Source: Bacteroidota bacterium
GTDB lineage: Bacteria > Bacteroidota > Bacteroidia > 2-12-FULL-35-15
Assembly (NCBI GenBank): GCA_023251835.1
Contig: JAHEXZ010000029.1
Span: 1 to 54,520, forward strand
Length of the DNA: 54,520 nucleotides
Reading direction: 5' to 3'
Shown here piece after piece: positions 1-54,520 of the stretch (within the stretch, counting starts at the first letter, position 1; each line of letters starts with the position of its first letter). The position numbers and the translations under genes are program-made. Under the pieces are notes generated by a model. It was not told the origin of the DNA and did not search any database. It worked only from the letters and a program-made list of their open reading frames with translations.

Positions 1-256
1 TTATATCTAATTCAGAATATCTCTATATTTCCACCTGTCATTTCGAACGCAGTGAGAAATCTTGTCAATCAATTGCAAAGATTTCTCTTCCTGCTTTCAG
101 CAGGAAGAGAAATGACAATGATAGTGATTATGAATTATTTAAAGCAGTCACTTTTATTGTCTTTTTGAGAAAATTATCCTTCTCTCTTTATCAATTCTCT
201 TGTCCATTACAAGTATAAAAGTCTATCATTTTTAAATCTTTTTCTTTGCGTAACAT
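1..256 (-). repeat. MITE-like dispersed repeat, copy 1 (cut by window start)
   Basis: This is the reverse complement of the elements at 26116-26394 and 37740-38013. The right end reads TTTGCGTAACAT, matching the CTGATGTTACG terminus of the other copies. The other end lies outside the window. Internally it holds a palindrome built on TTTCTCTTCCTGC and the phrase GTCATTTCGAACGCAGTGAG. No gene is seen here. Confidence 0.75.
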
Positions 257-270
257 GACTGAGATAAAAT

Positions 271-1257
271 TCATTTTTTTATAATAAACTCCACCTTTTC
301 GGGATTCAATTTTACAGAACGTATTTCGGAAGGATATTTCAGCAACTGTACTTTTAATTTGGTACTTCCCTGCTCAATTTTTGAATAATCCACTACTGCA
401 CGAAACTGCAATGCATTTATTTTTTCATAATTCTCAAAGGCAACATGATACTTTACAGTTACTTTATCAGGAAAAATTTTTAAGCCGTATCCTCGAGGCA
501 AATTTTCAATTTCTATAGGTAGTTCACTAGTTCCTTCCGTATATTTTGTTGCGTTTACCAGTACCTGAACAGTAGAATGTGATAAGTCAACCATTTTTAT
601 GTCAGGTGTTTTCATAATATTCAGTTTTAAAGAAAGAGAATCATTTACACCTTTTAAAGTTACAGGTTCTGCTTCAACATAATTAATTTTATTTACAACA
701 TCCGCAGCCCCGGAAATAGTTATGTAATCAGGAATAACTTTTACAGAATCTGATTGCTGGTATTGTTTATCAAAATCGATCTTTAAATTCGTTTTCACAG
801 GAACTTTCCGGGCTACTTTTTTATTAAAATTCAGAAATATTGAATCAGGATATACCTTTATCACCTTAATATCATTATCAAATTGCGCTGTTATTTTGTC
901 AGTTCTTGAATTAGTAAGCAGATAATAATGATTTTTTACGGGTAATGATTTTGAATCTTTTATATCAATCAATACCGTTTCTTTTTTATGTTTTAATTTA
1001 TAGATGAATATATTAAAACCACTCGAACGTATTTCAATATCAATGGTTGAAGGTAAAGGGTTAGCAATTACTTTATCGGCAGGTGAATTGATATAGGATA
1101 CCGGGAACCTCAGCTCAATGGTGTATTCCTTTGAAAGCGACATCAACAGCCAGAAGAATGCTGAGACAATAACACAAAATAAAAAGGTTATCAGTCGCCT
1201 GTTCAGACGTATTCCTTTTTTTTCGGCAGGGCCGTTATTAAGAAAGGGGATTCTCAT
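271..1257 (-). CDS. YbbR-like (CdaR-type) membrane-anchored protein
   Basis: This 328-residue protein has one N-terminal membrane segment (about residues 21-42, after a basic RLNRR stretch), then repeated beta-rich YbbR domains with the typical 'vPVktnl' and 'Pe.v.i.G' spacing (for example KVPVKTNLKIDF and PDYITISGAADVV). In Firmicutes, CdaR/YbbR regulates the diadenylate cyclase CdaA. In Bacteroidota the family usually lies beside yajC and nusB, as here, and its role is not settled. AAAGGAGAAG sits just before the start, a clear Shine-Dalgarno sequence that supports this ATG. The reading frame is intact. The family call is firm; the function is inferred. Confidence 0.88.
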   Translation of the reverse strand: MRIPFLNNGPAEKKGIRLNRRLITFLFCVIVSAFFWLLMSLSKEYTIELRFPVSYINSPADKVIANPLPSTIDIEIRSSGFNIFIYKLKHKKETVLIDIKDSKSLPVKNHYYLLTNSRTDKITAQFDNDIKVIKVYPDSIFLNFNKKVARKVPVKTNLKIDFDKQYQQSDSVKVIPDYITISGAADVVNKINYVEAEPVTLKGVNDSLSLKLNIMKTPDIKMVDLSHSTVQVLVNATKYTEGTSELPIEIENLPRGYGLKIFPDKVTVKYHVAFENYEKINALQFRAVVDYSKIEQGSTKLKVQLLKYPSEIRSVKLNPEKVEFIIKK

Positions 1258-1326
1258 CGGCTTCTCCTTTCAAAAAAATAATTGAAAGCAGTAAGGATTG
1301 TTTTAAGGGTATTGTAACAAACGTTC

Positions 1327-1650
1327 TTATTTCTGCTCACTTCCCAATAGTGTGGATGAGTCCATAGAAACAGCGTTTTTCTCAACTTTGAGTTTGTGTC
1401 CCCCCTCAACTTCAATAATAAATGTGGTTTCCTGTACATCCACTATTTTTCCATGAATACCACCAATAGTAACAATCTTATCACCTTTTGCTATATTCTC
1501 ACGAAATTTTTTCTGTTCCTTTGATTTTTTTAGTTGCGGACGAATCATAAAAAAATAAAATACTACGATAATCAAAATTAAAGGGATAAACTGTGCTATG
1601 CCAGCACCCTGGCCGCCACCTGTCATTAATAAAATAGTTAATTGGTTCAT
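1327..1650 (-). CDS. yajC: Preprotein translocase subunit YajC
   Basis: This 107-residue protein has a single membrane segment (about residues 20-37, [17 protein letters not shown]), followed by the family hallmark '[20 protein letters not shown]' and a small cytoplasmic beta domain ([16 protein letters not shown]). YajC associates with SecDF and SecYEG in the inner membrane and is dispensable for basic export. Length and domain order match the family. It lies in the order nusB, DUF1573, yajC, ybbR on one strand, a common Bacteroidota arrangement, so co-transcription is likely. A 160-bp spacer of degenerate ATATCAGT-like words separates it from the DUF1573 gene. Confidence 0.95.
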
Positions 1651-1811
1651 TGATTATTTGGTTTATTAGTTTATTAGTTCACGGGGTTATTAGTTTTATT
1701 CTGTTCTTTTTTATTCCGCTTGGTTTGCAATATCATACATCAATATATCCCCACATTGGTATATCAGTATATTGTTATATCAGTAATCGGTATATCCGCA
1801 CATCAGGCATA
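1651..1811. repeat. Low-complexity intergenic spacer of degenerate short words
   Basis: No gene is seen between yajC and the DUF1573 gene. The spacer is made of imperfect repeats of GGTTTATTAGTT and of ATATCAGTATATTG/TTATATCAGTA. Similar word-repeat spacers occur at about 2354, 14697, 21036, 29853 and 33433. Confidence 0.5.
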
Positions 1812-2282
1812 TCAATCTTTCTCCGGCACATCAATAGTTGCATTAATGGTTAATATTTTAGTACTTGGATTACAGTTTGTAGTAAGTGTTACTGTTTTTT
1901 GTACTACACCCGACTTACCTTCACTATCAAATACCACATCAATCTTAGATTCTTCGCCAGGTTTAACAGCTCCTTTAGGATATGTGGGGACAGTACAACC
2001 ACAACTACCTTGTGCATTAGAAATTACAAGCTCTGAACCACCTGTATTTTTAAATACAAAAGAATAGGAAACTTTTTCACCCTGCGTTATTCGGCCAAAA
2101 TCATGGTTTTCCTCAATGAATACCATTGCAGGTGCCGAACCGGGCTGAGCAGCCGTACCCAAAGCTGTTGAAGGCACGTTAATTACATCCGTTGAAATTT
2201 TTTCCTGCTCCTCTTTTTTAGCGTCATTAGTACATGCCACCAGTATAGTAAACATAGAGGCAACAAAAATAAACTTTCTCAT
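1812..2282 (-). CDS. DUF1573 lipoprotein
   Basis: This 156-residue protein begins with a lipoprotein signal (MRKFIFVASMFTILVAC; lipobox Cys at residue 17). It then carries a DUF1573 immunoglobulin-like domain: 'HDFGRITQGEKVSYSFVFKN' followed by the invariant 'GSCGCTVP' and 'VKPGEESKIDVVFDSEGK.G'. Such proteins are exported and attached to a membrane; their molecular role is unknown, though the fold resembles ASPM/SPD-2/Hydin domains used for protein contacts. It lies between nusB and yajC on the same strand. The family call is firm and the function is not assigned. Confidence 0.85.
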   Translation of the reverse strand: MRKFIFVASMFTILVACTNDAKKEEQEKISTDVINVPSTALGTAAQPGSAPAMVFIEENHDFGRITQGEKVSYSFVFKNTGGSELVISNAQGSCGCTVPTYPKGAVKPGEESKIDVVFDSEGKSGVVQKTVTLTTNCNPSTKILTINATIDVPEKD

Positions 2283-2384
2283 TGGTTACAGATAACAAAT
2301 TATCATGAATTTATGGAAACTGAATTATTTATTTTAATTTATTGTTTGTTAATTACTTGCCAACTGCCAACTGCCTATTGAATT

Positions 2385-3332
2385 TTACTCCATCAATCCT
2401 CTTCCTGTTTTTTTAATCTTATTTTCAGCCTTAAAATCAGCAATCAACTTATCTAAAATGCCATTAATAAATACCTTACTTTTGGGAGTACTGTATATTT
2501 TAGATATTTCAATAAACTCATTTAAGGTTACTTTAACAGGGATGTTAGAGAAACAGAGTGCCTCTGTAATCGCCATTTGCATAAGTAAAACATCCATCAT
2601 GGCTATACGTTCTACTTCCCAGTTTTTTGTTTTTTCTCCAATTAGTTTTTTAGTTTCTTCGTCTTTTATTGCTGTTTGACGAAATAACTCTTTTACAAAC
2701 TGTTCATCCTCTTCCCTGTCCTTATATAAAGGTAATAAAGCAAAATCAGGTGCAGCAGCTTCTTTGAAAGATTCAATCGTTTTTACAATCATTGGATTAA
2801 CAAGATAAATATCATCTCCCCAATACAAATTCTTTTCCTCATAAAAATGATTCAGCAATTCAAAATCTGCAATATGCTCTTTAAAAATTTCAACAACAAA
2901 GTTTCGATGTGTTTTATATGAATCGTCAGACACGTTCATATACTTGCTATATTCATCGCTTGCCCTTATGGTGTTAAATATTTTTTTTACCAGCTCAAAT
3001 TCATTGTTCCAGTTGATTTTACGGTTATTCATTTCCCGTTTCAGGTGAATATTCTCAGCAAGCTGGTGAATGAATTTGTTTTCAATAAATTTTAGACTGG
3101 GATTCAAATCCTCTTTAGTTGGAAGCCTTTTATTTCTGGCTTCTTCAATCAGAGTAGCAGCAACATGCCTCAACTCTACCAATAAAGCCAGTTGATAAAT
3201 ATAGAGATCATAAATTTTATCTATGCCATTAAACAGCTCCCGCTCACTCCTCGGCAAATCCCTGTTATCAGACTGAAAAAATGCATACAAAGCCTGCATT
3301 ATTTTTATCCTTATATACCTTCTGTTTAACAT
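2385..3332 (-). CDS. nusB: Transcription antitermination factor NusB (long Bacteroidota form)
   Basis: This 315-residue protein has an N-terminal 'LNRRYIRIKIMQALYAFFQS' and a C-terminal NusB helical domain (about 225-300: WEVERIAMMDVLLMQMAITE, then TLNEFIEISKIYSTPKSKVFINGILDKL). NusB binds boxA RNA with NusE/S10 in rRNA antitermination. Bacteroidota NusB proteins are about twice the usual 140 residues because of a helical insertion; that form is seen here. The ATG with LNRR is the conserved start. It heads the nusB-DUF1573-yajC-ybbR run. Confidence 0.92.
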   Translation of the reverse strand: MLNRRYIRIKIMQALYAFFQSDNRDLPRSERELFNGIDKIYDLYIYQLALLVELRHVAATLIEEARNKRLPTKEDLNPSLKFIENKFIHQLAENIHLKREMNNRKINWNNEFELVKKIFNTIRASDEYSKYMNVSDDSYKTHRNFVVEIFKEHIADFELLNHFYEEKNLYWGDDIYLVNPMIVKTIESFKEAAAPDFALLPLYKDREEDEQFVKELFRQTAIKDEETKKLIGEKTKNWEVERIAMMDVLLMQMAITEALCFSNIPVKVTLNEFIEISKIYSTPKSKVFINGILDKLIADFKAENKIKKTGRGLME

Positions 3333-3363
3333 CTGCGAATAACTAAATTTAACAGTGGGGGCT

Positions 3364-4470
3364 TTAAAACCCCAGCTTCACCTTACCCATATCAGCAATA
3401 CGCTTTTCAGCCAAACGGTTGGCTGCCATATAAGTAGGAATATTCTGCTCTTTAGCCACTTTAAAAATATTTAATGTAGTCTGGTAGATTTTTTCAGCAT
3501 GTGACAATGACCGTTCACGGTTGTATCCCTCAAGTTCATAGTATACATTAATAATTCCACCGGCATTTACAACAAAATCAGGAGCATATAGAATTCCTTT
3601 TTCTATTACCATTTTACCATGCACATTCTCATCGGCAAGCTGATTATTAGCCGAACCACATATAATAGAGCATTTTAAACGGTTAAGTGTATCTGTATTT
3701 ACTGTTGCTCCCAATGCACATGGGGCATAAATGTCCATACTCATATCGTATAACTTATCAGAAGTAACTACTTCAGCACCTGTTTCTTTTGAAACAGCCT
3801 TTAAACGCTCTTCATTGATATCATTGATATATACTTTAGCACCATCTTTCACTAAATAATTTACCAGACTTTCACCTACATTGCCAATTCCCTGTACTAC
3901 AATTTTTTTACCAGCCACACTATCATTACCTGACAGCTCTTTTACCGAAGCCTTCATGGAAAGATACACACCATAGGCTGTAACAGGTGACGGGTCACCA
4001 CTTCCACCCATGTTTACAGGCAAACCGGTAACATAGTCCGTTTCCATTTTAATGTATTCCATATCTTTGGTGTTAATACCTACATCTTCTGCGGTAATAT
4101 ATTTACCAGACAAACTGTTGATAAACTTACCAAACCTGCGCATCAATGCTTCACTTTTTTGTGTTTTTGAATCACCTATAATCACTGCTTTTCCACCACC
4201 CAAGTTAAGACCGGCCAAAGATGATTTATATGTCATACCTCTTGAAAGCCTTAAGGCATCAGTGATTGCCTCCATCTCATTTTTATAAGCCCACATACGG
4301 GTTCCACCCAGACTGGGCCCTAAAACAGTATTATGTATAGCAACAATAGCTTTTAAGCCTGTTTCATTATCATTACAAAATACCAGTTGCTCATGATTAT
4401 TCAATGTCATTTGTTCAATTACCGGATTCTCTGCTATTGGAGAATTTTTTATATCCTGAACCTGTATCAT
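3364..4470 (-). CDS. ldh: Leucine (Glu/Leu/Phe/Val) dehydrogenase
   Basis: This 368-residue enzyme oxidatively deaminates branched-chain amino acids with NAD+ and links valine/leucine breakdown to the oxo-acids. Visible motifs are the substrate-binding 'GPSLGGTRMW', the catalytic-lysine region 'SSLAGLNLGGGKAVI' (about residues 85-99), 'TAEDVG', the Rossmann loop 'VQGIGNVGESLVNYL' (about 192-206) and 'CGSANNQLAD'. Length fits leucine dehydrogenases (about 365) rather than hexameric glutamate dehydrogenases (about 450). It is divergent from the ABC exporter gene across a 200-bp promoter region. Substrate preference within the family is inferred from length and motif type. Confidence 0.88.
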   Translation of the reverse strand: MIQVQDIKNSPIAENPVIEQMTLNNHEQLVFCNDNETGLKAIVAIHNTVLGPSLGGTRMWAYKNEMEAITDALRLSRGMTYKSSLAGLNLGGGKAVIIGDSKTQKSEALMRRFGKFINSLSGKYITAEDVGINTKDMEYIKMETDYVTGLPVNMGGSGDPSPVTAYGVYLSMKASVKELSGNDSVAGKKIVVQGIGNVGESLVNYLVKDGAKVYINDINEERLKAVSKETGAEVVTSDKLYDMSMDIYAPCALGATVNTDTLNRLKCSIICGSANNQLADENVHGKMVIEKGILYAPDFVVNAGGIINVYYELEGYNRERSLSHAEKIYQTTLNIFKVAKEQNIPTYMAANRLAEKRIADMGKVKLGF

Positions 4471-4581
4471 AAAATATAATTGTTTTGAAATAATATATCC
4501 TGACGCTTTTTATTGAGTATTTTTATCCCGTTTTTGTTATCATCCCCCATTTACATCACTTACAATAATTATTCGGGCGGA

Positions 4582-4589
4582 CAAAAGTA
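4582..4589 (-). promoter_or_regulatory. Candidate -7 element for the leucine dehydrogenase gene
   Basis: On the minus strand this reads TACTTTTG, a match to the Bacteroidota -7 consensus TAnnTTTG. It lies about 110 bases upstream of the dehydrogenase start in the divergent spacer 4471-4678. No convincing TTG was found at the -33 position, so this is tentative. Confidence 0.35.
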
Positions 4590-4678
4590 ACCAAAATAGC
4601 GAACACTCATAGAAGAAAATTAAATTTTACCTTGAAATAGCCATCCCGAATTTTCTTCGGAACCAACCGAAAATAAAT

Positions 4679-6481
4679 ATGGCGTATTCCATACGATCGC
4701 TAAAAACAAATTATTTACGTATGAAATCACTCAAACATATTAACAAATATTTCTACAAATACCGATGGAGGTTACTGTTGGGAGTTGTATTTGTTGGTAT
4801 TTCCAATTACTATGCGATAGACAGCTTTACCTATGCCCGGGAAGCTGTTGATTTTATAAAGAACAATCTGAATGGCGATAAAGGGTTGTTAGTGAGCCAG
4901 TTATCAAAATACGCATTACTAATAGTGGGGGTAGCTGTAATAAGCGGGGTATTTTTATTCCTAACACGCCAAACCATTATTGTAATGTCGCGATTAATTG
5001 AATATGATCTTAAAAATGAGATATATGCCAAATACCAGCAGTTAGACATGGCTTTTTACAAACGCAACAATACAGGTGACATGATGAACCGCATCAGTGA
5101 GGATGTAAGCCGTGTACGTATGTACATTGGCCCTGCTGTGATGTATTTTTTAAACACCGGCTTCCGCTTTATACTTATCATTACAGCCATGCTGCGGGTA
5201 AATCCCCAGCTTACATTATATGTATTGATTCCTTTACCCTTTTTGGTGGTTTCAATATACATTGTTAGCAGAAAAATCAACCTTAAAAGCACAGAAATAC
5301 AGGAACAACTATCAGGCATAACTACACATACACAAGAAGCCTTTTCCGGAATTCGTGTTTTAAAAGCCTATGGACGCGAAAACTACTCCATCGGCAAATT
5401 TCAACATGAAAGTGAAACTTATAGAAAACGTACTATGGGTTTGGTAGAAGTTGAATCTTTATTTCAACCGATTATGATGCTGCTTATTGGCATAAGCAGC
5501 ATCTTTATTTTATATATTGGGGGAAAACTGGCTATTGCAGGAGAAATAAGTTATGGCAACATTGTAGAATTTATTCTGTATATAAATGCCTTAACATGGC
5601 CTATTACCTCCCTGGGCTGGGTAACTTCGCTGATTCAACGGGCAGCAGCTTCGCAAACACGTATCAATCAGTTTTTGCAGACACAACCCGAAATAGTTAA
5701 TACCTCCACACAAAAAACAACAATTGAAGGAAATATTGAATTTAAAAACGTTAGCTTTACTTATCCCGATTCTGGTATCCGGGCACTGAGCAATGTTTCA
5801 TTTAAAATAACAAAGGGCAGCTCACTCGCAATTTTTGGCCGCACAGGTGCCGGCAAATCTACTATTGCCAGCCTTATTTGCCGGCTATATGCACCCGACT
5901 CAGGAGAACTATTAATTGATAATAAAAATATCCGGGAACTCAATCTTAATGATATTCGCTCTCAAACAGGATATGTACCCCAGGAAGTGTTTCTGTTTTC
6001 AGATACTATTGCAAACAATATCAGTTTTGGTCTTGATGAAAATAAAAGTGTTAACAAGGAACGAATTGAACAAGCCGCCAGAAATGCTGCTATTTATTCT
6101 AATATTATGGATTTTCCTGAAAAGTTTGAAACCATTATTGGAGAACGGGGTATTACGCTTTCAGGAGGTCAAAAACAACGCATCTCTATTGCCCGTGCCA
6201 TTATAAAAGAACCTGAATTATTAATTTTTGACGATTGCCTTTCAGCCGTTGATACTGAAACAGAAGAAGAAATACTAAATAACCTGAAACAGGTAATGAA
6301 AGGCCGTACTTCTATTATCATCAGCCACCGGGTATCTTCCGTAAAAAATGTTGACCATATTATTGTACTTGAACAAGGACAAATTATAGAACAAGGCAAC
6401 CACCAGGAGCTGATTAATAAAAAAGGAATTTATGCTGAACTACACAGACTACAGCAACTGGCTGATATTATTGAAGAATAA
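4679..6481 (+). CDS. ABC exporter, fused membrane and ATPase domains (MsbA/MDR type)
   Basis: This 600-residue half-transporter has six membrane helices (about residues 30-330) and a nucleotide-binding domain (about 355-595). The ATPase shows Walker A 'FGRTGAGKST', signature 'LSGGQKQR' and Walker B 'LLIFDDCLSAVD', with a switch-His region 'IIISHRVSS'. The usual catalytic Glu after Walker B is Asp (DDCLSAVD rather than DEATSAVD), seen in many heterodimeric exporters but here without an adjacent partner gene. Translation may start at 4721 (MKSLKHINKYFYK), which matches the usual N-terminus better than the ATG at 4679. The substrate is unknown; lipid or drug export is a guess. Confidence 0.88.
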   Translation: MAYSIRSLKTNYLRMKSLKHINKYFYKYRWRLLLGVVFVGISNYYAIDSFTYAREAVDFIKNNLNGDKGLLVSQLSKYALLIVGVAVISGVFLFLTRQTIIVMSRLIEYDLKNEIYAKYQQLDMAFYKRNNTGDMMNRISEDVSRVRMYIGPAVMYFLNTGFRFILIITAMLRVNPQLTLYVLIPLPFLVVSIYIVSRKINLKSTEIQEQLSGITTHTQEAFSGIRVLKAYGRENYSIGKFQHESETYRKRTMGLVEVESLFQPIMMLLIGISSIFILYIGGKLAIAGEISYGNIVEFILYINALTWPITSLGWVTSLIQRAAASQTRINQFLQTQPEIVNTSTQKTTIEGNIEFKNVSFTYPDSGIRALSNVSFKITKGSSLAIFGRTGAGKSTIASLICRLYAPDSGELLIDNKNIRELNLNDIRSQTGYVPQEVFLFSDTIANNISFGLDENKSVNKERIEQAARNAAIYSNIMDFPEKFETIIGERGITLSGGQKQRISIARAIIKEPELLIFDDCLSAVDTETEEEILNNLKQVMKGRTSIIISHRVSSVKNVDHIIVLEQGQIIEQGNHQELINKKGIYAELHRLQQLADIIEE

Positions 6482-6691
6482 GCAATTCTCCCAAAAAGGC
6501 TTCAAGTCTTGTCAGTGGTATAAAAAAGAGATACATCATGGCATATAAGGTATTTAGTCCTAACATGCCGGTAATTATCACATTTTTATCCATAACTATA
6601 AAAAGTTATTAACAAGTCTTGTTTTTCAGTTTTTTTTTACAAAAATTTGCCAAATTAATTAATACAAACGATAAACAATAGAATTACAACG

Positions 6692-7069
6692 ATGGAAGAA
6701 GGATTTGAAAAAAATGAGGCAGACAGAGAAGAGATTTTCTCTAAAGCTGTAAGAGCTGGGAAAAGAACTTATTTTTTTGATGTGAAAAGCACCAAAGGAA
6801 ATGATTATTACCTGACCATTACTGAAAGTAAAAAACGTTTCAGTGATGATGGTAAATTCTTTTACGAAAAACACAAACTGTTTTTATACAAAGAAGATTT
6901 TGAAAAATTTGCTGAGGGCTTAACAGAAGTAATTGCCCATATCAAATCTATTTCTCCTGCAAGTGAAGGCAATCATCCAACAGACATAAGAGCTGCTGCA
7001 GTAGCTGCATCTGCCGCAAAAGGCAATGGAAGCTTCTCAGATGTGAGCTTTGAAGATTTAGATAAATAA
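6692..7069 (+). CDS. PUR-alpha-like DNA/RNA-binding protein (DUF3276)
   Basis: This 125-residue protein carries the bacterial PUR domain: 'EIFSKAVRAGKRTYFFDVKS' then 'YYLTITESKKRF' and 'KHKLFLYKEDFEKFAEGL' (residues about 14-90), followed by a low-complexity Ala/Ser tail. Structures of the family show a PUR repeat that binds single-stranded nucleic acid; the physiological role in Bacteroidota is not known. It stands alone, preceded by a 210-bp spacer (6482-6691) with no other gene. It is convergent with the DUF1343 gene across a hairpin. Confidence 0.85.
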   Translation: MEEGFEKNEADREEIFSKAVRAGKRTYFFDVKSTKGNDYYLTITESKKRFSDDGKFFYEKHKLFLYKEDFEKFAEGLTEVIAHIKSISPASEGNHPTDIRAAAVAASAAKGNGSFSDVSFEDLDK

Positions 7070-7094
7070 ACTATAACTTATTAAGAATAATTGA

Positions 7095-7135
7095 AATTCT
7101 GAGGTTTATATCTCACACATATAAGCCTTGGAATT
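7095..7135. terminator. Hairpin between convergent genes
   Basis: AATTCTGAGGTTTATAT at 7095-7111 pairs with ATATAAGCCTTGGAATT at 7119-7135 with three mismatches. It lies between the stop codons of the convergent PUR-like and DUF1343 genes, so it probably ends transcription from both sides. Confidence 0.5.
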
Positions 7136-7153
7136 GCTTCTTATTGCTACCCC

Positions 7154-8365
7154 CTACTCAAAATCCTTATACAACAAATATTTTTTACGAACCGTTTTAA
7201 ACTTTTTTATCCCTTCCTGCCAACTGTTACGTATCTCCGCTTCACTCACTCCATCTTTTATTTGTTTTTGCAGTGTGGCATTACCAGCATGATAATTAAA
7301 GTTTTCATCAAAAAAAGTAGATTTATCAGGTGTGTTTTTATAGGTACCTAACAACCAGAACAAATAAATCTTTTTTGTATCCTTCATATATTCCTTCCCA
7401 AATTCATACAGATTAAAGCCATGACAAAGCTGCCCGTTATATTTAGGATTCATTGCACCACTCTGTGGTTTAGGTGTAAATGAATAAGTAGTTTGCTGTA
7501 ACTCAGGATGCCCAATTACCTGAAAGGGCATGTCTGTTCCTCTGCCCACAGAAACTACTGTTCCTTCAAATAATCCAAGGCTTGGATACAAATATACCGA
7601 TGCCATATTGGGTAAATTAGGTGAAGGACGGATAGGTAATTCATAAAAATCAGAATGTGTATAATTAACCAATGTAATCAATTTTAAATTACATTTTACT
7701 CCGCTTTTTAACCACCCTTCTCCATTGATCATTTGTGCATATTCGCCAATGGTCATGCCATAGACAATGGGTACAGGATGTAAGCCCAGAAAAGACTTAT
7801 AGGAATCTTCCATTACCGGGCCATCAATATAATAACCATTAGGATTAGGACGATCAAGCACAATCAACAACTTATTATTCTCTGCACACGCTTCCATAAT
7901 GTAGTGCAGTGTTGACAAATAGGTATAAAAGCGGACCCCTACATCCTGTATATCAAAAATAACAACATCAATATCCTTTAAATCATTGAGCGATGGCTTT
8001 TTGTTTTTTCCATACAATGAAATAATAGGCAAATTTGTTTTAGCATCTTTATAGGTTTTTACTTTTTTACCGGCATCAACCAATCCACGAAAACCGTGCT
8101 CAGGACAAAATACTTTTTTAACATTCACACCCAAGGCAACCAGACTATCTATAAGGTGTGTTTGTTTTATGACAGAAGATTGGTTTGCTGCCACAACTAC
8201 AGCCTTCCCTTTCAGCAATGGCAAATATTCTTCTGTACGGTCTGCCCCTACTCGTATATCATTAATAGTTTTTACGCTGTTTTCAACCTGTATAATACCT
8301 TGTGCAATCGTATTCAAGGCTGTTACAATACTTATAAATAGTATAATAATCCTATACGTTTTCAT
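7154..8365 (-). CDS. namZ: DUF1343 protein, NamZ-like exo-beta-N-acetylmuramidase (GH171)
   Basis: This is about 403 residues from the chosen start at 8365 (MKTYRIIILFISIVTALNTIAQ, a clean Sec signal peptide). An upstream in-frame ATG at 8410 would add an unlikely leader. DUF1343 features include 'VVAANQSSV', 'FCPEHGFRG..DAGKKV', 'IISLYGKNKKP', 'DIQDVGVRFYTYLSTL' and 'LDRPNPNG..IDGPV'. The family includes NamZ of Bacillus subtilis and Tannerella, which releases N-acetylmuramic acid from the non-reducing end of peptidoglycan fragments. A periplasmic muropeptide-recycling role is therefore likely. It is divergent from the permease gene. Confidence 0.8.
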   Translation of the reverse strand: MKTYRIIILFISIVTALNTIAQGIIQVENSVKTINDIRVGADRTEEYLPLLKGKAVVVAANQSSVIKQTHLIDSLVALGVNVKKVFCPEHGFRGLVDAGKKVKTYKDAKTNLPIISLYGKNKKPSLNDLKDIDVVIFDIQDVGVRFYTYLSTLHYIMEACAENNKLLIVLDRPNPNGYYIDGPVMEDSYKSFLGLHPVPIVYGMTIGEYAQMINGEGWLKSGVKCNLKLITLVNYTHSDFYELPIRPSPNLPNMASVYLYPSLGLFEGTVVSVGRGTDMPFQVIGHPELQQTTYSFTPKPQSGAMNPKYNGQLCHGFNLYEFGKEYMKDTKKIYLFWLLGTYKNTPDKSTFFDENFNYHAGNATLQKQIKDGVSEAEIRNSWQEGIKKFKTVRKKYLLYKDFE

Positions 8366-8435
8366 CTTTATATAGTATTTTTGTTTCAGTCGAAGTATAA
8401 TTCGTAACATTTAACGGTCAAAACTAATAGAAATT

Positions 8436-9686
8436 TTGAATACAGAACGTTTCATTGCCAAACGAATTATTTTTGGTGATGGTAGTAATAATCAATTATC
8501 CCACCCTATTGTTCGTATTTCAGTGATAGGTATTGCATTAGGGCTGGCAGTAATTATACTTACAGTTGCGGTTGTTACGGGTTTTCAAAATGAAATCCGC
8601 AATAAATTAATTGGATTTGGCTCACATATACAAATTACTAACTATGATAATAATACAAGCGATGAGCCACAGCCTGTCAGCAGACAGCAATCTTTTTTAA
8701 CTGAACTACAGAGCAATCAGGACATTAGCCATATCCAGGTATATGCTACCAAAAGTGGTATTATAAAAACCAAAACAGATAATGAAGGGGTTTTACTGAA
8801 AGGAATTGATAAAGATTATGACTGGAAATTTATCAATCAAAATTTAAAAGAAGGAGAAACATTCGCCATAAGTGATACCGGCTTGTCACGCAACATTATT
8901 ATCTCTAAATACTTAGCCAACAAACTCGGGTTGAAGTTAAAAGATAAAATGATTATTTATTTTTTAACTCAAAAAAAGGATAGTATCTCTACTCAATATG
9001 AGCAGCGCGTGAAAGTTTTTTATATCTCCGGAATATATGAAACCGGATTTGAAGATATTGACAAACACCTTGTTCTGGTTGATATCAAACAAATTCAAAA
9101 ACTCAATTACTGGAACCAGAACCAGGTTGGCGGGTTTGAGATTGCGATAAAGGATTATAAAAAAATTGATAAACTGGGCGAGGAGATAAATGATAAAGTT
9201 GGACAGGATTTAATAGCCCAAACTATAAAACAAATAAATCCAACTATTTTTTCCTGGCTGGATTTATTAGATGTAAATGCAATCATTGTAATTGTATTGA
9301 TGATTGTTGTTGCCGGTATTAATATGATTTCTGCCCTGCTGGTATTGATTCTTGAACGCACTAATATGATTGGTATTTTAAAAGCTTTGGGTGCAAAAAA
9401 CAGAAGCATCCAGAAGATATTTCTGTACAATGCAGCTTACTTAATCAGTAAAGGTTTACTATATGGAAATAGTATAGCTATTGTAATTGCATTTTTTCAA
9501 CAACAATTTGGCATTTTTAAACTTGACCAAACCACCTATTATGTTTCTGTAATCCCAATCAATTTAAATATCCTGTACATTATAGTGTTGAATATAGGAA
9601 CACTTATCTGTTGCATGTTAATGCTGATTATTCCAAGTTTTATCATCTCAAAAATTACTCCGGTTAAAGCAATTAGGTTTAGCTAA
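8436..9686 (+). CDS. FtsX-family permease (LolC/LolE-like)
   Basis: This 416-residue membrane protein has the LolC/E topology: one N-terminal helix (about 25-48), a large MacB-type periplasmic domain, then three C-terminal helices (about 280-410). The N-terminus 'FIAKRIIFGDG..QLSHPIVRISVIGIALGLAV' and the FtsX motif 'ILERTNMIGILKALGAKNRSI' are diagnostic. In proteobacteria LolCDE releases lipoproteins from the inner membrane. No LolD ATPase is adjacent. The start is TTG at 8436; no ATG fits the conserved N-terminus. Family call firm, lipoprotein-release role inferred. Confidence 0.85.
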   Translation: MNTERFIAKRIIFGDGSNNQLSHPIVRISVIGIALGLAVIILTVAVVTGFQNEIRNKLIGFGSHIQITNYDNNTSDEPQPVSRQQSFLTELQSNQDISHIQVYATKSGIIKTKTDNEGVLLKGIDKDYDWKFINQNLKEGETFAISDTGLSRNIIISKYLANKLGLKLKDKMIIYFLTQKKDSISTQYEQRVKVFYISGIYETGFEDIDKHLVLVDIKQIQKLNYWNQNQVGGFEIAIKDYKKIDKLGEEINDKVGQDLIAQTIKQINPTIFSWLDLLDVNAIIVIVLMIVVAGINMISALLVLILERTNMIGILKALGAKNRSIQKIFLYNAAYLISKGLLYGNSIAIVIAFFQQQFGIFKLDQTTYYVSVIPINLNILYIIVLNIGTLICCMLMLIIPSFIISKITPVKAIRFS

Positions 9687-9707
9687 TATACTGAACGAAT
9701 AGATTTG

Positions 9708-9766
9708 CTGATTGCAAACTGTTCGGCTGAGCCCACCGAAGCCTCGTTCAGTCGAGGTATAACATT
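9708..9766. repeat. REP-like palindromic spacer
   Basis: GCAAACTGTTCGGCTGAGC followed by CCGAAGCC and CGTTCAGTCGAGGTATAAC belongs to the family of short palindromes also seen near 49101-49145, with a fragment (CAGTCGAAGTATAA) near 8378. It lies between the permease and OmpA-family genes and may serve as a transcript end. Confidence 0.4.
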
Positions 9767-9796
9767 TTTTTGTATCTTTTTTTTATATATTACATT

Positions 9797-11086
9797 ATGA
9801 TATCAAATCAATACCCGATGCCAATGTTTTTCCCTCGCACCATTTTATCACTGATGCTTTTGATTATCCCAACATCTCTTTTTCCTCAGGCAAAGCCAGT
9901 AACATCAACTTCTACAGTTATGTCTGCTCAAAGGCTTGCAGAAACCAATTGCGATTGCAAAAATGCAATCAAAATAAACATTAATAAAGTCACTACATAT
10001 GGTCTTACCAGGCCGCCTGCCGGTGCCGGAGTTATTAATGAAATAGGGGTTAACAGCAAATCGAATAAATTCAATTTTGAGGAGGAGCATAATTCATCGT
10101 GGTATCTGTTAAATATCCATTTTGACGGGGAATTTGTATTTGAAATTATTCCTCAGGACAGCAGCAACGATTATGATTTTTTGTTGTATAAATACACTGA
10201 TACAAGCTTTTGTAATGCCTTAGTAAAAAAAGCACTAAAGCCGGTTCGCTCTAATTTATCGAGAAGTAACCTGGCAATAAAAGGATATACAGGTTTATCC
10301 ACTGATGCAAAAGATGAATTTGTGGGTCAGGGGGTAAAAGAGGAATGGTCTAGGTCAATACAAGTTACAAAAGGCGATAAATATGTGTTAGTACTTGACA
10401 ATGTTTATCCAAACGGACTAGGACATACCATTAAGTTTAACTATATAAAGCAGGTTACTATTTCGGGAATGGTTGTTGGTTCTGACAGCCTGCCTCTAAA
10501 GGCTGAAGTGGTTCTGAACGACAATAACGGTGCACCGTTGAAAGAAATAATCACCGGCAATGATGGCAAATATTCATTTACAGTGGGTTTGAAAGAGAAC
10601 TTAAATTATTCAATTGTTTTTTCATCCGATAGCAGCTTTATTGCTGCAAATACAATAAATACAACGCAACTCTTAAAAACAAAGTCATTTACCGATATTA
10701 AAACGGTTCTTCCAAGGTTAAAAAAAGGCGAGAAATACAAAATTTACAGTATTAACTTTTATGGAGATACGGCTATACTATTACCGGAAAGCTACCCTTC
10801 GGTGGAAGCACTTTATAAGTTGATGAAAAAAAATAAAAAAATGTTCATTCGTATCGAAGGACATGTCAATGGCAGCGGCCGCGAAAGAGATCCGAGCTTT
10901 AACCAAAATCTTTCCGATAGGCGTGCACAAACAGTTTCTAATTATTTGACAAGTAAGGGAATAGAACCAGAACGTATAAAAACAATCGGCTTTTCTGATA
11001 AAATGATGGTTTATCCAAATCCTAAAAATGAAAAAGAAGCCTCAGCAAACAGAAGAGTCGAAATAAATGTGCTTTCAATCGAATAA
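9797..11086 (+). CDS. OmpA-family outer membrane protein with carboxypeptidase-regulatory-like domain
   Basis: This is about 429 residues from the ATG at 9797. There is an N-terminal signal (FPRTILSLMLLIIPTSLFPQA), a beta-rich unassigned domain (about 45-230), a carboxypeptidase-regulatory-like domain (VTISGMVVGSDSLPLKAEVV, about 225-300) and a C-terminal OmpA/MotB peptidoglycan-binding domain (IRIEGHVNGSGRERDPSFNQ, LSDRRAQTVSNYLTSKGIEP, ANRRVEINV). The OmpA domain anchors outer membrane complexes to peptidoglycan. The layout recalls PorE-like T9SS accessory proteins, but no propeller or TPR part is present, so that link is only a suggestion. A TTG at 9770 would give a non-signal leader and was not used. 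Confidence 0.75.
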   Translation: MISNQYPMPMFFPRTILSLMLLIIPTSLFPQAKPVTSTSTVMSAQRLAETNCDCKNAIKININKVTTYGLTRPPAGAGVINEIGVNSKSNKFNFEEEHNSSWYLLNIHFDGEFVFEIIPQDSSNDYDFLLYKYTDTSFCNALVKKALKPVRSNLSRSNLAIKGYTGLSTDAKDEFVGQGVKEEWSRSIQVTKGDKYVLVLDNVYPNGLGHTIKFNYIKQVTISGMVVGSDSLPLKAEVVLNDNNGAPLKEIITGNDGKYSFTVGLKENLNYSIVFSSDSSFIAANTINTTQLLKTKSFTDIKTVLPRLKKGEKYKIYSINFYGDTAILLPESYPSVEALYKLMKKNKKMFIRIEGHVNGSGRERDPSFNQNLSDRRAQTVSNYLTSKGIEPERIKTIGFSDKMMVYPNPKNEKEASANRRVEINVLSIE

Positions 11087-11213
11087 AAACATAATTTCAA
11101 TCTTCATTTGAAAAGGATTTTAAACAAACTACCGCTCTTAAATCACAACTCATGTTAAAATAAAACATCTTTTTCAAAATTTTGTATTTTTACAATACTT
11201 TTATCCCTACAAA

Positions 11214-12632
11214 ATGAAAACTGAAAATAATTACCTCGAAATCCCTATTTTACCAGACAGTATGAGAAAAGCCAGCAATAACATCCTTGAAACTATTGGT
11301 AACACTCCATTAGTTCGTATCAATACTATTACAAAAGACCTTAAAGCCATTGTGTATGCCAAAGTAGAAACCTTTAACCCCGGCAACTCCATAAAAGACC
11401 GTATGGCCTTGAAAATGATTGAAGTTGCTGAAAAAGACGGCCGTTTAAAACCGGGAGGAACCATCATTGAAGGTACCAGCGGAAATACAGGTATGGGATT
11501 AGCCATTGCCGCCATTATTAAAGGCTATAAATGTATTTTTACCACCACCGATAAGCAATCAAAAGAAAAAGTAGATGCTTTACGCGCATTTGGTGCCGAT
11601 GTTATTGTTTGTCCTACCAATGTTGAACCTGAAGACTCCCGCTCTTATTATTCAGTTTCATCAAGATTGGAAAAAGAAATCACCAACGCATGGAAGCCAA
11701 ATCAATACGACAATCTGAGTAATTCTCAGGCACATTATGAACAAACCGGCCCTGAAATATGGGAACAAACGGAGGGTAAAATCACTCATCTTGTTGTTGG
11801 TGTTGGAACGGGTGGAACTATCTCTGGTACAGGACGTTACCTGAAAGAAAAAAATCCTGATATAAAAGTTTGGGGTATTGATACGTATGGTTCGGTATTC
11901 AAGAAATACAAAGAAACCGGGATTTTTGACAAAAATGAAATTTATCCTTACATCACAGAAGGTATTGGTGAAGATTTTTTACCTCAAAATGTTGATTTTG
12001 ATGTGATTGACCGTTTTGAAAAGGTAACGGATAAAGATGCTGCCATGATGACCCGTGAAATCACTAAAAAAGAAGGCATCTTTGCAGGTAACTCAGCAGG
12101 CTCAGCTATGGCTGGTTTAATGCAGCTTAAAGATGAATTAAAAGAAGGCGATGTGGTAGTTGTTATCTTTCACGATCATGGTACACGTTATCTCGGCAAA
12201 ATGTATAACGATGAATGGATGATGGAAAAAGGCTTCTTTGATAAAAAAGGATTAGAAGCCAAAGACCTTGTTAATAATAACACCAATGGTAAATTAATCA
12301 CCGTTGAAAGCAACGATAGCATAGCAAATGCTGTAAAGCTGATGAATAAAACGGATATCTCACAGATACCTGTTACAAGCGGAGGACGAATTGTTGGTTC
12401 ATTGAATGAAAGTTTGTTGTACTCTAAAATTATTGCAAACCCTGAAATAAAAAACCAGACAATAGAAACCATCATGCAACCGGCATTTCCATTTGTTGAT
12501 ATTTCTGCACCTATAGATTCACTTTCAGCAATGATTACCGATCAAAACCCGGCTGTTTTAGTACGCGATTTTAAATTAGACAAAACATATATCATCACAC
12601 GGTCTGATATCGTTAATGCATTAACCAAATAA
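11214..12632 (+). CDS. Cystathionine beta-synthase (PLP enzyme with C-terminal CBS pair)
   Basis: This 472-residue protein joins a fold-type II PLP domain (about 20-345) to two C-terminal CBS domains (about 350-470). Motifs are the PLP lysine in 'NPGNSIKDRMALKMIE', the substrate loop 'EGTSGNTGMGLA' and the phosphate-binding 'GVGTGGTISGTGRYL'. Such enzymes condense serine and homocysteine to cystathionine, or act as cysteine synthase-like enzymes; the CBS pair suggests nucleotide or SAM regulation. The ATG at 11214 is the first; a second Met (MRKASNNILETIGNTP) aligns with shorter homologues. The stop codon is 13 bases before a truncated binding-protein relic. Confidence 0.88.
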   Translation: MKTENNYLEIPILPDSMRKASNNILETIGNTPLVRINTITKDLKAIVYAKVETFNPGNSIKDRMALKMIEVAEKDGRLKPGGTIIEGTSGNTGMGLAIAAIIKGYKCIFTTTDKQSKEKVDALRAFGADVIVCPTNVEPEDSRSYYSVSSRLEKEITNAWKPNQYDNLSNSQAHYEQTGPEIWEQTEGKITHLVVGVGTGGTISGTGRYLKEKNPDIKVWGIDTYGSVFKKYKETGIFDKNEIYPYITEGIGEDFLPQNVDFDVIDRFEKVTDKDAAMMTREITKKEGIFAGNSAGSAMAGLMQLKDELKEGDVVVVIFHDHGTRYLGKMYNDEWMMEKGFFDKKGLEAKDLVNNNTNGKLITVESNDSIANAVKLMNKTDISQIPVTSGGRIVGSLNESLLYSKIIANPEIKNQTIETIMQPAFPFVDISAPIDSLSAMITDQNPAVLVRDFKLDKTYIITRSDIVNALTK

Positions 12633-12645
12633 TTACAGAATTTTA

Positions 12646-12915
12646 ATGCTGAAACGCTGTGGACTGAATAATGTATTTACAACGCTCACAGAACGTTATC
12701 CAAAAGTTAGTGCCGAACAAATTGCTGAAGCTAAACCTGAGCTCATTTTACTTTCTTCTGAACCCTATCCTTTTAAAGAAAAACATATACAGGAGTTTCA
12801 GGCAATATGTCCAAATGCTAAAATAATGATAGTTGATGGCGAACTGTTTTCATGGTACGGCTCCCGCTTATTACAAGCCCCCTCCTATTTTGAGAAATTA
12901 TTTACCAATCATTAA
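12646..12915 (+). pseudogene. C-terminal remnant of a BtuF/TroA-like ABC substrate-binding protein
   Basis: The 89 codons encode only the last third of a helical-backbone metal or cobalamin receptor: 'MLKRCGLNNVF..LTERYPKVSAEQIAEAKPELILLSSEPYPF' corresponds to the region after the inter-domain helix ('PDvIll'), and 'WYGSRLL.AP.YF' is the usual C-terminus. Full-length relatives are about 260 residues, so the N-terminal lobe is missing. It abuts the cystathionine beta-synthase gene by 13 bases, which suggests a deletion joined the two. An inverted-repeat element begins right after its stop. Confidence 0.7.
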
Positions 12916-12916
12916 G

Positions 12917-13103
12917 GGTGTATGACAAATTGTACAATTAAGAGTTTTAGCATCTTTTCTTTTATTATTCTATGTGCTTGACCTCACCCTATATCCCTCT
13001 CCTTATAAAGGAGAGGGACTTGTGTTCTATGATGTTTCCCCTCTCCTTTATAAGGAGAGGGGTTGGGGGTGAGGTTTATGCAGAATGGAATTTGTCATAC
13101 ACC
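12917..13103. repeat. Nested inverted-repeat element (MITE/REP-like)
   Basis: The outer arms GGTGTATGACAAATT (12917-12931) and AATTTGTCATACACC (13089-13103) are perfect 15-bp inverted repeats. Inside, CCTCACCC (12982-12989) pairs with GGGTGAGG (13067-13074), and two CTCTCCTT...AAGGAGAG hairpins sit within. The 9-mer AATCATTAA flanks it at 12907-12915 and 13115-13123. The downstream edge lies just before the guaB promoter. Confidence 0.65.
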
Positions 13104-13129
13104 TCATTATTCCTAATCATTAAAAGTTG

Positions 13130-13137
13130 TATATTTG
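13130..13137 (+). promoter_or_regulatory. Candidate guaB promoter -7 element
   Basis: TATATTTG matches the Bacteroidota -7 consensus TAnnTTTG and lies about 85 bases before the guaB ATG. The -33 region lacks a clear TTG, so support is partial. Confidence 0.4.
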
Positions 13138-13221
13138 CAGGAATTTTAACCCATAAAATTCAATTCTGTGCCTACATTTTCTCCTCCAAAAAACAGTCAC
13201 AAAAAACAAATCAATAAACTT

Positions 13222-14691
13222 ATGCCATTAGATTCCGGTAAATTCATAGGTGAAGGCCTTACCTATGATGATGTACTTTTAGTACCTGCATATTCAGAGG
13301 TACTTCCACGTGAAGCGGATACCGCTTCCTATTTTACAAAAAAAATAAAACTGAATACTCCTCTTGTTTCCGCAGCTATGGATACGGTTACAGAACATCA
13401 GCTTGCCATTGCTATTGCACGGGAAGGAGGAATTGGAGTGCTGCATAAAAATATGACCATACAGCAACAGGCTGATCAGGTACGCAAAGTAAAACGTTCT
13501 GAAAGCGGAATGATAATGAATCCCGTTAAATTGGCTGAAAATGCTATTGTTGCAGATGCCTTAGAACTCATGAAGGAATTTAAAATTGGTGGAATTCCTG
13601 TTGTAAATGCCGAAAATAAGCTGATAGGCATTGTTACCAACCGTGATTTGCGCTTTGAACATAATCATAAACGACCAATAAAAGAAATTATGACCAGCAA
13701 AGATCTGGTTATTGCTAAAGAAGGAACCGACTTAAAGAAAGCCGAACAAATACTTCAGCATTATAAAATTGAAAAATTACCTGTTGTTGATAAAAATGGC
13801 AGATTGGTAGGCCTCATCACCTATCGGGATATTATTAAAGTAAAAGTGCATCCTAATGCCAATAAAGATAACTTAGGTCGTTTGCGTGTAGCTGCGGCCG
13901 TTGGTATTACGGCAGATATACTTGAACGTGTTGGGGCATTGGTAAAATCAGATGTAGATGCTATTGTTATTGATACTGCTCATGGCCATTCTAAAGGAGT
14001 AATTGATACTTTAAAAAAAGTAAAGAAAAAATTTCCTGATTTACAGGTTGTGGTAGGCAATATTGCTACCCCTGAAGCCGCATTACTTCTGGCAAAAGCA
14101 GGTGCTGATGCGATTAAAGTAGGCATAGGGCCTGGCTCTATATGCACAACACGTGTTATAGCAGGGGTTGGGGTTCCGCAATTAACAGCCATACTTAATG
14201 TTGCAAAAGCATTAAAAGGAAAAAATGTCCCTGTAATTGCTGATGGTGGTATCCGATTTACCGGTGATATTGTAAAAGCGTTAGCAGCAGGAGCCAGCTC
14301 TGTAATGATGGGCTCCATGTTTGCCGGTGTTGAAGAATCACCTGGTGAAAATATCATTTTTGAAGGACGCAAATTCAAATTATACCGTGGAATGGGGTCT
14401 ATTGAAGCCATGCAACAAGGTTCAAAAGACCGTTATTTCCAGGATGCAGAAGATGATATTAAAAAGTTAGTGCCCGAAGGTATTTCAGGAAGAGTACCGG
14501 TAAAAGGAAGTCTTTCTGAAGTTATCTACCAATTTATAGGTGGTCTGCGTGCAGGTATGGGATATTGCGGAGCCAGAAATATTACTGCTTTACAAAATGC
14601 ACAATTTATACGTATAACCAATGCCGGCATACGTGAAAGCCATCCACACGGAGTTATTATTTCACGCGAAGCTCCGAATTATAGCAGGTAG
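13222..14691 (+). CDS. guaB: IMP dehydrogenase
   Basis: The protein is 489 residues from the ATG at 13222 (MPLDSGKFIGEGLTYDDVLL), the usual IMPDH N-terminus. An upstream in-frame start at 13168 would add 18 unrelated residues. The enzyme oxidises IMP to XMP, the committed step of GMP synthesis. Visible parts are the first TIM-barrel segment, two CBS domains (about 95-210), the catalytic-cysteine loop 'GIGPGSICTTR', 'ADGGIRFTGDIVKALAAGA' and the flap 'YRGMGSIEAM'. Length and motifs are complete. A strong terminator follows. Confidence 0.96.
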   Translation: MPLDSGKFIGEGLTYDDVLLVPAYSEVLPREADTASYFTKKIKLNTPLVSAAMDTVTEHQLAIAIAREGGIGVLHKNMTIQQQADQVRKVKRSESGMIMNPVKLAENAIVADALELMKEFKIGGIPVVNAENKLIGIVTNRDLRFEHNHKRPIKEIMTSKDLVIAKEGTDLKKAEQILQHYKIEKLPVVDKNGRLVGLITYRDIIKVKVHPNANKDNLGRLRVAAAVGITADILERVGALVKSDVDAIVIDTAHGHSKGVIDTLKKVKKKFPDLQVVVGNIATPEAALLLAKAGADAIKVGIGPGSICTTRVIAGVGVPQLTAILNVAKALKGKNVPVIADGGIRFTGDIVKALAAGASSVMMGSMFAGVEESPGENIIFEGRKFKLYRGMGSIEAMQQGSKDRYFQDAEDDIKKLVPEGISGRVPVKGSLSEVIYQFIGGLRAGMGYCGARNITALQNAQFIRITNAGIRESHPHGVIISREAPNYSR

Positions 14692-14758
14692 ATATTATTG
14701 GTTCATTGGTTCATTAAACAATTGAACCAATGAACTAAACTGCTTAACAAATTTTAAC

Positions 14759-14795
14759 AAAACCGCTCTGAACTATTCAAAGCGGTTTTATTTTG
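14759..14795 (+). terminator. Rho-independent terminator of guaB
   Basis: AAAACCGCT (14759-14767) pairs with AGCGGTTTT (14781-14789), followed by ATTTT. It lies about 70 bases after the guaB stop. A second small hairpin made of GGTTCATTGGTTCATT and its inverse (about 14700-14737) precedes it. Confidence 0.75.
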
Positions 14796-14821
14796 ATACA
14801 TCGTAATAATAGCTACATTTG
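14791..14821 (+). promoter_or_regulatory. Promoter of the periplasmic folding gene run
   Basis: TTTTG at 14791-14795 (-33) and TACATTTG at 14814-14821 (-7) are 18 bases apart, close to the Bacteroidota sigma-ABfr consensus. The ATG of the PpiC gene follows 27 bases after the -7 element. Confidence 0.6.
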
Positions 14822-14847
14822 TTACCCAAAATAAAAAAACATTCAAT

Positions 14848-16824
14848 ATGAATAAAGGAACTTTTGCAAAATCATTACTACTTCCATTTGCGCTACTCGC
14901 ATTAAATACTGTTACAGCTCAGACAAAAAATAAAGATGCTATACTTATGACCGTAGGACAGAGTAAAGTTACTGTAGCTGAGTTTGAAAATGTATATAAG
15001 AAAAACAATACAAAAGAAGCTGCAAATGATGTCAAATCGTTAAATGATTATGTGGATTTGTTTGTCAATTTTAAACTGAAAGTAAAAGAAGCAGAAGAAA
15101 TGCGGCTGGATACTGCCAAAGCATTTAAAGATGAGTTGGCAGGATATCGTAAACAGCTTGCTCAGCCTTATTTAACCGATAAAGATGTGAATGAAAAGTT
15201 GCTAAAAGAAACCTATGACCGTTTGCAGGAAGATGTTCATGCGTCTCACATCCTTGTAAGAGTATCGGAGAGTGCTTTGCCTAAAGATACTTTAGATGCC
15301 TACACTAAAATCATGAAAATACGTACCCGTATTTTAAAAGGAGAGGATTTTAATAAAGTAGCAACTGAAAAAGGTGTTTCAGATGACCCTTCTGCCAAAG
15401 ATAATGGAGGTGATTTAGGTTACTTTACAGCCTTACAAATGGTGTATCCATTTGAAACAGCTGCATATAATACTAAAGTTGGCGATGTTTCAATGCCTGT
15501 TCGTACACGTTTCGGATACCATATTATTAAGGTAAGCGATAGAAGAAAAGCACAAGGTGAAGTGTTTGTAGCTCATATTATGGTAAAAACACCACCCAAT
15601 ATGTCAAAAGATGATTCAATAAATGCACATGCTAAAATCACTGAAATTTATAATAAGTTAAAAACAGGCGCTAAATTTGAAGAGCTGGTTACTCAATTCT
15701 CTGATGATAAAACATCAGCTAAAAAAGGAGGCGAACTGATGTGGTTTGGAACCAACAAAATGCCTATAGAGTTCGAAAAAACTTCTTTTGCACTAAAAAA
15801 TAAAAATGATATTTCCGAACCCGTTAAAACTAAATACGGCTGGCATGTGATTAAATTAATTGACAGACGAGGTCTGACTTCATTTGAAAATATGAAAGGA
15901 GAGCTTAAGGACAAAGTAACTAAGGACTCGCGTTCACAAGCCGGACGAGCCTCTTTAATTGCAAAAATAAAGGCTGAATATAAATTCAAAGAAAGTATTC
16001 CTGCACGTGACGAATTTTATACTATAACCGATTCTACTGTATTTGAAGGCACCTGGGATAAAGCCAAAGCCGCATCATTGAAAAAAACATTATTTAACCT
16101 TAATGATAAATTATTCACCCAAACTGACTTTGCCAATTATATAGCAACGCACCAGAACAAACGCCCTAAAATGGATACTAAAATGCTTATCAACCAGATA
16201 TATAAACAGTTTGTTGATGAAACAACCATTACTTATGAAGAATCGCGCTTAGACCAAAAATATCCTGAGTTCAAAGCTTTAATGGATGAATACCATGACG
16301 GCATTTTACTGTTTGAACTAACTGACCGAAAAGTGTGGTCAAAAGCAGTAAAAGATACTACCGGTGCAAAAGCGTTTTATGAAAAAAATAAAAATAACTA
16401 TATGTGGGAAGAACGTGCTGATGCCACTGTTTACAGTTGCTCCGATGCAAAAGTAGCACAACGGGTACGCAAATTATTGGATGATAAAAAGAAAAAATCA
16501 GAAAAAGATATACTGGCAGAAGTAAACAAAGACTCACAATTGAACCTTCAAACTGAAAACCGCTTGTTTAGCAAAGGCGAAAATGAATTTGTTGACAAAA
16601 ACTGGAAAGCTGGCACTTCTGCAGATATAAACTCTGATAAAGACAAAAAAATTATAATTGTTGTTGTTAATAAAATAGTTCCCCCAAGCCCTAAATCATT
16701 CCAGGACGCACGTGGAGCCATTACTGCTGACTATCAGAATTACTTGGAAAAAGAATGGCTTGCGGAATTAAGGAAAAAATATGTAGTAACTATTGATAAA
16801 AACGTTCTTGCCACCATCAAATAA
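14848..16824 (+). CDS. Periplasmic peptidylprolyl isomerase with two PpiC (parvulin) domains
   Basis: This 658-residue protein has a signal peptide (LLLPFALLALNTVTAQ), a SurA-like N-terminal chaperone helix region (about 30-125) and two successive parvulin domains (about 130-230 and 237-340). Both carry the parvulin pattern: 'HASHILVRV' with 'NGGDLGYF', and 'VAHIMVKTP' with 'KGGELMWFGTNKMP', each followed by 'P..T..GyHiIk'. The C-terminal 300 residues are lysine-rich and unassigned. It probably chaperones outer membrane proteins. It heads a run with a SurA-like lipoprotein and SurA. Confidence 0.85.
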   Translation: MNKGTFAKSLLLPFALLALNTVTAQTKNKDAILMTVGQSKVTVAEFENVYKKNNTKEAANDVKSLNDYVDLFVNFKLKVKEAEEMRLDTAKAFKDELAGYRKQLAQPYLTDKDVNEKLLKETYDRLQEDVHASHILVRVSESALPKDTLDAYTKIMKIRTRILKGEDFNKVATEKGVSDDPSAKDNGGDLGYFTALQMVYPFETAAYNTKVGDVSMPVRTRFGYHIIKVSDRRKAQGEVFVAHIMVKTPPNMSKDDSINAHAKITEIYNKLKTGAKFEELVTQFSDDKTSAKKGGELMWFGTNKMPIEFEKTSFALKNKNDISEPVKTKYGWHVIKLIDRRGLTSFENMKGELKDKVTKDSRSQAGRASLIAKIKAEYKFKESIPARDEFYTITDSTVFEGTWDKAKAASLKKTLFNLNDKLFTQTDFANYIATHQNKRPKMDTKMLINQIYKQFVDETTITYEESRLDQKYPEFKALMDEYHDGILLFELTDRKVWSKAVKDTTGAKAFYEKNKNNYMWEERADATVYSCSDAKVAQRVRKLLDDKKKKSEKDILAEVNKDSQLNLQTENRLFSKGENEFVDKNWKAGTSADINSDKDKKIIIVVVNKIVPPSPKSFQDARGAITADYQNYLEKEWLAELRKKYVVTIDKNVLATIK

Positions 16825-17800
16825 TCACCATTTTAGCCCGCTTACTAATCCATATATCTCTGTAAACAAGCCTGTTGATTTCAACAACAGGCTTGTTTAC
16901 AGAACATCCTTACCTGCCTTTAGAAATCTATTTATCAAAACCGGATTAGGAGGATTTATTTGTTTATTGTTCATTTCATGTACCGATAAAAATACAAAAG
17001 AGGAAAACCGTAAGGTGGTTGCACGTGTTTATAGCACCTACTTAAATGAAGATAATATACAAGATATAGTTCCTAAGGGCACTTCAACAAAAGACAGTTT
17101 AGAGCTTGTTAAAAAATATATTGACAATTGGATACGTGAAACATTAGTTATTCAAAAAGCGGAAGACAATCTTTCCGATGCACAAAAAAATGTAGAAAAA
17201 CAACTGCAGGATTATCGTAACTCTTTGATTACTTATACTTATGAGAAAGAACTGGTGAAACAAAAATTAGATACTACAGTAACTAATGAAGAAATAGAAC
17301 AATATTACAATACGAATAAGAGTAATTTTGAGTTGAAGGATAATATCATCAAAGTAATCTACATTAAAGTCAATAAAAAGGCTCCGGGTATCAATAAATT
17401 AGAAAAATGGTATAAATCGGATAATACTAAAGACAAACAGCAACTTGCAGAGTATTGCCATCAGTTTGCCGAGAATTTTTACTTAGATGATAATTCATGG
17501 CTTTTATTTGATGATCTGCTAAAAGAAATTCCGATTCAAACCTATAATAAAGAATTATTTTTGCAGAATAACAGATTGGTAGAAGTAAGTGATTCTGTAT
17601 TTAACTATTACTTAAATATCAAAGGATTTAAAATACGTAACAGCACCTCTCCTTTAAGTTTTGAAAAAGACAACATAAAAAATATCATTTTGAATAAACG
17701 TAAATTACAACTCATTACTAAAATGAAAGAAGATATTTATAATGATGCATTGAATAACCAGGATATAGAAATTTATATTAATGATAACACAAAAAAATAA
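16793..17800 (+). CDS. SurA-N-like periplasmic lipoprotein (no clear start codon)
   Basis: The mature part begins at a lipobox (GGFICLLFISC, then TDKNTKEENRKVVARVYSTYL) and resembles the small SurA-like lipoprotein often encoded between two parvulin genes in Bacteroidota (PKGTSTKDSLELVKKYIDNWIRE...). The open frame's only canonical start is TTG at 16793, inside the preceding gene, and would force translation through a 19-bp hairpin at 16859-16903. The expected signal peptide would start at codon ATC (16934), giving [ATC]KTGLGGFICLLFISC. The original ATG appears to have changed to ATC, or a non-canonical start is used. No parvulin domain is present. Confidence 0.7.
   Translation: MIKTFLPPSNNHHFSPLTNPYISVNKPVDFNNRLVYRTSLPAFRNLFIKTGLGGFICLLFISCTDKNTKEENRKVVARVYSTYLNEDNIQDIVPKGTSTKDSLELVKKYIDNWIRETLVIQKAEDNLSDAQKNVEKQLQDYRNSLITYTYEKELVKQKLDTTVTNEEIEQYYNTNKSNFELKDNIIKVIYIKVNKKAPGINKLEKWYKSDNTKDKQQLAEYCHQFAENFYLDDNSWLLFDDLLKEIPIQTYNKELFLQNNRLVEVSDSVFNYYLNIKGFKIRNSTSPLSFEKDNIKNIILNKRKLQLITKMKEDIYNDALNNQDIEIYINDNTKK
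16859..16903. terminator. Long perfect hairpin between PpiC and the lipoprotein gene
   Basis: TCTGTAAACAAGCCTGTTG (16859-16877) is a perfect 19-bp inverse of CAACAGGCTTGTTTACAGA (16885-16903), with a 7-base loop. There is no T-run after it. It starts 34 bases after the PpiC stop and may act as a processing or attenuation site in the run. Confidence 0.7.
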
Positions 17801-17828
17801 AAAGAGACCGCTCATAATCCCCCTCCCA

Positions 17829-19211
17829 ATGAAAAAGAACCCGGGCTCTCTGTATATCATTTGGATTTTAGCTTGCGCGTTGCTTCTCCTCCCATTTGGA
17901 GAAACCGGGAGGAGCTTCGCCCAAGGTGCAATCATTGACCGTGTTATTGCTGCTGTTGGAACCAATATTATTCTGCAATCAGAACTGGAATCACAATACC
18001 AGCAAATGATTGTTGCACAGGAAACCACAAATGATAACTCTCGCTGCAAACTACTGGAAGATTTACTATATCAAAAACTATTATTGGCACAGGCACAAAA
18101 AGACAGCCTTTACCCTACCGATGCACAAGTAGACCAGGAACTCGACAGACGTATGAACTACTATATACAGCAATTAGGTTCCGAAGAACGTTTTGTTGCT
18201 TTCTATGGTAAATCAGTAGATGATTATAAAGCCGAGTTAAGAGAAAAAATTCGTGATATTGTAATGGCTCAACAAATGCAAAGCAAAGTAACTGGTGATA
18301 TTAGTGTTACCCCTAATGATGTGAGAGCATACTACAACAGTATTCCTGAAGATTCTATCCCATTAATTAATGCCGAAGTTGAGGTTGGCCAAATCGTAAA
18401 AAAACCTAAAGTAACCCCGGAAGCAAAAAAAGAAGCCAAAACCAAAATTGAAAATATACGTGAACGTATCATGAAAGGTGAAAGCACCTTTCCTGCTATG
18501 GCTGCCTTATATTCTGAAGATCCCGGCTCTGCGAGCAAAGGAGGCTTATATGAACATATTCAGCGCGGACAGTTTGTTCCGGAATGGGATGCATGGGCGT
18601 TTAAACTTAAACCGAACGAAATAAGTGAAGTATTTGAAACTGTTTACGGTTATTTTATCATTCAGCTTATTGAACGCAGAGGCGATGAAGTAGATGCCCG
18701 CAGTCTGTTAATCGCTCCAAAGACAGAGGCAATTGATTTATTAAAAGCCAAACAAGCATTAGATACTATTCATACCAAACTACTCACAGATACAATCAAC
18801 TTTTCTGATGCAGCAGCTAAATACTCTGATGATGAAGAAAGCAAAAACAGCGGAGGATTGATTGTTAACCCATTTTCTGGTGCAACACGTTTTCAGATGG
18901 ATGAAATTGGTCAATATGACCAAAATGTGGCTTTTGCTATCGACAAACTGAAAGTAGGTGAGTTCACTAAGCCTATGCCTATGGCCGGACATGATGGAAA
19001 ACAAGCTTACCGTATTTTGTATTTAAAAACCAGAACTGCCCCTCATCGTGCTAATCTTACAGATGATTATCAAAAAATACAAGCTATTGCACTTGCTAAG
19101 AAACAGCAGGAAGCCATACAAAAATGGATAAAAAGAAAATCAGTTGATACCTTTATCCGCATTGCTGATGATTATAAAAATTGTAATTTTAACAATAAAT
19201 GGGTTAATTAG
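17829..19211 (+). CDS. surA: Periplasmic chaperone SurA (parvulin-type isomerase)
   Basis: This is about 460 residues from the ATG at 17829 (MKKNPGSLYIIWILACALLLLPFG..), which gives a Sec signal. The upstream ATG at 17781 overlaps the previous gene and is less likely. The SurA N-terminal domain reads 'IIDRVIAAVGTNIILQSELE..YQQMI'. Two parvulin domains follow at about 185-290 and 290-400 ('VGQIVKKPKV', 'GSASKGGLYEHIQRGQFVPEW', 'KNSGGLIVNPFSGAT'). SurA escorts outer membrane proteins across the periplasm. The signal peptide contains a palindrome (CTCCTCCC at 17886-17893, GGGAGGAG at 17907-17914) that looks like an inserted REP element. moxR would normally follow; an accessory block now separates them. 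Confidence 0.88.
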   Translation: MKKNPGSLYIIWILACALLLLPFGETGRSFAQGAIIDRVIAAVGTNIILQSELESQYQQMIVAQETTNDNSRCKLLEDLLYQKLLLAQAQKDSLYPTDAQVDQELDRRMNYYIQQLGSEERFVAFYGKSVDDYKAELREKIRDIVMAQQMQSKVTGDISVTPNDVRAYYNSIPEDSIPLINAEVEVGQIVKKPKVTPEAKKEAKTKIENIRERIMKGESTFPAMAALYSEDPGSASKGGLYEHIQRGQFVPEWDAWAFKLKPNEISEVFETVYGYFIIQLIERRGDEVDARSLLIAPKTEAIDLLKAKQALDTIHTKLLTDTINFSDAAAKYSDDEESKNSGGLIVNPFSGATRFQMDEIGQYDQNVAFAIDKLKVGEFTKPMPMAGHDGKQAYRILYLKTRTAPHRANLTDDYQKIQAIALAKKQQEAIQKWIKRKSVDTFIRIADDYKNCNFNNKWVN

Positions 19212-19321
19212 TTGAGGGCCGGATCAAAACTCATAACGCGAATCATGCGTCCCGTTTTACAACAGGGGCAGCCATCCATATCAAAGCAAGCTTTATTTTT
19301 GTAATTTGCTATTTTGGTCAA
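19208..19321 (-). pseudogene. C-terminal relic of an IS91-like transposase (tentative)
   Basis: On the minus strand an open stretch reads PLTKIANYKNKACFD then MDGCPCCKTGRMIRVMSFD and ends in TAA overlapping the surA stop. The CPCCxxGRM zinc-finger-like tail resembles the C-terminus of IS91-type transposases. Nothing upstream in the frame is intact. This marks the left edge of the accessory block between surA and moxR. Confidence 0.4.
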
Positions 19322-19426
19322 TGGTTACACGCTCTACAAATTTTGTACACTATCATTTGAGGAGCAATAAGAATCGAATAACATTATCAAAACATGCGAA
19401 AATTACAAGTTTTGATAATTCATTTC

Positions 19427-19434
19427 GTATCTTT
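19427..19434 (+). promoter_or_regulatory. -7 element just before the DUF4143 ATPase
   Basis: TATCTTTG matches TAnnTTTG and lies only 5 bases before the ATG at 19440. A transcript from it would be nearly leaderless. TTTTG occurs about 15 bases upstream. Confidence 0.45.
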
Positions 19435-19439
19435 GCCTT

Positions 19440-20681
19440 ATGACTAATTACACAAATCGTAAGGAATACATAGACAAACTGCTATCTTACAAAGACAAAG
19501 ACCTCATAAAAGTGGTAAGCGGTTTACGTAGATCGGGCAAAAGCACCTTACTGGAACTTTACCGTGAGCAGTTACTCAAACAAGGTGTGGGCAAACGTCA
19601 AATACAATTCTACAACTTTGAATTACCCGAAAATTACTTAGACAAATCATGGAGTGATATTTATTTTGAAATAAAGAAAAAACTGCAAGCCGATAAACCT
19701 AACTATGTTTTTTTAGACGAAGTGCAAAACATTCTGCTTTTTGAAAAATTGGTGGATGGACTTTTTGCAACCGAAAATACAGATGTTTACATTACAGGTT
19801 CAAACGCGTTTTTGTTGAGTAGCGAGTTGGCAACTTTGTTGAGCGGTCGCTACATCGAAATTTCCATTTTGCCATTTTCGTTTAAGGAATATTTAACGGC
19901 ACGCAATATTGATACAAGCAACAAATACCTCAATTACGAGGCTTTGTTTTTTGATTACGCAAACGAAACATCGTTGCCCAAAGGCGTAGAATTGCGTGAA
20001 GGCGGTTTCGATAAAATTTATGAATACTTGGAAGCTATTTACACCACCATAATCGAAAAAGACATAACGCAACGTCACCAAATAAACGACAAACGAGCTT
20101 TTGGCAACATTATAAAGTTTGTAGCTTCAAACATCGGCAATGCGCTTTCCCCAAGCAATATTTCTAAAACCTTGAAACAAGACGGACAAAGCATACACCA
20201 CGCCACCGTTGAAAAATATTTGGAATATTTGGTGGCAAGTTTTGTGTTTTACAAAGTAAATCGTTTCGATTTAAAAGGAAAAAAACAATTGGCTACGCAA
20301 GAAAAATACTATTTGGTAGACGTAGGTTTGCTGAACATTTTAGCAGGAAAAGAACGCACAACAGATAGAGGACACATCTTGGAAAACATTGTGTATTTAG
20401 AACTGCTACGCAGAGGCAATAAAATTTGGACAGGCACAGCCCGCAACATCGAAGTGGATTTTGTATGCAAAACCCCTACAGGCGACATTGAATACTACCA
20501 AGTAGCGTGGCAAATGACAAACGAAAGCACCATGGAACGAGAGTTTGGTGCATTAGAAAAAATCAACGACAACTACCCGAAATACTTGCTTACGACAGAT
20601 TCGTTTACTCAAAATAGAAGTGGAGTAAAACACATAAACGTATTTAACTGGTTACTTGAAATAGACGAACAAAAAAAATAA
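19440..20681 (+). CDS. AAA ATPase with C-terminal DUF4143 (accessory)
   Basis: This 413-residue protein has an AAA_14 domain with Walker A 'VSGLRRSGKSTLLELYREQL' (about residues 25-44), Walker B-like 'KPNYVFLDEVQN', 'DVYITGSNAFLLSSELATLLSGRYIEISILPFSFKEYL' features and a C-terminal DUF4143/nuclease-like domain ('YYLVDVGLLNILAGK', 'GHILENIVYLELLRRG', 'IEVDFVCKTPTGD'). The E..xD.V motif recalls PD-(D/E)XK nucleases. The family is widespread on mobile or variable DNA and has no settled function. It separates surA from moxR and ends 6 bases before an attC-like sequence, so it looks acquired. Confidence 0.85.
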   Translation: MTNYTNRKEYIDKLLSYKDKDLIKVVSGLRRSGKSTLLELYREQLLKQGVGKRQIQFYNFELPENYLDKSWSDIYFEIKKKLQADKPNYVFLDEVQNILLFEKLVDGLFATENTDVYITGSNAFLLSSELATLLSGRYIEISILPFSFKEYLTARNIDTSNKYLNYEALFFDYANETSLPKGVELREGGFDKIYEYLEAIYTTIIEKDITQRHQINDKRAFGNIIKFVASNIGNALSPSNISKTLKQDGQSIHHATVEKYLEYLVASFVFYKVNRFDLKGKKQLATQEKYYLVDVGLLNILAGKERTTDRGHILENIVYLELLRRGNKIWTGTARNIEVDFVCKTPTGDIEYYQVAWQMTNESTMEREFGALEKINDNYPKYLLTTDSFTQNRSGVKHINVFNWLLEIDEQKK

Positions 20682-20686
20682 CCACC

Positions 20687-20763
20687 GGCCATAACAAATA
20701 AGGATTAAACGAAGCGTAACAAAGTGAAGGTTCGCTTTAATCTTGGTCTTTTGCCTGTTCTGC
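20687..20763 (+). other. attC-like recombination site candidate (site A)
   Basis: Directly after the DUF4143 stop comes GGCCATAAC, then the arms AAGGATTAAACGAA (20700-20713) and TTCGCTTTAATCTT (20731-20744). They pair with one unpaired base on each arm, as in attC folds. A possible partner box GTTCTGC lies at about 20757-20763. The same arm sequence occurs after the gene at 35353 (site B). There is no integrase gene in the window. Confidence 0.45.
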
Positions 20764-20796
20764 AAAGGTGTAATACTCTTTTTTCCTGAAACTCAT
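20737..20796 (-). other. 19-codon micro-ORF ending inside the attC-like stem
   Basis: On the minus strand an ATG preceded by an A-rich leader encodes MSFRKKEYYTFAEQAKDQD, and its TAA lies in the stem of site A. It is either the start of a gene cut off by recombination or noise. No homology was recognised. Confidence 0.25.
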
Positions 20797-20924
20797 GTTT
20801 TGATTTTTTTATTGGTTGCGTTTCTTTAACGGAAAAAGAGTATTTTCGTACGGGGAATTTGCTTCTCGCGTAGAACAACTACCGAAGGCTTAGTTCAACA
20901 TGGGCTTACCGAATATTGGGGGTG

Positions 20925-21035
20925 CAGTGATAGTTGAAAGTGTGTGCAAGTAATTATCTTTGCTGCGGCTTGACAGTTTTGTGCATTTAAATCCGCAACA
21001 TCGGCAAGCCCCGAAACGCTATGGCGTAAGCGTTA
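20925..21035 (+). repeat. Shared boundary repeat downstream of the DUF4143 gene
   Basis: The stretch from GGGGGTGCAGTG to CCCCGAAACGCTATGGCG aligns well with the minus strand of about 33660-33775, downstream of the T9SS-sorted gene. Matching blocks include AAAGTxTGTGCAA, TATCTTTG and CCGCxACxTCG..CAAGCCC. The rest of 20764-21072 holds no gene. Confidence 0.45.
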
Positions 21036-21072
21036 AAATTCATAATTCGTAAAATTCGTAATTCATAGTAGC

Positions 21073-22038
21073 ATGTATAAATCAGATGTGGAAGCAGCAG
21101 ATGCTTTTGTAAGTAAATATAAAGAACTAAATTCTGAAATAAGCAAAATTATTATCGGACAGGATGAAGTTATAAAAGATGTTCTCATTTCTATTTTTAG
21201 CAAAGGCCATTGCTTATTGATTGGCGTTCCCGGTTTAGCTAAAACACTGTTAGTAAACACCATAGCCGATGTATTAGGACTAAGCTACAATCGTATTCAG
21301 TTTACACCTGATTTAATGCCATCAGACATTACAGGCTCGGAAATACTTGGTGACGACCGCCATTTTAAATTCATCAAAGGTCCTTTGTTTGCCAATATTA
21401 TTCTTGCTGATGAAATCAACCGTACACCCCCTAAAACACAGGCAGCGCTTCTTGAAGCAATGCAGGAACGTAATGTAACCGTTGCTGGTAAACGATATGA
21501 ACTGGGAAACCCCTTCTTTGTTTTAGCTACACAAAATCCTATTGAGCAGGAAGGTACTTATCCATTACCTGAAGCACAACTCGACCGTTTTATGTTTAAC
21601 GTTTGGTTAGATTATCCTAAGTTCCAGGATGAACTTACAGTGGTAAAAAATACAACTTCAAACAAAACCACAGAGCTAAAAAAGATGCTGAATGCTGAAG
21701 AAATTATTTATTTCCAGGATTTGGTACGCAGAGTTCCTGTTACAGATAATGTATTGGAATATGCAGTTAAGTTAGCCGCCAGAACGCGTCCGGGTACTGA
21801 ACATTCGGCCGAAATTTCAAACAACTACTTATCCTGGGGGGCAGGACCAAGAGCTTCTCAGTTTTTGGTGATTGGTGCCAAATGCCATGCATTGATAAAA
21901 GGCAAATATTCCCCTGATATTGAAGATGTTAAATCAATAGCAACAGCCATTCTCCGCCATCGTATTATACGTAATTATAAAGCTGAAGCGGAAGGAATGA
22001 GTGTAGACGCCATTATACGGGAATTGATGAAAGGATAA
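21073..22038 (+). CDS. moxR: MoxR-family AAA+ ATPase
   Basis: This 321-residue protein shows 'IIIGQDEVIKDVLISIFSKGHCLLIGVPGLAKTLLV' (Walker A GVPGLAKT), Walker B 'IILADEINRTPPKTQAALLEAMQE', sensor 1 'VLATQNPIEQEGTYPLPEAQLDRF' and the C-terminal lid 'WGAGPRASQ'. MoxR ATPases act as chaperones for DUF58/VWA-domain partners. In Bacteroidota moxR often follows surA and precedes a DUF58 gene. Here the surA link is interrupted and no DUF58 gene follows; a broken HEPN gene and an IS fragment do. Confidence 0.92.
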   Translation: MYKSDVEAADAFVSKYKELNSEISKIIIGQDEVIKDVLISIFSKGHCLLIGVPGLAKTLLVNTIADVLGLSYNRIQFTPDLMPSDITGSEILGDDRHFKFIKGPLFANIILADEINRTPPKTQAALLEAMQERNVTVAGKRYELGNPFFVLATQNPIEQEGTYPLPEAQLDRFMFNVWLDYPKFQDELTVVKNTTSNKTTELKKMLNAEEIIYFQDLVRRVPVTDNVLEYAVKLAARTRPGTEHSAEISNNYLSWGAGPRASQFLVIGAKCHALIKGKYSPDIEDVKSIATAILRHRIIRNYKAEAEGMSVDAIIRELMKG

Positions 22039-22058
22039 TAACCGTTTTAATTAATAGA

Positions 22059-22136
22059 ATGGAAAATAAAGACATACCCTGGCAGCAACGTTTCAACAAT
22101 TATACAAAAGCCCTTTTGCTTGGCTCGATGGACTAA
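22059..22136 (+). pseudogene. 5' fragment of a HEPN (nucleotidyltransferase substrate-binding) gene
   Basis: ATG at 22059 encodes MENKDIPWQQRFNNYTKALL, the characteristic N-terminus of HI0074-like HEPN proteins ('.I.WqqRf.NF.KAL'), then leaves the family and stops after 25 codons at the IS fragment. Full-length relatives are about 130-140 residues. A fragment of the partner nucleotidyltransferase gene lies at 26836-27074. Confidence 0.6.
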
Positions 22137-22300
22137 AATGGCAATTTGTTGCTCACCAGTGGCACTACCGATAGTTTTGACAACCTTTGATTTACCTGCT
22201 TGTTTAGAGATAATTTGCACCGATACACTTCCTGAACGGTTCTTGGGTTTTCGAATAAACATACCACAAACATACCTTGCAGCACCCGTTTCCAAAAATC
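22120..22300 (-). pseudogene. 5' fragment of an IS1634-like transposase gene
   Basis: On the minus strand 'MFIRKPKNRSGSVSVQIISK' and 'KVVKTIGSATGEQQI' match the N-terminus of IS1634-family (IS4 group) transposases. Only about 50 codons remain before the sequence runs into the HEPN relic. The remaining spacer up to 22378 contains a palindrome (CCTGTTTTCAGC.. / ..GGTTTTCAGAGG) and probably the promoter of the TPR-PP2C gene. Confidence 0.55.
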
Positions 22301-22378
22301 GCTATAGGGTTAGCAAGGTTTTCAGAGGTTTTTTATGGTTGGTGCTGAAAACAGGAAAAAAAGATTTAACCTAAAAAT

Positions 22379-24478
22379 ATGAGTCTTTTGAAAAAAAACA
22401 TGAACTATTGTTGCGTATGCATCTTTGTCCTTTTTGCTTATATATTAAGCGCGCAGGAAAATAATAAAACAGTTGATTCTTTGTTAACTGTTTTAAAAAC
22501 TGCTAAAGCAGATACTACCAAAGTAAACGCTCTGAACCAGTTAAGCTGGGAATTATATTTAAGAGGCAACTATGATACCGCCCTCATACATGCGGGAAGT
22601 GCGAAAGAACTGGCAGAGAAATTAAATTTCAGAAAAGGAATAGCTGCTTCTTATAACAACATCGGAAATGTTTATAACGGCCAGGGCAATTACCCTGAAG
22701 CATTGAAAAACCATTTCGCTGCTTTGAAAATAAGGGAAGAAATTGGGGATAAACAGAGAATCGCATCTTCTTACAACAACATCGGAAATGTTTATCACAA
22801 CCAGGGAAATTACCCCGAAGCGCTGAAAAATCATTTCGCTGCTTTGAAAATAAGGGAAGAAATCGGAGATAAATATGGTATTGCTACTTCTTATAACAAC
22901 ATTGGAAATGTTTATGGATACCAAGATAATTACCATGAAGCACTGAAAAACTATTTTGCTTCTTTGAAAATAGAAGAAGAAATCGGAGATAAACATGGAA
23001 TCGCCACGTCCTATGGCAACATCGGACTTGTCTATTATAGCCAGGGTAATTACCCATATGCGCTGAAAAACTATTTCACTTCTTTGAAGATAAGAGAAGA
23101 AATAAGGGATAAACAGGGAGTCGCTATTTCTTACAACAACATCGGACTTGTTTATGACAGCCAGGGCAATTACCCCGAGTCACTAAAAAATTATTTTGCT
23201 GCAATGAAAATAAGAGAAGAAATCGGGGATAAACAGGGAGTCGCTATTTCTTACAGCAACATCGGGAATATTTATTCCTCCATCGGCAAAGCTCAGGAAG
23301 GAAAGGAATGGCAGGAAAAAGCGTTGAAACTCTCAAAAGAAATAGGTTATAAGGAAGGAGTTAAAGGCAGTTACTTTAGGTTAGCAAATGCGGCCGAGGC
23401 TCTTGCCGATTACCAACACGCCTTAGAATACCACAAACTCTATTCCGATATTAAAGACACTCTTTTAGACGAAACCTCCAGTAAGCAAATTACAGAAATG
23501 AACACCAAATATGAAAGTGAGAAAAAAGAAAAAGACATTCAATTATTAACCAAAGATAAAGAACTTCAACAAGCAGAAATAGGGCGACAGAAATTCATCC
23601 GGAATGGTTTTGTTGGCGGATTGATAATAGCTTTATTACTTGCTTTTGTCATCTTTAATCGTTTCCAGGTAACCCGCAAACAGAAAAAAATCATTGAATA
23701 TCAAAATACCCAGATAGTTGAAAGTATCAATTATTCCAAACGTATCCAGGATTCCTTACTTCCCTCAATAGAAAGCATGCAAAAAGCAATTCCAGGTTTA
23801 TTTATATTCTATGAACCCAAGGATGTAGTAAGTGGTGACTTTTATTATTTCAAAGAATTTGGAAACTACATTTTGCTTGCATGTGTGGATTGTACCGGTC
23901 ATGGAGTACCAGGAGGTTTTATGAGTACTTTGGGCAGTTTATTGCTGGACAAAATAGTAGATACAGAAAATCTAAAACCTTCAGAAATACTAAGTAAGTT
24001 AAGTGATGAAATTATCCGTGTGCTGCATCAGCAGGATGGGGGAGAGCTACAGGATGGCATGGACTTATCAGTATGTTTAATAGACAGAGAAAACAAAAGA
24101 ATAGAATTCAGCGGGGCACGAAATGGAATAATAGTAGTAAGCAATAACGAAGCCAAACGCTATAAAGCCAGCCCATTGCCCGTAGGCGGCAACTACATAA
24201 AAAAAGGAGTTCCAATAGTGCGTAATTTTAAAACAGAAAGTATTTCTGTAAATTCGAATGACTGGATATATATGTATACTGATGGCTTTATAGAGCAGGT
24301 GGGAGGAACGGAAGGTATACCCATGAATTACGAACAATTTGAAAAACAGTTGATGTGCCTCTCAAAACAACAATATCCAGCCGAAAAAATCAAATTATTG
24401 CAAATGGAACTCGGTAAATGGAAAGGAACTAATGAGAGAACGGATGATGTTCTCATCATTGGCTACCAGGTTGTGTAA
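22379..24478 (+). CDS. TPR-sensor PP2C (SpoIIE-type) serine/threonine phosphatase, SiaA-like role
   Basis: This 699-residue protein has a signal sequence (VCIFVLFAYILSAQ), about seven TPRs (residues 45-330), a membrane helix (about 405-425, NGFVGGLIIALLLAFVIFNRF), a short coiled linker and a C-terminal PP2C/SpoIIE phosphatase domain (about 460-699). The domain keeps metal-binding aspartates in 'DVVSGDFYYF', 'CVDCTGHGVPGGFMS', 'DGMDLSVCLID' and 'ERTDDVLIIGY'. A periplasmic TPR sensor would control a cytoplasmic phosphatase. The SiaC- and SiaB-like genes face it downstream, so its substrate is probably the SiaC-like phosphoprotein. Five TPR units are nearly identical at DNA level. Confidence 0.85.
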   Translation: MSLLKKNMNYCCVCIFVLFAYILSAQENNKTVDSLLTVLKTAKADTTKVNALNQLSWELYLRGNYDTALIHAGSAKELAEKLNFRKGIAASYNNIGNVYNGQGNYPEALKNHFAALKIREEIGDKQRIASSYNNIGNVYHNQGNYPEALKNHFAALKIREEIGDKYGIATSYNNIGNVYGYQDNYHEALKNYFASLKIEEEIGDKHGIATSYGNIGLVYYSQGNYPYALKNYFTSLKIREEIRDKQGVAISYNNIGLVYDSQGNYPESLKNYFAAMKIREEIGDKQGVAISYSNIGNIYSSIGKAQEGKEWQEKALKLSKEIGYKEGVKGSYFRLANAAEALADYQHALEYHKLYSDIKDTLLDETSSKQITEMNTKYESEKKEKDIQLLTKDKELQQAEIGRQKFIRNGFVGGLIIALLLAFVIFNRFQVTRKQKKIIEYQNTQIVESINYSKRIQDSLLPSIESMQKAIPGLFIFYEPKDVVSGDFYYFKEFGNYILLACVDCTGHGVPGGFMSTLGSLLLDKIVDTENLKPSEILSKLSDEIIRVLHQQDGGELQDGMDLSVCLIDRENKRIEFSGARNGIIVVSNNEAKRYKASPLPVGGNYIKKGVPIVRNFKTESISVNSNDWIYMYTDGFIEQVGGTEGIPMNYEQFEKQLMCLSKQQYPAEKIKLLQMELGKWKGTNERTDDVLIIGYQVV
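22643..23242 (+). repeat. Five tandem 120-bp TPR-coding repeats
   Basis: Five consecutive 40-codon units encode SYNNIGNVYxxQGNYPEALK-type TPRs followed by LKIREEIGDK, with high DNA identity. A sixth, diverged unit follows. The identity suggests recent expansion. Confidence 0.8.
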
Positions 24479-24504
24479 CGTGACGTTAAAATGTAATCAA
24501 TGAC

Positions 24505-24870
24505 CTATTTTGCCTCATATTTAAAAGGCAGATCCACCATTATTTCAAGTTCCTGCCCTCTTTCTAGTAACGTGTCATTATTAGCAGGATAAATCCAGAT
24601 TACCTTTCCTTCGGAGTTGGCTTTATCAATACTCATAAGCAGTTTTAAAAGCTGTTTGGCAGAAGAAGAGTTAAAATAACTCAAATTAAATTCAACAGTT
24701 ATTTGGTTGTTTTCTTGTTGAAGGTAATCGGATAACCAAGCGTGTACCTCTTTATAATAAGTGGCCGCATCTTCCATTCTCGATTTACCCGATATTTTTA
24801 TTTTACCTGCTGGTTCTAAAATAATCTCAGGTCCTACTTCTGTTGCATTAATTACTTTATTTTCCATCAT
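24505..24870 (-). CDS. SiaC-like regulatory phosphoprotein (DUF1987)
   Basis: This 121-residue protein has the DUF1987 profile: 'PEIILEPAGKIKISGKSRMEDAATYY..V..WL.DYL' then 'FNLSYFNSSSAKQLLKLL' and 'GKVIWIYPANNDTLLERGQELE'. In Pseudomonas aeruginosa, SiaC is phosphorylated on Thr68 by SiaB and dephosphorylated by SiaA, and unphosphorylated SiaC activates a diguanylate cyclase. Here the residue at position 68 is the first Ser of FNSSSAK. No cyclase gene is nearby. Its ATG overlaps the kinase TGA (ATGA), indicating translational coupling. Confidence 0.82.
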   Translation of the reverse strand: MMENKVINATEVGPEIILEPAGKIKISGKSRMEDAATYYKEVHAWLSDYLQQENNQITVEFNLSYFNSSSAKQLLKLLMSIDKANSEGKVIWIYPANNDTLLERGQELEIMVDLPFKYEAK

Positions 24871-25949
24871 TTAAAAGGTATTTCTATGCCGATTGTTAAA
24901 TAATTTCCATTTTTATCTTCAGTCATTTTTAATTCCAAAGGTGTCATAAAACTTCTCCTTAGGTCAATAAGACCAACTCCGGCATTGTTTCCGGGAGATT
25001 CTGTGCTTGCTTTTAACTGTTTTCTGTATAGTGCACCCAGGTCATCTTTATTCATGGAATTTAGTTTGGCAATGTGCTCCTCTAATTTTTTTTCTTGTTT
25101 CGAAACATAATTCCCCGTGCAAAGAAAATATCCATCTTCTGTTTTATTAACAGCGAATATGCCCTCCTTATGGTGGTCGATAGAACTATGTCTAATAACA
25201 TTCTGCATAAGCTCAACAGCTGAATGATAGATTTTGTAGCCCAATAAATTCGTCATGTCGGTTGTATTACCTTCAAGTATATTTAACATTGGGCTTATGG
25301 TTTCATCGCTGAAATCCCCTTTGTACAAAAAGATAATATCATTACTTACCATCAGGTCATACATTGCAGTATTTTCTTCAATCCCAATAGGATTTTCCAG
25401 CAGTTCAGCATCTGCTTGATCGTTAACAATCAAATCAATTTGCATACTGAATGCGTAGGTATGATCTTCAAACTCTTTAAAGTCTGTTTGTATCGGTTTT
25501 TGAGATTTCTTTGCCATCTCAATTAAACCCAGTCCCGCACCACCTTTATTACTTAAAGCTCCATCTTCGAGTACTTTTGTATAGAGCATTTTTAACTGCT
25601 CTTTATTAAGTTTATTAATAACATTTAGCCGTTCTTCCAAAAACAATTTATCTTTTTCACTAATAGGGTTAGAAGAAAAAATATGTGAAAAAGGAGATAT
25701 CGCCCTGACTCCAAATAAGCTATCCTTCTTATTCCCCAACTCATTATCACCATGTCGTATAATATTCTGGAAACTTTCGGACATTAAAAATGAAATTCTT
25801 TTTTTAGCTTTCTTTTCAAAATCGTGATCAGCTAATGTGATCAGCTTATCTGTAAAAATATCATCAAAATTTCCGCGGTAAAACATACATATTTTGTCAA
25901 CGGAAAAACATTTACGCAACAATCCGATTAGTTGTAAATTCTTCGCCAT
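24867..25949 (-). CDS. SiaB-like protein kinase with two tandem GHKL-type halves
   Basis: This is about 360 residues from the ATG at 25949 (MAKNLQLIGLLRKCFSVDK); an upstream ATG at 26015 would add an implausible AT-rich leader. The protein is two copies of the about 180-residue SiaB fold. Half 1 (about 1-180) has 'ICMFYRGNFDD', 'SESFQNIIRHG' and 'KGGAGLGLIEMAKKS'. Half 2 (about 190-360) has 'IIFLYKGDFSD', 'VELMQNVIRHSS' and 'NNAGVGLIDLRRS'. The N-box and G-box residues of GHKL ATPases are recognisable in both. SiaB relatives are normally single-domain. It is followed by and overlaps the SiaC-like gene. Confidence 0.8.
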   Translation of the reverse strand: MAKNLQLIGLLRKCFSVDKICMFYRGNFDDIFTDKLITLADHDFEKKAKKRISFLMSESFQNIIRHGDNELGNKKDSLFGVRAISPFSHIFSSNPISEKDKLFLEERLNVINKLNKEQLKMLYTKVLEDGALSNKGGAGLGLIEMAKKSQKPIQTDFKEFEDHTYAFSMQIDLIVNDQADAELLENPIGIEENTAMYDLMVSNDIIFLYKGDFSDETISPMLNILEGNTTDMTNLLGYKIYHSAVELMQNVIRHSSIDHHKEGIFAVNKTEDGYFLCTGNYVSKQEKKLEEHIAKLNSMNKDDLGALYRKQLKASTESPGNNAGVGLIDLRRSFMTPLELKMTEDKNGNYLTIGIEIPFK

Positions 25950-26115
25950 AAAATTCAGTTTTTTACTATTACGTTTGATTAAGCGAAAGTAAAAAAAATA
26001 ATAAACACTAAACAATATGCTATGCAGATAAAAAAGTCGAAAAAAAAGCTAAACCCAGATTTGATGTATTAAATCATAGTAATTTAAAATACATAAGTCA
26101 ATTGTTTCTTAATAA

Positions 26116-26394
26116 CTGATGTTACGCAAAGAAAAAGAGATTTAAAAATGATAGACTTTTATACTTGTAATGGGACAAGAGAATTAATAAAGAGAGAAGG
26201 GTAACTTTCTCAAAAAGACAATAAAAGTGACTGCTTTAAATAATTCATAATCACTATCATTGTCATTTCTCTTCCTGCTGAAGGCAGGAAGAGAAATCTT
26301 TGCAATTGATTGACAAGATTTCTCACTGCGTTCGAAATGACAGGTGGAAATATAGAAATATTATAGATTAGATATAAATTTTGCACAACATTAG
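26116..26394 (+). mobile_element. MITE-like element, copy 2, with target-site duplication
   Basis: The ends are CTGATGTTACGCAAAG and TTTTGCACAACATTAG (imperfect inverted repeats). The 7-mer TTAATAA occurs immediately outside both ends (26109-26115 and 26395-26401). The 279-bp body matches 37740-38013 almost throughout and has no coding capacity. The rest of the gene-free stretch 26016-26718 holds this element, an unassigned gene tail (about 26459-26580, minus strand, ending NCLKIKYSEMNNAILAGFSL) and a hairpin element. Confidence 0.75.
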
Positions 26395-26582
26395 TTAATA
26401 ACTTTTAACAATTTTAATTTTTTTCAACAAAAAATGTTATAATTTACTCACTTTCAGCCTATTTTACTACTAACAAGCTAAAACCCGCTAAAATGGCATT
26501 ATTCATCTCACTATATTTGATTTTCAAACAATTATGAACCTCAGAAACAATGCTTACACGAATTTCTCTTATTATACTGTGC

Positions 26583-26715
26583 ACGGGATAAATTTCCGCA
26601 TTGTTATATTTCAAAATGGCCAACCCAGATACTTCGACAAGCTCAGTATGACTGGCACACGGGTCACTCTGAGCCTGTCGAAGAGTGTGGGCTGGATTGC
26701 GGAAATTTATCCCGT
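26583..26715. repeat. 133-bp hairpin element with 18-bp perfect terminal inverted repeats
   Basis: ACGGGATAAATTTCCGCA (26583-26600) is the exact inverse of TGCGGAAATTTATCCCGT (26698-26715). Inside, CCAACCC..CTTCGACAAGCTCAG pairs with CTGAGCCTGTCGAAG..GGGCTGG. It separates two gene fragments on opposite strands. Confidence 0.7.
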
Positions 26716-26718
26716 TTA

Positions 26719-26835
26719 ATGTATAACTCAAAGGGCTATGGTAAAGCCGAAATGAAACTCGATGATTGTGATTCCATACAATTAGTGGGGCATAATAATA
26801 TCGGAAAGAGTACACTGATTTACGCACTGAATTTT
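26719..26835 (+). pseudogene. 5' fragment of an AAA/OLD-like ATPase gene, fused to a nucleotidyltransferase remnant
   Basis: The open frame at 26719 starts MYNSKGYGKAEMKLDD and continues IQLVGHNNIGKSTLIYALNF, an SMC/OLD-type ATPase N-terminus with Walker A GHNNIGKST. After ALNFL the sequence changes abruptly into a MNT-type nucleotidyltransferase. The upstream residues of the ATPase are lost behind the hairpin element. The fused frame runs to 27015. Confidence 0.6.
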
Positions 26836-27074
26836 TTAGAAGAAGCTATATTGTATGGCTCAAGAGCTAAAGATACTTACAAACCTGGTTCTGATATTGA
26901 TTTAACCCTAAAAGGTCAGGAACTGGACATTTCTGTAATGAATAAAATAAGCATAAAACTGGATGATTTATTATTACCCTACACTTTTGATTTATCAATT
27001 TATAAAACACATTAAAAACGAAGATTTATTAGACCATATTAAACGCGTTGGAACTACATTTTACAAAAAATAAA
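26836..27074 (+). pseudogene. 3' fragment of a MNT-type nucleotidyltransferase gene, frameshifted
   Basis: EEAILYGSRAKDTYKPGSDI and DLTLKGQELDISVMN give the GSRAKxxxxxGSDIDL signature, then DDLLLPYTFDLSIYK. A one-base shift near 27006 ends the frame at 27015. The tail HIKNEDLLDHIKRVGTTFYK continues in another frame to a TAA at 27072-27074. The first 30 or so residues are missing. It is the usual toxin/antitoxin partner of the HEPN family, a fragment of which is at 22059. Confidence 0.65.
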
Positions 27075-27262
27075 ATTGGAAAATTTATTTCTGTGTAAAA
27101 ATATACCCATTTTTTAATACTATCAAAACTTCCCAACGCCCAAAGATATTAACACCAATGTTGATATGTTAGGTACTTTATTTTAGTCTGAAAAGTCAAT
27201 TTTTACTAATTTTACACTTTACAAACTGTAACCTATAAAAAATAACACAAAAACAGGAACAA

Positions 27263-28876
27263 ATGAATGAATTTGGAATAAAAGCCAAAAACGCAAGCAT
27301 TGCAAGTTTAGGTTTAGAAAATGTATCTGCAGCTTACTGGAATTTAAACGCAGCAGAACTTGTTGAAGAAACATTAATAAGAGGTGAAGGTATACTTACA
27401 GATACCGGAGCTATAGCTGTTGATACAGGAGAGTTTATGGGACGTTCACCCAAAGATAAATTTATTGTATATGACGATAAAACAAAAGATACGATATGGT
27501 GGGGCGATGTAAATTTTAAATTTGACCCCGCTAAATATGATATTCTTTATAACCGTATTTGTGCTTACCTGTCGGGCAGGGATGTATATGTCCGCGATTC
27601 ATACGCCTGTGCTGACTCTGAATACAGATTGACTATTCGTGTAGTTACTGAAACCCCGTGGTCAAACCTGTTTGCAAATAATTTGTTTTTGCGTCCTACC
27701 CATGATGAAATTATGAATTTTACTCCGGAATGGACTATTATATGCGTTCCCGGCTTCAAAGCTACCCCTGCAATTGATGGTACACGCCAGCATAACTTTA
27801 CCATTCTTAATATGACCAAAAAAGTTATTTTGATTGGTGGCTCGGGCTATACTGGTGAAATTAAAAAAGGCATTTTTTCTTTATTGAACTATATTCTGCC
27901 TCATGAAAAAGGAGTGCTTTCTATGCACTGCTCTGCCAATATCGGTAAAGATGGAGATACTGCTATATTTTTTGGACTATCAGGAACTGGAAAAACTACA
28001 CTTTCCGCTGACCCTAACCGTGGATTGATAGGAGACGATGAGCACGGATGGAGCAATAAAGGTGTATTTAATTTTGAAGGAGGATGCTATGCCAAATGTG
28101 TGGATTTGACGAAAGAAAAAGAACCACAAATATTTAATGCTGTTAAATTTGGAGCTTTGTTAGAAAACATAGAGTTCTATGACAATACATCTACCGTTGA
28201 CTATAGCAATATCAGCAAAACGGAAAATACACGTGTTGGTTATCCTATTCACTTTATTGAAAACGCAATAGAGCCATCTGTAGGAAATGTTCCTAAAAAT
28301 ATTTTCTTCTTAACCTGTGATGCTTATGGTGTGTTACCTCCTATTTCAAAGCTTACAACAGCTCAGGCTATGTATCACTTTATTTCAGGATATACAGCTA
28401 AAGTTGCCGGTACCGAAGTAGGTGTAACTGAACCACAACAAACATTCTCTGCCTGCTTTGGTAAAGCATTTTTACCATTACATCCAACAAAATATGCTGA
28501 ATTGTTAGGTAAAAAACTAAAAGAAAATAAGGTAACCGTTTGGTTAGTAAATACGGGCTGGTCTGGTGGCCCATTTGGCATAGGTAGTCGTATGAAATTA
28601 TCCTATACCCGCGCTTTGATTACTGCTGCTCTTACAGGTAAACTTGACAATGTAAAATATGAAACATTGCCGGTATTTGGGTTAAATACGCCAACGGAAT
28701 GCCCTAATGTACCAGGCGAAATATTAAACCCACGTAACACATGGAAAGATAAAGAAGCATTTGATAATACAGCAAATAAACTGGCTGCTTCTTTCATTAA
28801 AAATTTTGAGCAATATGCAAGTGCTGCCAATGACGAAATCATGTCGGCTGCACCTAAAGTTGCTGTGAATGCTTAA
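27263..28876 (+). CDS. pckA: Phosphoenolpyruvate carboxykinase (ATP)
   Basis: This 537-residue enzyme makes phosphoenolpyruvate and CO2 from oxaloacetate and ATP, the entry to gluconeogenesis. It shows 'GEFMGRSPKDKFIVYD', the PEPCK-specific P-loop 'FFGLSGTGKTTLSADP' (about residues 235-250), the metal site 'LIGDDEHGWS' and 'NTGWSGGPFGIGSRM'. Length fits ATP-type enzymes (about 530-540). The promoter probably lies in 27075-27262, which is otherwise empty. A GC-rich terminator follows directly. Confidence 0.96.
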   Translation: MNEFGIKAKNASIASLGLENVSAAYWNLNAAELVEETLIRGEGILTDTGAIAVDTGEFMGRSPKDKFIVYDDKTKDTIWWGDVNFKFDPAKYDILYNRICAYLSGRDVYVRDSYACADSEYRLTIRVVTETPWSNLFANNLFLRPTHDEIMNFTPEWTIICVPGFKATPAIDGTRQHNFTILNMTKKVILIGGSGYTGEIKKGIFSLLNYILPHEKGVLSMHCSANIGKDGDTAIFFGLSGTGKTTLSADPNRGLIGDDEHGWSNKGVFNFEGGCYAKCVDLTKEKEPQIFNAVKFGALLENIEFYDNTSTVDYSNISKTENTRVGYPIHFIENAIEPSVGNVPKNIFFLTCDAYGVLPPISKLTTAQAMYHFISGYTAKVAGTEVGVTEPQQTFSACFGKAFLPLHPTKYAELLGKKLKENKVTVWLVNTGWSGGPFGIGSRMKLSYTRALITAALTGKLDNVKYETLPVFGLNTPTECPNVPGEILNPRNTWKDKEAFDNTANKLAASFIKNFEQYASAANDEIMSAAPKVAVNA

Positions 28877-28890
28877 ACCCCTCTCCCCTT

Positions 28891-28918
28891 CCCCTCTCCT
28901 GAGGAGAGGGGTTATATT
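28891..28918 (+). terminator. Terminator of pckA (REP-like sequence)
   Basis: CCCCTCTCC (28891-28899) pairs with GGAGAGGGG (28903-28911), followed by TTATATTTTTTATAT. It starts 15 bases after the stop. The core is the same CTCTCC word found in the elements at 12982-13074 and in rsmE. Confidence 0.7.
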
Positions 28919-28967
28919 TTTTATATACCCAATTACATTTTAATTTAAATAAATACATATCACTGCT

Positions 28968-29009
28968 CTCCTTACGCTTGTGCTGAAGCTACAGCATAGG
29001 CGCAAGGAG
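28968..29009. repeat. REP-like hairpin before rsmE
   Basis: CTCCTTACGCTTGTGCTG (28968-28985) pairs with CAGCATAGGCGCAAGGAG (28992-29009), 15 of 18 positions. It lies 24 bases before the rsmE ATG. Confidence 0.55.
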
Positions 29010-29032
29010 TGAGATGAAAAGAGAGGTTTTTT

Positions 29033-29851
29033 ATGCACCTGTTTTATACCCCTGATATAGTACTAACTCCCTCCCCGGAGTTTATCCCGACAAAGGAGGG
29101 AGGGAAGGCTGTGGAGGGGCCTTACACTCTAAACGAAGAAGAAAGCAAACATTGCATTCGTGTTCTCCGACTATCCATAGGAGATAAAATTACATTAATT
29201 GATGGCCAGGGAGGTTGGTATGAGGCCGAAATAATGGATGATAACCCAAAACACTGTTCAGTCAATATCCTTCAGGTTAAAACAGCCTTTAACAACAGAA
29301 ATCACTATTTGCATATTGCCACAGCTCCTACCAAAAATATGGACAGGCTGGAATGGTTCATTGAAAAAGCAACAGAAATAGGCATTGATGAAATTTCCAT
29401 TATTGACTGTAAAAATACTGAACGTACAGTTGTAAAAACAGAACGATTAAATAAAGTAGCTATTTCAGCCATTAAGCAAAGTCTTAAAGCCTATCTGCCC
29501 AAAATCAATGCAATGATAGATATAAAAAAATTCATTGCTTCTGTTGTTCCTTATACCGGTCAAAAATTTATTGCCCATTGTCATATCTCCCTCTCTCCCG
29601 ATGAAAGAACAAAAGCGGGGCAGGGAGTGAGGCCGCATCTGAAAGACCTTTACCAAAAAGACAGACCAGCAATAATACTTATTGGCCCTGAAGGAGATTT
29701 TACTATTGACGAAGTAAAAATGGCTGTTAATAATGGCTTTAAAGAGATTAACTTAGGAAATAGCAGATTACGGACTGAAACTGCGGCATTATATGCTTGT
29801 GCAACAGTAAATATCATGAACGAAAATGCCTTAGAAAAAAAACACCAATAG
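29033..29851 (+). CDS. rsmE: 16S rRNA m3U1498 methyltransferase RsmE with two palindrome-derived insertions
   Basis: This 272-residue SPOUT methyltransferase methylates U1498 of 16S rRNA. Features are N-terminal MHLFYTPDI, 'LNEEESKHCIRVLRLSIGD', 'KNMDRLEWFIEKATEIGIDE', the knot motif 'AIILIGPEGDFTIDEV' and 'LGNSRLRTETAA'. Residues 10-30 (29060-29122) and 184-201 (29582-29635) interrupt otherwise conserved sequence and are encoded by GC-rich palindromes of the kind found between genes. Without them the protein would be about 233 residues, the normal length. Frame is kept in both, so the enzyme probably still folds. Confidence 0.9.
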   Translation: MHLFYTPDIVLTPSPEFIPTKEGGKAVEGPYTLNEEESKHCIRVLRLSIGDKITLIDGQGGWYEAEIMDDNPKHCSVNILQVKTAFNNRNHYLHIATAPTKNMDRLEWFIEKATEIGIDEISIIDCKNTERTVVKTERLNKVAISAIKQSLKAYLPKINAMIDIKKFIASVVPYTGQKFIAHCHISLSPDERTKAGQGVRPHLKDLYQKDRPAIILIGPEGDFTIDEVKMAVNNGFKEINLGNSRLRTETAALYACATVNIMNENALEKKHQ

Positions 29852-29866
29852 TCAATAACCCAACTG

Positions 29867-30763
29867 CTAACTGCTAACTAATTTTCGCTCTTGGTATTTT
29901 TCATACAACTGATGCACAATACCATCTGAAAGACCAATCTGTGGAATAAGCACCTTTTCTATTTCTGCTTGTTTAAGGATGCTTAATAAAATTTTAGAGG
30001 CTGGGATAATTACATCAGCCCGATCAGGATTAAGACCCAAAATCCGAATACGTTCTTCATACGTATAAGACTCGATAAGCTCATACAGACTTTTCAGCTT
30101 GGAAGTTGCAAGAGGCTTATTCATTTTTCTGCCCGACATTCTGAACAGCTTATTAATGTTGCCACCAGAACCAATAGCTATCAATGGTTTATATCCTTTG
30201 GTGATTTCACGTACCCAGTTTTTAAAATAACTCCAGTATTCTTTATCAATCTTATCATGCAGCATTCGGATAGTACCTATGTTGAATGATTGTGAAGCTA
30301 CTGCTTTATTTTTTGAGAATAGTGTTATTTCCGTGCTTCCACCTCCAATATCAATATACAGATACGAATTGTTTTTGTCAAGATGCTCTTCAATATGATT
30401 AGAATAGATTATATCAGCTTCGGTTTTGCCATCAATAATTTCAATTTTTATACCCGTCTCTTTACGCACTCGCTCAATCAGATCCCAGCGGTTTTCAGCA
30501 TCGCGCATAGCAGAGGTGGCACAAGCCCTGTAATCTATTGCTTCATAAACATCAATCAGATGTTTAAATGCTTTCATTGCGGTAATCAGCTTCTCTGCTT
30601 TACCGGTTGAAATTTTACCATTTATAAACGAATCCTCACCCAAGCGTAAAGGAATACGTATCAATTCAGCTTTTTTAAAATGTGTAACACCATTATCATC
30701 ATATACATTGCTAAATAACAGTCTTACCGCATTAGAACCTATATCAATTGCTGCAAATTTCAA
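29867..30763 (-). CDS. Ppx/GppA family phosphatase (exopolyphosphatase type)
   Basis: This 298-residue protein has the actin-like ATPase fold: phosphate 1 motif 'FAAIDIGSNAVRLL', 'ATSAMRDAENRWDLIERVRKETGIKIEIIDGKTEADIIY' features, and phosphate 2 motif 'YIDIGGGSTEITLF'. It corresponds to the short two-domain form (about 300 residues) common in Bacteroidota, lacking the HD-like C-terminal domain of E. coli Ppx. It hydrolyses terminal phosphates of polyphosphate or pppGpp. Its ATG overlaps the ppk stop (ATGA), so the two are coupled. Confidence 0.88.
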   Translation of the reverse strand: MKFAAIDIGSNAVRLLFSNVYDDNGVTHFKKAELIRIPLRLGEDSFINGKISTGKAEKLITAMKAFKHLIDVYEAIDYRACATSAMRDAENRWDLIERVRKETGIKIEIIDGKTEADIIYSNHIEEHLDKNNSYLYIDIGGGSTEITLFSKNKAVASQSFNIGTIRMLHDKIDKEYWSYFKNWVREITKGYKPLIAIGSGGNINKLFRMSGRKMNKPLATSKLKSLYELIESYTYEERIRILGLNPDRADVIIPASKILLSILKQAEIEKVLIPQIGLSDGIVHQLYEKYQERKLVSS

Positions 30764-32844
30764 ACTTTATTAATTTGTTTAGATATAAATAACCTATAGA
30801 TAGCATCCTGGGCACGCACTTTATTTTTAGCATTTGTTCTCCGGTATTCATTGTTCTGTTCGCTTCCTAAAATACGGGCTTTTGTATTATCAGCCCATAG
30901 AAGATCAATGATGTCCTTCAGTTGCTTTTTAATTTCCGAATCATAAACAGGTACCGCTATTTCAGAACGAAAATCGAAGTTACGCCCCATCCAGTCGGCC
31001 GAAGATATAAAATATTTTTCTTCACCGCCATTATAAAATATAAATACCCTGCTATGTTCTAAAAACTTATCAACAATACTGATTGCTTCAATATTTTCAC
31101 TTAAACCCTTTACTCCTGCAACCAATGAACATATGCCACGAACTATCAGTTTAATTTTTACACCTTCAGAGCTTGCTTCATATAATTTTTTGATCATTTC
31201 AGGATCAACCAGGTTATTTAATTTCAGAATAATAGCTGCCGGCTTATTTTTTTTAGCATTTTGCATTTCTTTATTAATAAGCTGTATAAGATGTTTACGC
31301 ATAAAAAAAGGAGCAACAAGTAAATGTTTATAGGTTCCTATTTTTAAATTGTCGGCATAAAAAGTAAAAACACTGGCTACCTCTTCCGTAATATCTTTAT
31401 TAACAGTAAGCAAACTATGGTCGGTGTATATACCTGCCGTATCACGGTTAAAATTGCCGGTACCGAGATGTGCATACTCCACAATTTTGTTCCCTTCTTT
31501 ACGTGTAATCAGAAACATTTTTGAATGTACTTTTAATCCTGGCACCCCATAAATCACTTTAGCTCCTTCTTCCTGCAACTTGTTAGCCCAATATATATTT
31601 GCTTCTTCATCAAAACGTGCCTGGAGTTCTACTACTGCAGTTACCTCTTTGCCATTTTTCACTGCGTTGATCAATGCTTTTACAATATTTGAATTTTTTG
31701 CCACACGGTATAATGTTATTTTTATTGACCGTACCTTTGGGTCAATAGAAGCTTCACGCAGAAAATCAATAATGTGCTCAAACGTCTGGTAGGGATAACT
31801 CAGCAATACATCTTTCCTTTTAAGCACATCAAAAAAGCTGGGTTGATCTTTCAATGACTGTTCATTAGGAAGATCGGGATGTTTTAAGGGAGTAATTTTT
31901 TTATAGCATAAGTTGGCTGCACCAACATTTGGAAATGATATAAAATCCTTAAAATTATGATAACGTCCTCCGGGAATAGGATTATCTTCTTTTCCAAGCT
32001 TTATCTTCTTCATCACAAAGGCCAACATATCGGGAGCTATCTGGCTATCATACACTAAACGTACGGGCTGACCTTTTTTCCTGTCTTTTAAACCCTTTTT
32101 TATTTTTTCAACGAAGCTTTTTGTAAGATCGTTGTCAATATCAAGTTCGGCATCTCTGGTAAGTTTTATATTGTAAGCTTCAATATAATCATGTGCAAAA
32201 TTATTAAAGACATCTTCCAGGCAATAGCGTATCACATCATCCAGCAGAATAATAAATGTTTTATCTTTTTCTTTTGGCAAAACAACAAAACGTGAAATAG
32301 TGCCGATAGGAACTTCTATCAGGGCATATTTATTTTTTTTTATAGTGTCCCTGCGTCCAAGCTTTATGATCAGGTAACATAATTTATCTTTTAGAAATGG
32401 AAACTGAGAAGTTTTATCCACCATTATAGGAAAAATAGCAGGCATTACTATTTCGTGGAAATATTTTTTTATAAATGCCCCTTGCTCCTTATTTATGTGC
32501 TTTTCATCGATTATAAAAATTTTTTGCTGACCCAGTTCTTTTATAATTTTCTGGTAAACCTGCTCAAATTTTATTTGCTGTTCAATAACAATTTTTTGAA
32601 TTTTATTCAGTAAACGCTCTGGATTTTCTCCTGTGAAACGCTCTGTTTTTTTAGGATATTTTAAAATACGTTTTAATGTTGCTACCCGTACACGAAAAAA
32701 TTCATCACGGTTATTAGAAAAGATACCAAGAAATTTAACACGTTCAATTAATGGTACTGTTTTATCCTCTGCCTCCTGTAATACACGTTCATTAAATGAT
32801 AACCAGCTTAACTCACGATTAATTAAAACAATATTTCTTTTCAT
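30760..32844 (-). CDS. ppk1: Polyphosphate kinase 1
   Basis: This 694-residue enzyme polymerises ATP gamma-phosphates reversibly. It shows the N domain 'INRELSWLSFNERVLQEAED', the head domain, and two phospholipase D-like C domains with the catalytic histidine regions 'VHSKMFLITRKE' and 'EYAHLGTGNFNRDTAGIYTD', plus 'SADWMGRNFDFRSEIAVPV'. Length fits the family (about 690). The order is ppk1 then ppx, with sixA upstream on the same strand after a 90-base gap. No phoU or PHB genes are nearby. Confidence 0.95.
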   Translation of the reverse strand: MKRNIVLINRELSWLSFNERVLQEAEDKTVPLIERVKFLGIFSNNRDEFFRVRVATLKRILKYPKKTERFTGENPERLLNKIQKIVIEQQIKFEQVYQKIIKELGQQKIFIIDEKHINKEQGAFIKKYFHEIVMPAIFPIMVDKTSQFPFLKDKLCYLIIKLGRRDTIKKNKYALIEVPIGTISRFVVLPKEKDKTFIILLDDVIRYCLEDVFNNFAHDYIEAYNIKLTRDAELDIDNDLTKSFVEKIKKGLKDRKKGQPVRLVYDSQIAPDMLAFVMKKIKLGKEDNPIPGGRYHNFKDFISFPNVGAANLCYKKITPLKHPDLPNEQSLKDQPSFFDVLKRKDVLLSYPYQTFEHIIDFLREASIDPKVRSIKITLYRVAKNSNIVKALINAVKNGKEVTAVVELQARFDEEANIYWANKLQEEGAKVIYGVPGLKVHSKMFLITRKEGNKIVEYAHLGTGNFNRDTAGIYTDHSLLTVNKDITEEVASVFTFYADNLKIGTYKHLLVAPFFMRKHLIQLINKEMQNAKKNKPAAIILKLNNLVDPEMIKKLYEASSEGVKIKLIVRGICSLVAGVKGLSENIEAISIVDKFLEHSRVFIFYNGGEEKYFISSADWMGRNFDFRSEIAVPVYDSEIKKQLKDIIDLLWADNTKARILGSEQNNEYRRTNAKNKVRAQDAIYRLFISKQINKV

Positions 32845-32934
32845 ACATTAATAACTAATTCGCCTGTAAAATTATGTCTAAATCCGTCAAAAAAGGCAGA
32901 AGAATTTGTACAAATAGAAAATCTTAACAATAAT

Positions 32935-33432
32935 TTAACTATGTTTTTTAGGGAAATCATACAGAATAAGCTCTGATGCTATCCCATTAAACTCTTTCCA
33001 ATCATTGCGATCTGCGGAGTGGATACCCACTATAGCACAAGTAGACATACTATCAGTAAAGGAAGTTGTAAGACTATTCGCAAAATTAGTAATTACAGGG
33101 TTGTGACCAAACAGCATTACACTTTTAAAACGATTATCAGTTTTTGCTACAACCTGCTGGTATTGTTTTACTGTAGATTCATATAAATCGGGATTTATGA
33201 TAATATCAGCATATTGAACATTCAGATTTCTGCAAAAAATAAGGGCTGTAGAAATAGCTCTTATTGCCGGACTGGTAATTATCAAATCCGGAATTATCTT
33301 TTTTTCTTTTACCAGTTTACTCATTGAATCTGCATCACGATAACCTCTTGCATTAAGCGGGCGATCAATATCAGAAAGGCCATCATGGTTCCAATCCGAT
33401 TTGGCATGACGGATAAGATAAAGTGTTTTCAT
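32935..33432 (-). CDS. sixA: SixA-like histidine phosphatase
   Basis: This 165-residue protein of the histidine phosphatase superfamily has the RHG motif as 'LYLIRHAKSDWNHDGLSDIDRPLNARG' (His9 nucleophile region), 'SPAIRAISTALIF' and the second histidine in 'VMLFGHNPVITNFANSL'. SixA in E. coli dephosphorylates phosphohistidine in signalling proteins. The start ATG is preceded by a spacer of CTAAAAT/CTAAATTC words. The whole family's specificity varies, so the physiological substrate is open. Confidence 0.88.
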   Translation of the reverse strand: MKTLYLIRHAKSDWNHDGLSDIDRPLNARGYRDADSMSKLVKEKKIIPDLIITSPAIRAISTALIFCRNLNVQYADIIINPDLYESTVKQYQQVVAKTDNRFKSVMLFGHNPVITNFANSLTTSFTDSMSTCAIVGIHSADRNDWKEFNGIASELILYDFPKKHS

Positions 33433-33816
33433 AAATACTAAAATACTAAAATCCTAAATTCTAAATCCTAACTACACTCGCGTTCAGCTCTTTGTTTTCT
33501 TACCTGCAGAAATCGTTGTTTCCGTTTTTCTTTATCGCTCACCACATAACAGTTTCCTTATCTTGCAGCATAAAGTGGTTTAGTAAATCTTCTGAAAAGT
33601 CTTTACTGAGAGACCTACTCTCATCTGTTTTAAAGCATCTACAATCTCACGATTGTTGTTCAAGTCACACACGTTCCGCGGGCTTGCGAAGTGGCGGAGT
33701 TCGGAGCACTTTACTGTCCCACAGCACAAAGATATTTAATTGCACAAAACTTTCTGCTCGCACTGAAGTCGCCATTTTCGCAAACCCCTTGTTGCCCAGT
33801 GCTGTTGTCTTTCGTG
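33433..33816. other. Gene-free stretch at the cassette-run boundary
   Basis: There is no convincing gene in these 384 bases. From the right, the minus strand holds a boundary repeat (33660-33775) shared with 20925-21035, and a possible GTTATGTGG box near 33548-33556. An unassigned degraded frame (NNREIVDALKQMRVGLSVKT) spans about 33580-33660. At the left edge is a word-repeat spacer (CTAAAATCCTAAATTCTAAATCC). Confidence 0.5.
33660..33775 (-). repeat. Shared boundary repeat downstream of the T9SS-sorted gene
   Basis: The minus strand reads AAAGTTTTGTGCAATTAAA, TATCTTTGTGCTG, CCGCCACTTCGCAAGCCCGC and GGAACGTGTG, lining up with 20925-21035 in the same orientation relative to the upstream gene. 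It is probably part of a mobile cassette boundary. Confidence 0.45.
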
Positions 33817-35151
33817 TCAGTCGGTAATTACTAATTTGTCTGAGGCGATTATTTTGTCGTCCTCTGTCAGCCGGATGAAATACAGTCCGCTGGGAAGATT
33901 GTCCCGTGAAAGAACAACTGTCTGTCCATAAATATTTTTTATTTCTTTTACTGTCTGCCCAAAACAATTGTAAATCGTTATAGTTGCGTTATTCAAAAGA
34001 ACGTCTGTCTGCAAAATTGTCTGCGCAGAAAAAGGATTGGGAAATAAAGTAAAATCATTTTGTAAGGTTGAAAATTCATTAAATCCTGTTGTACAGTTAA
34101 TATTTAAATTGTTGTATCCTCTTTGTTTTGCTTGGCATTGCAATTCTGTAAAAGCGGCTTTGTCAGTTCCATTTTCATTCCAAGTTCGTAGTCCTAATGT
34201 ATGCAAATATTCCAAGAATATAGTATCAGTCAAACCATAATAAGTTCCGTAAAAGTTTACAGCCGCTGTATCTAAGTCATGAAGCCATGTAAAATCTATT
34301 TTTTTAACATTTGAAGCGTAGGTATCCCAAGTAGTAAATGTTTGTGTTATGAATTGTGCTTGTTGTGATTCAGAGCTATTGCAGGAAATACTTGAAGGAT
34401 ACCCGTACTGATAAAATATTATTTGTTTTGACGGATATAAACTAACAAGAGTGGAAAAGTCTGTTGGGATTGTAGAAACTGGTTTTACAGTGAAATCATT
34501 ATTTAATGGATAATAAGAAACACCGATGTAGTCACTATTAGTGTTTAATGTTTGAGCAAAAATACTGTAAGTTGTTATTCCGCTAAAGGTTAATTCTGTC
34601 GCCACTTTTAGCCCCGGCCAAAGTGTTCTTGCGTAGGTTGAAACAGAATCATAAAATGTTGTGTATTGCGCCCACATGGTTGCATTTGTCCCCATATAAA
34701 CATCGTGTTCTGACCCAATTACCAAAGAAGTGAGAACGACATTGGGGATATGAACTTTTATACTGTCCAATAATGTTTTGAAACGGTTAATTAGAATTGG
34801 ATTATCAAATGTTGTTGTAGTTAAGTCTGATGGCACTTCTAAATTATTGGTATGAATTGGTACAATAGTTAGATCAATCGGCATACTGTGTAAAGGATAA
34901 TAATAATTTGCAATATCAAATATTGTCATATTGAAAATATTAGGTGCAGTTTCAACGGAAGTCCAGTTTTGAAAAAGCCCCAAACTTCCCATACCTAAAT
35001 CTGCCCCCAGTGCAAAGCAGGAATCGTAATTGAAACTTGGATTTTGCGGATAAGTGCTAACATCAACTCCAATGATATTGTTTGGAGGAGTAATTTGAGC
35101 ATTTGCAATTCCGCAAATTACAATAGTGAAAATGAGTAGTTTTGTTTTCAT
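33817..35151 (-). CDS. Secreted TIM-barrel glycosidase-like protein with T9SS type A sorting domain
   Basis: This 444-residue protein has a signal peptide (MKTKLLIFTIVICGIANA), a barrel-like domain (about 25-345) and a C-terminal T9SS sorting domain (about 365-444: 'NDFTLFPNPFSAQTILQTDV', 'ITIYNCFGQTVKEI', 'LPSGLYFIRLTEDDKII'). The barrel has clan GH-A-like features: IGVDVST, E148 in 'VIGSEHDVYMG' at the acid/base position, and Q248 in 'IFYQYGYPSS' where relatives have the nucleophile Glu. It may therefore be a binding protein rather than an active hydrolase. It is the last member of the cassette-like run and follows attC-like site B. Confidence 0.7.
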   Translation of the reverse strand: MKTKLLIFTIVICGIANAQITPPNNIIGVDVSTYPQNPSFNYDSCFALGADLGMGSLGLFQNWTSVETAPNIFNMTIFDIANYYYPLHSMPIDLTIVPIHTNNLEVPSDLTTTTFDNPILINRFKTLLDSIKVHIPNVVLTSLVIGSEHDVYMGTNATMWAQYTTFYDSVSTYARTLWPGLKVATELTFSGITTYSIFAQTLNTNSDYIGVSYYPLNNDFTVKPVSTIPTDFSTLVSLYPSKQIIFYQYGYPSSISCNSSESQQAQFITQTFTTWDTYASNVKKIDFTWLHDLDTAAVNFYGTYYGLTDTIFLEYLHTLGLRTWNENGTDKAAFTELQCQAKQRGYNNLNINCTTGFNEFSTLQNDFTLFPNPFSAQTILQTDVLLNNATITIYNCFGQTVKEIKNIYGQTVVLSRDNLPSGLYFIRLTEDDKIIASDKLVITD

Positions 35152-35271
35152 TGTCTTTTGGGGTTAAAATAATTTTGATGTGCTAAGGTATCAAAAAAGC
35201 AGTTTATGTTTTATAAAATATCCTTCAAAAATACACCATAAATTTATTGAAACCCCATAGGTAACTTTTTT

Positions 35272-35352
35272 CCTGTTAGGCTCCCGAAGGTTCTTTCAAC
35301 ACAGGATTAAATCGAAGTTCCGCTGCGCTACTCTTCGTTTAATCCTTATATG
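35272..35352 (-). other. attC-like recombination site candidate (site B)
   Basis: On the minus strand GGCATAAC contains the TAA stop of the preceding gene. The arms AGGATTAAACGAAG and CTTCGATTTAATCCT follow, pairing with one extra-helical base, and then TGTTGAAA. AACA and TGTT close the fold outside an asymmetric bulge, as in the R and L boxes of attC. GCCTAAC follows 20 bases later. The arm sequence is shared with site A at 20700-20744. Confidence 0.5.
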
Positions 35353-35889
35353 TTATGCCTCGTTTTTATACTTGTCAAAATATTTATTCAATGCTTCATT
35401 CAGTTCGTTTGAACTAATTTCAAGTCCCGCTGATGCAATATTGAATGGAGAATTGTAATTACTTATATTGAATTGCATCAATTTTCTTCTGAAAGAACTT
35501 TTTTCCTGTTCAAGCCAATATTCTGGATTTTTCACTCCAATGATTACGATACGAGTGCTTTGAATTTTAATTTCCTCAAAACCTAGTATGTCACTCCACT
35601 TTATGAATTCCGTCAACGACTTCTTAGGATTTACATTAAGTCCTTCTGTGGAAATTATTAAAGCAATCTCGGATTTAATTAGTCTCTTTATGCTAACAAA
35701 AATTCCGAGTCCAAAAAAAAGAATTGATGTAATGCCAATACCTCTTGTGAGAATAGGGTTTCTTGCTCTCCAACCTGTCAAATTATCAGCTTCCAGAATA
35801 AGCCAAACTCCAAGCGCAACAAATGCTATGGAGCCAAGTAATAGTAAAATAGATTTCTTTTTACTCGTATAAATTTCAACTCTTTCCAT
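35353..35889 (-). CDS. STM3941-family membrane protein
   Basis: The protein is about 178 residues from the ATG at 35889 (MERVEIYTSKKKSILLLLGSI); the longer frame from 35964 runs into an intron relic and is rejected. It has two N-terminal membrane segments (about 14-33 and 50-68), then a soluble domain with 'IISTEGLNVNPKKSLTEFIKWSDI' and 'IVIIGVKNPEYWLEQE'. This matches the STM3941 family, of unknown function and frequently found on variable DNA. Its stop codon lies inside an attC-like box, which is typical of gene cassettes. Confidence 0.7.
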   Translation of the reverse strand: MERVEIYTSKKKSILLLLGSIAFVALGVWLILEADNLTGWRARNPILTRGIGITSILFFGLGIFVSIKRLIKSEIALIISTEGLNVNPKKSLTEFIKWSDILGFEEIKIQSTRIVIIGVKNPEYWLEQEKSSFRRKLMQFNISNYNSPFNIASAGLEISSNELNEALNKYFDKYKNEA

Positions 35890-35917
35890 TTTGGTCAAAT
35901 GTCTTTTTAAAATGAGG

Positions 35918-36010
35918 CATAATCGGGTCACGCAAGGGAATTTCACCCTAACGTTCCCACACAACCGTACTTGAGACTCTCACCTCACACGGCTCTTCAT
36001 GTTCTTAAAT
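35918..36010 (-). pseudogene. Group II intron 3' end relic (domain V/VI only)
   Basis: On the minus strand 35995-35963 reads GAGCCGTGTGAGG and then AAGTACGGTT, a 33-nt domain V hairpin with the catalytic AGC triad. It is followed by a domain VI-like stretch ending in ACCCGAT before TATGCC. The bases just upstream (GTGATTTAAGAACATGAAGAGCC) match those before the second relic at 36650. No maturase remains. Confidence 0.6.
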
Positions 36011-36116
36011 CACTCAAAGATAACTTCTCTTATTAATGAAAAAGTGAAAATAATTGTCGCAGATGTCAAAAATTTTCCTGTTGTCATATGTTAGCGGTTC
36101 GTTATTATTTGGTTTT

Positions 36117-36566
36117 TTAGGTCTTGTTAGATAGTTGTCGTTTTTTGGCAATAAATATGTTAATTATAAACAGGCAGACTGCCCCAATCATTAATAAAAA
36201 ACCTGTTTGAAAGTTATATAATGAAAAATTTGGTCTAATAATCAAATTGCCTGCGTGCCCATTTTCTTCTAAATGGATTTGAAGAAGACATAAAATGAAT
36301 AAAACAATTGTTAACCAAATTAACCACATGGTTGTTCTGTTTCTAATTTTTAAACTATCAAATGTGAATAAATTAATCAAATTTAAAATTATGAGTCCAA
36401 TGCTCAGTGGAAACGTAAGTATACTATCTTCTATTTTAATATATTCATAGGTAGTGCTTGTTGGGATATTTATTTTACCATATGGAACAAAAAATAATCC
36501 AATAAAAAGAAGTAATGGTAATATGGTATTGAGTAAATAAATGTCTCTATAAGAATATTTGTTCAT
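36117..36566 (-). CDS. Hypothetical membrane protein (cassette-like)
   Basis: This is about 149 residues from the ATG at 36566 (MNKYSYRDIYLLNTILPLLLF); the frame extends to 36593 but that part overlaps the intron boundary. Four membrane segments are seen at about 10-30, 58-77, 84-104 and 120-140. I do not recognise the family. It lies between two intron relics on the same strand as its neighbours. After its stop the minus strand reads ACCGCTAACATATGACAACAGG, a possible attC R-box. Function unknown. Confidence 0.55.
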   Translation of the reverse strand: MNKYSYRDIYLLNTILPLLLFIGLFFVPYGKINIPTSTTYEYIKIEDSILTFPLSIGLIILNLINLFTFDSLKIRNRTTMWLIWLTIVLFILCLLQIHLEENGHAGNLIIRPNFSLYNFQTGFLLMIGAVCLFIINIFIAKKRQLSNKT

Positions 36567-36604
36567 GTCTGTCCGTTTAAAACCAGTCGTCAAAATTTGT
36601 TGCT

Positions 36605-37030
36605 GCTAATCGGTTCAGGCAAAGGAATCTCACCTTCACCTTCCCACACAACCGTACGTGACAATCTCCCGTCATACGGCTCTTCATGTTAATAAATCAC
36701 ATAAATATATTCATATTTACGGACGAACCAATAACCAATGTGCAAATAAATTGGGATGTTCTTTGTATTTTGTTTTCAGGTATCTTACCGATGCCTTTTT
36801 GTACAAGTCTTTCTCCCACTTTACCCATTTCAGTAGTCGTGCGTTCAATTGGTTCCATACTATCCGCATATCATCTTCCCAAAATTTGTGATAATAATTG
36901 ATTATCCCACATACTATCGGGTTGATTTCTTTGGCTATTTCTTCCAATGGTTTGTGTCTCTTATGTATGTTCAATTGTTTGAACTTTTCCATAATGCTTG
37001 TTTTCGATTTCTGACTTACACAGATGCTTG
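36605..37030 (-). pseudogene. Group II intron relic: maturase C-terminus plus domain V
   Basis: The minus strand encodes the last about 100 residues of an intron reverse transcriptase/maturase: 'KTSIMEKFKQLNIHKRHKPL', 'EEIAKEINPIVCGIINYYHKF' (maturase X domain), 'LNARLLKWVKWEKDL' and 'PNLFAHWLLVRP'. About 35 bases on, 36682-36650 forms domain V (GAGCCGTATGACG, then CACGTACGGTT). The intron ends in AACCGAT before TAGCAGC. All reverse transcriptase motifs are gone, so it is immobile. Confidence 0.75.
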
Positions 37031-37085
37031 GAATGGATTTTACCTTAGCTGTTATGGGCTGTAAATATCATTATGTTAGTCAGTT

Positions 37086-37625
37086 CTAATATTTTTCAAA
37101 TTGTCTATTCAGATAATTCATGATTTTATTGTATTCTGTTATGTCTTTCTCATTCTTTGGTAATCTGCGACACTTGATTCTATAACTATAATTTTTATCA
37201 TAATGTGTCGGTTCTGAATCTATTATTTTCAAAGTCTTTTCATTTTGCTTATACCAATTTTGTAAATTGTTCTTAGAATTTTGAGGTGATAGATTTTTTT
37301 GCAATTCTTTATTTTTATTTCGAACTATACTAATAGAATCCGAAGAAATCTTCGGTATAATTAAAATAAATATTTCACATTGCCCTTCCAAAAACGGTGG
37401 ATCATTAGAAGTCATGTCCGGGACAAGGTCTATAGATGTTGATTGTATAACAAATTCATTATAATAGGCAGTGTCTATTTTTGTAGTCCATCCAGTTGGT
37501 AAAGAGTTACCTATTTGTTTTGCTGTTTTATTTATATCCTCTTTTGCGATTTTATTATTCTGCGCAATAACCGATGAATACAGAGTCATTAAAATAACTA
37601 TTGTTTTAAATACTGTCTTTTTCAT
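37086..37625 (-). CDS. Hypothetical secreted protein (cassette-like)
   Basis: This 179-residue protein has a Sec signal peptide (MKKTVFKTIVILMTLYSSVIAQ) and a soluble remainder rich in Lys/Asn with no recognised domain. One patch, 'LPTGWTTKIDTAYYNEFVIQ', recalls small secreted proteins found on variable DNA. It is the first gene of the same-strand run. After its stop the minus strand reads ACAGCCCATAACAGC, an R-box-like sequence. It could be an imported cassette gene. Function unknown. Confidence 0.6.
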   Translation of the reverse strand: MKKTVFKTIVILMTLYSSVIAQNNKIAKEDINKTAKQIGNSLPTGWTTKIDTAYYNEFVIQSTSIDLVPDMTSNDPPFLEGQCEIFILIIPKISSDSISIVRNKNKELQKNLSPQNSKNNLQNWYKQNEKTLKIIDSEPTHYDKNYSYRIKCRRLPKNEKDITEYNKIMNYLNRQFEKY

Positions 37626-37639
37626 TTGTCGTTATTTTG

Positions 37640-37733
37640 TTAGTATTATTGTAAGCTCCCCCAAAATTAGGACAACTATAAGCACATTTTTTACGCTTTT
37701 ATCATTTGCTCTAAAAGCCCTTTCTGGAAAGAG
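37640..37733 (-). other. Possible IS terminus and transposase tail relic
   Basis: The minus strand has a short frame SFQKGLLEQMIKA followed by TAA, then GTTGTCCTAATTTTGGGGGAGC, which resembles the CCCCCAAAATTAGGACAAC-type end of IS3/IS481-like elements. It is cut on its other side by the MITE. Too short to be sure. Confidence 0.3.
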
Positions 37734-37739
37734 ATATAA

Positions 37740-38013
37740 CTGATGTTACGCAAAGAAAAAGATTTAAAAATGATAGACTTTTATACTTGTAATGGACAAG
37801 AGAATTGAAAGAGAGAAGGGTAATTTTCTCAAAAAGACAATAAAAATGACTGCTTTAAATAATTCATAATCACTACCATTGTCATTTCGAATCCTGCTGA
37901 AAGCAGGAAGAGAAATCTTTGCAATTGATTGACAAGATTTCTCACTGCGTTCGAAATGACAGGTGGAAATATCGAGATATTCTGAATTAGATATAAATTT
38001 TTCGTAACATCAG
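37740..38013 (+). mobile_element. MITE-like element, copy 3, with target-site duplication
   Basis: The termini CTGATGTTACGCAAAG and TTTTTCGTAACATCAG are inverted repeats (CTGATGTTACG is exact at both ends). ATATAA flanks both ends (37734-37739 and 38014-38019). The body is nearly identical to copy 2. No protein is encoded; frames crossing it are spurious. Confidence 0.8.
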
Positions 38014-38115
38014 ATATAAGTAAAAATGAGGGAAAAAAGTGTGAACATTTACTGTGAACATTTTTTTGAGCTATGCTCACAAAGCCAAAAGCCCCTATTA
38101 AAGGGACTTTCAGGT

Positions 38116-38141
38116 TTTTGTGCGGATGAAAGGACTCGAAC
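38116..38141. other. Attachment-site copy: 3' end of tRNA-Leu
   Basis: TTTTGTGCGGATGAAAGGAC followed by TCGAAC repeats, with one mismatch, the 3' end and flank of the tRNA-Leu gene at 40461-40486. It is a direct repeat bounding about 2.35 kb that contains the AbiE pair. A hairpin (AAAGCCCC..GGGACTTT) precedes it. The rest of 38142-38431 shows no gene. Confidence 0.65.
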
Positions 38142-38431
38142 TCAGTTGGCTTAATCGGAATACCAATAGAATCAATGGTTTCAGCTTTTCAATTTTTGAC
38201 ATTTTAACCCTTTTTTGAGCAAAACCTAACACCAATACCTGACTCCTTTTTAAGTATGAAAGCAATAAATTTTTGGGGGTAAATCCAAGGAGAAATAAGC
38301 GATTATTTTTCTATTTGTAAATATACAAAAAATATCAAAGTTGTGTAAGGCGTTTTGTTTATATCACATATTGCAATACGCGATACAAATTTTTTAATTC
38401 AAGTTATTTGTTTCCTTTTTTCTTTCCCATA

Positions 38432-39247
38432 TTATTTTTTAATTGCTTTTTCAAACTTTCTCCAATGTTTTCCCAATTCTCGCCAAACTTCGGCAAAGTC
38501 AGGAATTTCGCTCATTTGACCGGAAAGATGATTTTTCCAATGAGTCTGGAATATTTTCTCCTTTTTAGCTATCTCTTCAACAAGTTTAGATGAATCTTTT
38601 TTCTTGTGATTAGCTTTCGCCTGGAACTGAAAAATATAATCCTGAATATCTAATCCTTCGTTCTCAAACAAATACCATAAATCATAGATATCTCTTGGTG
38701 CTGTGCGTTGCATAAGGGAACGCATTTTTTCGGATACAATTTCAGGCATCGAATAGCAAAGTATTTCGTATTCCGGTAAATCAGAGTAAGAATGAATAAT
38801 TTGTTTGTTTTCGGGCGAGTCACAAATTAATTCATCAGAAGCAATATCTATCTTAATGTCTTTATTTGCACCAGCTCCACCGAGTGGACCGGTATATGAA
38901 ATGTAAAAATTGAAATTGCCGGTTTCACGTGTTGTGTCATCCTTTATTGCAAGTCTAATCCTTGATTCTTCATATATCCAATCGAGCACTTTCTGAAATT
39001 CTGCTTTTATTTTACCCGACTCAAAACCGTTTTGGATATATGTAAAGTCAAGGTCTTCAGAAAACCGGTAATCACCAAAATATGCTTTTTTTAAAACGGT
39101 TCCTCCTTTAAAGGCTAAATTTTGTTTTAAGAATTCATTTTTTGAAATTCCAAAAAGTACCCATGATATGGCATAGTCTTTTTCTATTTGGGTATCTCTT
39201 ACTCCGGCTTCTCCAGCAAGCGAATGTATTTCTCCAGGTTTTATCAT
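38432..39247 (-). CDS. abiEii: AbiEii-type nucleotidyltransferase toxin
   Basis: This 271-residue protein of the AbiEii/DUF1814 family has the nucleotidyltransferase core 'LAFKGGTVLKKAYFGDYRFS' followed by EDLDFT (about residues 44-70; GG then D-x-D), a lysine/aspartate-rich middle and 'RTAPRDIYDLWYLFENEGLD'. Type IV toxins of this group block growth by modifying tRNA acceptor ends with pyrimidines. It is encoded directly after its antitoxin (1-base gap). The N-terminal 'MIKPGEIHSLAGEAGVRDTQ' is the usual family start. The pair lies between tRNA-Leu and its duplicated 3' end. Confidence 0.88.
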   Translation of the reverse strand: MIKPGEIHSLAGEAGVRDTQIEKDYAISWVLFGISKNEFLKQNLAFKGGTVLKKAYFGDYRFSEDLDFTYIQNGFESGKIKAEFQKVLDWIYEESRIRLAIKDDTTRETGNFNFYISYTGPLGGAGANKDIKIDIASDELICDSPENKQIIHSYSDLPEYEILCYSMPEIVSEKMRSLMQRTAPRDIYDLWYLFENEGLDIQDYIFQFQAKANHKKKDSSKLVEEIAKKEKIFQTHWKNHLSGQMSEIPDFAEVWRELGKHWRKFEKAIKK

Positions 39248-39248
39248 T

Positions 39249-40070
39249 TTATGTATGAATAGATGTAATTACCGTATCGATGTCTAAATTATCTATAATT
39301 TTCCACCTGGAATCTGTTATACCTTTTTTAGGAAGTAATGGATCCAATGGAGCATAGGCATCAGTAATTTTTTTGAGAAGCGAACTTCTTAAATCCTCAA
39401 AAATTTCAAGTTTTTCTGCTATAAATCCTAATCTTTTTAAAACGACTTGAGCATCGAAGAGCTCTGTATACTCTTCTAATTTTTTAGTATTGATTTGATT
39501 TTTGCTCTTGTAAAGTGCTTTTACTATTTCGGTTATTCCACCTGCATAATCAGGTTTATATAAACTATCCACAAATGTTTTTTCCAAATCACTACAGTAA
39601 ACCTGGTTGAAATCATCAATCCAATGCTTTTTATAACCGAAAAAATGTTTTTCATTGAGAGTTATAAATTCAAATCTTATTTTTTTTATCTGCCGTTTTT
39701 TGGGTAGGATTCGTTTCTTAGTTACAATTTGTTCCAACAAAGAGGGTTGGGTTATTAAACCATGAATATCCAACGCGCTATAAAAACCAATATAATATTC
39801 GTTTGGATTTGCAAGTGCAGCAGCTGCCTGATGCCAATTCGGAAAGTAATTCGCGCTGTTCTGCTCAAAGGGAATAATAGTATATAAGCCCCCTTCTATT
39901 CTTAGCAATAAGCCCTTGTTTACCATTTGTCTTAACTGTGCCCTAAGTGCCACAGGTTTTAATGCTGGCAGGAGGCTTGAAGCATCTGATAGTGTGAAAA
40001 AAGTCAAATTGTCTTTGTGCAATTGCTCTAACAACTTTGAGGCATTGGCAGAGATAGTTTTAGCTTTCAT
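39249..40070 (-). CDS. abiEi: AbiEi-type antitoxin / autorepressor
   Basis: This 273-residue protein has an N-terminal winged helix-turn-helix (about residues 1-65: ASKLLEQLHKDNLTFFTLSD, ALRAQLRQMVNKGLLLRIEGGLY) and the AbiEi C-terminal domain ('YYIGFYSALDIHGL', 'RFEFITLNEKHFFGYKKHWI', 'YCSDLEKTFVDSLYKPDYAGGI'). AbiEi antagonises AbiEii and represses the operon by binding inverted repeats in the promoter. A matching inverted repeat lies just upstream. Confidence 0.85.
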   Translation of the reverse strand: MKAKTISANASKLLEQLHKDNLTFFTLSDASSLLPALKPVALRAQLRQMVNKGLLLRIEGGLYTIIPFEQNSANYFPNWHQAAAALANPNEYYIGFYSALDIHGLITQPSLLEQIVTKKRILPKKRQIKKIRFEFITLNEKHFFGYKKHWIDDFNQVYCSDLEKTFVDSLYKPDYAGGITEIVKALYKSKNQINTKKLEEYTELFDAQVVLKRLGFIAEKLEIFEDLRSSLLKKITDAYAPLDPLLPKKGITDSRWKIIDNLDIDTVITSIHT

Positions 40071-40126
40071 GTTAATAAAGATATTAAATATATAACAAAA
40101 TTAACATAAAAAGTAATGCCATTCAA
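40069..40126 (-). promoter_or_regulatory. abiE promoter with overlapping operator repeats
   Basis: On the minus strand TTG at 40126-40124 (-33) and TAATTTTG at 40103-40096 (-7) are 20 bases apart. ATGTTAAT (40069-40076) and ATTAACAT (40100-40107) form a perfect 8-bp inverted repeat. One arm covers the start codon region and the other overlaps the -7 element, consistent with autorepression. Confidence 0.55.
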
Positions 40127-40177
40127 AAAAATATATCTTTTATGTTACTTTTGTTGTTTAACGAGCAACAAATAAAA

Positions 40178-40258
40178 CATGAAAAAATTAGCGAAAAATT
40201 GTATTTGTAGCAAATTGACAAGGAATACTTTTAAAAACAGGAGAGATAAAACAATTTA
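40178..40258 (+). other. Possible 26-codon small ORF with promoter
   Basis: ATG at 40178 encodes MKKLAKNCICSKLTRNTFKN and six more residues. TACTTTTG at 40146-40153 could be its -7 element. No family was recognised. An alternative frame (LLKTGEIKQFKHLRKTYVQK) in 40233-40290 could be a decayed integrase or regulator. The stretch 40127-40421 holds no other candidate. Confidence 0.2.
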
Positions 40259-40421
40259 AGCATCTTCGAAAAACGTATGTTCAAAAATGAGGATTTAGAA
40301 AGGTTGGTCAATAACAATAAATCAAGTAGGAAAACCATAAAAAAGTAATCTTACAAATTTTTCAATATTTTATCCATTGAAAATTAGTTTATGGGGAAAA
40401 TGTGGGGAAAATACATAAACA

Positions 40422-40459
40422 AAAACCGTAAACGCTTTATTATTAAAGGTTTACGGTTT
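40422..40459 (-). terminator. Bidirectional terminator after tRNA-Leu
   Basis: AAAACCGTAAAC (40422-40433) and GTTTACGGTTTT (40448-40459) are perfect inverse 12-mers around a 14-base AT-rich loop, 6 bases beyond the tRNA 3' end. T-runs occur on both sides. Confidence 0.65.
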
Positions 40460-40465
40460 TATTTT

Positions 40466-40547
40466 GTGCGGATGAAGGGACTCGAACCCCCACGCCTTTC
40501 GGCACCAGATCCTAAGTCTGGCGCGGCTGCCAATTACGCCACATCCG
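40466..40547 (-). tRNA. tRNA-Leu (UAG anticodon)
   Basis: The minus strand gives acceptor GCGGATG pairing with CATCCGC and discriminator A at 40466. It has D-arm TGGCGTAATTGGCAG, anticodon arm CCAGACTTAGGATCTGG with anticodon TAG, a long variable arm, and T-arm GGGGGTTCGAGTCCC. CCA is not encoded. It is an integration target: its 3' end is repeated at 38116. Confidence 0.93.
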
Positions 40548-40675
40548 CATATGATTTTGATTGACGGGCAGCAAAGATAGCTCTTTATTTGTTCAATACA
40601 AAATTTGAAAAATCTTTACTTTTCTTAATAAACAATTGATTATAAACAACTGATTTATAATAACCTGTTACAAAA

Positions 40676-41749
40676 CTATTTTAAAAATTTTGTAAAATAC
40701 TCCTTTTTTAAACCAAAACGATAACCATAATATAACCGTAAACAACTATATTTATAGCTAAAATCGACACCTTTATCAGTATTAATGGTATAATTACTAC
40801 TTAAAGCAGAAAAACCCCAATAATAATTTTTACAATTTACACCAATAGAACACCGAAATTGAAAAGGTATACCTAATGAAACGCTTGACTTTGTTTGTTC
40901 ACTATACACATTGGTAGCATAGTATTGCTGAACTGCTAAGCCAGGCAGGGTATAAATATTTGCAAACCAATTTTTTTTCCTGCCAAAAACAAATGTATAC
41001 GTATAACCAAAAGAAAAACCCCAGGTAAGGCTTCCTGCATCTTTAAACTGCACCTCAGGAGCAAACCTGCTTTTTAAAGAATCCGGAAAGATTATAGAAT
41101 CGGCACTTATAGTATATAAAGAAAATAAAGTTCCTAAAAGTGCACTACCAGCCCCTCTTTTCTGACGTTGTGTGAAATCATAAGGAGCTGAACTTGAAAA
41201 TTTTTTATTGTTGAATATATAAACCACTTCTGTACCCAGGCTTATGTTACTTATATCGGGACGATATAAATAAATTAATCAATTGCTTGTATCACTTGGG
41301 GCTTTAAACCCTTCAGTAGTATGAAAGCCCTGGCTGGCTCTTAAATAAACATCATAAATAAAACGCCTGCTGTTGGCACTCGTGGAGATAGAGAACATTT
41401 TTGTATTGCCATATTTAAAATCATCTTTGTTATTGCCAAGAGCCTTTGGGGTTATTTGAAATTCTATTCCTATTCCTTTATAGCTCAGACCAAAACCAAG
41501 GCTTGTTTTAGAATTAATACTATATTCTAACGATTGGTTTGTTAGTTTATCTTTAATGCTAAAACTGTTAAAACGGCTTACCAATAGCAACTTTAGGGTT
41601 AATTTATTACGGCAGCTTTCAATACAGGTAGTATCAATATTATTGTAGATATTTCTCCTGGCAACAGAATCTTTATCCCTCGTTTGATTAAAAGCAAACA
41701 ACGTTCCTGAAAAAGAAACTAATATCAATAATATCCAACCAATACGCAT
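40676..41749 (-). pseudogene. DUF4421 protein gene interrupted by an in-frame TGA
   Basis: Reading from 41749, a signal peptide (MRIGWILLILVSFSGTLFA) and a DUF4421 beta-barrel-like protein run to codon 157, a TGA at 41281-41279. The same frame then continues without gap as LIYLYRPDISNISLGTEVVY and KKFSSSAPYDFTQRQKRGAG to a stop at 40676. 'YRPDI' and 'Q+.GAGS' are DUF4421 hallmarks, so one gene of 357 codons has a nonsense codon in the middle. TGA is a normal stop elsewhere here (for example the kinase gene at 24867), so recoding is unlikely. Confidence 0.75.
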
Positions 41750-41801
41750 AGTAAGGTTTTATGTCGTTTATATTATCATCCCTTCAAAACCGGTATTTTC
41801 G

Positions 41802-43562
41802 CTAATCAGTAGACGGGTCTTCACTATCCACAAAATTAATTTCAGTATCAATATAAAATAATTCTGTTGCAACTTTAAAATCATCAGCTTTCATATCACT
41901 TATTACCATAGTTTGCCATTCTGTTGTAGGGTAAATAAAATCAAATGTGTCCTTTTTTAGTGTTACTTTCACCGGCATTGAAAAAAATGAAGTGGCTCCT
42001 CCCCCGGCATCTTCTTTAAACGCACTTTCGCCACCCAAAGTATATCTGTATGTTACTTTTAAGTCTCCAAAATCGCCCTCTTCAAGCTGTATACTTAACT
42101 TAGGTATATCCGAATTTCTTAAATACAAGTCAAAAAAATCAGAGAAATTAATCCTTGATTTCTCACTGATATATTTTTCAATATCACGCGAGTTAATGGT
42201 TTTATATTTAAATTCAGTCTGAATACCTTTAATGATTTCAAAAAACTTTTCATCATTATTAATGATGCTTCTGATGGTATGCAATATCAGCGACCCTTTG
42301 GGGTACATATCCCCTGAACCTTCTTTATTTAAGCCATATTTCCCGATTAAAGGTTCATCGTTTAATATTTTATTTTTTTCAGCATTAACATATTCAAGGT
42401 AAGCATCGTAACCATATAAACATTCAATATACAAAGCCTCTGAATATGTACCAAAGCCTTCATGTATCCACATATCGGCAATGTCATTGGTGGTGATACT
42501 GTTGCCCCACCATTCATGAGCTGATTCATGAATAATAATGTAATCAAACGGATAGGGTGTGCCTGATCTGTTGATACCGAGATACCCGTTTTTATATTTG
42601 TTTCCATAAGCAATGCAGCTTTGGTGTTCCATTCCAAGATAAGGCGTTTCTACAAGTTTATAACCATCGCGCACAAAAGGATATTCGCCCAATATGTTAT
42701 AAAAACAGTCCAGCATTGGTTTTACCTGTGTAAACTGATCCTCTGCCTTATTACAATTAGCAGATAACACAAAATAATCTAATGTAAGCGTATCTTTAAA
42801 AGAAGGATGAACATAGATATCACTAAATGTTTTGTAATTAGCTATGTTAAGCGTTACATTGTAGTTATTGATAGGATAAGATACGTACCATTCAAACTTT
42901 GTCCAGCCATCAGGTAAAGTGGTTGTACGCTTTAACCGTCCGTTTGAAACATCTGTCAGACCTGGCGGAACAGTGGCACGAATGACCATCTCATTGGGTT
43001 CATCACTTTGATGGTCTTTACAAGGCCACCATAAGCTGGCTCCTGCTCCCTGGCAGGACACACCTACCCATGGATTGCCATCTGAATCTTTTTCCCATGT
43101 AAATCCTCCATCCCAGGGTGGACGTTTAGCCGATTGTGGTTTTCCGGAGTAAAAAATTTTTAAGAATTGTACAGTTTCTTTTTTTATAGTTTCGGGAAAA
43201 TCGATAAATACAGCATCAAATTGTCGAGTATAGTGCAATTCGTATCCATTATACTCTATTTTTTCAATCTTCATACTCCCGGTCAAATCCACCTGGAGTT
43301 TCTGAAAATCTTCTTTAACAAGAAATTTAATAGTATTACTACCCGAAATTAATTTATTATCAATATCCACCCGTACATCTAAATCGTATAATAATACATC
43401 ATAACAGGTGCGCAGGGAAGTTAATGTTCCTCTCAATGTATCAGCTTTTGTAAATTCTTTATTCCATCCAAAATCAAACTGACCTAAAGAATTTTTAACT
43501 AATAAAAACAGTAAAGCAAATAGCCTGATTGCTTTTGTATTTATATACTTATTTTTTACCAT
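41802..43562 (-). CDS. M1-family metallopeptidase (aminopeptidase N-like)
   Basis: This 586-residue protein has a signal sequence (IRLFALLFLLVKNSLG), an N-terminal beta-saddle domain and a thermolysin-like catalytic domain. The zinc motif HExxH-18-E is 'HESAHEWWGN' with the distal Glu in 'MWIHEGFGTYSEALY' (about residues 345-375). The exopeptidase motif (usually GxMEN) is 'LGMEHQS', with Glu kept and His in place of Asn. The C-terminal helical domain is short. It probably trims peptides in the periplasm or at the surface. It stands alone between the DUF4421 gene and a TPR gene. Confidence 0.88.
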   Translation of the reverse strand: MVKNKYINTKAIRLFALLFLLVKNSLGQFDFGWNKEFTKADTLRGTLTSLRTCYDVLLYDLDVRVDIDNKLISGSNTIKFLVKEDFQKLQVDLTGSMKIEKIEYNGYELHYTRQFDAVFIDFPETIKKETVQFLKIFYSGKPQSAKRPPWDGGFTWEKDSDGNPWVGVSCQGAGASLWWPCKDHQSDEPNEMVIRATVPPGLTDVSNGRLKRTTTLPDGWTKFEWYVSYPINNYNVTLNIANYKTFSDIYVHPSFKDTLTLDYFVLSANCNKAEDQFTQVKPMLDCFYNILGEYPFVRDGYKLVETPYLGMEHQSCIAYGNKYKNGYLGINRSGTPYPFDYIIIHESAHEWWGNSITTNDIADMWIHEGFGTYSEALYIECLYGYDAYLEYVNAEKNKILNDEPLIGKYGLNKEGSGDMYPKGSLILHTIRSIINNDEKFFEIIKGIQTEFKYKTINSRDIEKYISEKSRINFSDFFDLYLRNSDIPKLSIQLEEGDFGDLKVTYRYTLGGESAFKEDAGGGATSFFSMPVKVTLKKDTFDFIYPTTEWQTMVISDMKADDFKVATELFYIDTEINFVDSEDPSTD

Positions 43563-43604
43563 TAATTTTATCCCGGCACTTCTGTAATATTTTGTTCGGT
43601 TGGG

Positions 43605-43700
43605 TTGAAGCCCGTGACAATCGCGATTTTACATTTGCCCCTACCCTAAGGTAGGGGCTACTAAAACATCAATGATACTGGGGCTTTAGCCAAAATTATT
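43605..43700. repeat. REP-like palindromic spacer
   Basis: CCCCTACCCTAAGGTAGGGG is a hairpin, and TTGAAGCCC / GGGGCTTTAGCC are inverted around it. It is one of the dispersed palindrome types of this genome. The gap 43563-43763 contains nothing else. Confidence 0.45.
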
Positions 43701-43763
43701 AAAAAACCACTGAACCATTGTTATCTAAATAATTATCACATCGGTACACATCCACACGTCAAA

Positions 43764-45086
43764 TCATTTACAATAAAAAATCCGTTTACTGACAGCCATT
43801 CCGCTTCCCAGTGCTTCTGCATGTTTATAATCTTCACAGGCCTGTTCATTATTACCAATGTTACTATATAGTTCTGCACGTGCTAAAAAAGCCTTGGCAT
43901 TATCAGGGGCAAGCATAATCAATTTAGAATAATCATCAATAGCGCCTGTTATATCCTTTGTTGCAGACCTGAGTATCGCTCTTTTTCCAATCAATTGTAT
44001 ATTGGAAGGAGCAATCAGTATAGCTTTACTTAAATCAGAAAGTGCACCGGTAACATCATTTTTAGATAAACGCGCTACAGCCCTTTGATCGTATGCTTCG
44101 GTAGCTTTTGGGTTCAGTTCAATTGCTTTATTATAATCTTTGAGAGCATCTTCATATTTATTTAAGAAATCAAAGGCATTGCCACGAAGAACATAAGCTT
44201 CCCAATAGTCTGGCTTTAGCTGAATGGCATTGCTACAATCTTCAGCAACTGCACTATAATCAGGCAAGTCATATTTAGCGCGTGCGCGTGCATAATAAGC
44301 TATAGCATTGGATGGGTTTACCCGGATAATTTTTGAGCAATCTTCAATAGCTCCAAGATCGTCACCTGATTCGTCCCGTAACTCTGCTCTTTGAAAGAGA
44401 CTTTTTATATCATCTGGTTCTAATTGTAATCCTTTATCATAATTTTTCAGGGCATTCTTAATATCTTTAAGCTCTTTATATTCAACAGCACGGTTAAAAT
44501 AAGCCGGAGCCATATCAGGTTGCACAGCGATGAGCTGACTAAGCACCTCAACAGAGGCCTGATGATTGCCGAGTATACTAAGAGAATAAGCCTTATTAAT
44601 ATATGCCTTGCTGTATTTTGGATGGAGAGCAATTGCTTTATCAAAATCTTTAATGGCATCGGGATGTAAATTTTGTAAACTCAGTAAATAGCCCCTGTTA
44701 TTGTATGCTTCTGCCATTTTGGGATTGAGTTCTATAGCTTTGTTATAATCTTTTATAGCTAATGTGTATTCTCTCAGTTCACTATAAGCCGATCCCCGGT
44801 TAATGTATGCCTCTATTTTTTTAGGATTGAGTTTTAATGTTGTTGTATAATCAGTAACTGCCGAATCAAATTTATTCATGTTTGCATAGGTTACAGCTCT
44901 GTTATAGTACGCATCTGCATCGGCAGGCAGTAATGCAATAACTTTATTGAAACTGGTTAGTGCTTTATCGTATTGTTGATTTAAAAGAAAAACCTCCCCC
45001 TCTTTCAACAACACTTCCGTTTTAGTTTGCGATTGTATACAAAACAATGAAAAGAAACATAACAAAAATGCATAAAACGTTTTCAT
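43764..45086 (-). CDS. Secreted tetratricopeptide-repeat protein
   Basis: This 440-residue protein has a signal peptide (MKTFYAFLLCFFSLFCIQSQ) followed by about twelve 34-residue TPRs (residues 22-435), each with the 'AYYNRAVTYANMNKFDSAVTDYTTTLKLNPK' pattern. TPR solenoids mediate protein-protein contacts. No catalytic domain is present. It is probably periplasmic. The upstream neighbour is divergent. Partner and pathway are unknown. Confidence 0.85.
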   Translation of the reverse strand: MKTFYAFLLCFFSLFCIQSQTKTEVLLKEGEVFLLNQQYDKALTSFNKVIALLPADADAYYNRAVTYANMNKFDSAVTDYTTTLKLNPKKIEAYINRGSAYSELREYTLAIKDYNKAIELNPKMAEAYNNRGYLLSLQNLHPDAIKDFDKAIALHPKYSKAYINKAYSLSILGNHQASVEVLSQLIAVQPDMAPAYFNRAVEYKELKDIKNALKNYDKGLQLEPDDIKSLFQRAELRDESGDDLGAIEDCSKIIRVNPSNAIAYYARARAKYDLPDYSAVAEDCSNAIQLKPDYWEAYVLRGNAFDFLNKYEDALKDYNKAIELNPKATEAYDQRAVARLSKNDVTGALSDLSKAILIAPSNIQLIGKRAILRSATKDITGAIDDYSKLIMLAPDNAKAFLARAELYSNIGNNEQACEDYKHAEALGSGMAVSKRIFYCK

Positions 45087-45259
45087 TTCAATATTCGAAA
45101 AAATAAACCGCTTACTGTAATATCCAAACCCAATAGCTATCAGGTCGCTAAGAACCAGTATAAATGTAATAAATTAATCACAGCTTTTTAGCAATTATAA
45201 ACCAAATTATGTATTTTTAATCACTGAGTTCCTTGGAAACATATTTTAAAAAAATATAA

Positions 45260-45694
45260 ATGGATGAATTTATGAAAGCAGCTATTGACGAAGCAAGGCT
45301 TGGTCAAAGTCAAAACGGAATTCCTATTGGAAGCGTATTGGTAAAGGATGGAAAAATTGTGGGACGAGGGTATAATAAACGTGTGCAGGATGGTGATCCT
45401 GTTACTCATGCAGAGATTGACTGTCTGCGAAATGCCGGACGTATTGGCAACTATAAAGGTACAGTGCTTTACTCTACACTTATGCCCTGCTACCTGTGTG
45501 CAGGGGCTGTTGTACAATTTGGAATTAAAAAAGTGTATGCCGGTGAGTCAGAAACTTTTCCCGGAGCAAAAGAGTTTATGCAATCGCATGGAGTTGAAGT
45601 AATTGATATGAATATGGATGAATGTAAAAATATGATGAAAGAGTTTATTGCAAAGAATCCAACATTGTGGAATGAAGATATTGGAGAATTATAA
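45260..45694 (+). CDS. Cytosine deaminase, yeast Fcy1 type
   Basis: This 144-residue zinc deaminase has the CDA motif 'THAEIDCLRNAG' (zinc His, catalytic Glu) and 'TLMPCYLCAGAVVQFGIKKV' (PCxxC). The C-terminal tail 'MKEFIAKNPTLWNEDIGEL' closely resembles the tail of the Saccharomyces cytosine deaminase, which closes the pyrimidine pocket. It lacks features of TadA (tRNA adenosine deaminase). The reaction is cytosine to uracil and ammonia. It stands alone with a 170-bp upstream spacer. Specificity is inferred by resemblance from memory, not alignment. Confidence 0.75.
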   Translation: MDEFMKAAIDEARLGQSQNGIPIGSVLVKDGKIVGRGYNKRVQDGDPVTHAEIDCLRNAGRIGNYKGTVLYSTLMPCYLCAGAVVQFGIKKVYAGESETFPGAKEFMQSHGVEVIDMNMDECKNMMKEFIAKNPTLWNEDIGEL

Positions 45695-45842
45695 ATTATA
45701 GAAGTTGGGGTACGAATTATTAAGTCTGTGTTTAGCTGATATGTTTTTAAAATGATGAGTCACGCCCTCTTTGTTTTAAGACTGTAAAGCATTCTGAATT
45801 TTGTATAATGTCCCCGTGTGTTAAGCATTTGCTCGAATTTTT

Positions 45843-46199
45843 ATGAAAAATAAAAGTCAATTATTACATCGTATCCCTAAATCAAAAAAGACATTTGTTC
45901 TTGGCATTGCCTCATTAGTTATAGCAATATGTTATTTTCCTTTCCTAATGTTAGTTCAGAATACTTTTTTTGAAATAACTTTTATAGCCTATATATTATT
46001 TGGAATTATATGCGGAATTACTACAATTGTGCTAAAAGCTAAAGTTAGTAAGTTATATAGAAAGAAACACGTGATGTATCACCCTGCCGATTTAATAAAA
46101 GCTAAGGCTGGAAATACACTTGCAATAATAAGTTTAATAGTATGGGTATTGTACGCGTTATATCTTTTTTCCATAATTGCTCGCAGTACTCACGACTAA
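45843..46199 (+). CDS. Small hypothetical membrane protein
   Basis: This 118-residue protein is predicted to have three membrane segments (about 18-38, 47-66 and 91-113) with a basic loop (KAKVSKLYRKKHVMYHPADLIKAKAG) between the last two. It loosely resembles DUF4190-type proteins. No partner gene is apparent. Function unknown. Confidence 0.5.
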   Translation: MKNKSQLLHRIPKSKKTFVLGIASLVIAICYFPFLMLVQNTFFEITFIAYILFGIICGITTIVLKAKVSKLYRKKHVMYHPADLIKAKAGNTLAIISLIVWVLYALYLFSIIARSTHD

Positions 46200-46290
46200 A
46201 TATTTCGATTTTTGTGTTTTAGAATTTTATATTAAAAACTGTTACTGTTGATTCTAAATTTGTTGAAATGATTGTAAAGGAAGCAGACGA

Positions 46291-46522
46291 ATATTTCGGT
46301 GCGATGCACCTTTAAAAGATTATAATAATAGAATCTACTACAAATATTTCGCGGCTCTGCCGCTTTTAAAAAACTGAATCTAACTGCTTTTGTCCTACCC
46401 TGTTTCTTTGGGGATCGGGATAAACCCTGTAAGATTCAGAATAAATGTGGCGGCAGAGCTGCGAAATATTTGTAGAACAATAAAAAATAACGAAATATAA
46501 CATGTGCAGAGCACCGAAATAT
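46291..46522. repeat. 232-bp nested palindrome
   Basis: Outer arms ATATTTCGGTGC (46291-46302) and GCACCGAAATAT (46511-46522) are perfect inverses. A 26-bp inner pair (46338-46363 and 46450-46475; core CTACAAATATTTCGC, one mismatch) follows, and CTGAATCT/AGATTCAG sits inside. It occupies most of the gene-free stretch 46200-46647. Confidence 0.7.
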
Positions 46523-46552
46523 CTATATATTGCAGATGTGTCATTAGTTGCC

Positions 46553-46586
46553 TTTTGAAGGATTTGGATGAGCTGAATTAATTTTG
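46553..46586 (+). promoter_or_regulatory. Promoter of the choice-of-anchor B gene
   Basis: TTTTG at 46553-46557 (-33) and TAATTTTG at 46579-46586 (-7), 21 bases apart, fit the Bacteroidota consensus. The ATG is at 46648, giving a leader of about 55 bases. Confidence 0.5.
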
Positions 46587-46647
46587 TGTAACATCTGTTT
46601 ATCAACTTGATTATTAACCAAATAGCCGATAACCTTATAACCAAAAA

Positions 46648-49068
46648 ATGAAATTAAAAAAATTACTTTTTGCCGGGTTTACAGCCTTGCTATTAAATAA
46701 GCAGGTGATTTCACAAAACATCAATGTAACCTTACAGTCGCAGTTGCAATATCCCGGTCAAACCTGTGCCAACATTGGTGGTTATGTTGATTCCTTAAAT
46801 AATGAATACGCCCTGGTAGGTGCATCACATGGTATGTCAATTGTAGATGTTACAGATCCACTTAATCCGGTTGAAGTAATTCAGGTTCCGGGTCCTGATA
46901 ATTTATGGCGTGAAATAAAAGTGCGCGGCAAATATGCTTATGTTACTACCGAGGGTGGTGGAGGTTTGCAGATTGTTAACCTTTCCAGTTTACCTGATGT
47001 AAATGGTATTACCTATCAAAGTTGGACTGGTGATGGAGTTATTGCCGGGCAATTAAACAGTATTCATGCGTTACATATTGATAATAACTTTGTGTATTTA
47101 TATGGCAGTAATTTGTTTAGTGGTGGCGCTGTAGTTGCTGATATTACTGATCCATGGAATCCAGCCTATGTTGGTAAATATGAAGTAGGTGCAGGCAACT
47201 CAGCTTATGTACATGATGGATATGTTCGTAATGACACATTGTATGCAGGACATATTTATTCCGGTTACTTTTCAATAGTTGATTTTACGGACAAAGCAAG
47301 CCCTGTTGAGTTGGTTAACCAGTTTACTCCCGGCAATTTTACCCATAATACCTGGCTTTCCAGCAATAGCAAAGTGCTTTTTACAACCGATGAAGTAGAC
47401 AATTCCTATCTGACAGCTTATGATATTTCGGATTTGGCTAATATTAGTGAGTTAGACAAGATACAATCCAATCCCGGCTCCGGTTCAATGGTACACAATA
47501 CACATATTATTAATGTAGCTGGTAATGATTATGCTGTAACCTCCTGGTATAAAGATGGCTTTACCATTATAGATGCCGGCCGGCCTCAAAACTTAGTGCA
47601 GGTAGGAAATTATGATACGTATAGTGGTTCTGGCGGTGGCTCTGAAGGTGATTGGGGAGTGTACCCTTATCTCCCTTCAGGAACTATTGTTGTTTCAAAC
47701 ATTGATGAAGGTTTATTTGTTTTTACCCCAATATATACTCGTGCCTGTTACTTAGAAGGAGCAGTAACCAACACCTGTGGCAGTGGGTTAAATAATGTAC
47801 AAATAACAGTAACTGCTGCAGGTATTAATGAAACTACTGATATCACTGGGCAATACAAAACAGGTACGCCAAGTTCTGGAACTTACAATGTAACATTTTC
47901 AAGAAGTGGCTACATAACTCAAACTATTTCAGGGGTGGCGTTATCACCAGGTAATATAACTACAGTAGATGTTCAGATGGTGCCTGTAAATGCTGCATTT
48001 ACTTTAAATGGCCTTACTACAAATGCAGTCACCACCAACCCGCTTGCAGGTGTGAATGTAAATATCAGCAATAACAATAACTTTTACAGTTTTATGTCTG
48101 ACACAAATGGTGCTTTTACAAGCTGTAATGTAATAAGCAATTCAGATTATTTTGTCAATGCTGGTAAATGGGAGTATATTACTTATTGCGCCTCTAACCA
48201 ATCTATTGATTCAACCAACAGCAATGTTTCATACGCACTTACTAAGGGATATTATGATGACTTTACCTTTGACTTTGGATGGGCTATAACTACAACTGCT
48301 TCAACAGGGGGATGGCAGCGTGGTATTCCGCTTGGTACTAATTTTAATGGCAATCCGGCTAATCCTGGTATTGATGACAGCACTGATTGCGCTAATATGG
48401 CCTATGTAACCGGCAATACCGGATTTACCGGTTCAGATGATGATATAGATGACGGTTCAACAACTTTAAGCTCTCCATTATTTGATTTAACTACCTATAC
48501 AGACCCTTACTTAGATTATTCACGTTGGTTTTATAATGATGGTGGGAGCAGCACGCCAAATGATTCTTTATGTATTTACCTGAATAATGGTACACAAACA
48601 GTACTGGTTGAATATGTATTAGCTACTTCTCAGGGAAACTCTACATGGGTGCATAAATCACATAAAATATCAGATTACATAACTCCAACAGCTACAATGC
48701 AACTAATTGTAAAAGCAGCTGATAATAGCCCCGGTCATATAGTTGAGGCAGGTTTTGATAAATTCTTGATTAATGAAGGCCCTACAGGGTTATCATCCGA
48801 ACTTGTTATAACAAATACAACCATTCATGTTTTTCCTAATCCATTTACTGAAGAAACCACTATAGCTTATCAGTTAGCAAATAAACCGTCAACCGGTAGC
48901 AGTATTGTAATAACTGATATTTCAGGCAGAATAGTAAGTAAATTACCGCTATCCCAGACTAAAGGAACTATTCAGCTAAACCCTTCCATAGATGCTGGAA
49001 TTTATTTTGTAAGAATAATAAATAGCGGTGAAATAACAGAGCCGGTGAAAGTGCTGAAAATAAATTAA
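46648..49068 (+). CDS. Secreted choice-of-anchor B protein with T9SS type A sorting domain
   Basis: This 806-residue protein has a signal peptide (KLLFAGFTALLLNKQVIS), a choice-of-anchor B/LVIVD propeller (about 25-370: 'YALVGASHGMSIVDVTDPLNPVEV', 'AYVHDGYVRNDTLYAGHIY', 'TTDEVDNSYLTAYDISDLA'), two carboxypeptidase-regulatory-like domains (about 370-530), a jelly-roll-like region with 'DLTTYTDPYLDYSRWFYND', and a T9SS sorting domain (about 730-806: 'IHVFPNPFTEETTIAYQL', 'ISGRIVSKLPL', 'DAGIYFVRIINSGE'). It is probably exported across the outer membrane and anchored at the surface. Ligand unknown. Confidence 0.82.
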   Translation: MKLKKLLFAGFTALLLNKQVISQNINVTLQSQLQYPGQTCANIGGYVDSLNNEYALVGASHGMSIVDVTDPLNPVEVIQVPGPDNLWREIKVRGKYAYVTTEGGGGLQIVNLSSLPDVNGITYQSWTGDGVIAGQLNSIHALHIDNNFVYLYGSNLFSGGAVVADITDPWNPAYVGKYEVGAGNSAYVHDGYVRNDTLYAGHIYSGYFSIVDFTDKASPVELVNQFTPGNFTHNTWLSSNSKVLFTTDEVDNSYLTAYDISDLANISELDKIQSNPGSGSMVHNTHIINVAGNDYAVTSWYKDGFTIIDAGRPQNLVQVGNYDTYSGSGGGSEGDWGVYPYLPSGTIVVSNIDEGLFVFTPIYTRACYLEGAVTNTCGSGLNNVQITVTAAGINETTDITGQYKTGTPSSGTYNVTFSRSGYITQTISGVALSPGNITTVDVQMVPVNAAFTLNGLTTNAVTTNPLAGVNVNISNNNNFYSFMSDTNGAFTSCNVISNSDYFVNAGKWEYITYCASNQSIDSTNSNVSYALTKGYYDDFTFDFGWAITTTASTGGWQRGIPLGTNFNGNPANPGIDDSTDCANMAYVTGNTGFTGSDDDIDDGSTTLSSPLFDLTTYTDPYLDYSRWFYNDGGSSTPNDSLCIYLNNGTQTVLVEYVLATSQGNSTWVHKSHKISDYITPTATMQLIVKAADNSPGHIVEAGFDKFLINEGPTGLSSELVITNTTIHVFPNPFTEETTIAYQLANKPSTGSSIVITDISGRIVSKLPLSQTKGTIQLNPSIDAGIYFVRIINSGEITEPVKVLKIN

Positions 49069-49100
49069 TAGGGATTACAACCCGCTTGTATCAGTTATGC

Positions 49101-49145
49101 TGAGCGAATGAGTTTGCTTTTGTTTGCAAACTCATTCAGCCGAAG
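49101..49145. terminator. Hairpin between convergent genes
   Basis: GAATGAGTTTGC (49106-49117) and GCAAACTCATTC (49126-49137) are perfect 12-bp inverses between the convergent choice-of-anchor and glycosyltransferase genes. TGAGC...CAGCCGAAGTATA around it marks the REP-like family also seen at 9708-9766. Confidence 0.6.
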
Positions 49146-49162
49146 TATAGTAAAACAGATTA

Positions 49163-49912
49163 TTATTTTTTCTTTTTGTATAAAGGAGAGCTATTGAGCC
49201 CCAGTTTATGGAAGAAATGAGTAAATGATACACGTAAAACTCCAAGTCCGTATTTTGAACTACGACTAAAATTTATAGACGATGCTTCGGGGAAATATTT
49301 AGTAGGACAAGTGATTTCGGCAATTTCAAAACCTGCCATAAAAATCTGGGAAATCATTTCGTTATCAAAAATAAAGTCATCATTATTGGCTTCATAGTTT
49401 ACAGTTTCCAAAACTTCTCTTGAGAATGCACGATAACCTGTATGATATTCTGAAAGTTTCTGATTGATTAATATATTCTGGGAAAGTGTTAAGCAACGGT
49501 TAAAAATATATTTATATATGGGCATTCCTCCTTTTAAAGCCCCTTTACCCAATATTCGTGAGCCAAATACTACAGGATATAAATCATTGGCAATTATATG
49601 GGCCATGGAAGAAATTAAAAGCGGGGTGTACTGATAATCCGGATGAAGCATGATTACTATATCTGCGTTCAGTTCAAGAGCTTTATTATAACAAGATTTC
49701 TGATTGCCACCATACCCCTTGTTGTTTTCATGGCGTATAACATGTTTAATACCAATGCGGTTAGCTACATCAACAGTATTGTCTCTACTCCTGTCATCAA
49801 CCAATACCACATCATCTACAATATCAAATGGAATTTCGTTATATGTTTGTTCAAGTGTTAAAGCTGCATTGTATGCAGGCAGAACTACCACTACTTTTTT
49901 ATTCTTTATCAT
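49163..49912 (-). CDS. Family 2 glycosyltransferase (DPM/DPG-synthase type)
   Basis: This 249-residue GT-A enzyme shows 'VVVVLPAYNAALTLEQTYNE', the metal/nucleotide site 'VVLVDDRSRDNT', 'VIRHENNKGYGGNQKSCYNKAL' and 'ADIVIMLHPDYQY' (a DxD equivalent as HPDY), then 'YHTGYRAFSREVLETV'. It resembles polyprenyl-phosphate hexose synthases but has no C-terminal membrane helices. The acceptor is not predictable. It is followed on the same strand by nothing but the hairpin. The upstream gene is msrA. Confidence 0.85.
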   Translation of the reverse strand: MIKNKKVVVVLPAYNAALTLEQTYNEIPFDIVDDVVLVDDRSRDNTVDVANRIGIKHVIRHENNKGYGGNQKSCYNKALELNADIVIMLHPDYQYTPLLISSMAHIIANDLYPVVFGSRILGKGALKGGMPIYKYIFNRCLTLSQNILINQKLSEYHTGYRAFSREVLETVNYEANNDDFIFDNEMISQIFMAGFEIAEITCPTKYFPEASSINFSRSSKYGLGVLRVSFTHFFHKLGLNSSPLYKKKK

Positions 49913-49959
49913 TATTTCTCTCTAAAACAATTTAAAAACTGATACCCCTTAATACCAAA

Positions 49960-50493
49960 TTAGTTAGCTTTTAACTTCTCCTTAAATATCTTTTTAAATT
50001 TTTCTACCTTAGGTCTTACAACAAACTGGCAGTATGACTCCTCCCCATGCAGACTGAAATAATTATCATGATAATCCTCTGCTTTGAAAAAAGCTGTGAA
50101 CGGGCTTATTTCTGTCACTATGGGCTTATCCCATATAGCGGATTCATCTAACTCTTTTTTATATTTCTCTGCCAGATTTTTTTTTGTGTGGTTTGTATAA
50201 AAAATCACAGAACGGTACTGGGTTCCAATATCATTTCCCTGCCTGTTAAGTTGAGTAGGATCGTGTGATTTCCAGAATGCGGCCAGCAACTCTTCATAAC
50301 TTATTTTTGCAGGATCATATACTATTTTACAAACTTCGGCATGACCGGTATTACCTGTACATACTTCTTTATAAGAAGGATTTTGAATTGTTCCTCCTGA
50401 AAATCCTGAAGTGACAGACTCAACACCGTTTAATAACTTAAATTGAGCTTCTACACACCAAAAACAGCCTGCTCCAAAATATGCAGTATCCAT
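49960..50493 (-). CDS. msrA: Peptide methionine sulfoxide reductase MsrA
   Basis: This 177-residue enzyme reduces methionine-S-sulfoxide. The catalytic Cys is in 'YFGAGCFWCVEAQF' (Cys10 region, GCFWC), with 'GFSGGTIQNPSYKEVCTGNTGHAEV', 'FWKSHDPTQLNRQGNDIGTQYRSVIFY' and 'YHDNYF'. It starts at MDTAYFGAG, short of any signal peptide, so it is probably cytoplasmic. A separate msrB is not seen. Confidence 0.93.
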   Translation of the reverse strand: MDTAYFGAGCFWCVEAQFKLLNGVESVTSGFSGGTIQNPSYKEVCTGNTGHAEVCKIVYDPAKISYEELLAAFWKSHDPTQLNRQGNDIGTQYRSVIFYTNHTKKNLAEKYKKELDESAIWDKPIVTEISPFTAFFKAEDYHDNYFSLHGEESYCQFVVRPKVEKFKKIFKEKLKAN

Positions 50494-50527
50494 AGATTCA
50501 AAAATAGTTAGATTAAGTTTGGTTACT

Positions 50528-52681
50528 CTAAGAGAGTTCCGGCACAGCCACCAAATTCTCCTTCTGATAAAAATTACCTCCGGTTTCTGCTAACTCTTTC
50601 AATCTTTTTGTAGGACTAAAACGTTTACCGTATTTTTTTGCAAGAATAGTGCATTCGTCAACAAACTTTTTAACTCCTACAGTATCAATAAATGAGATAA
50701 CACCACCCGTGTATGGCGCAAATCCCCAACCGAGGATAGAACCAATATCGGCATCAGCAGGCTTAGTAACAATATTCTCCTCCAAACATTTTACCGCTTC
50801 CAGTGCCTGAATATATAACAAACGTTTTTTTATTTCCTCTGCACCCGGCTGATTTGATTTAGGAGAATATAATTTAGATAACCCAGGCCACAACATTTTT
50901 TTACCATCATCAGGGTATTCATAAAAGCCTTTTTTGGCCTTTTTACCAGGTCTGTTTAACTCATCAATAAATTTATTAATAACATCAACAGCAGCCGTTT
51001 TACTTTTCTTTCCTGTGTCAGTCTCTGTTTGTTTGTTTATTTTATAACACAATTCAATGCTTACCTCGTCTGCCAATGCAAGCGGGCCAACCGGCATACC
51101 GGCCATTTTTCCTGCATTTTCAATAAGTGCAGGAGCAATACCTTCTGCCAGACATTCCATACCTTCAAACAAATAAGTTGAAAAAACACGCGAGGTGTAA
51201 AAACCTCTTCCATCATTCACCACAATAGGCGTTTTTTTAATCTTTTTCACAAAGTCAATGGCCATTGCAATAGCATAATCAGAAGTTTTTTTACCTAAGA
51301 TAACTTCTACCAACTGCATCTTATCTACCGGTGAAAAGAAATGAAGGCCAATAAAATTTCCTGGCCGCGCTGAAACTTTTGCCAATCCCGTTATAGGCAA
51401 GGTAGATGTATTGGATGCAAATACTGCATTTTTGGAAAGTACGGCTTCTGTTTCTTTGGTAACAGTCGCCTTCAGTTCACGACTTTCAAACACCGCTTCA
51501 ATCACCAAATCGCAACCGGTAAGGTCAGCAGGATTATCTGTTGCATGTATTCTGTTTAACTGTTCATCGTATTTTTCTTTGGTAATCTGGTTCTTGGAAA
51601 GCTTGTCTGAAAATAACTTTACAGAATATGCCTTCCCTTTTTCAGCGGATTCTTTGGTAACATCTTTCAACACCACATTCAAACCATTTACTGCTGCCAC
51701 ATAAGCTATACCTGCTCCCATCATACCAGCTCCAAGTATTCCCACTTTTTTAATGGTTGTTGGAGGAACAGTTGCCGGTCTGGCTTCCCCTTTATTTGCT
51801 TCATTCATATTGATAAACATAGTACGAATCATATTCTTCGATTCGGCAGATAAAACACATTTTGTAAAATAGCGGCACTCTACTGTTAATGCCCTATCAA
51901 TAGGCAATTGCAACCCTTCGTAAACACAGTTGAGAATTGCATTTACAGCCGGATAATTACCATACGTTTTTTTAAGAGCCAGTCCGGCAGCAGCAGGCAG
52001 TATTGTTAATACTTTAGGACTTTGTATTTCCCCTCCGGGGATTCTGAATTTTTCTTCATCCCAGGGCTGTACTGATTTACCGGTGCTTAGAATCCATTGC
52101 TTTGCAGCAGGAATCAATTGCTCCTGCACATCCACCAATTGATTAATCAATCCGCTTTTCAATGCCTGTTCAGGACGCAACTTTTTACCTTCCAGCAATA
52201 AAGGCAATGCTTCCTGCACACCTATCATACGTGGCAGCTTTTGTGTGCCCCCACCTCCGGGAAGCAGACCAAGCAATACTTCCGGCAATCCTATCTGTAT
52301 TCTGGAATCATTCACGGCAATACGGTAATGGCAGGCAAGACAAATCTCATATCCACCTCCCAGTGCAGTACCATTGATAGCAGCCACTACAGGTTTGCCA
52401 CCTGTTTCTGTTTTTCTCAAGACAGCATGAAGACGGTTGGCCAGCGCCATAACTTCTTTCGGATCATTTACACCGATAATCATCTTCAGATCGGCACCTA
52501 ACATAAAATCTTTTTTTGAAGAGGTGATGATAATGCCTTTTACTGTTTGATCAGCAATAGCAGCGCTGATATTTTGTTCAAAATCAGAAAGAAATTCTGA
52601 ATCAATTACGTTTACGGATGAGTTGCTGTTATCAAAGCTGATAGTTGCTATTCCGTCTGTGTCTGTTGTGTAGTGTATCAT
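50528..52681 (-). CDS. fadB: Fatty-acid oxidation multifunctional enzyme (enoyl-CoA hydratase / 3-hydroxyacyl-CoA dehydrogenase)
   Basis: The protein is about 717 residues from the ATG at 52681 (MIHYTTDTDGIATISFDNSN); an upstream in-frame ATG at 52780 lies inside the thiolase gene. The hydratase domain has 'AAINGTALGGGYEICLACHYRIA' and 'GLLPGGGGTQKLPRMIG'. The dehydrogenase domain has 'VGILGAGMMGAGIAYVAAVNGL', 'SNTSTLPITGLA' and 'GLHFFSPVDKMQLVEVI'. It performs steps two and three of beta-oxidation. Its start is 1 base after the fadA stop, so the two are co-translated. The C-terminal repeat of the dehydrogenase is complete. Confidence 0.93.
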   Translation of the reverse strand: MIHYTTDTDGIATISFDNSNSSVNVIDSEFLSDFEQNISAAIADQTVKGIIITSSKKDFMLGADLKMIIGVNDPKEVMALANRLHAVLRKTETGGKPVVAAINGTALGGGYEICLACHYRIAVNDSRIQIGLPEVLLGLLPGGGGTQKLPRMIGVQEALPLLLEGKKLRPEQALKSGLINQLVDVQEQLIPAAKQWILSTGKSVQPWDEEKFRIPGGEIQSPKVLTILPAAAGLALKKTYGNYPAVNAILNCVYEGLQLPIDRALTVECRYFTKCVLSAESKNMIRTMFINMNEANKGEARPATVPPTTIKKVGILGAGMMGAGIAYVAAVNGLNVVLKDVTKESAEKGKAYSVKLFSDKLSKNQITKEKYDEQLNRIHATDNPADLTGCDLVIEAVFESRELKATVTKETEAVLSKNAVFASNTSTLPITGLAKVSARPGNFIGLHFFSPVDKMQLVEVILGKKTSDYAIAMAIDFVKKIKKTPIVVNDGRGFYTSRVFSTYLFEGMECLAEGIAPALIENAGKMAGMPVGPLALADEVSIELCYKINKQTETDTGKKSKTAAVDVINKFIDELNRPGKKAKKGFYEYPDDGKKMLWPGLSKLYSPKSNQPGAEEIKKRLLYIQALEAVKCLEENIVTKPADADIGSILGWGFAPYTGGVISFIDTVGVKKFVDECTILAKKYGKRFSPTKRLKELAETGGNFYQKENLVAVPELS

Positions 52682-52682
52682 G

Positions 52683-53891
52683 TTAAATCCTTTCAATAAT
52701 TGTTGCAATGCCCATACCACCACCAATACAAAGTGTAGCAAGACCTGTTTGTTTGTTAGTTCTTTCCAGTTCATCAACAAGGGTTCCTATAAGCATTCCC
52801 CCTGTAGCGCCCAATGGATGCCCCATAGCGATGGCACCACCGTTAACGTTTACTTTGTCTGCAGAAATGTTAAGTTCATCCATAAACCTTAAAGGAACTA
52901 CAGCAAACGCCTCATTTACCTCAAACAGGTCTATATCCGATACTTTCATCTTTGCTTTCTTCAATGCCTTTAATGAAGCGGGTCCAGGTGCAGTAAGCAT
53001 AATGGTTGGTTCTGCTCCCAGTATGGCAAAAGAGCGTATTTTAGCACGCGGCTTCAGGTTTAGTTTTTTACCAATCTGTTTGCTGCCAATAAGCACAAGT
53101 GAAGCACCATCAACAATACCGGAAGAATTACCTGCATGGTGAGGATGAATCAGGGTTTCTACTTCCGGATAGCTTTGTATTGCCACAGAATCATATCCGG
53201 CCATTGCACCCATTGCTTCAAAAGCAGGTTTAATGGTAGCCAGTTTTTGAATGTTGGCATCTGCACGTACTGTTTCATCACGGTCGAGGATAGTAATGCC
53301 ATTTACATCTTTTACAGGTATTATTGATTTTTTGAATCGTTCTTCTTCCCATGCTTTGGCAGCACGCCTGTGCGATTCAACAGCAAAGGCATCCAACTGT
53401 TCGCGGCTATATCCATATTTGGTGGCAATAAGGTCGGCTGATATGCCTTGTGGAACAATGCGGTAGCTCATTAGCATATTGGGGTCTGAAAACAATGCAA
53501 AACCATCAGATCCCATTGCCACGCGCGACATTGATTCAACACCGCCCGCTACTATAAGGTCAGTAAAACCAGACATTATATAGGCAGATGCCTGGTTGAC
53601 AGCCTCCAATCCTGATCCACAGTAACGGTTGAGTGAAACACCTGCCGTAGTATTGCTATATCCGGCTGCAATAGCCGCTGTTTTTGCTATGTCGGAACCT
53701 TGTTCAGCCACCTGTGTAACACAACCTATGATGGAATCTTCTACATACGAAGTATCTAAGTTGTTGCGTTCGCGTATTGCTTTAAAGGTTGTGGTTAGCA
53801 GCCGTAGTGCCGGCACTTCATGTAGAGTACCATCTTTTTTGCCCCTTCCTCGCGGGGTACGTACTGCATCGTAAATAAAAGCTTCTGCCAT
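52683..53891 (-). CDS. fadA: Acetyl-CoA acyltransferase (thiolase)
   Basis: This 402-residue thiolase performs the last step of beta-oxidation. The nucleophile Cys is in 'SLNRYCGSGLEAVNQAS' (about residue 90), with 'GGVESMS', 'VNGGAIAMGHPLGATGG' (catalytic His) and 'LATLCIGGGMGIATIIE' (second Cys). It is the first gene of the fadA-fadB pair. A perfect 8-bp palindrome lies about 70 bases upstream and may be the operator for acyl-CoA-dependent control. Confidence 0.94.
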   Translation of the reverse strand: MAEAFIYDAVRTPRGRGKKDGTLHEVPALRLLTTTFKAIRERNNLDTSYVEDSIIGCVTQVAEQGSDIAKTAAIAAGYSNTTAGVSLNRYCGSGLEAVNQASAYIMSGFTDLIVAGGVESMSRVAMGSDGFALFSDPNMLMSYRIVPQGISADLIATKYGYSREQLDAFAVESHRRAAKAWEEERFKKSIIPVKDVNGITILDRDETVRADANIQKLATIKPAFEAMGAMAGYDSVAIQSYPEVETLIHPHHAGNSSGIVDGASLVLIGSKQIGKKLNLKPRAKIRSFAILGAEPTIMLTAPGPASLKALKKAKMKVSDIDLFEVNEAFAVVPLRFMDELNISADKVNVNGGAIAMGHPLGATGGMLIGTLVDELERTNKQTGLATLCIGGGMGIATIIERI

Positions 53892-53960
53892 TTTTATAAA
53901 AGTTTAAGCTGAACCAGTTTCAGCATCCGGTTAAAAGGTTATAAGTTGCATGTTTATTGG

Positions 53961-53980
53961 AAACTATACTACTATAGTTT
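53961..53980. promoter_or_regulatory. Palindromic operator candidate upstream of fadA
   Basis: AAACTATACTACTATAGTTT is a perfect 8-bp inverted repeat with a 4-base spacer. It is placed where the fadA promoter's spacer and -7 region would be on the minus strand (TTTTTG at about 53992-53987 as -33). Such palindromes typically bind a TetR- or FadR-like repressor, which is not in the window. Confidence 0.45.
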
Positions 53981-54014
53981 GTATTCAAAAATAACTATTT
54001 TTTTTAAATATACT

Positions 54015-54054
54015 GAATCTTAGTGAGTTTGCGATAGCAAAGTCGGTTAGATTC
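54015..54054. terminator. Hairpin downstream of the DUF4835 gene
   Basis: GAATCT (54015-54020) and AGATTC (54049-54054) close a stem with GAGTTTGC / GCAAAGTC inside. It is another member of the GTTTGC palindrome type. It ends 48 bases before the DUF4835 stop on the minus strand and probably terminates its transcript. Confidence 0.45.
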
Positions 54055-54101
54055 GGTAATATGCTCTGGATAAAACTCAATAAGTATAGCCTCCCCCGCT
54101 A

Positions 54102-54520
54102 TCACTTCGCTGCCATTATTTTCTGGTATTTATTGCTATTGGTAGGATCAATCTCATTCAGCAGATTCACAATTTTGGCCTTTTCATCAGGGAAAGCTCC
54201 TGAAAAAATATTGATTATTTCATCTGATTTTGCATTAAAAAAAACCTGCATGCTGTATGATAATGGTTTAATTTGGTGTATCTTTCTCAGATTCAGAAGG
54301 CTTTCATAGATATTTGTACGGGCAGTTTCTTTATTATCAACCATCATATCCATTCCCAGACGGTGATATTTATACATACATTCACGCAGTGGAACAAACG
54401 TAGCATCCAACATATTATTAATTAACCAATAACGGTTTTTGTTACCATCAAATGCTTTCCAGCCAAGGTCATTTGAACTTTGTGCATTATTTACAATGGC
54501 TAAGGCTTTTTGCAGGTAAT
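54102..54520 (-). CDS. porD: DUF4835 protein, PorD-like T9SS component (partial)
   Basis: The C-terminal 138 or so residues are present; the gene runs off the right edge. It reads 'ALAIVNNAQSSNDLGWKAFD', 'NKNRYWLINNMLDATFVPLR', 'ECMYKYHRLGMDM', 'MQVFFNAKSDEIINIFSGAF' and 'IVNLLNEIDPTNSNKYQKI'. This is the usual C-terminus of DUF4835, a family that includes PorD linked to type IX secretion. It agrees with the T9SS sorting domains at 33817 and 46648. In many Bacteroidota recN follows; here it does not. Confidence 0.8.
   Translation of the reverse strand, partial: YLQKALAIVNNAQSSNDLGWKAFDGNKNRYWLINNMLDATFVPLRECMYKYHRLGMDMMVDNKETARTNIYESLLNLRKIHQIKPLSYSMQVFFNAKSDEIINIFSGAFPDEKAKIVNLLNEIDPTNSNKYQKIMAAK

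Follow-up and report, generated by a model that had tools for sequence, protein, structure and literature searches.

In integrons, a gene cassette begins, after a G, with a sequence of the form TTRRRY that is complementary to its own R'' box, because both ends meet when the cassette is circular. Complete integrons are reported to be nearly absent from Bacteroidetes, with Salinibacter ruber as the single complete case [PMC9024848]. In surveys, integrases are chosen according to whether they have the additional domain of IntI [method in PMC2426708], which is described as a defining characteristic [PMC9668308]. Among halophiles, truncated group IIB introns are contained within the CALIN (a cluster of attC sites lacking an integrase) of Halorhodospira halochloris and within the Tanatar-5 array [PMC7923331].

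The DNA considered here, a stretch of 54,520 nucleotides referred to as the window, corresponds to contig C100 of a draft genome (4.1 Mb, 171 contigs) whose relatives fall within Bacteroidota. Between 37.7 and 33.5 kb, the minus strand of the window carries four accessory genes followed by sixA and ppk. We read this run as a decayed, intron-ridden, integron-type cassette array, whose cognate recombinase is most likely of the type encoded on another contig, C144, and from the sequence evidence we give this reading a probability of about 0.8. An earlier note, made from the sequence alone, had proposed an integrase-less run of cassettes at this locus, and its four accessory ORFs on the minus strand were borne out by ORF calling. 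Gene 1 (37086-37625) encodes a secreted hypothetical protein of 179 aa, for which searches of Pfam and NCBIfam gave zero matches; its GC content is 27.8%, versus 35.4% for the window. Gene 2 (36593-36117) encodes a small membrane protein. Gene 3 encodes an STM3941-family protein (NF041635, 5e-45); its listed ORF start, at 35964, falls within intron sequence, and the true start is likely to be an ATG near 35889, giving a probable coding region from ~35889 to 35353. Gene 4 (33817-35151) encodes a 444 aa T9SS-sorted protein (PF18962, 6e-10) with weak GH53 similarity (PF07745, 0.004). As for gene order in relatives, which the earlier note had raised, all four genus mates examined keep sixA, ppk and the gene after them, whereas the genes 5' of sixA vary; the four-gene run is absent at sixA-ppk in these four genomes, where different genes flank the pair. 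Among 35 genus mates, the STM3941 protein has a single remote match (30%).

The boundaries of the cassettes can be read from short boxes. TAAC-type boxes had been noticed at or just past three stop codons, and they are indeed present on the minus strand at 37060-37051 (AGCCCATAAC, an R''-type box of gene 1), 36099-36090 (AACCGCTAAC), and 35361-35352 (GAGGCATAAC). The stop codon of gene 3 lies within the last of these, as had been described, although that box had been placed about 8 bases away from its actual position. When TAAC boxes near stops are counted, only a mild excess is seen. The gene 3 cassette (35352-35921, minus strand) starts with (GT)TATGCCTC and closes with its end box; its start, GTTATGCCTC, is the exact complement of the box GAGGCATAAC at 10/10 bases, including the core GT. 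The gene 2 cassette (36090-36608, minus strand) starts with (GT)TAGCAGC and closes with AACCGCTAAC, and its ends are complementary at 7/10 bases only. A matched cassette start was not found for gene 1 or gene 4, and complete, matched boundaries of a cassette could not be assigned to genes 1, 2, and 4. The box of gene 1 is followed by a left-arm stub of an attC site, AGCTAAGGT, as also seen in a site on contig C108. In the same genome, contig C147 carries three consecutive cassettes with ends complementary at 9-10/10 bases, and on contig C29 the cassette ends are complementary at 10/10. Across seven arrays, adjacent start/end pairs are complementary at 8/10 bases or better in 43 of 50 cases, whereas 169 of the 1268 pairs that are not adjacent reach this level (Fisher 6e-29); the count includes two extra pairs, as one small array is represented in each of its orientations. 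Thus, the boxes that had been taken to separate the genes are cassette ends, but at two of the three junctions named earlier they belong to attC stubs fused to pieces of a group II intron rather than to intact sites.

These intron pieces, which lie at three junctions and had been missed in the earlier anatomy, are all on the minus strand. D5-D6, D1, and a maturase domain are all detected among them, identifying a group II intron. Fragment 1 (36609-37050, the 5' limit being approximate) is truncated at its 5' end, and its 3' end reads CCGAT|TAGCAGC. Its D5-D6 region (36690-36609) scores 46.9 bits with RF00029 (Rfam match 36684-36609) and 99.5 bits with R2, a model of intron 3' ends that located this intron lineage across the class; a 91 aa ORF (36992-36717) corresponds to the C-terminus of a maturase (PF08388, 2e-8). 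Fragment 2 (35922-36003), consisting of D5-D6 only, scores 49.2 bits with RF00029 (Rfam match 35997-35922) and 106.1 bits with R2, and ends CCGAT|TATGCCTC. The third piece is a 5' fragment beginning GTGTGACTTGAAC and containing domain I (33480-33670, the 3' limit being approximate; RF01999, 76 bits at 33622-33502), whose start was set by alignment with intact relatives; its 3' part is lost and it stops before sixA. Members of the lineage with 3' ends of the TGAYCCGAT type are mostly followed by TA[TG]. At 6 of the 11 loci, distributed over five genomes, the intron 3' exon complements the cassette-end box that follows it in a run of at least 9 bases: window fragment 2 and a copy on C29 (both in the source genome), G011, G106, G161, and G076, with runs of 9-10 that at most 2% of control positions equal. 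The remaining five loci, which lack a long perfect run, are those on C88 and C108, in G244, a second copy in G161, and window fragment 1. In introns with the usual end, CTACTCGAC, complementarity between the 3' exon and the box was not seen. At the other boundary, intron 5' ends abut attC arms. Intact relatives begin with GTGTGNC, which places the ends of the 5' exons (..GGAACGT in the window, ..GACGT on C88) and therefore, in the R' core, an insertion point of GT|TA. This insertion, in gene orientation, recurs in several families of Bacteroidia. Furthermore, G106 has the same layout as the window: a 3' intron end, a cassette, an attC-like site, a second cassette, another attC-like site, and a 5' intron end.

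Recognition of the attC sites themselves depended on the model. A YAAC-stem-GTTA scan of genome stretches revealed arrays of ~110-180 nt sites in the genus mates G009 and G035, one site in G011, and many sites in G244, which belongs to another family. Model R3 represents 15 Bacteroidota attC sites from four genomes plus one plasmid, none of them from the source genome. In its training stem 92.7% of cells are paired and both partners vary in 16 of the 20 pairs, with a covariation of 0.528 versus 0.130 when shuffled and at most 0.108 when slid. Within the window, R3 identifies a Bacteroidota-type attC after gene 4 (33797-33665, minus strand; 51.0 bits, E 7.6e-10) and a second one at 20893-21024 on the plus strand (56.4 bits, E 4.2e-11); elsewhere in the window nothing scores above 12.1 bits. 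The site after gene 4, which the earlier note had not listed, has the R'' box GGGCAAC, a stem formed by GGGGTTTGCGAA and TTCGCAAGCCC, and an R' box, ..GGAACGT|, that is broken by the intron. The run contains one model-positive attC and three boxes without an integrase, and the second attC lies 13 kb away. R3 also finds matches on C147, C108, and C79 of the source genome, and zero matches in ~100 kb of G010, in a class 1 integron, or in the integron of G173. A separate model, built from ten class 1 attC sites, recovers attC sites on class 1 integron plasmids, some of which had not been used in training, and detects one site beside the true IntI of the Bacteroidia genome G173. On the window this class-1 model finds no site at the boxes; its best match, 16.5 bits, lies elsewhere and has no L box. 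Scanning the window for TAAC..GTTA with folding energy was not discriminating as an attC finder, and the folding energy of the long hairpins is not unusual.

A palindromic hairpin, AAGGATTAAACGAAG..CTTCGATTTAATCC, follows gene 3 (35293-35352, minus strand), and a second copy lies on the plus strand (20690-20745), 8 bases past the stop codon of an ORF of 413 aa. The earlier note had suggested that the region 35272-35352 folds like an attC. The hairpin is real (folding z -2.7), but neither attC model scores it, and it was rejected as an attC in itself, its R' half being missing or altered. The site that had been proposed at 20687-20763 lies just upstream of the model-positive attC at 20893-21024. 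The hairpin has seven matches in the source genome, nearly all directly after accessory genes. Further copies occur on contigs C126, C79, C147, and C29, and a complete, box-to-box version divides two cassettes on C147. Among public genomes and viruses, the exact hairpin pattern is confined to the genus, except for two single matches in unrelated genomes, and the hairpin is therefore a local element.

The proposal that the locus is a CALIN holds only in that no integrase is adjacent to the run. A genome-wide search confirmed that canonical IntI is absent, but the genome does encode an integrase that is a sister of IntI and has an attI-like site beside it, and the attC sites are of a kind that the class-1 model misses. 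Canonical IntI was found in one of 395 genomes of the class (G173). Contig C144 encodes a tyrosine recombinase of 373 aa that scores 208 bits with the IntI model, below the cut-off of 265, and that NCBIfam names recomb_XerA. In a small tree that carries a long-branch warning, the C144 clade joins IntI (branch 100/99), apart from the Xer proteins that its own host genomes encode. Members of the clade keep the catalytic residues and have a C-terminal motif of the SP[LF]D type like IntI. The IntI-specific additional domain (the IntI patch) is absent from the clade, and the gap between KGxKxR and HxLRH is 58-59 residues in the clade versus 100 in IntI. The N-terminal domain is undefined, with HARP below the cut-off at E 0.007. 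The best Foldseek match of the predicted structure is Vibrio IntI (2a3v), followed by archaeal XerA/Xer; this match is only supportive of kinship with IntI, as the model, made without an IntI1 row, has a pTM of 0.46 and low between-domain confidence. An attI-like sequence, ATATAANNAA|GTT[AG]G, is present ~90-105 bases past the integrase stop on C144, in G011, in G009, and in Chryseobacterium. No array is visible beside the C144 integrase gene because the contig ends ~700 bases away. However, clade members adjoin arrays in G244, G009, and G011; in G244 the first site lies 0.6 kb past the integrase gene, and 36 candidate sites extend across 73 kb. Plasmids of Chryseobacterium (56% identity), Pontibacter, and Rufibacter also encode members of the clade, with small genes on the same strand and attC-like sites after them, and no member was found in viral contigs. 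On a Klebsiella plasmid, blaVEB-3 is immediately preceded by a truncated member. The linkage is imperfect, since G035 and G106 have attC-like sites and lack a close integrase homologue.

Taken together, these features suggest how the locus may have arisen. Accessory genes would enter as circles, with recombination taking place at the G|TT step of a GTTRNNN core, and every cassette would close with its own attC, a single-strand hairpin with YAAC..GTTA boxes. A group II intron lineage specialised on attC would then insert at GT|TA in the R' core, in gene orientation, and later truncations and deletions would leave genes 2 and 3 each preceded by an intron 3' end and gene 4 followed by an intron 5' end. 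The IntI-sister recombinase of C144, beside its attI-like site, is the most likely cognate recombinase. The sequences themselves show the cassette ends, the structure of attC, the intron boundaries, the clade of the integrase, and, in relatives, that integrases adjoin arrays; we infer that the C144 recombinase acts on these attC sites in their folded single-strand form and that attC is what the intron homes to. The idea of a cassette array put forward in the earlier note is thus supported by complementary cassette ends and by two strong attC-model matches in the window, although most of the anatomy had been missed.

Other explanations can be offered. The locus might be a true CALIN, to which a canonical IntI integron, since lost or acting elsewhere, delivered the cassettes, the C144 protein being a chromosomal Xer-like enzyme with no relation to them. 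The class Bacteroidia does contain a canonical IntI integron, in G173, whose cassettes are of the CATAAC/GTTATG type, and the C144 protein bears a XerA-type name in NCBIfam. Yet the large arrays of G244 and G009 occur without IntI, which is so rare in the class, and it is the C144 clade that immediately adjoins those arrays and the attI-like site. Since, in addition, the Bacteroidota attC model is silent on the G173 and class 1 integrons, we regard a true CALIN as unlikely.

Less probable still is that ordinary terminators or REP/MITE-like repeats account for the boxes and hairpins, the genes being an unrelated accessory island split by group II introns. The copies of the gene 3 hairpin are nearly identical, as in a mobile repeat, and the long hairpins have usual folding energies; terminators, however, do not predict that an upstream junction will complement a downstream box, and both covarying stems with a fixed AAC/GTT box and arrays that start at an integrase would be left unexplained. 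The matched ends of adjacent cassettes and the covariation of the attC stems already speak against this reading. An array built by introns, which inserted after terminators and whose copies then joined genes by homologous recombination with no integrase at the locus, would account for the intron pieces at three junctions, and cassettes have been suggested to form by recombination between IIC-attC introns [reviewed in PMC7923331]. Nevertheless, C147 and other arrays have the same cassette ends without introns, and the 3' exon of the intron corresponds to a cassette that was already there, being its R' half, so this origin, too, appears highly improbable. A decayed integron-type array remains the preferred reading.

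More broadly, the data point, with rather less assurance, to a second deep lineage of integrons in Bacteroidota, which would comprise an IntI-sister integrase lacking the additional domain that is regarded as required for activity, its own class of attC, an attI-like site, and an attC-homing group II intron. Such a lineage would have been missed by surveys that select on the IntI patch, and may be the source of some clinical resistance cassettes, e.g. blaVEB; the truncated member upstream of blaVEB-3 suggests that a Bacteroidota reservoir may already have fed clinical resistance. Among the open-access papers searched, none gave an account of such a Bacteroidota system. If an IntI-sister without the additional domain runs arrays of dozens of cassettes in so common a phylum, gene capture by integrons would be wider than thought, and both the role of the IntI domain and what the N-terminal extension replaces would become testable. 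The intron lineage would add a sense-strand route of homing to attC. The locus itself is a decayed fragment, and its value is as a pointer to a wider system, overlooked in standard searches owing to an integrase without the signature that they expect.

Compared with sedentary chromosomal integrons and CALINs such as the Vibrio superintegron, the system shares cassettes arranged in tandem and oriented alike, cassette ends that complement each other, a G|TT core, attC hairpins of ~110-180 nt that are conserved in structure rather than in sequence, and, in relatives, an attI-like site with an integrase at one end. It differs in its integrase, which lacks the IntI additional domain, scores ~199-216 bits versus the 265-bit IntI cut-off, and has an N-terminal extension of ~95 aa, and in its attC sites, which the class-1 model misses. 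The similar catalytic core, the recomb_XerA name, and the next Foldseek match after IntI recall archaeal XerA/Xer, whereas the SP[LF]D-type C-terminal motif, the tree position with IntI, and the association with arrays do not. Like the group IIC-attC introns [PMC7923331], the introns insert at GT|T of the attC core box beside a hairpin, a position equal to the TTGT/T of those introns [PMC7923331]. However, their D5 has an AGC rather than a CGC triad, and they occupy the top-strand R' box in gene orientation, whereas IIC-attC introns, which have a class C maturase, occupy the bottom-strand R'' in the opposite orientation. The arrays of H. halochloris and Tanatar-5 are similar in that truncated IIB-type introns are present in integrase-less arrays, one of them gene-oriented and just 3' of an attC. 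In contrast to these arrays, the exact GT|TA position is given here by complementary cassette ends, in several genomes, and in another phylum.

On the Klebsiella plasmid NZ_CP084417.1, a stretch (L255 6133-6855) encodes the 3' part of a recombinase of the IntI-sister clade (51% identity), a group of tyrosine recombinases that lack the IntI additional domain, and blaVEB-3 lies directly downstream of this fragment. The junction at this site, GTTAGCGGTAATTT, is identical to a cassette start that the window's genome has on contig C29, so blaVEB may stand first among the cassettes of an integron from Bacteroidota.

Cassettes of related arrays hold apparent phage-defence genes. One from a Bacteroidia genome with attC-like sites (L106 8150-9948) encodes an AIPR-like protein, assigned by inspection only; another, from a canonical IntI integron (L127 197-2135), carries a DNA methyltransferase-like gene and a partner gene. 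In the window, an AbiEii/AbiEi-like toxin-antitoxin pair (38432-40070) adjoins the cassette run and is itself next to a tRNA-Leu (40466-40548). A dispersed repeat, GTCATTTCGAACGCAGTGAGAAATCT.., is present just 5' of gene 1 (~37965-37880), with further copies near 26300 of the window and on another contig (L123, near 5950). Copies of the palindromic hairpin (L012, L009) differ in which arm, seen from the gene before it, bears the extra unpaired base: contig C147 and the window have it on opposite arms, as though the stem had been flipped.

The window's genome encodes its own member of the clade on contig C144 (L084 1-1821), where the integrase is followed by an attI-like junction, ATATAAGCAA|GTTAGGCAAC, and then by a partial gene, likely the first cassette, whose product starts MTDNQNNPRAI; the contig stops there. 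Array integrases (L230 18700-19920, L251, L252) have N-terminal extensions of ~95-200 aa, and that of the C144 integrase has a weak likeness to HARP (E 0.007). These extensions might bind folded attC, replacing the IntI domain.
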